Below are positions 1 to 41,235 of a DNA stretch of 41,235 nucleotides, one piece after another (within the stretch, counting starts at the first letter, position 1; each line of letters starts with the position of its first letter). Position numbers and translations under genes: made by a program. Origin of the DNA: a candidate division Zixibacteria bacterium SM23_73_3. GTDB lineage: Bacteria > Zixibacteria > MSB-5A5 > SM1-73. The stretch lies in the NCBI GenBank assembly GCA_001304155.1, contig LJUX01000006.1, positions 1 through 41,235 on the forward strand. The letters run 5' to 3'. The notes below the pieces were generated by a model that worked only from the letters and a program-made list of their open reading frames with translations, was not told the origin of the DNA and searched no databases.

Positions 1-9
1 CGCTGCATA

Positions 10-51
10 GGGCATATCCTCCTTTCTAAAGTTCACTAAATGGATATGCCC
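10..51. repeat. Leader-like hairpin repeat, copy 1 (window edge)
   Basis: GGGCATATCC at 10-19 and its exact complement at 42-51 form a 10-bp stem with a 22-base loop. A diverged direct copy lies at 432-474, in front of the tRNA gene. Similarity continues rightward, since AATTTTACAC occurs at the same offset in both (75-84 and 497-506). Read on the minus strand, the inner arm carries a GGAGG followed by two ATG triplets (15-13 and 8-6), the second at good Shine-Dalgarno spacing. A gene starting at position 8 and running off the left edge is possible, but only two complete codons are visible, so I do not call a CDS. The remaining bases to 327 show nothing I can name. Confidence 0.6.
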
Positions 52-327
52 TTTGTGCTTGTCCCTCCAAACACAATTTTACACACAATAATTTACACTA
101 TATGGGTTGTCGAACACACTACTGGCCAAGTCGTTCCCATCGTCTGATTCAGTTTACAGGTGTAACGCAGATTGACACCATGTGTGCCCGGAGCTGAAAA
201 TTTTTTGACGCTGTGTGCGTACCTCAGGCCAAAATCGCCTCACTTGCCCCCGTAGCAGTATCTCTGTGGTTCGGGTAACTTTAAGGTAGATATGAGGAAG
301 TCGTCTCGATAGTTAACTTTGTGTTCA

Positions 328-413
328 TGCCGGAGGTCGGAGTCGAACCGACACGAGGTTTGAGCCTCACCGGATTTTGAGTCCGGCGCGTCTACCAATT
401 TCACCACTCCGGC
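328..413 (-). tRNA. tRNA-Leu (anticodon CAA)
   Basis: On the minus strand this 86-base stretch folds as a class II tRNA. The acceptor arm GCCGGAG pairs with CTCCGGC, with discriminator A at 328. The D arm contains the typical TTGGTAGACGC. The anticodon stem CCGGA/TCCGG encloses the loop CTCAAAA with anticodon CAA, which reads the UUG leucine codon. A long variable arm and a T arm (GTCGG, TTCGACT, CCGAC) follow. The long variable arm and anticodon together identify leucine. The 3' CCA is not encoded. No obvious terminator follows. Confidence 0.96.
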
Positions 414-431
414 AACTGAAATGCTCATATC

Positions 432-474
432 GGGCATATCGTCCTTTCCCATCTTTTTCTAAATGGATATGCTC
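432..474. repeat. Leader hairpin repeat, copy 2, upstream of tRNA-Leu
   Basis: GGGCATATC at 432-440 faces GATATGCTC at 466-474, an inverted repeat with one mismatch. It is a diverged direct copy of 10-51. It lies between the predicted tRNA promoter and the tRNA, so it would form a hairpin in the 5' leader of the precursor transcript. Confidence 0.6.
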
Positions 475-483
475 TATCACTTA

Positions 484-513
484 TTTATACAAGAAGAATT
501 TTACACAAGACAA
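484..513 (-). promoter_or_regulatory. Predicted sigma70-type promoter of tRNA-Leu
   Basis: On the minus strand TTGTCT (513-508) and TATAAA (489-484) are separated by 18 bases. Transcription would start near 477 and give a leader of about 60 bases containing the hairpin at 432-474. The rest of the gap to the kinase stop (514-737) holds nothing I recognise. Confidence 0.5.
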
Positions 514-737
514 GCTTTACAATGAAAGCATCCGATTTCCAAAAAACAGGAATAAGGAAAAGCATGCAAAAGACAAAAACAACATCTCAAGGGATAGTTG
601 AAGTTAAGCCCTTAAGTTCTTTCTATATTAACGAGTTAACTGTCTAGTGGGATGTAGATTCTGGGAACTTTTGGCTGTGGTTTTCTTTAATCCGACTGTG
701 ACATTGACCCGTAACCGAACAGATTTTATTACGAAAA

Positions 738-3203
738 CTATATCTGGATACTACGAGTAACCACAAAGCTGGAGACAAACTCTTTGAGGATCCTGCTTAT
801 CTCTTCCGCATCCTGAAACCTCTTCTCTGGTTTCTTCGCCATAGCCTTAGATACCAGGTGATCGAACACTAAGGGAGTTTTTTCATTTATGCTGGAAGGA
901 GCCGGGGGATCATAATTCAAAATACGATACATAAGTGAACTGACGTTTTCCCCAGAAAATGGCTTCTGCTTGGTGAGAAGCTCGTAGATCACCACTCCCA
1001 GAGAAAAGATATCTGACCTTTTGTCAGCTGGCTTCCCCTCTAACTGCTCCGGGGAGATGTAACGGGGGGTGCCCAGTGTTACATTACTTTGGGTCAGTGA
1101 GCCCGTTTCCAGTCGGGCGATGCCGAAATCCATAACCTTTACATGAAAATCTTCTAAAAGCATGATGTTGGCTGGTTTGATATCTCGATGCACGATACCG
1201 TGATGATGAGCATAGCTTAACGCATCGCAGATCTGCATGATAATTTTTGCCACGATCCTGTAATTTAGCTCCCCTTTTTTCTTGATGAAGTCCTCCAGGG
1301 CATAGCCGGAAAGATATTCCATGGCTATGTAATGTAGACCCCCTTCCTCACCCACATCGTAAATGGTAACTATGTTGGGATGAGAAAGCTTGCCTGCCGC
1401 TTTGGCCTCTTGAATCAATCTCGCCCTGAGTTCAGAGATTTCAGACGAAGAAAGGGCGAAATCCAATCTTATGGTCTTAAGAGCCACCGGCCTATCCAGC
1501 ATCGGATCCACACCTTTATATACCGTCCCCATTCCACCCTTCCCTAAAAGCTGGATGATCTTATAACGGCCAAATTGGGAAAGAGCTGGAGACTCTCCTG
1601 TAGGAAGAGGGGTAGAGCTCTCATCCGGAGGAGGCGGAGAGATGGGGGTCTTTGAAAGTTGAGAGGTTTGTTCCGCGAATGTTTTAGGTGTTGGGGCAGA
1701 GGAAGGCAATGCTTTTTCTTTCTCACCTTTCCCCTTATCTTTCGGTTCCGCTATTTTTGAATGTATCGCCAGTGTTTTTTCATCCATTGATTCCTTGCCA
1801 ACTGTTTGGATGGAAGCACCCATCTTCCCCTCAGATGTCTCTTTCTCGGCTTGATCAGAACCTGGATGTGTGTGGAGTTCCATCTTCACATCTCTCAATT
1901 CCAACCTCTCTTCTTTAACCTCTTTTCTTCCCGCCGGTTTAGGCTTAATGGTGGGGGCGGCAATAAGGAATAACAGAAGTTCTAAAATGGGATAGATGGG
2001 CTTGCTCAAAATCCCAAAGGAGGAGAGAAGGATATAACTAAGATTGAATACCACAAACAAGAATACCAGAAGAATTACTATTCGATAAGTCAAAGATACA
2101 TTGGGAAGTACTAAAGCGCAAAAGATTCCAATAGAAATCAAAATCAGAAGACTCCATAATGGGGAAAAATGTCTCAAGAAATCATGGTGGATAATGTTTT
2201 CGGTGACCGTGGCAATCCTTTCCACCTCATTTATCTCTCCAAATGCCGGAATATCAATCCAGGTCTTAGACTCAGTTGAGGTCAATCCCACCAATACTAT
2301 CTTCTGTCTGAAGATTGAGGGATCAACTTCGCCAGCCAGAACCTGCATAGCCGAAACCCGTTTGAAGCTAAAATTCGGTCCATGGTAATTTAGAAGCATT
2401 TGCTGTCCTTTGTCCGTGGGAATGGTAATCTTCCCCACGACCAAACCACCCTCATCCTTAGGTTTGATTTGAGTTAGATCAATTTTCAAAAACGTGCTGG
2501 CTAACTGCATACCAAATGATGGATATAAATATCCATCATAGTTGATCAAAAGAGGCTCCCTTCTTATCAATCCATCTGCATCATAATTAATATTGATATG
2601 CCCAAAGCCATATGATGCCTCAACCAGGGTGGGGCTGGGGTAGTATATCTGTTTAGCCCAGACAATTGAGGACACAACTTTGTTTAAATTTTTGGCACCG
2701 CCAATGGCAGATTTCTTAATTAGATCCGGAGTTGGCGCAGGTGCTATCCCCACCTCAGAAAGACTGAAATAGATGGGAAGGATCACATTGCCAGCGGCAT
2801 AAATCTCCTCGGCTAAAAAGCTTGTCCGACCGGAGGTGTCCTCGTCGATCTGCTCCGGAAGAAATATATCTACTCCTAATACCTTGGGAGACCCCTGTGA
2901 GATGGCAAAGATCAACTGAGCGAAGAGATCTCTTTGCCAGGGCCACCTACCTATATGGTCCACAGATCTATCGTCTATCCCCACAATGATGACATCTGCT
3001 GGTGGCGCATCTATCTTTCCTCTCAGCCTGAACATTTCATCCTGCATCTGCGTAGTCAGCCTCTCCAGAAACCCATACTTCCCAGCGTATAGGGAGATGA
3101 TCAGAATGGTTATCAAAACATATAGAATAAGTCCTGAAAATTTCTTCAACAAATTTCTGGGAACAAATTTTGCGTTGTGAATTTTAGTTTTTAATCCTCT
3201 CAC
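738..3203 (-). CDS. CHASE2-domain receptor serine/threonine protein kinase
   Basis: An 821-residue membrane receptor kinase. Residues about 22-40 form an N-terminal membrane helix. Residues 50-340 are a CHASE2-type extracytoplasmic sensor (a GIDDRS motif near 75 and GVDIF near 110 are typical). Three further helices lie at about 350-367, 373-393 and 400-418. A polar, proline-rich linker follows to 540, then a PknB-like Hanks kinase to the end. Catalytic residues are intact: glycine loop 554-559, Lys576, HRD at 672-674, DFG at 692-694 and SPEQ at 717-720. By family knowledge it phosphorylates Ser/Thr on cytoplasmic proteins after sensing an external signal; the ligand is unknown. The GTG start follows GGGAAG. 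FHA phosphopeptide-reader and phosphoesterase genes lie just upstream on the same strand, although 257 bp with no recognisable feature separate them. Confidence 0.93.
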   Translation of the reverse strand: MRGLKTKIHNAKFVPRNLLKKFSGLILYVLITILIISLYAGKYGFLERLTTQMQDEMFRLRGKIDAPPADVIIVGIDDRSVDHIGRWPWQRDLFAQLIFAISQGSPKVLGVDIFLPEQIDEDTSGRTSFLAEEIYAAGNVILPIYFSLSEVGIAPAPTPDLIKKSAIGGAKNLNKVVSSIVWAKQIYYPSPTLVEASYGFGHININYDADGLIRREPLLINYDGYLYPSFGMQLASTFLKIDLTQIKPKDEGGLVVGKITIPTDKGQQMLLNYHGPNFSFKRVSAMQVLAGEVDPSIFRQKIVLVGLTSTESKTWIDIPAFGEINEVERIATVTENIIHHDFLRHFSPLWSLLILISIGIFCALVLPNVSLTYRIVILLVFLFVVFNLSYILLSSFGILSKPIYPILELLLFLIAAPTIKPKPAGRKEVKEERLELRDVKMELHTHPGSDQAEKETSEGKMGASIQTVGKESMDEKTLAIHSKIAEPKDKGKGEKEKALPSSAPTPKTFAEQTSQLSKTPISPPPPDESSTPLPTGESPALSQFGRYKIIQLLGKGGMGTVYKGVDPMLDRPVALKTIRLDFALSSSEISELRARLIQEAKAAGKLSHPNIVTIYDVGEEGGLHYIAMEYLSGYALEDFIKKKGELNYRIVAKIIMQICDALSYAHHHGIVHRDIKPANIMLLEDFHVKVMDFGIARLETGSLTQSNVTLGTPRYISPEQLEGKPADKRSDIFSLGVVIYELLTKQKPFSGENVSSLMYRILNYDPPAPSSINEKTPLVFDHLVSKAMAKKPEKRFQDAEEISRILKEFVSSFVVTRSIQI

Positions 3204-3460
3204 CGGGTCTTCCCTTTTTTATCTTAATGAAACATAAACAAGTTATAAGCCCCTAAGGTCTCAAGTCCAGTCAGGTAAAATCCGCAGGCATAAGCCATCC
3301 GGTTCATACCCCGGGATTCGGTAAAAGTTAAGCTACGCAAAACGATCACCGCTTCGAAGAATAATAACCCCACTGTCAATCACTACAAAAAAAGAATACT
3401 ATACTCCGACAATAGCACCCCAAAACTTTTCTTAAATTTGAAAAATCTCGATTGAACGAA

Positions 3461-4189
3461 CTATCTACCCACAGCCAGTCGATCAATAAGGAATTGAGGT
3501 AACCCCCTCTTTTTCATCTTAGCCTGAGTCTTCTTAAAATCGTAAGGAAGCCTTTTCAAGGTGGCTATCTTTTCTTTGGTATCGTAGATCAGATAACAGG
3601 CCTGATTGGACCCGTCTCGGGGCTGCCCCACCGAGCCTATATTTATGATATATTTGAATCCCTTGGCTATCTCGGTCAAAGTCTCCTGGTGCAAAAAACA
3701 ATGCTTGCCATTGTATTTCTTGATAATGACCGGAAAGTGTGAATGGCCGATGATACAGATCTGTTTATTAAAAAAGTTAAAATTCTCTTCAGCGTCATCC
3801 AAATCGAAGATATAACTCCACTCCTGTGGCTCCTTGGGGGTAGAATGAACCAAATAGGATTGATCGAACCTGTGGTCCATGGCAAAGCGGGAGAGGACCT
3901 TTACACTTTTCTCGGTCAGCACCTTTTTGGTCCACTCCATGGATTTCTGTGCGTACTCATTGAATAAATTAGTCTCTATCAAACCTAAAGCGGCATAATC
4001 GTGGTTTCCCATCACCTTCACGTCAGTAGTCTGGTCGATAATGGAGGTACATTCATTAGGATCAGGTCCATATCCAACCGCATCTCCCAGAAAGAACACC
4101 TTATCCAGTTTTTCCTTCTGAAAATCTGCTACCACCACTTTTAGAGCTTCCAGATTGGAATGAACATCTGAGAAGAATCCATATCTCAT
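3461..4189 (-). CDS. Calcineurin-like metallophosphoesterase (YfcE/MJ0936-like)
   Basis: A 242-residue single-domain metallophosphoesterase of usual length. The two-metal site is complete: Asp8 and His10 in SDVHSN, Asp36 in LGDAVGYGP, Asn62 and His63 in GNHD, His115, and GHSH at 148-151. By family it hydrolyses phosphomono- or phosphodiesters in the cytoplasm; the substrate cannot be read from the sequence. Its ATG overlaps the FHA gene stop by four bases (ATGA), so the two are translationally coupled. Together with the downstream kinase it could form a phospho-signalling unit, but class members also act on nucleotides, so a role as a protein phosphatase is speculative. Confidence 0.92.
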   Translation of the reverse strand: MRYGFFSDVHSNLEALKVVVADFQKEKLDKVFFLGDAVGYGPDPNECTSIIDQTTDVKVMGNHDYAALGLIETNLFNEYAQKSMEWTKKVLTEKSVKVLSRFAMDHRFDQSYLVHSTPKEPQEWSYIFDLDDAEENFNFFNKQICIIGHSHFPVIIKKYNGKHCFLHQETLTEIAKGFKYIINIGSVGQPRDGSNQACYLIYDTKEKIATLKRLPYDFKKTQAKMKKRGLPQFLIDRLAVGR

Positions 4190-4881
4190 TTGCTGCTTCC
4201 CTGGATAAAACGAAACACTGACCGGCCCACCTCAATCAGGTCATCATTTTTAAGATTGCATCTTTGAACACTTTCTCCATTCACCTTGGTTTTGCCTCTG
4301 CGTCCCAGATTCACCAGCATAAAATCCTCTTTATCTTTGGTGATTTTGGCTTGGATTCTGGAGACCAAAAAGCCTTTTACCGGTATGTTTACGAATTTTG
4401 CCTTGCCTAAAGTAATAACCGGTCTATTTAAGAGAAACTGCTTCTTGGTGGTACCCGCTTCACCCACCAAAACTGATCCCCCCGCCACCTCAGTTATCTC
4501 TCTGGCTATTTTATCCCTTTCTAAAAGCTCCTTTTGTTTTCGGGTCTTTAGGATCATGGTCCCGTCTAACTCGGCAAGTTGGGTCTCTCTGGGAGTGTCT
4601 CGATGGTAAACCAAATCAAACTTGCCAATGGTGATCTGATCGTCATCTCTCAACACCTCCTCAGTTACCTTTCGGCTGTTCACAAAGATTCCATTCAGGC
4701 TCTCATTATCGATGATCAAAGCGGAATCCTGGTCAAATTCGATTAGAGCATGCTTTCTTGAAACCGCTTTATTATCCAGAACTATGTCGTTGTCCGGAGT
4801 CCTTCCAATGCTGATCTTTTTTTTCTGGGTGACCACCCTTTCGATTACTTTGTCTTCAAACTTGACCACTATCTCTGGCAT
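4186..4881 (-). CDS. Protein with two FHA domains
   Basis: A 231-residue soluble protein. FHA domain 1 (about residues 5-90) has the phosphothreonine-binding set: Gly26-Arg27, Ser41-Arg42 and His44, and the NESLNG loop near 59-64. FHA domain 2 (about 150-228) keeps the fold signature (ITLG, SRIQ, VNG), but the usual Arg after Gly is Lys160 and the usual His is Gln177, so it probably does not bind phosphothreonine in the classical way. A charged linker (residues 95-130) includes threonines near the TMIL sequence that could be kinase targets, as in other bacterial FHA proteins. The start has a strong GGGGGGAAAG site. A TTGACA at 4935-4940 (minus strand) suggests a promoter, but its -10 is poor. 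Confidence 0.9.
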   Translation of the reverse strand: MPEIVVKFEDKVIERVVTQKKKISIGRTPDNDIVLDNKAVSRKHALIEFDQDSALIIDNESLNGIFVNSRKVTEEVLRDDDQITIGKFDLVYHRDTPRETQLAELDGTMILKTRKQKELLERDKIAREITEVAGGSVLVGEAGTTKKQFLLNRPVITLGKAKFVNIPVKGFLVSRIQAKITKDKEDFMLVNLGRRGKTKVNGESVQRCNLKNDDLIEVGRSVFRFIQGSSK

Positions 4882-5003
4882 CTTTCCCCCCTTGTTTACA
4901 TTTCCATAATAAAATTAATCTCTTTTTGTGCTTTTGTCAATTTATTTAGCCTGCCTAATTCATTTTTTAAACAACCTGATGGTGGAAAGCGATTTATAGT
5001 CGT

Positions 5004-5032
5004 TTGCATCCTTGCTCGACTTTTATTATATT
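5004..5032 (+). promoter_or_regulatory. Possible promoter giving a leaderless dus transcript
   Basis: TTGCAT (5004-5009), 17 bases, then TATATT (5027-5032, five of six consensus bases). The expected start of transcription, about seven bases downstream, coincides with the ATG at 5039. No Shine-Dalgarno sequence precedes that ATG, which fits a leaderless mRNA. The -35 is weak. Confidence 0.35.
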
Positions 5033-5038
5033 GTCGAC

Positions 5039-6022
5039 ATGAAAATTGGAAACTTGATTTTATCCGGAAAGGTAGTCTTGGCTCCTTTAGCCGGAATTGC
5101 CGATACTTCCTACCGAATTATAGCCAAACAGTTTGGAGCGGCTTTAGTTTACACTGAGATGATCTCAGCTGAGGGAGTCCTGCGAGGCAATATTGGCACA
5201 TTGAGGCTTTTTAACTTTAAACTAGAAGAAAGGCCAATAGGCGTCCAAATCTTTGGCTCGGATCCAGAGAGAATGGCTTCAGCTTGCCAGCTAATTAATA
5301 AACTCAAGCCGGATTTGATTGATTTAAACTTTGGCTGTCCAGTGAAAAAGGTGGTCACGAAAAATGGGGGGGCGGCTCTGCTTAAGGATCTTAAGCTTGC
5401 GGAGAAAATAATCCTAACGGTAACCAAGGCGTCCGGGGTGCCAGTCACGGTGAAGATCAGAAGCGGCTGGGATCAGAATAATTTAGTGGCTGTCAAAGTG
5501 GCAAAGATTGCTGAAGACTGTGGAGCCTCAGCCATTACCGTTCATCCCCGTACCCAAGAGGATGGATTCTCCAACAAAGCGGATTGGAATATAATCGCTG
5601 GCGTGAAAAAAGAGGTAAACATACCGGTGATAGGATCGGGTGACGTCTTCTCTCCTCAGGATGCGGAAAACATGCTTGATCGCACAGGTTGCGATGCGGT
5701 GATGATCGGAAGAGGTTCTTTGGGAAATCCATGGATATTCTCCCGCACCAATCATTTCCTGAAATATGGAGAACTTCTGCCAGAACCATCACTTGAAGAA
5801 AAAATCAAGACCTGTCTTGAACATACCGAGCTTTCCGTGAAGGAAAAAGGAGAATATGCCAGCATAAGAAGCATGAGAAAACACATGGTCTGGTACACCA
5901 AAGGGATTTCCCACTCCAAAGAGCTCAGAGGAAAGCTTTTTGTCTTAGAGACACTAAATGAGGCGAAAGAGACCCTTCATAGATATCTTTTACAGCTTAA
6001 GAAAAAATATCAAACCCTCTGA
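5039..6022 (+). CDS. dus: tRNA-dihydrouridine synthase (NifR3/DusB type)
   Basis: A 327-residue flavoprotein that reduces specific uridines in the tRNA D loop with NADPH and FMN. The N-terminal TIM barrel has APLAGIAD at 15-22. The active-site motif NFGCPVKKV carries the catalytic Cys100, KNGG follows at 108-111, and GSGD and GRGSLGNPW supply FMN phosphate contacts. The helical tRNA-binding tail includes MRKHMVWY. The frame can extend upstream to a TTG at 5012, but the ATG matches the usual family N-terminus and fits the predicted leaderless promoter. The gene is divergent from the FHA gene. Confidence 0.95.
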   Translation: MKIGNLILSGKVVLAPLAGIADTSYRIIAKQFGAALVYTEMISAEGVLRGNIGTLRLFNFKLEERPIGVQIFGSDPERMASACQLINKLKPDLIDLNFGCPVKKVVTKNGGAALLKDLKLAEKIILTVTKASGVPVTVKIRSGWDQNNLVAVKVAKIAEDCGASAITVHPRTQEDGFSNKADWNIIAGVKKEVNIPVIGSGDVFSPQDAENMLDRTGCDAVMIGRGSLGNPWIFSRTNHFLKYGELLPEPSLEEKIKTCLEHTELSVKEKGEYASIRSMRKHMVWYTKGISHSKELRGKLFVLETLNEAKETLHRYLLQLKKKYQTL

Positions 6023-6137
6023 ATTGACGAAGATTGAACAAACCATCAAGCTTTTTGTCAAAACTCACTTTTTCGCCGCCACCCAAGGAGATTTCGCATT
6101 AACATCAACCCTTAACTAAATGCTGAGACTTTTTTGT

Positions 6138-6166
6138 TTGACTTTTGAAAAGAGAAGTAATATTAT
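6138..6166 (+). promoter_or_regulatory. Predicted sigma70 promoter of the polyprenyl synthase gene
   Basis: TTGACT (6138-6143), a 17-base spacer and TATTAT (6161-6166). Both boxes are close to consensus with ideal spacing, and they lie about 60 bases before the ATG at 6228. Confidence 0.6.
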
Positions 6167-6227
6167 TGAGCCAACGCAATTACGGTTTTTAACCTTGTTC
6201 TGTATAAAAGCTAACTTGTCTTAAAGC

Positions 6228-7217
6228 ATGGAACTGGATTCAATACTTTTGCCGATAAAAAAAGATCTGATTTTGTTTGATGAGAAACTCAAAGAGAATC
6301 TGAATTCCGATTCTGCTTTGATCTCACAGGTAGCCATGCATTTGATTAATCGGAAGGGCAAAAGGCTCAGACCGGCAATGGTATTTCTTTCATATGGTGC
6401 ATGTGCGAACTTGAAGGTCAACTCTGCCTTCAATCTCCAAGTGATGAGCGTGGCTTTGGCGGTTGAGTTCATACATACTGCCACTCTCTTACACGATGAT
6501 GTGATAGACCAATCCAAGGTGCGAAGAGGACAGGTTTCGGTAAACCATAAATGGAACAACATGGTCTCGGTGCTGATGGGTGATTTCCTTCTGGCCAGGG
6601 CGTTAAGATTAATAGTGGAGACAAAATCTCTTTCTCTTCTCTCCACCGCCTCCCGGGCAACAGAAAAATTAAGCATTGGAGAGATGAAGGAGGTTCAGGA
6701 GAGCCATAACTTTGATCTGGACGAGGAGACTTATCTGCAAATCATCTCCGCAAAAACTGCTTCACTTTTCACCGCCTCCTGTGAATCCGGAGCTTTAATA
6801 GCTGGAGTAGAAAAGAAGGTGCAGGAAAGACTAAAGGAGTATGGAGAAAACCTGGGAATAGCATTTCAGATAACCGATGACCTTTTGGATTGGTTGGGTG
6901 AGAGCGAAAAAACGGGCAAAGGTCTGGGGAATGACCTGAAGGAGGGAAAGATCACCCTCCCCTTAATACATACCTTAAGGGAGTGTGATCCTCGCTCCAG
7001 AAAGAAAACTTTGAGACTTTTGGAAAATGACTTCAACCAAAAAGATTTCGACCAAATCCTCTCTCTTATAAAAGGCAACGGTGGAGTGGAATACGCCCGC
7101 AAGAGAACCACCTCCTTTGGGCAGAAAGCTCTAAGCTTTCTCTCAGAGCTGGAAGATTCAAAATACAAGAAGGCTTTGCAGGATCTGGTCAGCTTTGTGA
7201 TCCAAAGAGACAAATAA
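6228..7217 (+). CDS. ispB: Polyprenyl (octa/heptaprenyl-type) diphosphate synthase
   Basis: A 329-residue trans-isoprenyl diphosphate synthase. It condenses isopentenyl diphosphate units onto an allylic primer to make the side chain of a respiratory quinone. The first aspartate-rich motif is DDVID at 90-94, the second DDLLD at 217-221. The basic GKRLRP at 44-49 binds diphosphate. Small residues two to five positions before the first motif (HTATLL) leave room for a long chain, so a C35-C50 product is likely; the exact length cannot be read off. The length is normal for the family. The start lacks a clear Shine-Dalgarno sequence. Confidence 0.9.
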   Translation: MELDSILLPIKKDLILFDEKLKENLNSDSALISQVAMHLINRKGKRLRPAMVFLSYGACANLKVNSAFNLQVMSVALAVEFIHTATLLHDDVIDQSKVRRGQVSVNHKWNNMVSVLMGDFLLARALRLIVETKSLSLLSTASRATEKLSIGEMKEVQESHNFDLDEETYLQIISAKTASLFTASCESGALIAGVEKKVQERLKEYGENLGIAFQITDDLLDWLGESEKTGKGLGNDLKEGKITLPLIHTLRECDPRSRKKTLRLLENDFNQKDFDQILSLIKGNGGVEYARKRTTSFGQKALSFLSELEDSKYKKALQDLVSFVIQRDK

Positions 7218-7398
7218 AGGTAGCTTTCTTTCTCCTCTTTGAGAGCGCAAAACAGACAAATCCCTTAAGTAATCCTTCTCCCGTCCTCAACCAGATACCT
7301 CTTGCAATGATTGTCAGTGGACTTCAATCCCACTCTTAAAAACGCCAGAGCCAACTGTTGCGTATGGTTGTATAAGTCTTCTGAAAGGAGAAAATTGA

Positions 7399-9588
7399 TT
7401 GCTCGGGATCAGTAAGTTACTTTTAAATCTTCAAGAAAGAAATCTGGAGATGGTAATCGGTCTCTTCATCCTTGCGATTCTTTTTGCCATCTTCACTTAC
7501 CGTCATACCTTTCCCCCTTTAAGTAAAAGAAAAAAAACTTTACTCCTTGCTCTGAGAATCGTAGCTTTATTTTCCCTTTTTCTGGTTCTGTCCGAACCGA
7601 TTTTAACCATCGCCAGAAGACATGTCCAAAAGCCGGTGATTGCCTTGCTTTTGGACACCTCCGGAAGCATGAATCTCAAAGGGACTGACATCAAAAGAAT
7701 AGAGGCACTACAGAATTTATTAAAAAACGATATATTTAAAAAGATTTCATACCTGGCAGAGTTAAAGACATTCGGCTTTGCTGACTCCCTCATCCCGATG
7801 AATCTTGAGAGGAAATTCCCGGACTCCCTGGGCAACGCCACCTCCATAGGAGATGCCATAGAATTGGTTGTGAAGAAATTGAGCCGGCAAAATTTGAGAG
7901 GAATCGTGATTCTGAGTGACGGAGCAAATAATCTGGGTGAAGATCCAGTTTTGGTGGCAAGATCCACTAACATCCCCATCTACACCCGTGGTGTGGGGGA
8001 GTATATTCCTCCCAAAGATGTATCCATAGAGAGGATGGTTTATAATGATATAGCCTATGTGGATGATCAAATTCCCGTTCAGGTAGATATCTCGCAGACA
8101 GGCTTTGATCAACTCAAGATTCCGGTTTCGATAAAGGAGAAAAAAAATACGTTAGCCCAACAAAATTTAAACCTGGGTAAATCTGGAGCAACCCAAACCG
8201 TCGATCTCACCATCATTCCAAAAGAGGCGGGGTTGCATCGGTATGATCTGGCAATTCCTGTTTTAGACGGGGAGTCGGTTAAGGAAAACAACCGGCGTTC
8301 ATTCACCATCAAAGTCCTGAAAAGCAAAATCGCCATACTTCTGATCAGCGGAAGTTTGAACTGGGAATACACCTTTTTGAAAAGGGCTTTAGAAAAGGAC
8401 AAAAATATTGAGCTTAAAACATTAGTCTATGGAACAAAAGGACAACCTGTCCTGGGCAGATTTCCACAAGGGGAAAAACAACTAAGTTTGTTTGACATTT
8501 TAATTTTTATCGATCCGCCTGGATTCATTTTAAAAAGCCACGAAAAGGAAATCGAGGATTTTGTCTTCAGCAAAGGTGGTTCGACTCTTTTCTTATTGGG
8601 CAAAGAGTTTATGGATACTCATGGATTTATGGAGACCTCATCGCTTCTGCCTTTCGATCCGGCAGGAAGAAGTATAACCTTCTCCTCTGCCAATATCAAT
8701 TTGAAGCTCACAGAAGAAGGAAAGTTACACCCGGTTACTCGACTGGTGGAAAACTCAGAGGAGAATGAAAAGATATGGTCTGATCTTCCACCATTTTTGG
8801 GAGTTGTCATACTCGGTTCAGTGACCAAAGATGCCAGCAACCTGGCAGGATTTAGAAATCCACAAATTCCAGATGTTTTCTCGCCCGGTATAGTGGTGAG
8901 AAATTATGGAAAGGGAAAAGTGATGGCAATCACTACCACACCATTCTGGAGATGGGATTTCCTTTTGTGGGGGATCGGAAAAGATAACCAAATCTATCAG
9001 ACTTTCTGGAACAACTCAGTCAGGTGGCTGGTGGTAAGAGAGGATATGGACTTGATAAATCTATTCACCGACAAAAAGATCTACAAAGGTGGAGAGAGGA
9101 TAACCTTTAAAGCCAAAATCTTCGATCAGAATTATCAGAAGATAGGTGACGCCTCGGTGGGGGTAAATATCAAAGGAGAAGCTCTGCCAGATTCAGAGCT
9201 GGTCAACTTAAGCTTAGACGAATTGGGCAACTATACCGCCACATTGAGAGCGCTCCCACCCGGGAGATACTCATTTGAAGGCAAAGTTTTCAGGGATGGA
9301 AAAAAACTCGGCGTAAAAAAGGGTGAATTCTTGGTGGAGGAATACAGCGTGGAGGACTCTGATCTGAAAACGGATTTCGATTTACTCAAGAGGATAGCTG
9401 AAGTGTCCGGAGGAGAGTATTACCAAAAGGAACAGATTGAAAATCTCACTGGTGATCTTAACCTGGTAGAAAAAGAAAAGCAAAAGACCAAAGAGATTCA
9501 GCTATGGAACCATCCCCTGCTTTTGGCGATCTTTGTCCTCTGTTTGTCCATTGAATGGGCCGTAAGAAAAAGATCCCAGCTTTTGTAA
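7399..9588 (+). CDS. Membrane-anchored von Willebrand factor A (BatA-like) protein
   Basis: A 729-residue membrane protein. Two N-terminal helices lie at about 17-34 and 47-66. A VWA domain from about 80 to 270 has an intact MIDAS metal motif (Asp86-Thr-Ser88-Gly-Ser90) and a downstream LSDGANN. A central region from about 310 resembles the glutamine-amidotransferase-like domain of these proteins. A beta-rich segment follows, and a C-terminal helix lies near 704-722. This is the architecture of the large periplasmic VWA proteins common in Bacteroidetes, Planctomycetes and FCB candidate phyla. The role is unknown; adhesion or envelope assembly are guesses. The TTG start is supported by AAAGGAG eight bases upstream. 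No MoxR ATPase or DUF58 partner is adjacent, which is unusual for BatA-type proteins. Confidence 0.85.
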   Translation: MLGISKLLLNLQERNLEMVIGLFILAILFAIFTYRHTFPPLSKRKKTLLLALRIVALFSLFLVLSEPILTIARRHVQKPVIALLLDTSGSMNLKGTDIKRIEALQNLLKNDIFKKISYLAELKTFGFADSLIPMNLERKFPDSLGNATSIGDAIELVVKKLSRQNLRGIVILSDGANNLGEDPVLVARSTNIPIYTRGVGEYIPPKDVSIERMVYNDIAYVDDQIPVQVDISQTGFDQLKIPVSIKEKKNTLAQQNLNLGKSGATQTVDLTIIPKEAGLHRYDLAIPVLDGESVKENNRRSFTIKVLKSKIAILLISGSLNWEYTFLKRALEKDKNIELKTLVYGTKGQPVLGRFPQGEKQLSLFDILIFIDPPGFILKSHEKEIEDFVFSKGGSTLFLLGKEFMDTHGFMETSSLLPFDPAGRSITFSSANINLKLTEEGKLHPVTRLVENSEENEKIWSDLPPFLGVVILGSVTKDASNLAGFRNPQIPDVFSPGIVVRNYGKGKVMAITTTPFWRWDFLLWGIGKDNQIYQTFWNNSVRWLVVREDMDLINLFTDKKIYKGGERITFKAKIFDQNYQKIGDASVGVNIKGEALPDSELVNLSLDELGNYTATLRALPPGRYSFEGKVFRDGKKLGVKKGEFLVEEYSVEDSDLKTDFDLLKRIAEVSGGEYYQKEQIENLTGDLNLVEKEKQKTKEIQLWNHPLLLAIFVLCLSIEWAVRKRSQLL

Positions 9589-9793
9589 AATCACCCTTCC
9601 TCTTTTTTGCCTCTCCCCTGCCACCCTTACTTCTCTTCAAGAGAAAACCCACTAAAGTTCGTTTGTGAGCCGTTCATTGTAGTCACCCTATTTATTGAAA
9701 ATCCCGCTTTAGTGGCGATCGAGCTTAACCTCGTCTGATAAATCAGGCATCTACAAAAATGATTACCATCCGTTGGCCATGCTAATTTTTTTG

Positions 9794-11168
<1,375 letters not shown>

Positions 11169-11173
11169 CAGGT

Positions 11174-11195
11174 GAAGCATGGCGAAGCCTGCTTG
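11174..11195. repeat. Palindromic repeat A, copy 1
   Basis: A hairpin element whose arms are GAAGCA and TGCTTG around GGC-GAA-GCC; copy 2 (11933-11954) has perfect outer arms CAAGCA/TGCTTG. Here the first base differs. An extra AGCAGG upstream at 11167-11172 can pair with CCTGCT. It lies just after the enolase stop and brackets the gene at 11224-11913. Confidence 0.75.
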
Positions 11196-11223
11196 ACAAA
11201 TCAAGGCGATTGAAAGAGGTGGC

Positions 11224-11913
11224 ATGAAAGATTATTTGCTTCTAAGGACTCAAAAAAATAAGATTTTTGAATGTGTTCAAGAGGCTGGGTTAAATCCCTT
11301 GAATTTTGAGTGGGGGGAAGAAAGTACCGAATGTAATGAAAAAATTACCTACGCCGTTTCTATTGTTAGGTATGTACACACTGATTTCTACTTTAAATTT
11401 GATCGTGACCAGTTTGATTATTTTTATTGTAAATCTCACCCACGCACTCGTGAATTATCCATAACACCATCATCTCACAAGTATGATTGGGAAGGCGCAC
11501 TGATTAGTTTCAGAGACTGGCTGTCACGACTCGAAAAACAGGAAGTCCCAGATCTTTGGGAACAATTAAAAGGATATGCACCACATGAAACATATATAGG
11601 TACAGCTGAGATATCTAATACGCCTTTTTCATACCCTGAAGTAGAAAATATTCTAATATCGTTAGATAAATTGCAAGCACAAATGGAAACCAATTTCAAT
11701 CTACAAGGAAAACAACTATCTTTTGTTGAAAGGCAAATTGATTACTTGAAAGACGCAGCCAAACGACAGGGAAGAAAAGACTGGGTGCACACTTCAATTG
11801 GAGTTATGGTAAGCATTGCGGTAAACTTAGCGCTTTCTCCAGAAAAAGCAAAACTTCTTTGGGACTTGGTCAAGTCATGTTTTGCGATAGTCTTACCGTT
11901 GCCAGCACCTTAA
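11224..11913 (+). CDS. Uncharacterised protein with coiled segment and C-terminal membrane helix
   Basis: A 229-residue protein I cannot assign to a named family. Residues 1-110 are a globular, aromatic-rich domain (FYFKFDRDQFDYFYC, then an EGALISFRDWLSRL helix). Residues 135-175 form a charged helical stretch, followed by an AKRQGRKDW motif. Residues about 190-225 are hydrophobic and probably insert in the membrane. I have an unverified impression of a similar RLGRKDW-plus-membrane-helix ending in hypothetical proteins from other bacteria. AGAGGTGG precedes the ATG. The gene looks richer in A+T than its neighbours, sits between enolase and ftsB, and lies between two copies of palindromic repeat A. 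All three points suggest later insertion. Function unknown; an effector or defence role is only a possibility. Confidence 0.75.
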   Translation: MKDYLLLRTQKNKIFECVQEAGLNPLNFEWGEESTECNEKITYAVSIVRYVHTDFYFKFDRDQFDYFYCKSHPRTRELSITPSSHKYDWEGALISFRDWLSRLEKQEVPDLWEQLKGYAPHETYIGTAEISNTPFSYPEVENILISLDKLQAQMETNFNLQGKQLSFVERQIDYLKDAAKRQGRKDWVHTSIGVMVSIAVNLALSPEKAKLLWDLVKSCFAIVLPLPAP

Positions 11914-11932
11914 TTGCGCAGATTTTGTAGGT

Positions 11933-11954
11933 CAAGCATGGCGAAGCCTGCTTG
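11933..11954. repeat. Palindromic repeat A, copy 2
   Basis: A perfect hairpin: CAAGCA (11933-11938), one unpaired T, GGC-GAA-GCC, then TGCTTG. Same orientation as the copy at 11174-11195, with which it shares 21 of 22 bases. It lies immediately upstream of ftsB, which has no visible Shine-Dalgarno site, perhaps because the insertion replaced the original leader. Confidence 0.8.
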
Positions 11955-11974
11955 ATGCAAAGATTTTATTACAT

Positions 11975-12394
11975 ATGGTTAGAAGAAGGAAGAAAAGAAG
12001 TTCACCGCAGAGCAGTTTCTTTAAGAAGGTAAAAGAGAGAAGCGCTGCTAAGAGAAGGACGGTCAAAAGGATTTTGCTCCTTTTAATCTTTATATTCCTT
12101 GCATATCGCTTCCTTACCGGACCCTATGGATTTGTTCAGATTCATTCATTGTGGAAAGAAAAAAAGAATTTAGAAAAAGAATCCAAAATGATCGACGCTG
12201 AAATCGTTGATTTGGAAATTGAGAAAAAGAGGCTCACCCAGGATGAATTCTACTTAGAAAAACAAGCCAGAGAGAGATTGGGCATGATAAAAGAGGGAGA
12301 AAAAGTGTATCGGATCATTCAAGAGGAAAAATCCAATCAAGAAGAAGAAAAAAAATCTGCTGAATCCCCTCCACCTGATTCTCTATCCCCATGA
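11975..12394 (+). CDS. ftsB: Septum formation initiator, FtsB/DivIC family
   Basis: A 139-residue bitopic division protein. It has a basic cytoplasmic head (RRRKKR, KERSAAKRRTVKR), one membrane helix at about 25-46, then a coiled coil at about 55-95. The conserved FYLEKQARERLGMIKEGEKVY box follows in the extracytoplasmic part. By family it joins FtsL and FtsQ in the divisome and helps activate septal peptidoglycan synthesis. A short acidic, proline-rich tail ends the protein. The stop overlaps the recO start (ATGA), so the two are coupled. Confidence 0.88.
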   Translation: MVRRRKKRSSPQSSFFKKVKERSAAKRRTVKRILLLLIFIFLAYRFLTGPYGFVQIHSLWKEKKNLEKESKMIDAEIVDLEIEKKRLTQDEFYLEKQARERLGMIKEGEKVYRIIQEEKSNQEEEKKSAESPPPDSLSP

Positions 12395-13149
12395 GCATCA
12401 CCAAAACCGAAGCCATCGTTTTAAAAAGCATTAAATTTGGCGATACCTCCAAAATAGCCACCCTGTATACCAAAGATTGCGGGAAGATCAAGGTCATTGC
12501 CAAGGGAATCAGAAAGCCCAAAAGCAGACTGGCTGGAGCGTTACAAACTTTTTCGCACATCCAGATCGTTTTCTACAAAAAACGAACTTCTGAGATCTAT
12601 CTTTTGTCTCAGAGCGAAATCATGAAATCATATCAATCACTTTATAAGGATTTGAATCGATATGTCTTTGCTTCGGCTGCTTTGGAGCTTTTGGATCGGC
12701 TGATCACCGGTGAGGAATCAAACCCGGAGCTTTTTGAATTGGCTTTAGCCACTTTATCTTTCATGGAGAGGTGTCCTCAAGGATCGATGGAGAAATCTTT
12801 CTGCTCCTATGTTTTGAAATTAACCCATCTTCTGGGATATAAGCCAAAGTTTGAAAGGTGCATAAACTGCAATAAACAAGTCGAGGGAAAAATTGTGTTG
12901 TTCAGTCCGGAAAAGGGAGGCATCATTTGCAAAAGATGTGCCAGACCAGATCAGGCATATCTCAGATTATCCAGAGATTCTGTGACCTCAGCGCTTAAAC
13001 TTCAATCGGTAAAGGCCGAAGATTTAAGTACGTATAACATTCCCAGAAAACACTTAATGGAGATTTCAGGTGTGATCCTTAATCTTTTAGATTATCATAC
13101 TGGAAGAGGGAAAGATCTGAAGTCATTGGAATTCTTAAAAACCGAGTGA
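12391..13149 (+). CDS. recO: DNA repair protein RecO
   Basis: A 252-residue recombination mediator. The N-terminal OB fold (TKTEAIVLKSIKFGDTSKI, then GKIKVIAKGIRKPKSRLAG) binds single-stranded DNA. A helical domain carries a four-cysteine zinc site, CINC and CKRC, about 30 residues apart. With RecR it loads RecA onto SSB-coated gaps. The length is normal. It is translationally coupled to ftsB; glyQS follows after 94 bp, the common recO-glyQS neighbourhood. Confidence 0.95.
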   Translation: MSITKTEAIVLKSIKFGDTSKIATLYTKDCGKIKVIAKGIRKPKSRLAGALQTFSHIQIVFYKKRTSEIYLLSQSEIMKSYQSLYKDLNRYVFASAALELLDRLITGEESNPELFELALATLSFMERCPQGSMEKSFCSYVLKLTHLLGYKPKFERCINCNKQVEGKIVLFSPEKGGIICKRCARPDQAYLRLSRDSVTSALKLQSVKAEDLSTYNIPRKHLMEISGVILNLLDYHTGRGKDLKSLEFLKTE

Positions 13150-13243
13150 AACTTCAGACAAATATAATCTGCGAAAACACCAAAAGATTAAATTTGGCCG
13201 GGCATTCTCAGATAGAAATAATTAGAGCTATCAAGGAGGAGAT

Positions 13244-14566
13244 GTGGCAAAAAAGAAAGAACCCGATTTGATGGACAAGCTGGTCTCCTTATGTAAAAGG
13301 AGAGGTTTCATCTTTCAATCCTCAGAAATATACGGAGGGATCAATAGCTGTTGGGACTACGGTCCCTTTGGCGTAGAAATGAAGAAAAATATCAAGGGCT
13401 TTTGGTGGAAAAGTATGACTCAATATCGGAACGACATCGAGGGGGTGGATGCTTCCATTTTAATGCATCCTGCGGTATGGGAGACCTCAGGACACGTGGA
13501 GGGGTTCACCGATCCCATGGTGGACTGCAAGAAGTGCAAGCAAAGATTCAGAGCAGACGATATTGAGGGTTCCACCTGTCCCGCTTGCGGCGGTGAGCTT
13601 ACTGAGGCGCGCATGTTTAACCTGATGTTTAAGACTCACATGGGACCGATAGAGGATGCTGCATCCGTGGTCTACCTAAGACCGGAAACCGCTCAAGGAA
13701 TCTATGTGAATTTCTTGAATGTGATGGGACCCGCCCGCCAAAAAATTCCCTTCGGCATCGCCCAAATTGGTAAAGCATTTAGAAACGAGATCTCGCCGGG
13801 AAACTTTATCTTCCGCTCCCGTGAATTCGAGCAGATGGAGATGCAGTATTTCATCAATCCCAAAGAGGATGAAAAATGGATTGACTATTGGAAGGAAGAG
13901 AGGATGAAGTGGTATACAGAAATCGGTATCAGAAAGGAGAATCTGAAACTTCATCAGCACGAAAAAAAGGAATTAGCTTTTTATGCCAAGACGGCATACG
14001 ATATCGAATACAATTTTCCCTTTGGCTGGAAAGAGATCGAGGGAATACATAACCGCACCGATTTTGATTTGTCCCGTCACAGCCAGGCCACGGGCAAAGA
14101 CCTCTCCTATTTTGACGACCAGACCAAGGAGAGATTCATCCCGTACATTATAGAAACTTCTGCCGGGGTCGACCGCAACTTGCTCGTTTGCTTAGTGGAC
14201 GCATATCATGAGGAGGAGGTCAGAGGCGAAAAAAGAGTGGTCTTGAAATTGGACCCGAAGGTTGCCCCTTTCAAGGCATCCATCCTTCCTCTGGTGAATC
14301 GGGACAACATGCCGGAGATTGCCCAAAAGATCGCTAAGATGCTTAGGCCGTATTTCAACGTGTTCTACGATGATCGGGGAGCAGTGGGAAGACGGTATCG
14401 CCGTCAGGATGAGGCGGGCACACCTTTTGGCATCACTGTGGACTCTCAAACCCTGCAGGACGAAACCGTTACCTTAAGGGAAAGAGACTCCATGGAGCAA
14501 ACCAGGCATAAAATCGATGAATTAGTTACTGTATTAAATGAAAAGATCTGGGGAACCGGATCTTAA
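13244..14566 (+). CDS. glyQS: Glycyl-tRNA synthetase, dimeric class II type
   Basis: A 440-residue enzyme that charges tRNA-Gly. It is the single-chain alpha2 type, not the split glyQ/glyS type. Class II motif 1 lies near the N-terminus (NSCWDYGPFGVEMK). A zinc-like insertion has two CxxC pairs (CKKC, CPAC). Motif 2 is the FRNEISPGNFIFRSREFEQME segment, and the glycine pocket includes RPETAQGIY. Motif 3 is ETSAGVDRNLL. A C-terminal anticodon-binding domain starts near residue 335. The GTG start is backed by AAGGAGGAG; an ATG two bases earlier is out of frame. Confidence 0.97.
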   Translation: MAKKKEPDLMDKLVSLCKRRGFIFQSSEIYGGINSCWDYGPFGVEMKKNIKGFWWKSMTQYRNDIEGVDASILMHPAVWETSGHVEGFTDPMVDCKKCKQRFRADDIEGSTCPACGGELTEARMFNLMFKTHMGPIEDAASVVYLRPETAQGIYVNFLNVMGPARQKIPFGIAQIGKAFRNEISPGNFIFRSREFEQMEMQYFINPKEDEKWIDYWKEERMKWYTEIGIRKENLKLHQHEKKELAFYAKTAYDIEYNFPFGWKEIEGIHNRTDFDLSRHSQATGKDLSYFDDQTKERFIPYIIETSAGVDRNLLVCLVDAYHEEEVRGEKRVVLKLDPKVAPFKASILPLVNRDNMPEIAQKIAKMLRPYFNVFYDDRGAVGRRYRRQDEAGTPFGITVDSQTLQDETVTLRERDSMEQTRHKIDELVTVLNEKIWGTGS

Positions 14567-14574
14567 CTTTCGTT

Positions 14575-14717
14575 GTTTCGGGGTACCCTTCAGGGTGAAT
14601 CCCGATAGGATGAACACCTACCCCGAAACACAAATGATGCGGAGTAAAGGGCTTGCTCTGAGGGCGCAAGCCGAAGGGTACCCCACACCAACAGTCGAGG
14701 TCCCCCCGAAACTGTTG
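14575..14717. repeat. Complex palindromic repeat B, copy 1
   Basis: Three stems in a row. GTTTCGGGGTA (14575-14585) pairs with TACCCCGAAAC (14619-14629), with a small ACCCT/AGGGT stem inside. GGCTTGC (14650-14656) pairs with GCAAGCC (14666-14672). CAACAGT (14689-14695) pairs with ACTGTTG (14711-14717). The part 14617-14694 recurs in the same orientation at 15288-15361. Confidence 0.8.
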
Positions 14718-14761
14718 ATCAAAGGTTTTCTGGGTAGCTACCACATAAGAGGGAGGTTAGG

Positions 14762-15256
14762 ATGCTCATCAGAGAGATGAACAGAGACGACATAAAAGCT
14801 TGTGTGGATATCTCACATCGGGCGAGAAGGGAGTCGTGGGAAAGGTACGAAAAGGAGGTCTATCCTGAAAAGCTATTTGAAGAAGAACTACAACGTTACT
14901 CTGCAGAAGCTTTCTCTCGATTCATAGAACACAAAAACAGCTTTGCCTTTGTGTCTGTGGAAGAACAAGGGCTAATCGGTTTAGCAATTGGTAGAATAGA
15001 AGAGGGGGGTGTTTCGGATCTTTCTTGGATATGCACCGATCCCCTGTCTCAGAGAAAAGGAACTGGAAAAGAGCTTCTATCTGAAGTTATTGGATATTGC
15101 AAGGACAAAGGCTGTCACAAAATCTTTGCGTATACCTTTCCTTTTTTGGTTCCGGCAGTGAGCTTTTATCTTAAGTCAGGATTCAACCTAGAAGCATATT
15201 TTAGAAAACACTGGCATCAATTAGATTTTTTGATGATGAGCAAGTGGTTGGAATAA
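14762..15256 (+). CDS. GNAT-family N-acetyltransferase
   Basis: A 164-residue single GNAT domain. It transfers an acetyl group from acetyl-CoA to an unknown amine. Motif A is visible as CTDPLSQRKGTGKELL, with the QRKGTG pyrophosphate loop near residues 100-105. The start of beta-5 and motif B follow (FAYTFPFLVPAVSFYLKSGF). The ATG follows GGGAGGTTAGG. The gene has no tie to glyQS upstream or the convergent glgA downstream, and it is framed by two copies of repeat B (14575-14717 and 15274-15361), so it may be an acquired cassette. Substrate not predictable. Confidence 0.88.
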   Translation: MLIREMNRDDIKACVDISHRARRESWERYEKEVYPEKLFEEELQRYSAEAFSRFIEHKNSFAFVSVEEQGLIGLAIGRIEEGGVSDLSWICTDPLSQRKGTGKELLSEVIGYCKDKGCHKIFAYTFPFLVPAVSFYLKSGFNLEAYFRKHWHQLDFLMMSKWLE

Positions 15257-15273
15257 ACAGAAGTAATCCGTGA

Positions 15274-15361
15274 TTTCGGGAGATCCCTACCCCGAAACAT
15301 ATAAAGAGTGCGGGATAAGGGCTTGCCCTGAGGGCGCAAGCCGAAGGAACCCTGCACTAAC
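15274..15361. repeat. Complex palindromic repeat B, copy 2
   Basis: TTTCGGG (15274-15280) pairs with CCCGAAA (15291-15297). GGCTTGC (15320-15326) pairs with GCAAGCC (15336-15342). An outer GTGC/GCAC pair lies at about 15309-15357. It resembles copy 1 but with a shortened first arm. It lies between the GNAT gene and the convergent glgA stop. Confidence 0.78.
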
Positions 15362-15396
15362 AAGTAACCGGTCTTCCAACGTGGTAATTTTGGCTT

Positions 15397-16899
15397 TCAA
15401 ACGTCAACCACATCCATTTTTTGGATGGCTTTCTGATAAATCTCAACATATTTTTTAGCTGCCGTCTCCCAGGAGAAATCTTTTTTCATCCCGTTCTTCA
15501 TCAATTTGAGCCAAGCATCTTTTTCTTTATACACTCTGAGAGCCAGTTTGATAGTATCCATAAGTTCAGAAGCGTCGTAGTTTTTAAAAACGAAACCGGT
15601 GCCCTCTCCGGTCTGTAGATCATAATTTTCTATGGTATCTGCCAATCCGCCGGTCTTTCGGACAATGGGAACGGTCCCATACTTCAAACTGTAGAGCTGG
15701 TTTAAACCACATGGCTCGTATCTGGATGGCATGAGAAACATGTCGCTTCCTGCTTCAATCAGATGAGCCAGCGGATTATCAAAACCAAGATTGACCGAAA
15801 TTTTATCAGAACATTTCACTCTCATCTCCTTGAATAAGCGATGATACTTTTCTTCTCCAGTTCCCAGGATGACCAACTGTAAATCCAATGATAGAAGCTC
15901 ATCGCCAATCTTAGCTAAAAGATCAAATCCCTTCTGATCTGCCAGCCTGGAGATGATTCCTATAAGAGGAATGTCTCTGCTGGATAGGGGCAGGTTACAC
16001 AACTTTAGCAAAAGTTCTTTGTTTTTCCTTTTGTTAGAGATATCCTTCAGGCTGTAGTTGTAAGAGATCAGCTTATCTTTTTCCGGAGACCAAACATCAT
16101 AATCGATGCCGTTTACGATGCCATAAAGATCTGCATTTCTTGTTCTTAATACCCCTTCCAGTCCATGACCGAACTCAGAGCTGGACTGTATCTCCACCGC
16201 ATAGGTCTCGGAGACCGTGTTCATCACGTCGGCATAACTTATCCCTGCCTTCATGAAATTCACATTTCCCCAGAATTCAAAAGCGCTGGCGGGATAAAAC
16301 AAATCTTTGGATACTCCTATCTTATCCAGGGCGCTTTTGGGGAAATTGCCCTGATAGGCTAAGTTATGAATAGAGAAAACCGATGCGGTTTGCTCAAAGA
16401 ATGGATCGTCTGCATAAATGGTTTTCAAATATGCAGCCATCAGAGCAGATTGCCAGTCATTGGCGTGAACGATATCAGGTTGCCATCCCCTGGCCTTTAA
16501 AATTTCCAAAGTTCCTCTGGCAAACAGGACAAATCTCTCGTCGTTATCCTTGTAGTCGAAACCGGTTGATTGATCCTTGTAAAGCTCCTCTCGATCATAA
16601 TACTCATCACAGACGACGAAAAGATATTCCACCTTAGGAGATGGCAGATTATAGTTTTTCACGGTGATCTTAACATTTTTATCCCCCACGGGAATCAGAG
16701 GAATGTCTGTTTTTAGCCCCGACAATTTGAATTCTTTCTCATCCACCATCCTGTACTTGGGTAAGATTACCTTTACCTGATGACCCAACTTCGCCAGTGC
16801 TTTGGGCAGAGCACCACATACATCAGCCAGACCCCCGGTCTTGGCAAAAGGGACCACCTCTGGAGAGGCGATCAAGATTTTTAACCTTTTTGTCTCCAA
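15397..16899 (-). CDS. glgA: Glycogen synthase (ADP-glucose type, GT5)
   Basis: A 500-residue glucosyltransferase that extends alpha-1,4-glucan from ADP-glucose. The N-terminal KTGGLADV loop (Lys20 of the chosen start) is the sugar-nucleotide site. The C-terminal Rossmann half has SRYEPCGLNQLYSLKYGT followed by a second KTGGLADT. The open frame reaches 16998, inside galT, but a TTG at 16899 follows AAGGGAGAGAG and gives the standard N-terminus, leaving a 23-base gap to galT. Family members read ETKRLKILIASPE-like starts. With galT it forms a sugar storage and interconversion pair. Confidence 0.95.
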   Translation of the reverse strand: METKRLKILIASPEVVPFAKTGGLADVCGALPKALAKLGHQVKVILPKYRMVDEKEFKLSGLKTDIPLIPVGDKNVKITVKNYNLPSPKVEYLFVVCDEYYDREELYKDQSTGFDYKDNDERFVLFARGTLEILKARGWQPDIVHANDWQSALMAAYLKTIYADDPFFEQTASVFSIHNLAYQGNFPKSALDKIGVSKDLFYPASAFEFWGNVNFMKAGISYADVMNTVSETYAVEIQSSSEFGHGLEGVLRTRNADLYGIVNGIDYDVWSPEKDKLISYNYSLKDISNKRKNKELLLKLCNLPLSSRDIPLIGIISRLADQKGFDLLAKIGDELLSLDLQLVILGTGEEKYHRLFKEMRVKCSDKISVNLGFDNPLAHLIEAGSDMFLMPSRYEPCGLNQLYSLKYGTVPIVRKTGGLADTIENYDLQTGEGTGFVFKNYDASELMDTIKLALRVYKEKDAWLKLMKNGMKKDFSWETAAKKYVEIYQKAIQKMDVVDV

Positions 16900-16922
16900 C
16901 TCTCTCCCTTCGATTAAGTTTT

Positions 16923-17924
16923 TCAGATTTCTACTTCTCTCAGATATGCGGCGGCATCCTCGGGGGTGGTGGGATTTATGTAAAAACCAGTCCCCCATTC
17001 AAAACCCGCCACTCTGGTCAACTTGGGCATAATCTCAATATGCCAGTGATATTCTTCGGCGTAATCGTTGTCCACCGGACTGGTGTGCAGAACGTAGTTA
17101 TATGGTGGATTATTCAACGCCTTAGCTAATCTCTGAAGAGTTTCCAGAAGTATGGCAGCAAGTTCTGGAATGTTCTCTTTTTTGATGTCTTCAAAGGCTG
17201 GAAAGTGCTTTTTGGGCAAAATCCAGGTTTCAAAAGGAAATCTGGGAGCGAAAGGTTCCAAGGAAATGAAGGATTCGTTCTGAATCACCACCCGTTCATC
17301 ACCAGAGACCTCCTGCTTTATGATGTCACAAAAAATACACCTTTCCTTGTATCCATAATATTTACCTGCACCCTCCACCTCCTCCATTACCCTTTTGGGG
17401 ACTATGGGGGTGGCAATAAGCTGGCTGTGGCTATGCTCCAAAGATGCGCCGGCGGTTTCTCCCTGATTTTTAAAAATCAATATGTATCGAAAGCGAGGGT
17501 CCTTTCTCAGATCCATGGTTCTTGCCCGATATGCCCAGATGAGGTCCTCCATCTGCTTGACACTAAGATCAACCAGATCCTTGTCATGATCTGGTGTTTC
17601 TATAATCACCTCATGCGCTCCCACCCCGTTCATCTTATCGAAGATTCCCAACCCCTCCCGGTTAAGGTCACCCTCAATCCGCAAGGCCGGGTATTTGTTT
17701 GAAATAACTCTTAAGGTCCATCCAGGCTTGTTTGGCTCGGAGGAATCCGGACGAAAAGCCATAATCTCCGGCGGGGTAGCAGATTCATTACCCGGACAGA
17801 AGGGACATAGTTTGCTCTCTGTTCTTCTCTTGGGAGCACCGGAAAAGTCAGATGGCCTTTTCCCTCGCTCTGTAGATATGATTACCCATCTGCCTATTAC
17901 AGGGTCTTTTCTAAGCTCTGGCAC
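16923..17924 (-). CDS. galT: Galactose-1-phosphate uridylyltransferase
   Basis: A 333-residue HIT-superfamily enzyme that exchanges UMP between UDP-glucose and galactose-1-phosphate (Leloir pathway). Zinc site candidates are Cys40 and Cys43 (CPFC) and a second CIFC at 196-199. The active-site triad is His164-Ser-His166-Ser-Gln168, where the classical family has HPHGQ; His166 would be the uridylylated residue. The HSHSQ variant is known in deep-branching bacterial and archaeal members, some of which act on ADP-glucose or other sugars, so the nucleotide preference is uncertain. A strong AGGAGG precedes the ATG. It lies upstream of glgA in one transcription unit. Confidence 0.92.
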   Translation of the reverse strand: MPELRKDPVIGRWVIISTERGKRPSDFSGAPKRRTESKLCPFCPGNESATPPEIMAFRPDSSEPNKPGWTLRVISNKYPALRIEGDLNREGLGIFDKMNGVGAHEVIIETPDHDKDLVDLSVKQMEDLIWAYRARTMDLRKDPRFRYILIFKNQGETAGASLEHSHSQLIATPIVPKRVMEEVEGAGKYYGYKERCIFCDIIKQEVSGDERVVIQNESFISLEPFAPRFPFETWILPKKHFPAFEDIKKENIPELAAILLETLQRLAKALNNPPYNYVLHTSPVDNDYAEEYHWHIEIMPKLTRVAGFEWGTGFYINPTTPEDAAAYLREVEI

Positions 17925-17981
17925 TTCTCCCTCCTAAAATAAACAAAGCATGAAAATCTTTTCTCGTTATCAAGGAAAAAG

Positions 17982-18011
17982 GTTATATCTCTCTTTTGAT
18001 TATATTAACAA
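17982..18011 (-). promoter_or_regulatory. Predicted promoter of galT-glgA
   Basis: On the minus strand TTGTTA (18011-18006), 18 bases, then TATAAC (17987-17982), about 60 bases before the galT ATG. The rest of the 332-base gap 17925-18256 holds no gene or repeat that I can recognise. Confidence 0.45.
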
Positions 18012-18256
18012 AAACATCCGAGCACATCCGCTCACTTTCCTACCAAGCACGCAGGCTACCACCTTCCTCAACTCTATAAATTTTCTCCTCAGGGCATTAC
18101 GGAAAACTTGGGTCCTTTCTCTTTGAAACCCTATCCTCTCAGATTTCACTCTCTGGTATTTTAAAAATTGAATCGAATCTTATTTGATCTTACGGTCTTG
18201 GTTCCATCCATTCTTGTTTTTCGAGGCGAGAGGAAAGAACAACCTCTTCGTAATGT

Positions 18257-19549
18257 CTAATCAATTGGCAAGCTAATTCTTCTTCTCTCTTTTTCGGTAA
18301 GCTGGAATATCTTCTTAAATAGATTAACCTCGTCTTTCTCTAATTTCACATTTCTTCTTTTCATCACCGTCCTGGCGGTTTGGATCGCTTTTTCCAGCTG
18401 ATATTCTTTCTGTCTTTCAACACTCCCCCAGAAGAAAGCAGGAATATACTTTTGCTGGATCATCCCCCCACCGAAGATGTTGGAGGCGAAACCCATGGAA
18501 ATTCCGGTATTGAGCAAGGTCCCAATTCCTGTCTTCACGTGATCGCCTATGAAGGCGCCAACCTTTGTCAGTTCTGAGTCAACCAGAGTATGGTTAACCA
18601 TTACCTTAATTGAGGTATAGTTGTTTTTTAAATCGCTGTTAGTGGTTAAAGCACCTAAATTCACCCATTCGCCTACATAGGAATGTCCCAGAAAGCCCTC
18701 GTGGTACTTATTAGAATATCCTAAAAAGATCGATCCCTCCACCTCTCCACCAATTCTGCAGACTGGCCCAATGCTTGTCCCCTCTCTGATCTTGCCATTC
18801 ACCAGGATGGAATCCTCACCAATATAGCACGGTCCCACTACCCGGGTATGAGGCTGGATGTTCACTCTATCCCCAATAAATATAGAACCACCGCGGGCAT
18901 CCAACACCACCTGTCCGTCTATCTGCGAATCTTTTCCGATATATACCTTTTCCACATCATAAATCAAAGCATCATCGTCCACCTGGCTATGTTTAAACAT
19001 ATTTTTGAAATCTAAGCTTGCTTTAATTCTCTTAAAATCAGCCTCGATCTCCAAGCTGTTCTGGGATACAAAATCCCACAGATAATTGACTAACCTAACT
19101 TCCACCTCCAAAAAATCAATCTGGGATTTTAACAGTTTAATCTTATCTTTAACATACAAGGATTGAAAGGAATTTTTGCGTTTTTTAAAAGCCTCCCCCC
19201 TACCCCTCCACCCCACCAAATCATCTCCCCGGAAGAAAAATCTTTCATCTTCAGAGAAATTAACCTTCTTCGGAAAATCCGGGGTGGGAAGAATTCTTCC
19301 ATTAATCAAAAGAACTAAGTCTTCGTCTTTTATATCGAACTCATTTACCTTTTGTCCTGTTCTGACTCCCAACACCTTCTCCAGATAATCCCGACACAAA
19401 AGGATCACCTGAACATCGGGGAAAAGCGTACTGATTTTATTTTTGATTTTGCTTATCCCACACAGAAGTTCGTAAACCGGGCGATTATGGGTTAGAGGAA
19501 AGAACTGATCATACTTTTCATCTTCGAATATGAAAAGCTTTTTTTCCAT
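18257..19549 (-). CDS. GlmU-family sugar nucleotidyltransferase/acyltransferase-like protein
   Basis: A 430-residue protein. Residues 1-190 resemble the degenerate nucleotidyltransferase half of the Bacteroidetes-type GlmU family (FEDEKYDQFFPLTHNRPVYELL, then LLINGRILP). The rest is a left-handed beta-helix of hexapeptide turns (for example IYIG-like, IFIGD and VVGPCYIGEDS repeats) ending in a helical tail. By family it makes an activated sugar, perhaps UDP-GlcNAc, for the envelope. The usual signature of a strong nucleotidyltransferase (GGxGTR) is absent, as in this alternative family. GGAG seven bases before the ATG at 19549 decides the start over a longer frame reaching 19600. Confidence 0.83.
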   Translation of the reverse strand: MEKKLFIFEDEKYDQFFPLTHNRPVYELLCGISKIKNKISTLFPDVQVILLCRDYLEKVLGVRTGQKVNEFDIKDEDLVLLINGRILPTPDFPKKVNFSEDERFFFRGDDLVGWRGRGEAFKKRKNSFQSLYVKDKIKLLKSQIDFLEVEVRLVNYLWDFVSQNSLEIEADFKRIKASLDFKNMFKHSQVDDDALIYDVEKVYIGKDSQIDGQVVLDARGGSIFIGDRVNIQPHTRVVGPCYIGEDSILVNGKIREGTSIGPVCRIGGEVEGSIFLGYSNKYHEGFLGHSYVGEWVNLGALTTNSDLKNNYTSIKVMVNHTLVDSELTKVGAFIGDHVKTGIGTLLNTGISMGFASNIFGGGMIQQKYIPAFFWGSVERQKEYQLEKAIQTARTVMKRRNVKLEKDEVNLFKKIFQLTEKERRRISLPID

Positions 19550-19618
19550 CTTCAATCTCCTTATCCAATAAGAGGCCTCAATAGTCTTTGTCGGAGGCAT
19601 CTACCGGAGCTGTAAGTA

Positions 19619-19658
19619 TAGTTGCCCAATTTATTGGGCTGGATAAATCTTGCAACCA
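19619..19658. repeat. Palindromic element between htpX and the GlmU-like gene
   Basis: GCCCAAT (19624-19630) pairs with ATTGGGC (19633-19639). GTTGC (19621-19625) and GCAAC (19652-19656) add an outer stem. It lies in a 240-base gap with nothing else recognisable and is similar in style to the other intergenic palindromes here. Confidence 0.5.
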
Positions 19659-19789
19659 CATTCTGTCCTGCGCTCCCATATAATAGACCATTTCACTGTT
19701 ACTTCAAGCTTTGACTATTAACCAACTGATGGCATGAGCTTTGTTTGGACTGCCGTTAATAGAACAGTGAAAAAAATAAAAATTCATTT

Positions 19790-20671
19790 TCACATTGCTC
19801 TCAATCGAGCTATCCTCTCCTGCACTGGCGGATGGGTGGAAAAAAGGGTGTTGAGTTTTCCTCTGTGTTCCAGAAGAGGATTGACTATATAAAGATGCGC
19901 GGTGGCCTTATTTGCCACTTCCAAGGGTTCAGTGTCCTTTGAGATTTTCTCTAGGGCAGAAGCCAAACCTTCTGGATATCTGGTTAAAAGTGCACCATTT
20001 GCATCTGCCAGATACTCTCTTTGTTTGGAAATGGCAAATCGAATCAACTGGGCTACAATAGGAGCCAGTATCGCCAGAACTAAAGCGATAATGATAATTA
20101 TTCCGCCACCTGTTCCTCCCTTTTTCCTTCTCCCTCGATAGAAAAAGCTCCTTCTCATCCAATCGGAAAGAAGCGCCACCGTCCCCACCAGAATCGCCAC
20201 CAGCGTGACATATCTTATATCATAGTTTTTTATATGAGACATCTCATGTGCAATAACCCCTTCCAGTTCCAGACGATTCAACTTATCAAGCAGACCTGTG
20301 GTAACGACAACGGACGAATTTCTCGGGTCCTTTCCGGTGGCGAAGGCGTTGGGAGCGGAATCATTGATAATATAAGCTTTGGGTGCAGGAACTCCCGCCG
20401 CTATAGCCAGCCCCTCCACTACATTTGCCAGATATGGATTCGTTTTTCTGTCGACTGGCCGGGCATGACTGATGCCCAGCACCATTTTGTCGCCGTAGAA
20501 AAACGTGAAAAGAGTAATTGAAAGTGCAAACAGCAGGGCGATTACAACACCTTCTATCCCAACACCGTATGCCTCTCCAAACACCCATCCCAGAAACAAA
20601 AGGAAAACCACAAAGAGGAACATCAAAAAGAAGCTTTCTCTTTTGTTAGCCGCAATCTCTTCGTAAACCAT
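19790..20671 (-). CDS. htpX: Membrane zinc metalloprotease HtpX
   Basis: A 293-residue M48 protease that degrades damaged membrane proteins. Two N-terminal helices lie at about 15-34 and 41-60. The catalytic motif is His142-Glu143-Met-Ser-His146, with third ligand Glu219 in REYLADANGA. Two more helices lie at about 155-168 and 190-213, the latter after a Gly-rich basic loop. No Shine-Dalgarno site is seen before the ATG. lemA lies 121 bp upstream on the same strand, the usual LemA-HtpX pairing. Confidence 0.95.
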   Translation of the reverse strand: MVYEEIAANKRESFFLMFLFVVFLLFLGWVFGEAYGVGIEGVVIALLFALSITLFTFFYGDKMVLGISHARPVDRKTNPYLANVVEGLAIAAGVPAPKAYIINDSAPNAFATGKDPRNSSVVVTTGLLDKLNRLELEGVIAHEMSHIKNYDIRYVTLVAILVGTVALLSDWMRRSFFYRGRRKKGGTGGGIIIIIALVLAILAPIVAQLIRFAISKQREYLADANGALLTRYPEGLASALEKISKDTEPLEVANKATAHLYIVNPLLEHRGKLNTLFSTHPPVQERIARLRAM

Positions 20672-20792
20672 AAATCTGCGAAGTTTCTATTTTTATCTAT
20701 CTAAAAACATTTAACAGAAAAAACAACTAAAAGCGGACGCCCGTTTCACTGTTCAGTAAAATTATAAATCGTAACAACAAGGAGAATATTTT

Positions 20793-21359
20793 TTATTTGA
20801 AATCCACCTTAGGGGCTTCTCTTTTGGTCTCTTCGATCTCGAAATATTCTTCCAGCTTGAAGCCAAACCAGTTGGCTATGATATTTGAAGGGAAAACCTG
20901 CTGAGCATTGTTGAAGGACAAGACCACATCATTATAGAACTGCCGGGCATAGGCGATCTTGCTTTCAATTCCCGAAAGCTCCTCTTGAAGCAGAAGAAAA
21001 TTCTGATTAGCTTTAAGCTCAGGATAATTCTCCACCACGGCGAAAAGGGTTTTTAAGGCACCAGTGAGCATGTTGGTAGCCTGGGCTTTCTCTTGTACGG
21101 TTCCGGCTTGAGAATAAATGGACCTGGCTTTGGTCACCTCCTCTAAAACGGTCTTTTCGTGGGCGGCATACCCTTTCACCGTCTCCACTAAATTGGGCAC
21201 CAGATCCGCTCTTTTCTGCAACTGCACATCTATCTGATGCCAGGCATTCTCAGATCGGTTTCTCAACCTCACCAGCTTATTATATAACAAGATGAGGATG
21301 AGAATGGGTACACCCAGAACAATGAAAATGAATAAGAAAACTAAAAATACCGCTGCCAT
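20793..21359 (-). CDS. lemA: LemA family membrane-anchored protein
   Basis: A 188-residue protein with one N-terminal helix (about 3-24) and a long helical bundle outside. The family signature is clear: [28 protein letters not shown], then [17 protein letters not shown] and the [13 protein letters not shown] box. The function is not settled; LemA is often linked to HtpX. AGGAGGGGAA before the ATG at 21359 decides the start over a frame reaching 21386. Confidence 0.93.
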
Positions 21360-21398
21360 TTCCCCTCCTATGAAAATCAGGGTCAAGGATCATGGTTC

Positions 21399-21411
21399 AA
21401 GGGTCAAGAAA
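21399..21411. repeat. Inverted repeat, left end of the S23 element
   Basis: AAGGGTCAAGAAA, the exact complement of 21781-21793. Just left of it, 21381-21408 is a tandem of GGTCAAG-like heptamers (GGTCAAG, GATCATG, GTTCAAG, GGTCAAG). Confidence 0.7.
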
Positions 21412-21751
21412 GGGACCTCATTAAACCTCTTACTAATTTACCAACTTTTGCGCGAATTTCTTCTAACGAATTATATTCATCCGGACTCAAATATCCCAAA
21501 TCCTCTGCCAACATACTGTATGTTTCCACCTCTCTCAAAGATCCCCCGGTGATAGACAAAAACTGCAGATATTCTTTATTATGTTATCTCTCATATCCTT
21601 CGGCTATGTTGGCTGGAACCGATATTGCTGCCCTACTTTGTTGTATTCCCAGCCTGAATCGCTCTTTTCGAGGGAACTGCCTAATGGCCCTGGAAGTCTT
21701 CAGAGATAGGTCGTAGGCTTTCTGCCAGGCTATCAGGTTCTTGAAGTTCAT
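21404..21751 (-). pseudogene. Broken S23/four-helix-bundle (23S rRNA intervening-sequence type) protein gene
   Basis: Too interrupted to appear as an open frame, but the family is unmistakable when translated. It begins MNFKNLIAWQKAYDLSLK, continues through RAAISVPANIAEGYER, and ends with a helix containing SLREVETYSMLAEDLGYL. A TAA at 21586-21584 replaces codon 56, directly after AEGYER; reading then continues in the same frame for another 59 codons to a TGA. The total of 116 codons matches the usual size, so a single in-frame stop inactivates an otherwise complete gene. A perfect 13-bp inverted repeat frames it, and it separates lemA from purE. Homologues occur as mobile inserts in rRNA and next to diversity-generating retroelements; neither is present here. 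Confidence 0.85.
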
Positions 21752-21780
21752 TCTTGACGTTTCCCAGCGTGTGACACTGG

Positions 21781-21793
21781 TTTCTTGACCCTT
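21781..21793. repeat. Inverted repeat, right end of the S23 element
   Basis: TTTCTTGACCCTT, the exact complement of 21399-21411, one base from the purE stop codon. Confidence 0.7.
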
Positions 21794-21794
21794 G

Positions 21795-22256
21795 CTACTT
21801 GCTGCCCCTCTTCCTGAACTCTTTCAGGCTACCTTTCAGTTTCTTATCGGACAACGCCAGAATCTGGATAGCCAAAATGGCAGCATTTTTTGCTCCGGCT
21901 TCGCCGATAGTCATGGTTGCCACCGGCATTCCGGACGGCATCTGAACAATAGATAAAAGCGAGTCAAGTCCAGAAAGTGAAGAAGCGGAAAGAGGAACGC
22001 CGATAACTGGCAGATTGGTATGAGAAGCTATAACACCCGGAAGGTGAGCTGCCATTCCCGCCCCTGCAATTATCACCTTCACTCCCTGTTTTTCTGCGTT
22101 CTGAGCCAGTCTCTTTGTTCTTTCCGGATTACGATGAGCAGAGCTGACCTCCATCTGGAAGGGGATTTTAAATTCCTTAAGGATTTTTGCCCCCTTCAGC
22201 ATTGTTCCCTGATCCCTTTTGCTTCCCATCACTATTAATACTCTTGGAGCCACCAT
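21795..22256 (-). CDS. purE: 5-(carboxyamino)imidazole ribonucleotide mutase
   Basis: A 153-residue class I PurE. It moves the carboxyl group of N5-CAIR to C4 in purine synthesis. Signatures are VMGSKRD near the N-terminus, SSAHRNPER with the catalytic His, and the AGAGMAAHLPGVIA and GVPLSASSLSG loops, followed by MPSGMPVATMTIG. GAGAGGG precedes the ATG at 22256; a longer frame to 22379 has no family support. It is downstream of purD on the same strand with a 191-base gap that shows no gene. No purK is visible. Confidence 0.95.
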   Translation of the reverse strand: MVAPRVLIVMGSKRDQGTMLKGAKILKEFKIPFQMEVSSAHRNPERTKRLAQNAEKQGVKVIIAGAGMAAHLPGVIASHTNLPVIGVPLSASSLSGLDSLLSIVQMPSGMPVATMTIGEAGAKNAAILAIQILALSDKKLKGSLKEFRKRGSK

Positions 22257-22447
22257 TTTGTTTCCCTCTCTTGGATAAAGACTAACAGCTATACAGGCAG
22301 TGCCAAGATATTGCTGCCCGATATACTGAGTCGGATCGCAATATCTGATGAACAAGTTTCTTTTGGAAAATGAAACCAAAGAGATAAATAGAAAAATTAC
22401 AGATCATGGCATCAAACACTATAAGATAACCCGTTAATTTGTATCTT

Positions 22448-23734
22448 TCACCAGAGTTTCTTCTTAACCCGGATAGCTCGACATCCAATGTCTTTTCTAT
22501 ATTGCATTCCTTCAAATCCGATTTTGTCCACCACGGAATAAGCTTTTTGAATCGCTTTCTTCATGCTTTTGTCTGTTGCGGTCACACCCAACACTCTACC
22601 TCCGTTGGTAAAGATTCTTCCCTTTTGCTTTTTGGACCCCGCATGGAAGATCAACACATCCTTCATTTGCTTCATTCTGTTTAACCCGGAGATCTCTTTA
22701 TCCCTTTCATATTTTCCCGGATATCCTCCCGAGGCTAAAACCACACATACTGCAAAATTATCATTCCACTCTACATCCTGCAGGGAGAGTTCCCCCTCCA
22801 CGATGGACAAAAATATTTCCATCAGATCACTTTTCAGAAGAGGTAGAATCACCTGAGCTTCCGGGTCACCGAACCGGCAGTTGAACTCCATCACCTTGGG
22901 ACCACGATCCGTTATCATCAAGCCAGCATAAAGTATTCCTTTGAAAGTCCTTCCTTCTTTCTTCAACCCGGCTACAGTAGGTTCCAGTATCTCATCGTGG
23001 ATTCGTTTCATCATTCTATCATCCACTATGGTGGTGGGGGCGTAAGCTCCCATTCCTCCAGTATTGGGACCCCGATCACCGTCAAAGATCTTTTTATGAT
23101 CCTGCGATGAGAGGGTGGGAGAAATGCTTTCGCCATCGGTGAAAGCCAAAATGGTGATTTCCTCCCCTTTCAACAAATCTTCAATCACCACCCGAGAGCC
23201 AGCCGAGCCAAATACCTTCTCCACCATTATCTTCCGAATAGTTGAAAGGGCGGATGAAGTGTCTTCCACAACGACCACCCCTTTGCCTGCTGCCAGTCCA
23301 TCCGCCTTGATGACCAGAGGCATTTCAGAGGATCTGACGAAATCGGAGGCTTCCTTTTGGTTGTCAAATACCTTGAAGCTGGCGGTGGGGATGTGATATT
23401 TTTTCATAAACTCCTTGGCAAACACCTTACTGCCTTCAATTTCAGCCGCCAACTTCGAAGGTCCCAAGATCTTTAAGTTTCTTCTTTCAAATTCATCCAC
23501 CATCCCTAAAGTCAAAGGGAGCTCTGGTCCCACCACGGTCAGATCAACCGAATTCTTTTCTGCAAAATCTGCCAAGCGGGTTAGATCCTCCACTTTTATA
23601 TCAGCGCATTCAGCCAGCTCCGCCATTCCGGCGTTTCCCGGTGCGACAAAGAGCTTATCCACCAATGGGCTGGAGGCGAGCTTCCAGACTAAAGCATGTT
23701 CTCTGCCTCCACCACCTATCACTAAGACTTTCAT
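22448..23734 (-). CDS. purD: Phosphoribosylamine-glycine ligase
   Basis: A 428-residue ATP-grasp enzyme, step two of purine synthesis. It starts with VIGGGGREHALVWKL (Rossmann-type N domain). The ATP-grasp part has IKADGLAAGKGVVV and the SQDHKKIFDGDRGPNTGGMGAYAP segment, and ends with EFNCRFGDPEAQ. Full length. GGAGAG before the ATG at 23734 decides the start over a frame reaching 23761. It is divergent from the predicted barrel gene at 23885. Confidence 0.97.
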   Translation of the reverse strand: MKVLVIGGGGREHALVWKLASSPLVDKLFVAPGNAGMAELAECADIKVEDLTRLADFAEKNSVDLTVVGPELPLTLGMVDEFERRNLKILGPSKLAAEIEGSKVFAKEFMKKYHIPTASFKVFDNQKEASDFVRSSEMPLVIKADGLAAGKGVVVVEDTSSALSTIRKIMVEKVFGSAGSRVVIEDLLKGEEITILAFTDGESISPTLSSQDHKKIFDGDRGPNTGGMGAYAPTTIVDDRMMKRIHDEILEPTVAGLKKEGRTFKGILYAGLMITDRGPKVMEFNCRFGDPEAQVILPLLKSDLMEIFLSIVEGELSLQDVEWNDNFAVCVVLASGGYPGKYERDKEISGLNRMKQMKDVLIFHAGSKKQKGRIFTNGGRVLGVTATDKSMKKAIQKAYSVVDKIGFEGMQYRKDIGCRAIRVKKKLW

Positions 23735-23884
23735 GGTCAACTCTCCAAAAATAAAATTCAACTGCGTGAGTTCTTACTGGTTGAATATAAAGCAAGTGCC
23801 CTTAGAAAGGCAAGCGTTTTTTTGTTGACAAAAAGAGCAGAAGAACACACTTTAAAGAAAGAGGTTTAGCTCAATTTCATTCTG

Positions 23885-24709
23885 ATGAGAAATAAATTGA
23901 AGGGCTTGCTAAAAAAATCTTTACTTTTTCTGTTTTTATTTCTTTGTCTGAATTATCCTGATGGAGTGATTTTCTCAAAGGAGGCTTTCTTAGAAAGCAA
24001 CCAAAGCCTGAAGTTGGGCATTTCCTATTTGAACCTGCGAAAAAACTTCGTTTATTTACCAGTGACATGGAAGAGCAGAATGATGACAGCTTTTTTGAGC
24101 TACGAACTGACATATGGAAAATTCTATTTCTCAATTCAAATGAGTTATGGCCAGGGCCCGATAAGCGATGTTGGTGAGGAAAGGCGACCAAGAAACAACA
24201 GTTTCAGTCTCTTGAATTGCTCTTATGATTTTGTCTGGTATAGACTTCGAGCGGCAGGTGAACAGAAATTCTTTTGGGGGTTTGGTCTCTCGATACAAAA
24301 CTTGGAGGTCAAGCAAAAGGTAAACATTGCTCCTGGTAGATACAATGAACATAAGGACGAATATTTCGGTTTAGGTCCCCGTTTCAGCGCTCTTTATAGA
24401 TTTTCAGAAGGGAAAATTTTGACTGGTTTTGATCTTTGCCTTACTGCGACTCTGCCCGGTGCAAGCCAAAGTATTATCAAAACCGAGGGAGTCTATTCAG
24501 ATAAGTCTTATCTTTTATGGGTTAAACTTAATTGGTCAGTTTACTGCGATTATAGACTATCCCGACTTTACACTGTTAAACTCTCGTTTGAAAGAGAAAC
24601 CTGGGTATATGGCAGAAAACAACAACCACAGTATGAGCTTCATCATTTTTTCTCAGGTGGAGCCTTTGTAGTGAATACCCTCGGTCTGCGCCTAGGCTAT
24701 AATTTTTAG
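23885..24709 (+). CDS. Predicted secreted/outer-membrane beta-barrel protein
   Basis: A 274-residue protein of no family I can name. A basic, leucine-rich N-terminus (KGLLKKSLLFLFLFLCL) is a likely signal peptide, ending near residue 30. The rest alternates short aromatic strands and polar turns, such as YGKFYFSIQMSYGQG, FWGFGLSIQNLEVKQK and VKLSFERETWVYG, and ends in GLRLGYNF with a terminal aromatic residue. This is the pattern of a small outer-membrane beta-barrel of about 10-12 strands. It is followed after 20 bp by a secreted peptidase-like gene, and the two probably form an operon. Confidence 0.65.
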   Translation: MRNKLKGLLKKSLLFLFLFLCLNYPDGVIFSKEAFLESNQSLKLGISYLNLRKNFVYLPVTWKSRMMTAFLSYELTYGKFYFSIQMSYGQGPISDVGEERRPRNNSFSLLNCSYDFVWYRLRAAGEQKFFWGFGLSIQNLEVKQKVNIAPGRYNEHKDEYFGLGPRFSALYRFSEGKILTGFDLCLTATLPGASQSIIKTEGVYSDKSYLLWVKLNWSVYCDYRLSRLYTVKLSFERETWVYGRKQQPQYELHHFFSGGAFVVNTLGLRLGYNF

Positions 24710-24729
24710 TCTTTGTTACAATTTGCCAA

Positions 24730-25551
24730 ATGATAAGATACACTAAATACCTTTTCATTCTTTCTGTTGTTTACATCTTAAACTGCAAAGCTTCCGTGGT
24801 TCTTTTCCCTGAGATCGATCAGGGTGACACCAACTGGGAAATGAGTCAGTCGCAACACTTTTATATCTATTTAAGGCCTTCTTCTGAAGCGTCCCGCGAT
24901 GTAGAATTTATTTCAAGTTACCTAGATCATATGTTCATCGAATGTTTGGAGATTTTAGATATTAAATATCAGAATAGGCTCAAGTGTTACATATATGACT
25001 CGATGCAAGAGCTACAAGAAAAACAGCACACCAAAAGCTGTGGATTCGCTTTACCTGAATTTGAGACAATTTGCTATTATTATCCGAAAGCAAACTGGTA
25101 CCAGCCTTGGGATGGTTTCCGGCATGAAATTGTTCATGTTCTTGTCTATTGGACCGTTGGAGGGATGAGACTAAATTTTCTCGCGGAAGGAATTGCAGTG
25201 GCGATTGAAAAACACAGCTGGCCAGCAGGGTATGATAAGTTATGGGTTCACGCAATCGCTTCTGAACTTATCAAAAATAATCATCTCTTCTCTATTAACC
25301 AACTAGCAAGCAACGAGTTCTTTGTAAACTGTCACATCTTGGAAGAAGACAAACAAGACACAACTCATCATCTTTACGATCAATGCGGGTCCTTGGTGCT
25401 TTATTTGGTTGATGAATATGGAATAGAAAGGTTCAAAGGATTTTATTCCAAGGCAGATGAAGACAACTATCAAACCATTTTCCATTATACCTATAACAAA
25501 AGCATATACGACTTCGAAAAAGAATGGCACGAGTTTTTACGCACCTATTAA
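24730..25551 (+). CDS. Secreted peptidase-MA-like (gluzincin) protein
   Basis: A 273-residue protein. The N-terminus YTKYLFILSVVYILNC is a signal peptide; Cys19 could be lipidated, but Asn before it is atypical of a lipobox. A zinc protease motif is present: His132-Glu133-Ile-Val-His136, with Glu153 in FLAEGIAV about 17 residues on, the gluzincin spacing. Other parts have no close named family; the motif order fits the peptidase MA group. A substrate cannot be predicted. Pairing with the predicted barrel at 23885 suggests envelope work. Confidence 0.7.
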   Translation: MIRYTKYLFILSVVYILNCKASVVLFPEIDQGDTNWEMSQSQHFYIYLRPSSEASRDVEFISSYLDHMFIECLEILDIKYQNRLKCYIYDSMQELQEKQHTKSCGFALPEFETICYYYPKANWYQPWDGFRHEIVHVLVYWTVGGMRLNFLAEGIAVAIEKHSWPAGYDKLWVHAIASELIKNNHLFSINQLASNEFFVNCHILEEDKQDTTHHLYDQCGSLVLYLVDEYGIERFKGFYSKADEDNYQTIFHYTYNKSIYDFEKEWHEFLRTY

Positions 25552-25579
25552 ACCTTCTAACCCTTAAACTTTTGAACCA

Positions 25580-26065
25580 ATGAACCTTTCCACCCGATAT
25601 ATCGCTCAAGTTGGTATCATCGCCAGCCTGTATGCGGCGATAACCATAGCACTGGCACCGATAAGCTATGGACCCATACAGGTACGGATCTCAGAGGCTT
25701 TGACCGTGCTTCCTTATCTGACCCCTGCCGCCATACCCGGGCTTTTCGTCGGGTGTGTGGTGGCAAATATCTATGGTGGGCTGGGCATCTATGATATAGT
25801 GGGAGGTAGCCTGTGTACCCTTTTAGCCGCCTTCTTGACCTATCTTCTCTCTCGAACCCGAAAGCCAATCTTAGCCCCTCTTCCCCCAGTTGTAGTCAAT
25901 GCTTTAGGGGTAAGCCTGTATCTTCATTTTTTATTTCAGCTTCCTTACTGGCTTACTGTCGCCTATATCGCCTTAGGCGAAATCGGTGCCTGCTTTGTTT
26001 TGGGATATCCGCTGTTATTGATCATCCTAAAAAGAAAAAAGCTGGTGGAAACGTTCAAGCTGTGA
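25580..26065 (+). CDS. QueT-family transporter (ECF-type, queuosine precursor)
   Basis: A 161-residue membrane protein with five or so helices. The N-terminal YAAITIALAPISYGPIQVRISEAL is the hallmark of the QueT family, an S component of energy-coupling transporters proposed to import a queuosine precursor. GLFVGCVVANIYGGLG follows. No preQ1 riboswitch is apparent in the 28 bases upstream, and the ECF T and A subunits are not in the window, so it would use shared ones. No Shine-Dalgarno site is seen. Confidence 0.85.
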   Translation: MNLSTRYIAQVGIIASLYAAITIALAPISYGPIQVRISEALTVLPYLTPAAIPGLFVGCVVANIYGGLGIYDIVGGSLCTLLAAFLTYLLSRTRKPILAPLPPVVVNALGVSLYLHFLFQLPYWLTVAYIALGEIGACFVLGYPLLLIILKRKKLVETFKL

Positions 26066-26286
26066 TTGGGCAAAACAACATTTCTTTAGTCACCTCGCCT
26101 TAATATCCCAATTTTGCAACATTTGCAAAAGTTTCACCACTACGTTTGTTCTGAAAAAATAATTGAAACATCCTTTGCGAAAAACAACCCTGTTTTTTTC
26201 CCACCAACTTCAGCTTTTTTGTCTTCGTAACAAAAATGAAGTATTTTGAGCCAAGACTCCTTTCAGTTGCTTCAAGGAGCTATTCC

Positions 26287-27012
26287 ATGAAGAGCTCATG
26301 TTTGAAAAGCTGTTTTGTGTTGTTTTTCATTCTGCTTACATCCGTCTATACTTCTGCCCAAAAAGGAGAGCTTTCCCAGGCGAGGATATCCTTTTCCGAG
26401 ACCATGTGGAATTTCGGATATGTTCCCAAGACCGGAAAGGTGATACACACATATCAGATTAAAAACATTGGGCAAGACACCCTAGTCATCGTTAAAGTCA
26501 GAACCAGCTGTGGCTGTGCCTCTGCACCTTTATCCAAACAAAGAATAGCTCCCGATGAGACTGCAAAGATGAAAGTTATTTTTGATCCCAGAAAGATAAG
26601 GGTGGGCGAAACCATCAAAAGACTTCATGTAATTTCCAACGACCCCAACAACCCCTTTGCCGACGTGCAATTCACTGCAAAGATAGGAAAACGCAACTCC
26701 TTAGTTAAGCTTACCCCTACAGAGATCAATTTTGACACCATCGCTCAGGGAATCGAAGACGTACGAACCGTGACCGTAGAGAATATCTCTGGAGAAGAGC
26801 TATTCATGGAGCTGATAGAGGGTCCCGGAGATAACGTCGAACTGGACTTTGAAAGCAGAATTCTCAAACCAGGCGAAAGCACAAAGATCAACCTGAAATT
26901 GAAAAAGGGGGCAACCTCAGGAAATCTTCAGACCTCCTTGACCTTAGACTTTGAAGGTTCCAGGATAGCCAGAGTTAGTATCCCCATTGGTGGAGTAGTT
27001 GTAAGTAAATAA
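26287..27012 (+). CDS. DUF1573 (ASH-like) secreted protein
   Basis: A 241-residue protein with a signal peptide (MKSSCLKSCFVLFFILLTS, ending near Ala22) and two immunoglobulin-like DUF1573 repeats. Repeat 1 starts WNFGYVPKTG and contains the TSCGCA motif, then IAPDETAKMKVIFDP. Repeat 2 starts INFDTIAQG and lacks the cysteines. AAGGAG seven bases before the ATG at 26287 decides the start over a frame reaching 26236. Cysteines in an extracytoplasmic protein next to rhodanese and MauE genes suggest thiol chemistry. It may be regulated by a site in the 220-base gap upstream, where TTTTGCAA and TTTGCAAAA (about 26113-26131) form an imperfect palindrome. Confidence 0.85.
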   Translation: MKSSCLKSCFVLFFILLTSVYTSAQKGELSQARISFSETMWNFGYVPKTGKVIHTYQIKNIGQDTLVIVKVRTSCGCASAPLSKQRIAPDETAKMKVIFDPRKIRVGETIKRLHVISNDPNNPFADVQFTAKIGKRNSLVKLTPTEINFDTIAQGIEDVRTVTVENISGEELFMELIEGPGDNVELDFESRILKPGESTKINLKLKKGATSGNLQTSLTLDFEGSRIARVSIPIGGVVVSK

Positions 27013-27025
27013 ACTTTGGATACCG

Positions 27026-27544
27026 ATGCCTACCCAGCTTACGTTTTCTCGAATTCTTTTTAAATCTTTGGTTATAATCTTTTTTGGTTCAGCTATAGGT
27101 TTAACCTACAACACTCTCTCACCCAGTGGAATCACTTTAAAGGGAAACTGGAGTCCTAAAGTGACTTTGGACAGCTTAGTGGTTCCTTATGGCTATGAGG
27201 AGGGGGTTGATCCACCAGCCATAAGTCTGGATTACGCCATGATGAAATTCCAATCAAAAAACACGATCTTCTTAGATTCCCGTTATCCGGAAGATTTCAC
27301 GGCGGGACATATCACGGGATCCATTAATCTACCCTATGAAGAGTCTGAAGAACATGCTCCCCAAGTTTTACCCCGGCTCCCCAAAGATGAAGAGATCATA
27401 GTTTATTGCGATGGGACCGAATGCGAAACCAGCCTGCTTCTGGCAAGGGAATTGATTGAGCTGGGATACAAAGACGTGAAGGTATTTTTCGGCGGATGGC
27501 AGGAATGGCAGAAGGCAGGATTGTCCGTGGAAACTGGTAATTAA
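27026..27544 (+). CDS. Membrane-anchored rhodanese-like sulfurtransferase
   Basis: A 172-residue protein with one N-terminal helix (about 11-30) that anchors a single rhodanese domain (70-168) outside or facing the membrane. The signature FLDSRYPEDFTAGHITGSINLPY is followed by the active-site loop YCDGTECETS: Cys128 is the likely persulfide carrier and Cys133 a second thiol. FFGGWQEWQKAG ends the domain. Located 14 bp after the DUF1573 gene and 9 bp before the MauE-like gene. Confidence 0.88.
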   Translation: MPTQLTFSRILFKSLVIIFFGSAIGLTYNTLSPSGITLKGNWSPKVTLDSLVVPYGYEEGVDPPAISLDYAMMKFQSKNTIFLDSRYPEDFTAGHITGSINLPYEESEEHAPQVLPRLPKDEEIIVYCDGTECETSLLLARELIELGYKDVKVFFGGWQEWQKAGLSVETGN

Positions 27545-27552
27545 AAAGTAAA

Positions 27553-28035
27553 ATGCTAAAAACGCTGATCCGGATAGTTACAGACAAGAGAGTTGTGCTG
27601 CTCTTCAGGTTGTTTTTGGGTGTAACCTTCATCTACGCCAGCTTAGACAAGATCGCTCACCCGGATCAGTTTGCCAGAATAATCTACAACTACAAGATTC
27701 TGCCACACTTTTTGATAAACGTCTTCGCCATCACCCTTCCCTGGGTTGAACTAATAGCCGGTCTCTTTTTGATACTGGGAATATTTACCGAAAGCTCCGT
27801 ACTTCTGATTTGTTTCCTGTTGATAGTTTTCTCAATCGCCATCTCCATAAATCTTATCAGAGGCATCGATTTAAACTGCGGCTGTTTCTCCACCGACCCT
27901 GCCGGAAAGAAAGAAGGGGCAAACCTCCTGATCAAGGATTTCATCTTCCTCTTTCTTGGAATTATGGTCTTCTTCTTCCACAGAAATTTTGCCTCTCTCT
28001 CTGTGCTCTTCAAAAGAAAATCGATCGTCAGATAA
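27553..28035 (+). CDS. MauE/DoxX-like membrane protein
   Basis: A 160-residue protein with four helices (about 12-32, 53-76, 80-102, 126-145). The family features are FRLFLGVTFIYASLDKIAHPDQFA and the VELIAGLFLILG helix. A LNCGCFS motif (Cys109, Cys111) in a loop after helix three matches MauE proteins, which move reducing power across the membrane for disulfide handling. With the rhodanese and DUF1573 genes it forms a trio with plausible thiol or persulfide transfer in the envelope. Confidence 0.85.
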   Translation: MLKTLIRIVTDKRVVLLFRLFLGVTFIYASLDKIAHPDQFARIIYNYKILPHFLINVFAITLPWVELIAGLFLILGIFTESSVLLICFLLIVFSIAISINLIRGIDLNCGCFSTDPAGKKEGANLLIKDFIFLFLGIMVFFFHRNFASLSVLFKRKSIVR

Positions 28036-28086
28036 AAGAAAACGATACATCAGAGGTCAAAGTTGTTTTTCTGCGGTGCAACAGGT

Positions 28087-28144
28087 GTAGCGAAAACCTT
28101 TAGGCTTCCACAGTCATGAATGGAAGGCTGAAGCCTTCCCCTAC
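28087..28144. repeat. Palindromic repeat D, after the MauE-like gene
   Basis: GGAAGGCT (28122-28129) pairs with AGCCTTCC (28132-28139) around GA. AGGCTTCCA (28102-28110) is a near-complement of the same arm, and GTAG (28087-28090) with CTAC (28141-28144) closes it. It lies between convergent genes, so it could stop transcription from both sides, but no U-run follows. Confidence 0.65.
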
Positions 28145-28243
28145 ATTTGAAACCAATTGAGAAGTTAATATTTTACTCTTGGGAGCTCTCCAGAATATCT
28201 CAGATTTTGGAGGGACGCTATTGTGGCTATGATTTGATGGGTT

Positions 28244-28756
28244 TTACTTCTCTTCTTCCGGCTTTATTTCTATAATCGGCTGGGCCGCGTCCACCAGGTC
28301 GCCCGGTTTGAAATTCACCTTTTCAACTTTTCCCTTGACCGGCGATTTGATCTCGTTTTCCATCTTCATTGCCTCCACAATCACCAGACCCTGACCCTTC
28401 TCCACCCCATCCCCTTCTTTCACCAGTATCTTAACTACTTTTCCCGGCATGGGGGAGGCGACGGTCGGAGCTTCATCTAGGGCAGTTGAATCCGCCTCAG
28501 CCGCTGTGACGCTTTCTGATTTTGCTTCTTGAATACAGAACTGTTCTCCCCCAATAGAGAAGTATCTTTTGCCATCGGCTTCGGCAAAATAGACGGTGAA
28601 TGCCTTGCCGTTTACCAAAAGAGAAAGACAGTTGTCTGAGATTTGAGAGGAATCAACCAGGTATTCCTTATCATCCAGATTGACCCGGTATTGTCTGTCC
28701 TTGAACTCAATTTGTAGTTTGTGAACTTTATCTTCTATGTTAAATTCCAATTCCAT
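28244..28756 (-). CDS. Biotin carboxyl carrier protein with BT-like domain
   Basis: A 170-residue protein. Residues 1-78 look like the BT bridging domain found at the C-terminus of acyl-CoA carboxylase alpha chains. Residues 95-166 are a biotinyl domain with EAMKME, where Lys131 carries biotin, and SPMPGKVVKI near the start. In MCC and PCC alpha chains both units are fused to biotin carboxylase; here they are a separate gene 24 bp downstream of it. It carries CO2 between the carboxylase and the carboxyltransferase encoded at 32094-33701. Confidence 0.92.
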   Translation of the reverse strand: MELEFNIEDKVHKLQIEFKDRQYRVNLDDKEYLVDSSQISDNCLSLLVNGKAFTVYFAEADGKRYFSIGGEQFCIQEAKSESVTAAEADSTALDEAPTVASPMPGKVVKILVKEGDGVEKGQGLVIVEAMKMENEIKSPVKGKVEKVNFKPGDLVDAAQPIIEIKPEEEK

Positions 28757-28780
28757 AAGACTCTAAATCAAAAATTTTTT

Positions 28781-30277
28781 CTAAACCCCTCCAATGCTCC
28801 ACTTCCCCACAGTTAACCACGGGCTAGGCATCTCTTCTCTTCCCTGAATCCTCTTTGAGGAGGTCCTGGTTTGAGAAGAGATAGCTGCCGCTATCAAAGC
28901 TTCATTTACAAATCTCTTCTTTTTTTTCTCTTTCCAGTCTGACATGTTTTTATCAATAAAGTTCGTCTGAGTATTTCCGACGACAAACTCGGGATGATCC
29001 ATGACCGACGATAAGAATTCAATGCTGGTCTTAACACCCAAAATGGTGTAGTTGGACAGAGCTAAAATCATGCGCCTGCGAGCGTCCTCTCTGGTCTCTG
29101 CCCAGGTGATTACTTTAGATAGGATAGGATCGTAGTATACTGAAACCTCAAATCCCGAAAAAATACCACAATCATGCCTGATTCCTGGTCCGGAAGGCTC
29201 TTTTAGGAAAAGGATTTTGCCTGAGGAGGGGAAGAAATTGTTTTCCGGGTCTTCTGCATAGATTCTGCATTCTATGGCATGGCCCCTTTGTTTGATATCC
29301 TTCTGGGTGAGCGAGAGCTTTTCTCCGGAAGCTATTTTTATCTGCTGTTTCACCAGATCCACTGCGGTCACCAGCTCGGTGATAGGGTGCTCCACCTGAA
29401 GTCGGGCATTCACCTCCAGAAAATAGAAGTCTTTGTTTTTGTCTAAAAGGAACTCAACCGTCCCGGCATTGTTATAGCCGGAGACTTTTATCACCTGTTT
29501 AGCCACATCGCCCATCTTTGCCCGGAGTTGATCCTCCAGAGCACAGGATGGCGTCTCCTCCACGATCTTCTGGTGTCTTCGCTGAATGGAGCACTCCCTT
29601 TCGCACAGGTGAACCACGTTGCCATGATTGTCCGCCAGAACCTGAAATTCCACATGCCGGGGTTCCTCTATATATTTTTCTAAGTATACTGATTCATCTC
29701 CAAAGGCAGATTTAGCCTCCCGCATTCCAGCTTCAACTCCTTTCTCCAATTCTTCTGGAGACTGAATAATCCGCATACCCTTTCCCCCACCTCCTGCAGA
29801 AGCTTTGATCATCACTGGATATCCGATCTTTTCTGCTGCCTCTTTGAATCCTTTGGTCTCCTTACCGCTGCTCATCATGCCAGGTATAATCGGGATTTTG
29901 GCTTCGGTCATGGTCTGGCGGGAAACCACCTTATCACCAACCAATTTCAAAGCCTTGGAATTCGGACCGATGAAGATGATTCCCTCTTTTTCACACCTTG
30001 CCGAGAAATCAGGGTTTTCTGCCAAGAATCCGTAGCCAGGATGGATAGCATCAGCCCCAGACTCTTTTGCCACCTGAATGATCTTATCAATATTGAGATA
30101 GCTCTCCAGCGGAGGCGGATCACCAATACAAAATGCTTCATCCGCCATCTGGACATGCAAGGAGTTCCTGTCCACTGTGGAGAATACAGCAACCATTGGG
30201 ATGGACATCTCCTTACAGGCATTTATGATCCTGACGGCGATTTCGCCGCGATTGGCTATAAGTATCTTATTTATCAT
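28781..30277 (-). CDS. Biotin carboxylase subunit of an acyl-CoA carboxylase
   Basis: A 498-residue ATP-grasp enzyme that loads CO2 onto biotin. Signatures are KILIANRGEIAVRII, HPGYGFLAEN, GPNSKALKLVGDK, the ATP loop KASAGGGGKGMRI, ECSIQRRHQK and EVNARLQVEHPITE. It is longer at the C-terminus than AccC of fatty acid synthesis, as in PCC/MCC alpha, but lacks the fused BT-BCCP part. The start at 30277 gives the family N-terminus; the frame to 30358 runs into repeat C. No Shine-Dalgarno site is seen, and the inserted repeat and cassette at 30287-31200 separate it from the rest of its operon. Confidence 0.95.
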   Translation of the reverse strand: MINKILIANRGEIAVRIINACKEMSIPMVAVFSTVDRNSLHVQMADEAFCIGDPPPLESYLNIDKIIQVAKESGADAIHPGYGFLAENPDFSARCEKEGIIFIGPNSKALKLVGDKVVSRQTMTEAKIPIIPGMMSSGKETKGFKEAAEKIGYPVMIKASAGGGGKGMRIIQSPEELEKGVEAGMREAKSAFGDESVYLEKYIEEPRHVEFQVLADNHGNVVHLCERECSIQRRHQKIVEETPSCALEDQLRAKMGDVAKQVIKVSGYNNAGTVEFLLDKNKDFYFLEVNARLQVEHPITELVTAVDLVKQQIKIASGEKLSLTQKDIKQRGHAIECRIYAEDPENNFFPSSGKILFLKEPSGPGIRHDCGIFSGFEVSVYYDPILSKVITWAETREDARRRMILALSNYTILGVKTSIEFLSSVMDHPEFVVGNTQTNFIDKNMSDWKEKKKKRFVNEALIAAAISSQTRTSSKRIQGREEMPSPWLTVGKWSIGGV

Positions 30278-30286
30278 CTTTTGAAC

Positions 30287-30314
30287 TCGTAGGGACAGCC
30301 CTTGTGGCTGTCCG
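30287..30314. repeat. Palindromic repeat C, copy 1
   Basis: GGACAGCC (30293-30300) pairs with GGCTGTCC (30306-30313) around CTTGT. All 28 bases are identical to 31141-31168, in the same orientation. Both repeat units end next to the 8-mer GCTATTCT (30314-30321 and 31200-31207). Confidence 0.9.
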
Positions 30315-30326
30315 CTATTCTCTGAG

Positions 30327-31112
30327 CTATTTGATCCTGTACAGAGAACACGAATCATTGGACAGGCTTCTGCTTACAACAAAAGCCTCATCAATGCACT
30401 CGTGAAGCTCGGGCGGGATGGAATCCATCGCCTCTTGAAATGCTTGCCCGTCGCCAAAGGCAAGGAAATCGGTGACGAGCAACACCGTTTTTGCCCCCTC
30501 TTGTTTAGGTATCTCCAGGCTCGAATTACCGCTAACCACCACGGCTAACAGTGCATTTAGTATGTCGTTGGGTACATTCCAGGACCGGTTACTATGTACG
30601 TGGAACGGGAAATCCAGGGAGCTGCAAGAGCTCTCGCGAGCACTAATCAGTCTGAGACTCTTCAGACAGTCCAAGTCTCCCGCAGGCAAGCTAATCGACT
30701 TGCGCACACCTGTCTGGCAATGCTCAAGTATGGCTCGCTCTACTAAGTCAGCAAACTTCTCAACGTACTTGTCTCTGTCTTTTTTCTTCGGCGTGCTTGT
30801 GAAATCCGGGAAAAAGCAGTACCGTTTGTTACCAACAATCCCCTTTTGGGCAACCTTTTCCCTCACTTGCTCCAACAGCAGTCCAATCACTTTGTTGTCG
30901 CGGACATTGATAGAAAACAGATGCATACTCTTCTCTTCGATAGCAAGATAGCTGCTCTTGGAGTTGTCCTCTTGGCACAAGAAATCGTACGTTCCCGTTA
31001 GTCCCTTGTCTTCCTCAGGTCGCCCGACAACTCTATAGTGTTTACCTGTGCCTCGGCGATATTCACCGAGAAACAAGTTGGTAACGAACTTTTCTCTTTT
31101 TTTGTCCGCCAT
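30327..31112 (-). CDS. Uncharacterised protein, possible nuclease-like, in a repeat-bracketed cassette
   Basis: A 261-residue soluble protein of no family I recognise. Its N-terminal 70 residues have a D...ExK pattern (Asp43, then Glu59 and Lys61 in LAIEEK) resembling the PD-(D/E)xK nuclease core, but a pattern this short occurs by chance. Two Cys-containing helical regions and an AFGDGQAF segment near the end are the only other marks. I chose the ATG at 31112; a TTG at 31127 is possible. It interrupts an acyl-CoA operon between the hydratase and the biotin carboxylase, framed by two identical 28-base repeats, so it is very likely an inserted gene unrelated to leucine-type metabolism. Confidence 0.65.
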   Translation of the reverse strand: MADKKREKFVTNLFLGEYRRGTGKHYRVVGRPEEDKGLTGTYDFLCQEDNSKSSYLAIEEKSMHLFSINVRDNKVIGLLLEQVREKVAQKGIVGNKRYCFFPDFTSTPKKKDRDKYVEKFADLVERAILEHCQTGVRKSISLPAGDLDCLKSLRLISARESSCSSLDFPFHVHSNRSWNVPNDILNALLAVVVSGNSSLEIPKQEGAKTVLLVTDFLAFGDGQAFQEAMDSIPPELHECIDEAFVVSRSLSNDSCSLYRIK

Positions 31113-31140
31113 ATTGTTTTCTCGCAATCGATAGAAAGAA

Positions 31141-31200
31141 TCGTAGGGACAGCCCTTGTGGCTGTCCGTAGCGTGGACAGGGACAAGCCCTGTCCCTACG
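31141..31200. repeat. Palindromic repeat C, copy 2 (long form)
   Basis: The first 28 bases are the same as at 30287-30314. A second hairpin (GGACAGGG / CCCTGTCC around ACAAG) follows at about 31175-31195, and CGTAGGGACAG (31142-31152) pairs with CTGTCCCTACG (31190-31200) to close the whole. Copy 1 looks like a version of this one with the second half deleted. Confidence 0.9.
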
Positions 31201-31995
31201 CTATTCTATCCATTTGGGTTTTCTTTTCTCCAGAAAGGCAATCATGCCTTCCTGCCCCTCATCTCTTATACGCATTTGGGCAATCATGTCGGCGGTGTAA
31301 GTTTTTGCTTTTTCAAAACTCATGCCGGGCACATTTCTTAGAAGCTCTTTACACATTGTTATCGCTTTTGGCCCGCTCGAGATCAACTGATCAGCCTTCT
31401 CCTGAACTGCTTGATCCAATTCTTCCGGTGACACCACCTGATTCACAAGACCCAGTTCCATAGCTCTCTTAGCAATAAGCCTTTCTCCGGTGAGGAAAAA
31501 TTCCCTGCATCTTCCCTCACCCACCTTTCTGATAACATAAGGGGAGATACATGCAGGTATCAAGCCCAATTTCACTTCACTTAAGCTGAACTTTGCATTC
31601 TCCGAGGCAATGGCAATATCACACACCGCCACTAGCCCCGTCCCACCCCCTATGGCCGCTCCATTCACTCTGGCAATGATGGGCTTAGGTAGAGAATACA
31701 TCAAATAGAATAGCTCGGCTAATTTAAGCGAATCTTCGAGGTTCTGTTCGTAGCTATAGTTTATCATCTTTTTCATCCAGTTCAAATCTGCTCCGGCCGA
31801 GAAAGATTTCCCGTTCCCGGTAAGAACCACGACTCTCACCGATTCGTCCTTTAAAATTTCTTTGAATATCTCGGTAAGCTCGGCGATCATCACCTCATTA
31901 AAGGCATTGTGAACCTCAGGACGATTGAGTGTTACCGTAGTAATCCTATCTTTAAAGGAATAGGAGATAGTTTTAAATTTTTGTTCTTCTGTCAA
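31201..31995 (-). CDS. liuC: Enoyl-CoA hydratase family, methylglutaconyl-CoA hydratase-like
   Basis: A 264-residue crotonase. It would interconvert 3-methylglutaconyl-CoA and HMG-CoA. The oxyanion hole segment is GKSFSAGADLNWMKKM, the motif typical of LiuC-type hydratases, and the second is NGAAIGGGTGLVAVCD. The acid/base Glu lies in FSLSEVKLGLIPA. Usual length. It sits between the carboxyltransferase gene (98 bp upstream) and the repeat C cassette. The symbol follows from the motif and from the MCC-type carboxyltransferase next door; other acyl-CoA substrates remain possible. Confidence 0.8.
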   Translation of the reverse strand: MTEEQKFKTISYSFKDRITTVTLNRPEVHNAFNEVMIAELTEIFKEILKDESVRVVVLTGNGKSFSAGADLNWMKKMINYSYEQNLEDSLKLAELFYLMYSLPKPIIARVNGAAIGGGTGLVAVCDIAIASENAKFSLSEVKLGLIPACISPYVIRKVGEGRCREFFLTGERLIAKRAMELGLVNQVVSPEELDQAVQEKADQLISSGPKAITMCKELLRNVPGMSFEKAKTYTADMIAQMRIRDEGQEGMIAFLEKRKPKWIE

Positions 31996-32093
31996 TTTTC
32001 AAAACCCCACTTTAAAATTATAAGAAGGTTCTTTGCTTAGATTCTTCAACAACCACTTGAACTCTATTCAGGAACATATTGAGAGTGAGCAGC

Positions 32094-33701
32094 TTACATT
32101 CTGAAGACTCCGAATCTTTGGTCGGGAATGGGGGCATTCAGTGCCATGGAGATGCCCAAAGCCAAGGCGGTGCGGGTGTCCAGAGGATTCAGTATACCAT
32201 CATCCCAGATCCGGGCGCCGCTATAGTATGGGCTGGCTTCCTCATCATATTTCTTGATTGTGGGCTCCATGAACTTCTCCTGTTCTTCTTTAGTCATGGT
32301 CTTGCCCTGTTTTTTTAGCTGTCTCATCTTCACCGTCAAAAGGACGGAAGCTGCCTGTTCTCCTCCCATCACGCAGATTCTGGCATTAGGCCACATCCAT
32401 ATAAGTCTCGGATCGTAGGCACGTCCACACATGCCGTAGTTTCCTGCTCCATAGGAGCCACCCACGATCACAGTAAACTTGGGAACGTCTGCATTTGCCA
32501 CCGCATGCACCATCTTTGCCCCGTCTCTGGCAATCCCGCCATGTTCATATTGTTTACCCACGATAAAGCCGGTGATATTCTGCAGGAAAATCAAGGGAAT
32601 CTTCCGCATGGTGCAGAGATTGATGAAATGAGCCGCCTTGAGAGAACTTCCAGAGAAGAGCACTCCGTTGTTGCCTAAAATCCCCACCGAATAGCCCATG
32701 ATGCGGGCAAATCCGGTGACGATGGTGGGCCCATATAGCTCCTTAAACTCCTGGAATCTGCTTCCATCCACCAATCTGGCGATGACCTCCCTGATGTCAT
32801 AAGGTTTTCTTAAGTCTCGGGGAATTATGCCATATATCTCCTCAGGATCATAATACGGATCCTCCGGTTCCGTCACATCCAGTTCAAACTTTTTGGGCGG
32901 GTCTAAGACCTCAATTATGTTTCTGGCTATTTCCAGTGCGTGCTTATCATTTAAGGCATAATGATCAGCCACACCGGAGATCCTGCAATGCACATCGGCA
33001 CCTCCAAGGTCCTCGTCCGTCACTTCCTCGCCGGTTGCCGCCTTTACCAGAGGTGGGCCGCCGATAAAAATGGTTCCCTGCCTTCTGACAATCACCGCCT
33101 CATCGCTCATGGCGGGAACGTATGCCCCGCCTGCTGTGCAGGAGCCCATCACAATGGCGATTTGAGCAATGCCCAAAGCAGAGAGGCGAGCCTGATTATA
33201 GAATATCTTCCCGAAATGATCCTTATCCGGAAAAGTTCCGGATTGATAGGGAAGAAAGATGCCACCGGAATCGACCAGATAGATGCAGGGAAGCCGATTC
33301 TCCATAGCCACCTCTTGAGCCCGCACATGTTTCTTTATGGTTATGGGAAAGTAGGTTCCACCCTTGACCGTGGCATCGTTTGCCACCACCAAAACTTCTC
33401 TTCCATGCACCACCCCCACGCCGGTGACCATACCCGCGGCAGGAGCTCCGTTCTCATACATGTTGTAAGCGGCCAGAGGAGACAGCTCCAGAAAGGGGGT
33501 ATTCTTATCGAACAATAGTTCTAATCTTTCTCTGACCAAGAGCTTTCCTCGCTCATGGTGCCTTTTGCGATCCTTTTCCGGTCCCCCTAATTTTATTTGT
33601 TTCAATATCTCCTGATACTCTGTGACCAGCCTCTGCATTTCAGCTTTGTTTTGCTGAAACTCAGCGCTCTTTGTGTCTACTTTGCTTTCTATTCTGAACA
33701 T
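32094..33701 (-). CDS. liuB: Acyl-CoA carboxylase carboxyltransferase, methylcrotonyl-CoA carboxylase beta type
   Basis: A 535-residue carboxyltransferase that moves CO2 from carboxybiotin to an acyl-CoA. It resembles MCC beta more than PCC beta: [36 protein letters not shown], and the C-terminal [17 protein letters not shown] with [14 protein letters not shown]. The N half has [17 protein letters not shown] and the [12 protein letters not shown] segment. The start at 33701 gives the expected N-terminus, MFRIESKVD; a longer frame to 33758 would be encoded by repeat E. No Shine-Dalgarno site is seen at 33701. Same operon as the hydratase, 98 bp apart. Confidence 0.9.
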
Positions 33702-33708
33702 TTTGTTA

Positions 33709-33827
33709 CGCGGAATCCGTCTGTGGAGTGCAAACCTCTGGGTTTGCCGGTAAGCCAAGATGGAAATTGGTAAAACTAAGGTCTTACACTCCGGTCGATA
33801 GTAATCGGGCTCGATGAATCGAGCCCG
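33709..33827. repeat. Palindromic repeat E, between carboxyltransferase and DUF35 gene
   Basis: GCAAACC (33730-33736) pairs with GGTTTGC (33741-33747). CGGGCTCGAT (33806-33815) pairs with ATCGAGCCCG (33818-33827) around GA. GGAGTG (33725-33730) and CACTCC (33787-33792) may close an outer stem. It fills most of the 144-base gap. Confidence 0.75.
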
Positions 33828-33845
33828 TACAACTTAAAAAAACAC

Positions 33846-34235
33846 CTAAGCCGGAACATATTTGTATCCGTAACACAGGATACCAGCTTCGCCGTCCTGC
33901 TGAATCTTTCGGAACTCCAGCTTCAGCTTCATTCCGATTTTAAGCTGATCAGGCTCGCAATCCGCGATCTGGGCTAACAATCTAGTTCCGTCATCCAGTT
34001 CCACTATCCCCATAGGATAAGGTGATTGATCCACAAACTGGCTGGGCGCCACCCGGATCACGGTAAAACTCAATAGTTTCCCCTGATCCTTGAGTTTTAC
34101 ATCCTCAAAATCCCTGGATTTGCATTCGGCGCAAATAAGCCGTGGAGGGAAATTTATCTTCCCACAGCCTTTGCATTTTTTTGCCTCTAATCTGTATCTC
34201 TGCGGTATCTCTCTCCAGTATCTGGCTGGGAACAT
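33846..34235 (-). CDS. DUF35 (Zn-ribbon OB-fold) acyl-CoA scaffold protein
   Basis: A 129-residue protein with a four-cysteine zinc ribbon (CKGC, then CAEC) at about 26-44 and an OB fold to the end (LLSFTVIRVAPSQF, then YPMGIVELDDGTRLLAQI). In archaea, proteins of this family bridge acetoacetyl-CoA thiolase and HMG-CoA synthase and bind CoA intermediates. GGAGGT seven bases before the ATG at 34235 decides the start over the frame to 34256. It lies directly after the thiolase and the HMG-CoA synthase genes, the same trio as in archaea. Confidence 0.93.
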   Translation of the reverse strand: MFPARYWREIPQRYRLEAKKCKGCGKINFPPRLICAECKSRDFEDVKLKDQGKLLSFTVIRVAPSQFVDQSPYPMGIVELDDGTRLLAQIADCEPDQLKIGMKLKLEFRKIQQDGEAGILCYGYKYVPA

Positions 34236-34280
34236 TCGGTTACCTCCGTATTGCAATTCTTTTCGTTTTCCGTTTGTCGT

Positions 34281-34356
34281 TGTCGAAACTCGTATCGAAG
34301 CTGGTCTGTCGAGGTTTGAAATTCGAAAAAACCGAGTTTCGATACCGGCTTCGACA
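34281..34356. repeat. Imperfect long inverted repeat F, between DUF35 and thiolase genes
   Basis: The arm at 34281-34305 (starting TGTCGAAACTCGTATCGAAG) is an imperfect complement of 34331-34356 (ending GGCTTCGACA); most bases pair with a few mismatches and one or two gaps. The 25-base loop contains a further TTCGAAAAAA. It fills the 152-base gap. Confidence 0.65.
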
Positions 34357-34387
34357 CCGTTAAACGAGCTTCGTCTATGTGAGCTCT

Positions 34388-35548
34388 TTACATCGCCTGC
34401 ATTATGTGAACCACAGCACTTCCACCGCTGCCACCCATATTCTGAGTAAGCCCAATTTTAGCGTCTTTGACTTGCCTATCTTTAGCTTCTCCTCTGAGTT
34501 GATGCACTACTTCCACCACCTGCCCCACGCCGGTTGCGCCCACCGGATGCCCTTTGGATTTCAGACCACCGCTGGTGTTAATAGGCTTTTTCCCTCCGAT
34601 GGCTGTCATTCCGCTCTGGGTGGCTTTTCCTCCTTCGCCCTTCTTGAAGAAACCCAGATCCTCGGTTATTATTATTTCAGCTATGGTGAAACAATCATGC
34701 ACCTCTGCTAGATCGACATTCTCCGGCTTTACGTTCGCCATTTTGTATGCCGCCTCTGCCGCCTTTACCGTGGCAGAAAGAGTGGTGAAATCCTTACGGC
34801 TATGCAGGGCGATGGTGTCGGTGGCATTGCCTGAGCCAATTATCTTCACTGATGGTTTTTTTTTGGAGATTTTTTTGGCCATCTCCACCGGACACAGGAT
34901 AGCGCATGCGGCACCGTCAGTGATAGGAGAACAATCCAGTATGGTCAGAGGATCAGCTATCATGATCGACTTGCTCACCTGTTCTACTGTTACCTTCTGA
35001 GGAAATTGGGCCAAAGGATTCTTGGACCCATTTTCATGATTCTTCACCGCTACCTGGGATAACTGTTCTCTGGTGGTTCCGAATTTCTCCATGTGACTTC
35101 TGGCCATAAGGGCATATAGACCAGGGAAAGTGATCCCATGATATACCTCATATTCCTGGTCAGCCGCGGTGGAGAGTGCATAGGTGGCGCCATCTCCGCC
35201 CACATCAGTCATCTTTTCCACTCCCCCTACCAAGACTATGTCTGACATACCTGAGGCAACATCTATGAATCCCATTCTCACTGCCAGACCACCTGAAGCG
35301 CAGGCAGATTCCACCCGGGCTGACGGGATGGGACCAGCTCCCAAGTAATCAGCTAAAAGGGAAGAAAGATGCTCCTGTCCCACAAAAAGACCGGAGGTCA
35401 TGCATCCCACATACATGGAATCGATATGACCGACTCCGGCATCCTCAATGGCTAAAAGGGCGCTCTCCACAAATATGTCCCTTAACGATTTTTGCCACAA
35501 CTCCCCCCACTTGTTCATTCCCACACCTATGATGGCAACATCTCTCAT
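34388..35548 (-). CDS. Archaeal-type acetyl-CoA acetyltransferase (thiolase)
   Basis: A 386-residue thiolase of the non-decarboxylating archaeal group. It would condense two acetyl-CoA to acetoacetyl-CoA. Nucleophile Cys83 is in VESACASGG. The C-terminal part has HDCFTIAE and [14 protein letters not shown] with the active-site His, and ends [13 protein letters not shown]. The N-terminus, [12 protein letters not shown], is typical of the group whose members act with DUF35 proteins. AAGGAGAGACTG before the ATG at 35548 decides the start over the frame to 35587. The second catalytic Cys of classical biosynthetic thiolases (CxG near the end) is not present, as in this branch. Confidence 0.92.
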
Positions 35549-35587
35549 CAGTCTCTCCTTACTTGACTTTGCGTTATTCATATTCAC

Positions 35588-35642
35588 CGCGTAGGCAAGC
35601 CTTCAGGGCTTGCCAGCCAAGGGATAAACCCTTGGCTACGCG
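35588..35642. repeat. Palindromic repeat G (cloverleaf-like), between thiolase and HMG-CoA synthase
   Basis: CGCGTAG (35588-35594) pairs with CTACGCG (35636-35642) as the outer stem. Within it GGCAAGCC (35594-35601) pairs with GGCTTGCC (35607-35614), and CCAAGGG (35617-35623) pairs with CCCTTGG (35629-35635). Two hairpins inside an outer stem give a three-way fold. It lies in the 117-base gap. Confidence 0.8.
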
Positions 35643-35665
35643 ATCCAGAAAGATATCCGGATGGA

Positions 35666-36712
35666 TTATGTTCCCATCCGGATTTTACCTCTGTACTTGG
35701 CGTATGTGCCGTAATCAATATATTTCTTATTATTGTCCAACTGAAATCTGGTATGGGGAGCCTTGTCCTGCACCTCTTCAATCCTGTCGGTAACTTCAAA
35801 TATGAACCCGTCGCTACCAGCTCCTGAACCGTACGAAACCATCAGAATCTTATCCCCCGGCTTGGAAATGTCCAAAGTTGAAGTAAGCCCCATGGGAGAT
35901 GACCCAGAGTAGGTATTGCCCAGGGTGGGAGAGAGCCATCCCGGCTCTATCTGTTCTTTGGTAAATCCCAGCATCTTCCCCACTTTCTGGGGAAATTTCC
36001 CGTTGGGCTGGTGAAAGATAACATAGTTAAAATCTCCCGGCTTCATGTTTGCTTTCTTCATGATCCCTTTAGCCGCTCCGGTGATATGCTTGAAGTAGGC
36101 AGGTTCTCCAGTGAAACGGCTGGCATGCCGGGGATAAAATTGATATTCTCTTCGCCAAAAATCAGGGGTGTCGGTCATGAAGGAGTTAGTGTGAAGCGCT
36201 TTCGCTATCAGGTTGTCTTTGCCAAATATAAACGAAGCCGCTCCGGCAGCAGCCGAATACTCCAGTGCATCACCCGGAGCGCCCTGAGAGGTGTCCGCTC
36301 CCACTGCCAAGCCATACTTGATCGCCCCGGACTCGACCAAACTAATGCAGACGAACATAGCCTCGCTTCCTGCCTTGCAGGCAAACTCATAATCCGCACA
36401 GTGTATATCCGGTGTAGCTCCGATTGCTTCACCCAAGACAGTTCCGGAAGGTTTAACCGCATAGGGATGAGACTCAGATCCCACGTAAACGGCTCCGATC
36501 TCCTTGGGGTTAATATTTGCCCGTTTTAGTGCATATTTAGTCGCTTCCACCGACATGGTGATGGTATCCTGATCCGGAGCGGGGACCGATTTCTCATAAA
36601 GCAAAAGTCCCTTCTTGTAGGCAGGGGCATCTGCGCCCCATACCTTGGCAATCTCCTCTACCTTTATTCTGTTTCTGGGGACATAAGCTCCATAGCCAAC
36701 TATTCCGACCAT
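35666..36712 (-). CDS. Archaeal-type hydroxymethylglutaryl-CoA synthase
   Basis: A 348-residue enzyme. It condenses acetyl-CoA and acetoacetyl-CoA to HMG-CoA. It is shorter than the bacterial mevalonate-pathway and eukaryotic HMG-CoA synthases and matches the archaeal form. Catalytic residues are visible: Glu80 in VGSESHPYAVKPSG, Cys112 in DYEFACKAGSEA, and His234 in VIFHQPNGKFP. LSPTLGNTYSGSSP near 280 and SYGSGAGSDGFIF complete the family marks. AGGAGGAT precedes the ATG. First gene of the cluster, behind a strong promoter. The mevalonate kinase and HMG-CoA reductase genes are not in the window. Confidence 0.94.
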   Translation of the reverse strand: MVGIVGYGAYVPRNRIKVEEIAKVWGADAPAYKKGLLLYEKSVPAPDQDTITMSVEATKYALKRANINPKEIGAVYVGSESHPYAVKPSGTVLGEAIGATPDIHCADYEFACKAGSEAMFVCISLVESGAIKYGLAVGADTSQGAPGDALEYSAAAGAASFIFGKDNLIAKALHTNSFMTDTPDFWRREYQFYPRHASRFTGEPAYFKHITGAAKGIMKKANMKPGDFNYVIFHQPNGKFPQKVGKMLGFTKEQIEPGWLSPTLGNTYSGSSPMGLTSTLDISKPGDKILMVSYGSGAGSDGFIFEVTDRIEEVQDKAPHTRFQLDNNKKYIDYGTYAKYRGKIRMGT

Positions 36713-36813
36713 ATCCTCCTCGCTTTTTTCAAAAATGGTGACTGGAAAAATTCACAGTTCAAAGATGTCCAATTTCGCTTGACCTGCCGCTTCCCACCTT
36801 CAAAAACTATCAG

Positions 36814-36842
36814 TATATACACAGAAAGGACGTTCCTGTCAA
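36814..36842 (-). promoter_or_regulatory. Strong predicted sigma70 promoter of the HMG-CoA synthase operon
   Basis: On the minus strand a perfect TTGACA (36842-36837), 17 bases, then TATATA (36819-36814), with TATACT two bases lower. Transcription would start near 36807, leaving about 95 bases of leader to the HMG-CoA synthase ATG. It is the best promoter in the window. Confidence 0.75.
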
Positions 36843-36863
36843 GTGAAATTTGTCACAAAGGCG

Positions 36864-36891
36864 GTGGGGGCAATTCATGAATTGCCCCCAC
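36864..36891. repeat. Perfect 28-base palindrome H
   Basis: Both 14-base halves are complementary: GTGGGGGCAATTCA followed by TGAATTGCCCCCAC. It lies just upstream of the HMG-CoA synthase promoter in the 346-base gap to the ECF gene. In one frame it reads GAIHELP, a peptide typical of this kind of dispersed repeat in metagenome-derived proteins (from memory). The rest of the gap (36892-37058) shows nothing recognisable. Confidence 0.85.
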
Positions 36892-37058
36892 TACAAGATG
36901 TATCGCAATCCAAACGCATCCCGAATTTTACCCCTGGAGGTTATCAGAATTTTATCATGAGTGTATGTTGGGGATATGATCCCAAACGCCTCGGTAAAAA
37001 TGGAGCATCTGAGCTTGTCTCAGACGAAAACCGTTTTGTAAGTGAGTCCCTTTTAGCA

Positions 37059-37607
37059 TCAAATTTTTGCAGGTTGAGCTTTTGATATTTTCATAAGAAG
37101 GGGAGCCAGAACCATAAAGATGATGACATTTGAAAGAATATGAATGAGAGCAAAGGGAATGGCGGCAATCATCACCGGCAGAAATTGACCCACTACAAAC
37201 GCAGTAGCTAAATTGGTAAACAGATCATAAATTATGGTCAGGACCAAACCAGAAATTCCCAGAATCAAAATAGAAAGATATGGTCGAAAGGAGGAATTCT
37301 GATCAAGAGCAATTGCATTAAGTCTAAAAGCCAAGCCACCAGCAAAACCTATCAGGCCCATACAGAAAATCTGGGCTAACGCTATGGGCAAGGGAGGTAA
37401 GCCATACGGAGTGATAATGGAGGTGTAAATTGATATAGAGATAATCCCCACCACTACTCCCCCTGTCGTACCCAGAAGATATCCGGAGGAAAAAACTATG
37501 AAGGTAAAAAATTCGACATTTGGAACGGTAAGTATGGGTAGCTTCAAAGCGATGGCTAAGGCGATTAAAACCCCAATGAGGGCAAGCTTTTGTGCGGAAA
37601 AACTCAT
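37059..37607 (-). CDS. ECF transporter substrate-binding (S) component
   Basis: A 182-residue membrane protein with about six helices. The start (QKLALIGVLIALAIALKLP) carries the AxxA-like helix that S components use to meet the T subunit, and LLGTTGGVVVGII is typical of the family. The vitamin or other ligand cannot be named from the sequence. Its ATG overlaps the stop of the metalloprotease gene (ATGA), so the two are coupled, an odd pairing. The A and T subunits must be elsewhere. Confidence 0.85.
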   Translation of the reverse strand: MSFSAQKLALIGVLIALAIALKLPILTVPNVEFFTFIVFSSGYLLGTTGGVVVGIISISIYTSIITPYGLPPLPIALAQIFCMGLIGFAGGLAFRLNAIALDQNSSFRPYLSILILGISGLVLTIIYDLFTNLATAFVVGQFLPVMIAAIPFALIHILSNVIIFMVLAPLLMKISKAQPAKI

Positions 37608-39481
37608 CTGATCACTGCCATCTTCTTGATCACATTAGAATTTTTGGTTTTGACCTGATATAGATATATTCCTGTGGCGACGTATTCCCCTTTCTGATTT
37701 TTACCATCCCACGCAGGGCACATGCTACGCTCAGTATAATTGTCGATTCTCTTGTCTTTTTCCGTGTATTGCCAAACTAGCTCTCCAGAAAGAGCAAATA
37801 TATTAATCTCGACGTCGCTACGTGAGGATAAAATGAAGGGAAAAAACGTGGAATCGGCGCTACTATTTATAACAAAGGGGTTAGGAAAATTCTGGCCGAC
37901 CCAGTCTCTCTGAGGAAATGGCTTTTCCCCATGGAAAGAGCTATCATATATTGCCGAGTAAGTGTAAGGAAAATATGAGTATCCGTTTCGGCTAACAGGG
38001 GCTGGAATCATTACTATCTCATCATACTCGGTCCAATTATAAACATCCGTTTGTGCAAAACCTGTCTGTTGGTTGATCTGGAAATCATGGCGAATCGGCT
38101 CGTTGGCGTCCTTATCATATCCTAACGCTGATATTTCAAAATTATAATTCGGACTGGCAGATGAAAAAGTAAGTTTCATTCCCCCTTGTTTATCTCCCGG
38201 TTTAAAGACAATATAATTGGAGCCCAGACCATAAGGATGATTTGGACCTGACGGAGAGTATACTGAATCAGTGCCGTAGAAGTCGTGTAAATGTTCCACT
38301 TCCACCTGCGGAAACATATCACCCTCAGAGTAAAAAAGTTGAGTGCGAGCTCTATTCCCAGTGAAATAGTTCCATACGGTGAATTCCCGGAAAGCATCAT
38401 CAAAATTACCTCCTCTTGCCTGCAGAGCCTTATCTATGGATGACTCACCACTCGGATAGTCTATGGCATTGTTTCCCACAACATCGGCACACCCTTCCCA
38501 GATGTCTTTTATTATGGTGGCATCAAATCTTTCCGAGAGATATATAGGCCAAACACAACTGCCATAGGCGTGGTAAGCGCTATCGGGAACCTTGTAGTCG
38601 TAGCTAAAGGTTTTTAGAGACCACTCAGGATGATTAAAAAAGGAAGAGAGATAACCCAGGTAATCATTTATATTATCATACACCATATCTTCCATCCAGA
38701 CAGCTGACATCTCCATCCAATAAGGTTTATAGGTATTTTGATCATTTGGATCATCAAATTCAAATTCGGAGGCATCATAGCCGAACTGAATGGCATGAAA
38801 GAACTCATGGGCGGCAGTGACTCTTAAGATGTCCAACTTGTCCTCGTATCCAGCATACCCGCTATAATCATTTCTCACCACAATGTAACTGGTGTAAGAA
38901 ATTGGGTTTGCTACCGTGGAGGTTTCTGGCTCGGAGTAACCGTAATATTCCCACTTTAGATTCTTCAGATATATATCATATCTTCCATCTCCCCCGTTTG
39001 GCTGGTACCAACTGTCGTTAGGAGGTGGATTATATTCCAATTCATCAACCTCTTTGGTCCAAACAGAATCAAAAATATCCGCACAACGATTTACATAATC
39101 CGGCACACCATCTGCTGGATTGACATCCACGTCCGCTTGAAAAACCGCATGCGTTCCGGTGCGGGTGTAATGAATCTTGAAATGACCACTGGGGGTGTCG
39201 TAGGTGTATTCCGGATCTCCTTCAAAATCCGGGCGAGAGATGTATGGTTTTAGAAGTTGTGCTGTTTTTGCAGAAAATCGATGCTTGTTAAAATTAATCT
39301 CCACAAAAATGGGTGTAGCGCAGATGGGACGTTTTACCTCCTCTTTGGGAGCTTCCAACGAAAAGACGCTTTTAACCCTTTCTAAAAGCCGCTGTTCATA
39401 CGCCTGGCTCAATTTCTGTTCTTCTGCCTGAACATTTTGAAAAATAAAAATAAAAAAGGATAGAAAAAAGATCCTCTTCAT
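37604..39481 (-). CDS. Secreted MXAN_6640-type putative metalloprotease with FlgD/T9SS-like C-terminus
   Basis: A 625-residue exported protein. The signal peptide (MKRIFFLSFFIFIFQNVQA) ends near residue 19. A long metzincin- or gluzincin-like domain holds the zinc motif His225-Glu226-Phe-Phe-His229, with FGYDASEF after it and an MEMSAVWMEDM segment that probably supplies a ligand. The C-terminal 90 residues resemble FlgD Ig-like or T9SS sorting tails (NFPNPF near 523-528, then AWDGKNQKGEYVATGIYLYQV and a final KKMAVIR). AAGGAG seven bases before the ATG at 39481 favours it over the GTG at 39484. Family members come from FCB phyla and Myxococcota; the substrate is unknown. Confidence 0.88.
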   Translation of the reverse strand: MKRIFFLSFFIFIFQNVQAEEQKLSQAYEQRLLERVKSVFSLEAPKEEVKRPICATPIFVEINFNKHRFSAKTAQLLKPYISRPDFEGDPEYTYDTPSGHFKIHYTRTGTHAVFQADVDVNPADGVPDYVNRCADIFDSVWTKEVDELEYNPPPNDSWYQPNGGDGRYDIYLKNLKWEYYGYSEPETSTVANPISYTSYIVVRNDYSGYAGYEDKLDILRVTAAHEFFHAIQFGYDASEFEFDDPNDQNTYKPYWMEMSAVWMEDMVYDNINDYLGYLSSFFNHPEWSLKTFSYDYKVPDSAYHAYGSCVWPIYLSERFDATIIKDIWEGCADVVGNNAIDYPSGESSIDKALQARGGNFDDAFREFTVWNYFTGNRARTQLFYSEGDMFPQVEVEHLHDFYGTDSVYSPSGPNHPYGLGSNYIVFKPGDKQGGMKLTFSSASPNYNFEISALGYDKDANEPIRHDFQINQQTGFAQTDVYNWTEYDEIVMIPAPVSRNGYSYFPYTYSAIYDSSFHGEKPFPQRDWVGQNFPNPFVINSSADSTFFPFILSSRSDVEINIFALSGELVWQYTEKDKRIDNYTERSMCPAWDGKNQKGEYVATGIYLYQVKTKNSNVIKKMAVIR

Positions 39482-39595
39482 CACTTCTCTCCTTTAATGA
39501 GACGATAATTTCCCAACAGATTAAACAGATTAAATCAGTAATCGGTTTTTTTGCTTTCTATTTTTTCATTAGTTATTCGTCTTCTATAATTGATT

Positions 39596-40435
39596 CTAAT
39601 AATTTTTCTCTTTCACCTTCTTTAGCATCTCCAGGCAACGATATGGAACATTGACTGTGCCGATCAGAATTTTCCCCCCTCTTCGGCCATGGCAGTCTGA
39701 ACCTCCGGTGTAGATTAGACCCAGTTTCTTGGCTAAGTTTTTGTATTGTTGCGCTGTCTCCCGATCGTGTTTATGATGATACGCTTCAATTCCATCCAGA
39801 CCTAACTGTAGGAAATCATAGATGGCGTGTTGTGATCTGCAGGTTCCGGGATGAGCCAGAACCGCTACCCCCCTAACCAGATGGATTAAATCGACCCCTT
39901 CCTGGGGAGTCAGGAATCTTTTGGGCACATAAGCTTGGGCATGGTAGCCTAAATATCTGGCAAAAGCCTCTTCATAAGTGTGCACGAACTCCTCTTTGAG
40001 TAAAGCGTCAGCTAAGTGAGGTCTTCCTACGGCGCCTTTTCCCGCTATGTTTTTCACTGTTTCCATACTAAGGTCGATTCCCAGCTCATTTAGCTTCTCC
40101 ACCATCTTCTCCCCTCTGACCCGCCTCTCCTCCTGGAAACTATTTATCTTCTTTACGAATTCCGGATTTTCATAGTCAATCAAGTACCCCAAAAGATGAA
40201 AATCCTCTCCCCTGTGGGAAATGGAAAGCTCCACCCCCGGGATGAGTTCAATTCCTAATTCCTCTGCCCTCTTTTTAGCCGCCTGGTACCCATCTATGGT
40301 GTCATGATCTGTGATGGAAATGACGGAAAGCCCTTCTTTTTTGGCAATCTCAACCACCTCTACCGGGGTAAGCAAACCGTCAGAGGCAGTGGTATGTATA
40401 TGGAGATCTATCCTTCGTTTTTGCATTCGCTTCAC
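39596..40435 (-). CDS. PHP-domain phosphoesterase
   Basis: A 279-residue PHP phosphoesterase. Metal ligands start with Asp10, His12 and His14 (DLHIHTTASDG). ISITDHDT follows near 36, then GVELSI, HLLGYLID, an AHPGT near 200, and SDCHG near the end. Members of this group (YciV/TrpH type) act as 3',5'-nucleotide bisphosphate phosphatases or 5'-exonucleases; which is unclear here. A GTG start overlaps the stop of the upstream gene by four bases; an ATG nine bases later (40426) is also possible. Confidence 0.9.
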   Translation of the reverse strand: MKRMQKRRIDLHIHTTASDGLLTPVEVVEIAKKEGLSVISITDHDTIDGYQAAKKRAEELGIELIPGVELSISHRGEDFHLLGYLIDYENPEFVKKINSFQEERRVRGEKMVEKLNELGIDLSMETVKNIAGKGAVGRPHLADALLKEEFVHTYEEAFARYLGYHAQAYVPKRFLTPQEGVDLIHLVRGVAVLAHPGTCRSQHAIYDFLQLGLDGIEAYHHKHDRETAQQYKNLAKKLGLIYTGGSDCHGRRGGKILIGTVNVPYRCLEMLKKVKEKNY

Positions 40436-41235
40436 TGAGTTTGGGTTAATTTCTCCTCCACCTTTCTTTCAATCTCCTGGGACAGAAGCATAGCCTCTCC
40501 TTTTAAGGCATCTGCTTTCTCTTTTGTGGAGGTTACGAAATCTTGGTCCTCAATGGAATTCAAGTTAATTCTAACATTATAGTATGCCCCATCCACCGCA
40601 GTCTTCGCGGTAAGTGCCGATACACCTGCATCCGAGAGCATGTTGGGATTTCCTTTTTCAACCACTATCTGGCTTAGCTTTATTGCCAGAAGTCCCTTCT
40701 CCATAACCTGGAGTGGAACGGTTATGGCTCCTTTGGTCGCCTCCTGAACCACCAGATTTCGTTTCTCTTTTTCCTCGTCTGTATATTTGGGGAGTTTCAT
40801 GGCATCCATAACCCGATCAAAACTTTCAGCATCCTTGACTATAAACTCCTCCATCTGTTTTTTGATCTCTTCTGCTTTTTCTAAAACCCCTTTCAACTCA
40901 TCTTCCACTTCTTTAAATTTTTTCCTTCCTATGGTCAACCGGCATACCATGGATGAGAGGGCGCCAGCCAAGGCACCACAGGCGGCGGAAACACTTCCTC
41001 CCCCCGGGGCAGGAGAGGATGAAGCCACCCTATCTATGAACCCTTCCAATCCCTCCTTTTCCCCACCGGCGAAGGTCATCAGTTTGCTCTCCAGCACCTG
41101 TTCTTTTTTGAAATTCTCCAGGCGGAGATAATATTCTGCCACATCCAGAAGAGCCTCCTCAGGTGTCAGCCCAACTATCTCGCTGGATATGATGGGAACC
41201 CCATATCTTTCCGCCTCAGTTTTTATCATTTCAAA
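40432..41235 (-). CDS. ftcD: Glutamate formimidoyltransferase-formimidoyl-THF cyclodeaminase (C-terminal part)
   Basis: The frame enters from beyond the right edge, so only the last 267 codons are visible. The first about 40 residues match the end of the formimidoyltransferase domain (AERYGVPIISSEIVGLTP). The rest is a full cyclodeaminase domain, with SSPAPGGGSVSAACGALAGAL near its start. The fused enzyme moves the formimino group from formiminoglutamate to tetrahydrofolate and closes it to methenyl-THF in histidine breakdown. The visible ATG at 41229 is inside the domain, not the real start. It is coupled to the PHP gene by a four-base overlap. Confidence 0.9.
   Translation of the reverse strand, partial: FEMIKTEAERYGVPIISSEIVGLTPEEALLDVAEYYLRLENFKKEQVLESKLMTFAGGEKEGLEGFIDRVASSSPAPGGGSVSAACGALAGALSSMVCRLTIGRKKFKEVEDELKGVLEKAEEIKKQMEEFIVKDAESFDRVMDAMKLPKYTDEEKEKRNLVVQEATKGAITVPLQVMEKGLLAIKLSQIVVEKGNPNMLSDAGVSALTAKTAVDGAYYNVRINLNSIEDQDFVTSTKEKADALKGEAMLLSQEIERKVEEKLTQTQ

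What the first reader, a model, noticed from the sequence alone, without database searches (positions are those of the whole stretch)
21381..21793. A four-helix-bundle (S23) gene with one in-frame stop, framed by perfect 13-bp inverted repeats
TAA at 21586-21584 breaks an otherwise full 116-codon frame. The repeats AAGGGTCAAGAAA and TTTCTTGACCCTT frame it, with GGTCAAG-like heptamers at the left end. S23 proteins are known as mobile passengers in 23S rRNA introns and near retroelements, but here the gene sits between two housekeeping genes. It could be a minimal mobile unit without a transposase.
Basis: partly seen in the sequence, partly recalled or inferred. Interest (0 to 1): 0.6.

Follow-up and report, generated by a model that had tools for sequence, protein, structure and literature searches.

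The report
S23 mini mobile element, heptamer-array arms
A ~420-base stretch of bacterial DNA, a small gene of unknown function between two mirror-image runs of a 7-letter word, is one broken copy of a mobile element that occurs in more than fifteen bacterial phyla and one archaeon, each lineage with its own 7-letter word, and that may explain several puzzling families of 7-letter repeats.

Summary
In detail: an S23 (PF05635) gene with one Gln-to-TAA stop lies between purE and lemA, inside perfect 14-nt inverted repeats that belong to AGGGTCA heptamer arrays.

The pattern is general. In 148 S23 loci, plus replicate sets of 27 and 25, the flanks have period 7. The two arms are inverted copies of one unit (alignment score 16-20 against 8 for mismatched arms). 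The unit differs between elements but follows the S23 lineage, across loci and even phyla. Arms of one element change in concert. The gene points with its operon in 72 of 81 loci. Six filled/empty comparisons in cyanobacterial plasmids show that gene and both arrays insert together as ~430 bp. Junctions vary (GTAAT, TTCTA, ATG or a small deletion), and most host relatives lack a reverse transcriptase.

Gene-less hairpins look like MITE derivatives. Xanthomonas GGGAATC repeats had been reported without explanation; the predicted link was met in a gammaproteobacterium whose S23 gene carries GGGAATC/GATTCCC arms.

So this is a mobile element without a recognisable recombinase, and the window copy is a decayed member. 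S23 binding of the arms and RNase III processing outside rRNA are inferred, and the insertion chemistry is unknown.

The parts
21379..21801 (-). whole S23 element (about 423 nt) between purE and lemA
   Evidence: arrays plus gene; the same unit is absent from this junction in G002; homologous elements insert as one ~430-bp unit
21778..21801 (-). 5' (G-rich) arm in the gene's sense: CAAGTAGCAAGGGTCAAGAAACCA; overlaps the stop codon of purE
21404..21751 (-). S23 / 23S_rRNA_IVP (PF05635) gene, 116 codons, interrupted
   Evidence: 108 bits over cut-off 33.8; translation
21584..21586 (-). in-frame TAA where the three nearest relatives have CAA (Gln)
21379..21411 (-). 3' (C-rich) arm in the gene's sense: TTTCTTGACCCTTGAACCATGATCCTTGACCCT, four heptamers; the gene's TGA lies inside the first unit
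21795..22256 (-). purE, upstream host gene in the same direction
   Evidence: ORF and relatives
20793..21359 (-). lemA-like gene, downstream host gene in the same direction
   Evidence: ORF and relatives

Best explanation
The feature is a decayed copy of a minimal mobile element, here called an S23 element: 5' array of ~7-nt units, then the S23 (four-helix-bundle) gene, then a 3' array of the same unit inverted. SHOWN by sequence: gene plus both arrays insert as one ~430-bp unit at otherwise intact sites; element lineages carry their own unit to different loci and across phyla; the two arms of an element change together; insertions nearly always lie in the sense direction of the host operon, often between genes, tRNAs or next to SRP RNA; gene-less inverted arrays exist as short derivatives; arms can pair in the transcript around the gene. 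INFERRED: S23, the only protein, recognises or stabilises the paired arms (DNA hairpin or RNA stem); the arms are kept alike by copying within the hairpin and by unit slippage; the paired arms let RNase III cut the element out of host transcripts, as shown for the 23S rRNA intervening sequence of Coxiella, which makes insertion inside operons and RNA gene clusters tolerable; the DNA is joined by host repair or a host-encoded nuclease, since no recombinase is encoded and junctions are not uniform.
For: Arms: own left/right score 15.9 (n=70) and 18.4 (n=78) vs 8.0/7.9 for mismatched pairs; held-out sets 19.8 vs 8.1 (n=27) and 19.1 vs 8.5 (n=25). Period 7 identity 0.39-0.42 vs 0.26. G-rich 5' arm in both sets, C-rich 3' arm in the 80-genome set. 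Unit follows S23 clade, not locus; at different loci the unit is shared by 60% of pairs with S23 identity >=60% and 1-3% of pairs under 50%. Concerted arms: own 16.1 vs cross-ortholog 11.0, 66 of 72 pairs. Sense orientation 72:9. Empty sites. Gene-less inverted arrays at the same purE-lemA site in G008 and G010, and in G427 with shared inner edges. S23 under purifying selection, dN/dS 0.02-0.19 in vertical pairs. Stem in folded RNA, z -3.2 to -5.7 for three intact copies. Coxiella IVS: S23 ORF, tandem GACAGAT heptamers before it, RNase III excision (PMC4990558).
Against: Movement has not been watched; a donor and a new copy of very high identity at a new site were not found in one genome. About 20% of S23 genes show no clear arms. 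Insertion junctions differ between sites, so the chemistry is open. Strong purifying selection on S23 while it stays at one locus is unexpected for a purely selfish gene and may mean a host-level role. The window copy itself folds no better than shuffles (z -1.1), as expected if decayed.
Confidence: 0.82

Rival explanations
1. The heptamer arrays are ordinary genomic short tandem repeats that were there first, and S23 genes land in them or between them.
For: Arrays without S23 exist: five other places in the window's genome, 21 array sites in G427, and TAACTGA or GGGAATC arrays in the literature (PMC4679880, PMC4692102).
Against: Empty sites in cyanobacterial plasmids have neither gene nor array, and both arrive together. 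The unit follows the S23 lineage to new loci. Both arms of one element carry the same unit, inverted.
Confidence: 0.06
2. S23 elements are retroelements moved by a reverse transcriptase in trans, as Avd assists the RT of diversity-generating retroelements.
For: S23 and Avd have related folds (recalled); sense orientation in operons fits an RNA intermediate.
Against: RVT_1 is absent from G000 and from order-level relatives G005-G010, most of which carry 7-9 S23 genes each.
Confidence: 0.1
3. S23 elements are non-autonomous elements moved by a Y1 (REP-associated) transposase encoded elsewhere in the genome, as REPs and REPINs are.
For: Y1_Tnp genes are in 56 of 59 relatives, G000 included; the element has hairpin ends and gene-less derivatives.
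Against: Y1 genes are equally present in genomes without S23, so they do not discriminate. It would not explain a conserved S23 gene under purifying selection, element-specific heptamers or sense orientation.
Confidence: 0.15
4. The elements are host-useful operon parts: S23 with its RNA stem regulates or processes the transcript and is kept for that, moving only rarely.
For: dN/dS 0.02-0.19 at fixed loci; long-lived positions, e.g. between tRNA and SRP RNA in seven relatives and before sdhB in Flavobacteriia (gene read from sequence, not annotated); sense orientation.
Against: Patchy presence, empty sites, gene-less scars and internal stops at the same loci; no growth effect of the Coxiella IVS or its S23 in E. 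coli (PMC4990558).
Confidence: 0.25
5. Chance: short inverted repeats near any gene in a repeat-rich genome.
For: A 2-mismatch scan of the 13-mer expects 2.5 hits in the window.
Against: All statistics on 200 loci.
Confidence: 0.01

Closest known systems
S23-encoding intervening sequences (IVS) of 23S rRNA (Coxiella burnetii, Leptospira)
   Same: Same protein family, ~430 nt, inverted-repeat stem, sense orientation, tandem heptamers (GACAGAT) before the ORF, decaying ORFs
   Different: The copies here lie between genes, tRNAs and SRP RNA, not inside rRNA; element-specific arrays on both sides, lineage-bound units, exact empty sites and gene-less derivatives are not reported for IVS in the papers read
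GGGAATC heptamer repeats of Xanthomonas (Rehm 2015, PMC4692102)
   Same: Same unit, array length and inverted pairs as the S23 element and its gene-less derivatives in G427
   Different: The passages read treat them as G-quadruplex repeats not associated with mobile elements; the term S23 does not occur
TAACTGA repeats of Beggiatoaceae (MacGregor 2015, PMC4679880) and STRR heptamers of cyanobacteria
   Same: Intergenic tandem heptamers; cyanobacterial plasmids are rich in S23 elements
   Different: A link to S23 was not tested for TAACTGA here
MITEs and REPIN/RAYT
   Same: Short inverted-repeat elements with gene-less forms
   Different: Ends are tandem heptamers with a unit private to each lineage; no fixed target duplication; no transposase
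Avd of diversity-generating retroelements
   Same: Related pentameric four-helix-bundle fold (recalled)
   Different: No RT, template or variable region here

Membership tests
S23 / 23S_rRNA_IVP protein family (PF05635) | sequence match above the curated cut-off | tested here: met
   108 bits vs 33.8; family structures 2GSC and 2RLD found with the alignment
S23 / 23S_rRNA_IVP protein family (PF05635) | intact reading frame | tested here: not met
   CAA to TAA at codon 56 of the ORF; intact relatives exist
23S rRNA intervening sequence (IVS) | lies inside a 23S rRNA gene | tested here: not met
   lies between purE and lemA
23S rRNA intervening sequence (IVS) | ends form a stem around the S23 ORF | tested here: met
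   arms pair in the predicted fold; for the window copy the energy is no better than shuffles
23S rRNA intervening sequence (IVS) | excised from the transcript by RNase III | not testable with these tools
   shown for Coxiella (PMC4990558), not here
MITE / classical insertion sequence | terminal inverted repeats with a fixed-length target duplication | tested here: not met
   GTAAT, TTCTA, ATG or a deletion at different sites
MITE / classical insertion sequence | encodes or is moved by an identified transposase | tested here: inconclusive
   none encoded; Y1_Tnp in nearly all relatives with or without S23
Retroelement (DGR, group II intron) | reverse transcriptase in the element or genome | tested here: not met
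   no RVT_1 in G000 or most S23-rich relatives
S23 element as defined here | inverted arrays of one ~7-nt unit on both sides of the gene | tested here: met
   AGGGTCA units on both sides
S23 element as defined here | exact empty site | tested here: inconclusive
   G002 lacks gene and array at purE-lemA but is too diverged for base-exact ends; exact for relatives of the element in plasmids

The most novel reading that the evidence does not exclude
A class of mobile element that needs no recombinase of its own: one four-helix-bundle protein recognises hairpins made of private tandem heptamers, and these hairpins are both the ends of the element and its transcript-processing signal. Gene-less derivatives of it would be the source of the unexplained heptamer repeat families of Xanthomonas, cyanobacteria, Beggiatoaceae and others.
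Probability: 0.45. Interest if true: 0.92.

Novelty: new variant of a known kind. Interest (0 to 1): 0.8.

Why it matters
S23 proteins have been known for decades from 23S rRNA intervening sequences, with solved structures and no function. The data here give them a context that can be tested: they are the only gene of a mobile element spread over bacteria, each lineage with its own heptamer. This turns two open questions, what S23 does and why heptamer repeats are so common in some genomes, into one, and it supplies exact filled and empty sites to work on.

Tried and rejected
Reverse transcriptase in trans: looked for RVT_1 in 59 relatives, absent where S23 is abundant. Y1 transposase as the specific partner: present almost everywhere, not informative. 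Phages as carriers: no S23 match in 50,697 phage records, 32 loci in 2.9 million viral contigs. Close gene-less GGGTCA hairpins in the window's own genome: none by pattern. A fixed target-site duplication: looked for at six sites, not found. Calothrix NIES-22 copies on two plasmids as a recent jump: they are a larger duplication, not an element-level one. Xanthomonas itself could not be reached; a gammaproteobacterium with the XCC0516-like gene was used instead.

Full report
1. The observation. The window holds a PF05635 (S23, 23S_rRNA_IVP) gene on the minus strand, ATG 21751 to TGA 21404, with one in-frame TAA at 21586-21584. The three nearest relatives have CAA there, so the change is one C to T. 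The gene lies between purE and lemA, all in one direction. The inverted repeats are 14 nt, perfect, and part of AGGGTCA heptamer arrays: about one and a half units on the 5' side, four on the 3' side. Alone, such a pair could be chance.

2. It is not chance. The window's genome (1.9 Mb, 90 contigs, 82% complete) has three S23 genes. One, on contig 43, is intact and flanked by the same AGGGTCA units; one, on contig 68, by a different unit, GTCCACC-like, again inverted on the other side. I then collected S23 genes from 24 of 59 relatives (for DNA) and 80 named genomes from more than 15 phyla, including a Methanophagales archaeon and several CPR bacteria. Most show the same plan.

3. Numbers. A local alignment of the left flank with the reverse complement of the right flank scores 15.9 (n=70) and 18.4 (n=78) on average, against 8.0 and 7.9 when left and right come from different elements. 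57 of 70 and 60 of 78 exceed the 95th percentile of mismatched pairs. Two sets collected afterwards agree: 27 viral-contig loci, 19.8 vs 8.1, and 25 gammaproteobacterial loci, 19.1 vs 8.5. Identity at a lag of 7 is 0.39-0.42 in the flanks and 0.26 in host DNA 400 nt away; 91 of 148 elements have best period 7, 22 have 8, 5 have 9. The 5' arm is G-rich and, in the 80-genome set, the 3' arm C-rich. The flanks of 77 ORFs of the window average 7.9.

4. The unit belongs to the element. In a tree of 70 S23 proteins the unit follows the protein clade, not the locus: GGGTCAA for L001, L002, L024, L050; GTAGACA for L023, L025, L028; and so on. The purE-lemA site has been hit by two different clades. 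For pairs at different loci, 60% share the unit when S23 identity is at least 60%, 7% at 50-60%, and 1-3% below. One pair shared across phyla is L022 and L113 (Desulfosarcina), 64% identical, both with GGATTCAAGG. At one locus, the two arms of an element resemble each other more than they resemble the opposite arm of the ortholog (16.1 vs 11.0; 66 of 72 untied pairs): the arms change in concert. Pairs are not independent, so the p-value (2e-12) is too small, but the direction is clear.

5. It moves. In cyanobacterial plasmids, filled and empty sites can be compared base by base. Site A: the empty sequence AAAAAGTAATTAACAAATAA becomes AAAAAGTAAT-[array, S23, array]-GTAATTAACAAATAA in Trichormus variabilis, at 97% identity around it; three other genera are empty. 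Site D has TTCTA-like repeats at both ends, site E lies on an ATG, site F lost about 18 nt of host. So gene and both arrays arrive together and the joints are not uniform. Trichormus and Scytonema copies differ by exactly two heptamers in the 5' array, so unit number changes.

6. Gene-less forms. At purE-lemA, G010 has the arms of the G006 element without the gene, G008 and G004 have other short inverted arrays, and G002 has nothing. Five AGGGTCA arrays elsewhere in the window's genome lack a partner.

7. A prediction. Xanthomonas campestris is known for 186 GGGAATC arrays, and 70 cases of paired arrays in convergent orientation, not associated with mobile elements in that paper (PMC4692102), and it encodes the S23 protein of structure 2GSC. 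I therefore predicted GGGAATC arms at such S23 genes (noted). Xanthomonas could not be reached, but among 369 gammaproteobacteria one genome, G427, has a frameshifted XCC0516-like gene (58% identity) with GGGAATC arrays on its left and GATTCCC arrays on its right. The genome has 21 array sites (reversed control 0), four of them gene-less inverted pairs 70-113 nt apart; two of those read here share inner edge words (CGTTCAAGC, GCGCTCCGC) with the S23 copy. This is what internal deletion derivatives look like. One genome is one case; the rule needs a survey.

8. How it may work. Among loci whose two neighbours point the same way, S23 points with them in 34 of 35 and 38 of 46. Several copies sit between tRNA genes, or between a tRNA and the SRP RNA. 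The arms pair in folded transcripts (z -4.9, -3.2, -5.7 for intact copies, -1.1 for the window copy). In Coxiella the 23S IVS has an S23 ORF with tandem GACAGAT heptamers before it, and RNase III cuts it out (PMC4990558). I infer that the arms do the same in operons. S23 stays under purifying selection at fixed loci (dN/dS 0.02-0.19) although broken copies are common, so it does something, most likely binding the paired arms. No reverse transcriptase is found in most S23-rich relatives, and Y1 transposases are everywhere, so the joining enzyme is open.

9. Known or new. The protein family, the IVS and single heptamer repeat families are known. Ten literature searches of the held open-access library found no paper that links S23 genes to inverted heptamer arrays in general, that shows empty sites, or that links them to the repeat families; subscription journals and preprints were not covered. 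I file it as a new variant of a known kind (IVS-like S23 elements), and keep the stronger reading as the novel case.

Noticed in passing
G000 contig C28:2435-2455 (L010): An array AGGATCAAGGATCAAGGGTCAAGGGTCA lies within what reads as the coding region of a priA-like gene, without S23 or inverted partner.
   Followed up: no
G000 C43:3355-3389 (L013): An AGGGTCA array runs directly into a second array of another unit (AAACTGA-like), as if two elements had met.
   Followed up: no
L211 (Anabaena sp. 90 plasmid pANA02): S23 gene between cas6 and cas4 of a type I-D CRISPR locus, preceded by about 300 nt of GGTGACA/GGGAACA heptamers.
   Followed up: no
L111, L112, L139, L147, L169: In Flavobacteriia the S23 gene lies in one conserved place in an operon, before what reads as sdhB, with differing units.
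   Followed up: partly
L034, L072 (G044): S23 elements whose arrays have a 9-nt unit (CCAATGAAC) instead of 7.
   Followed up: partly
window 30327-31127 (minus): An ORF whose two flanks share a different palindromic repeat, CGTAGGGACAGGGCTTGTCCCTGTCC; may be a REP-like family.
   Followed up: no
L199 (Nostoc sp. ATCC 53789 plasmid pNsp_c): S23-less GGGAACA hairpin at the site where other plasmids carry the full S23 element.
   Followed up: partly
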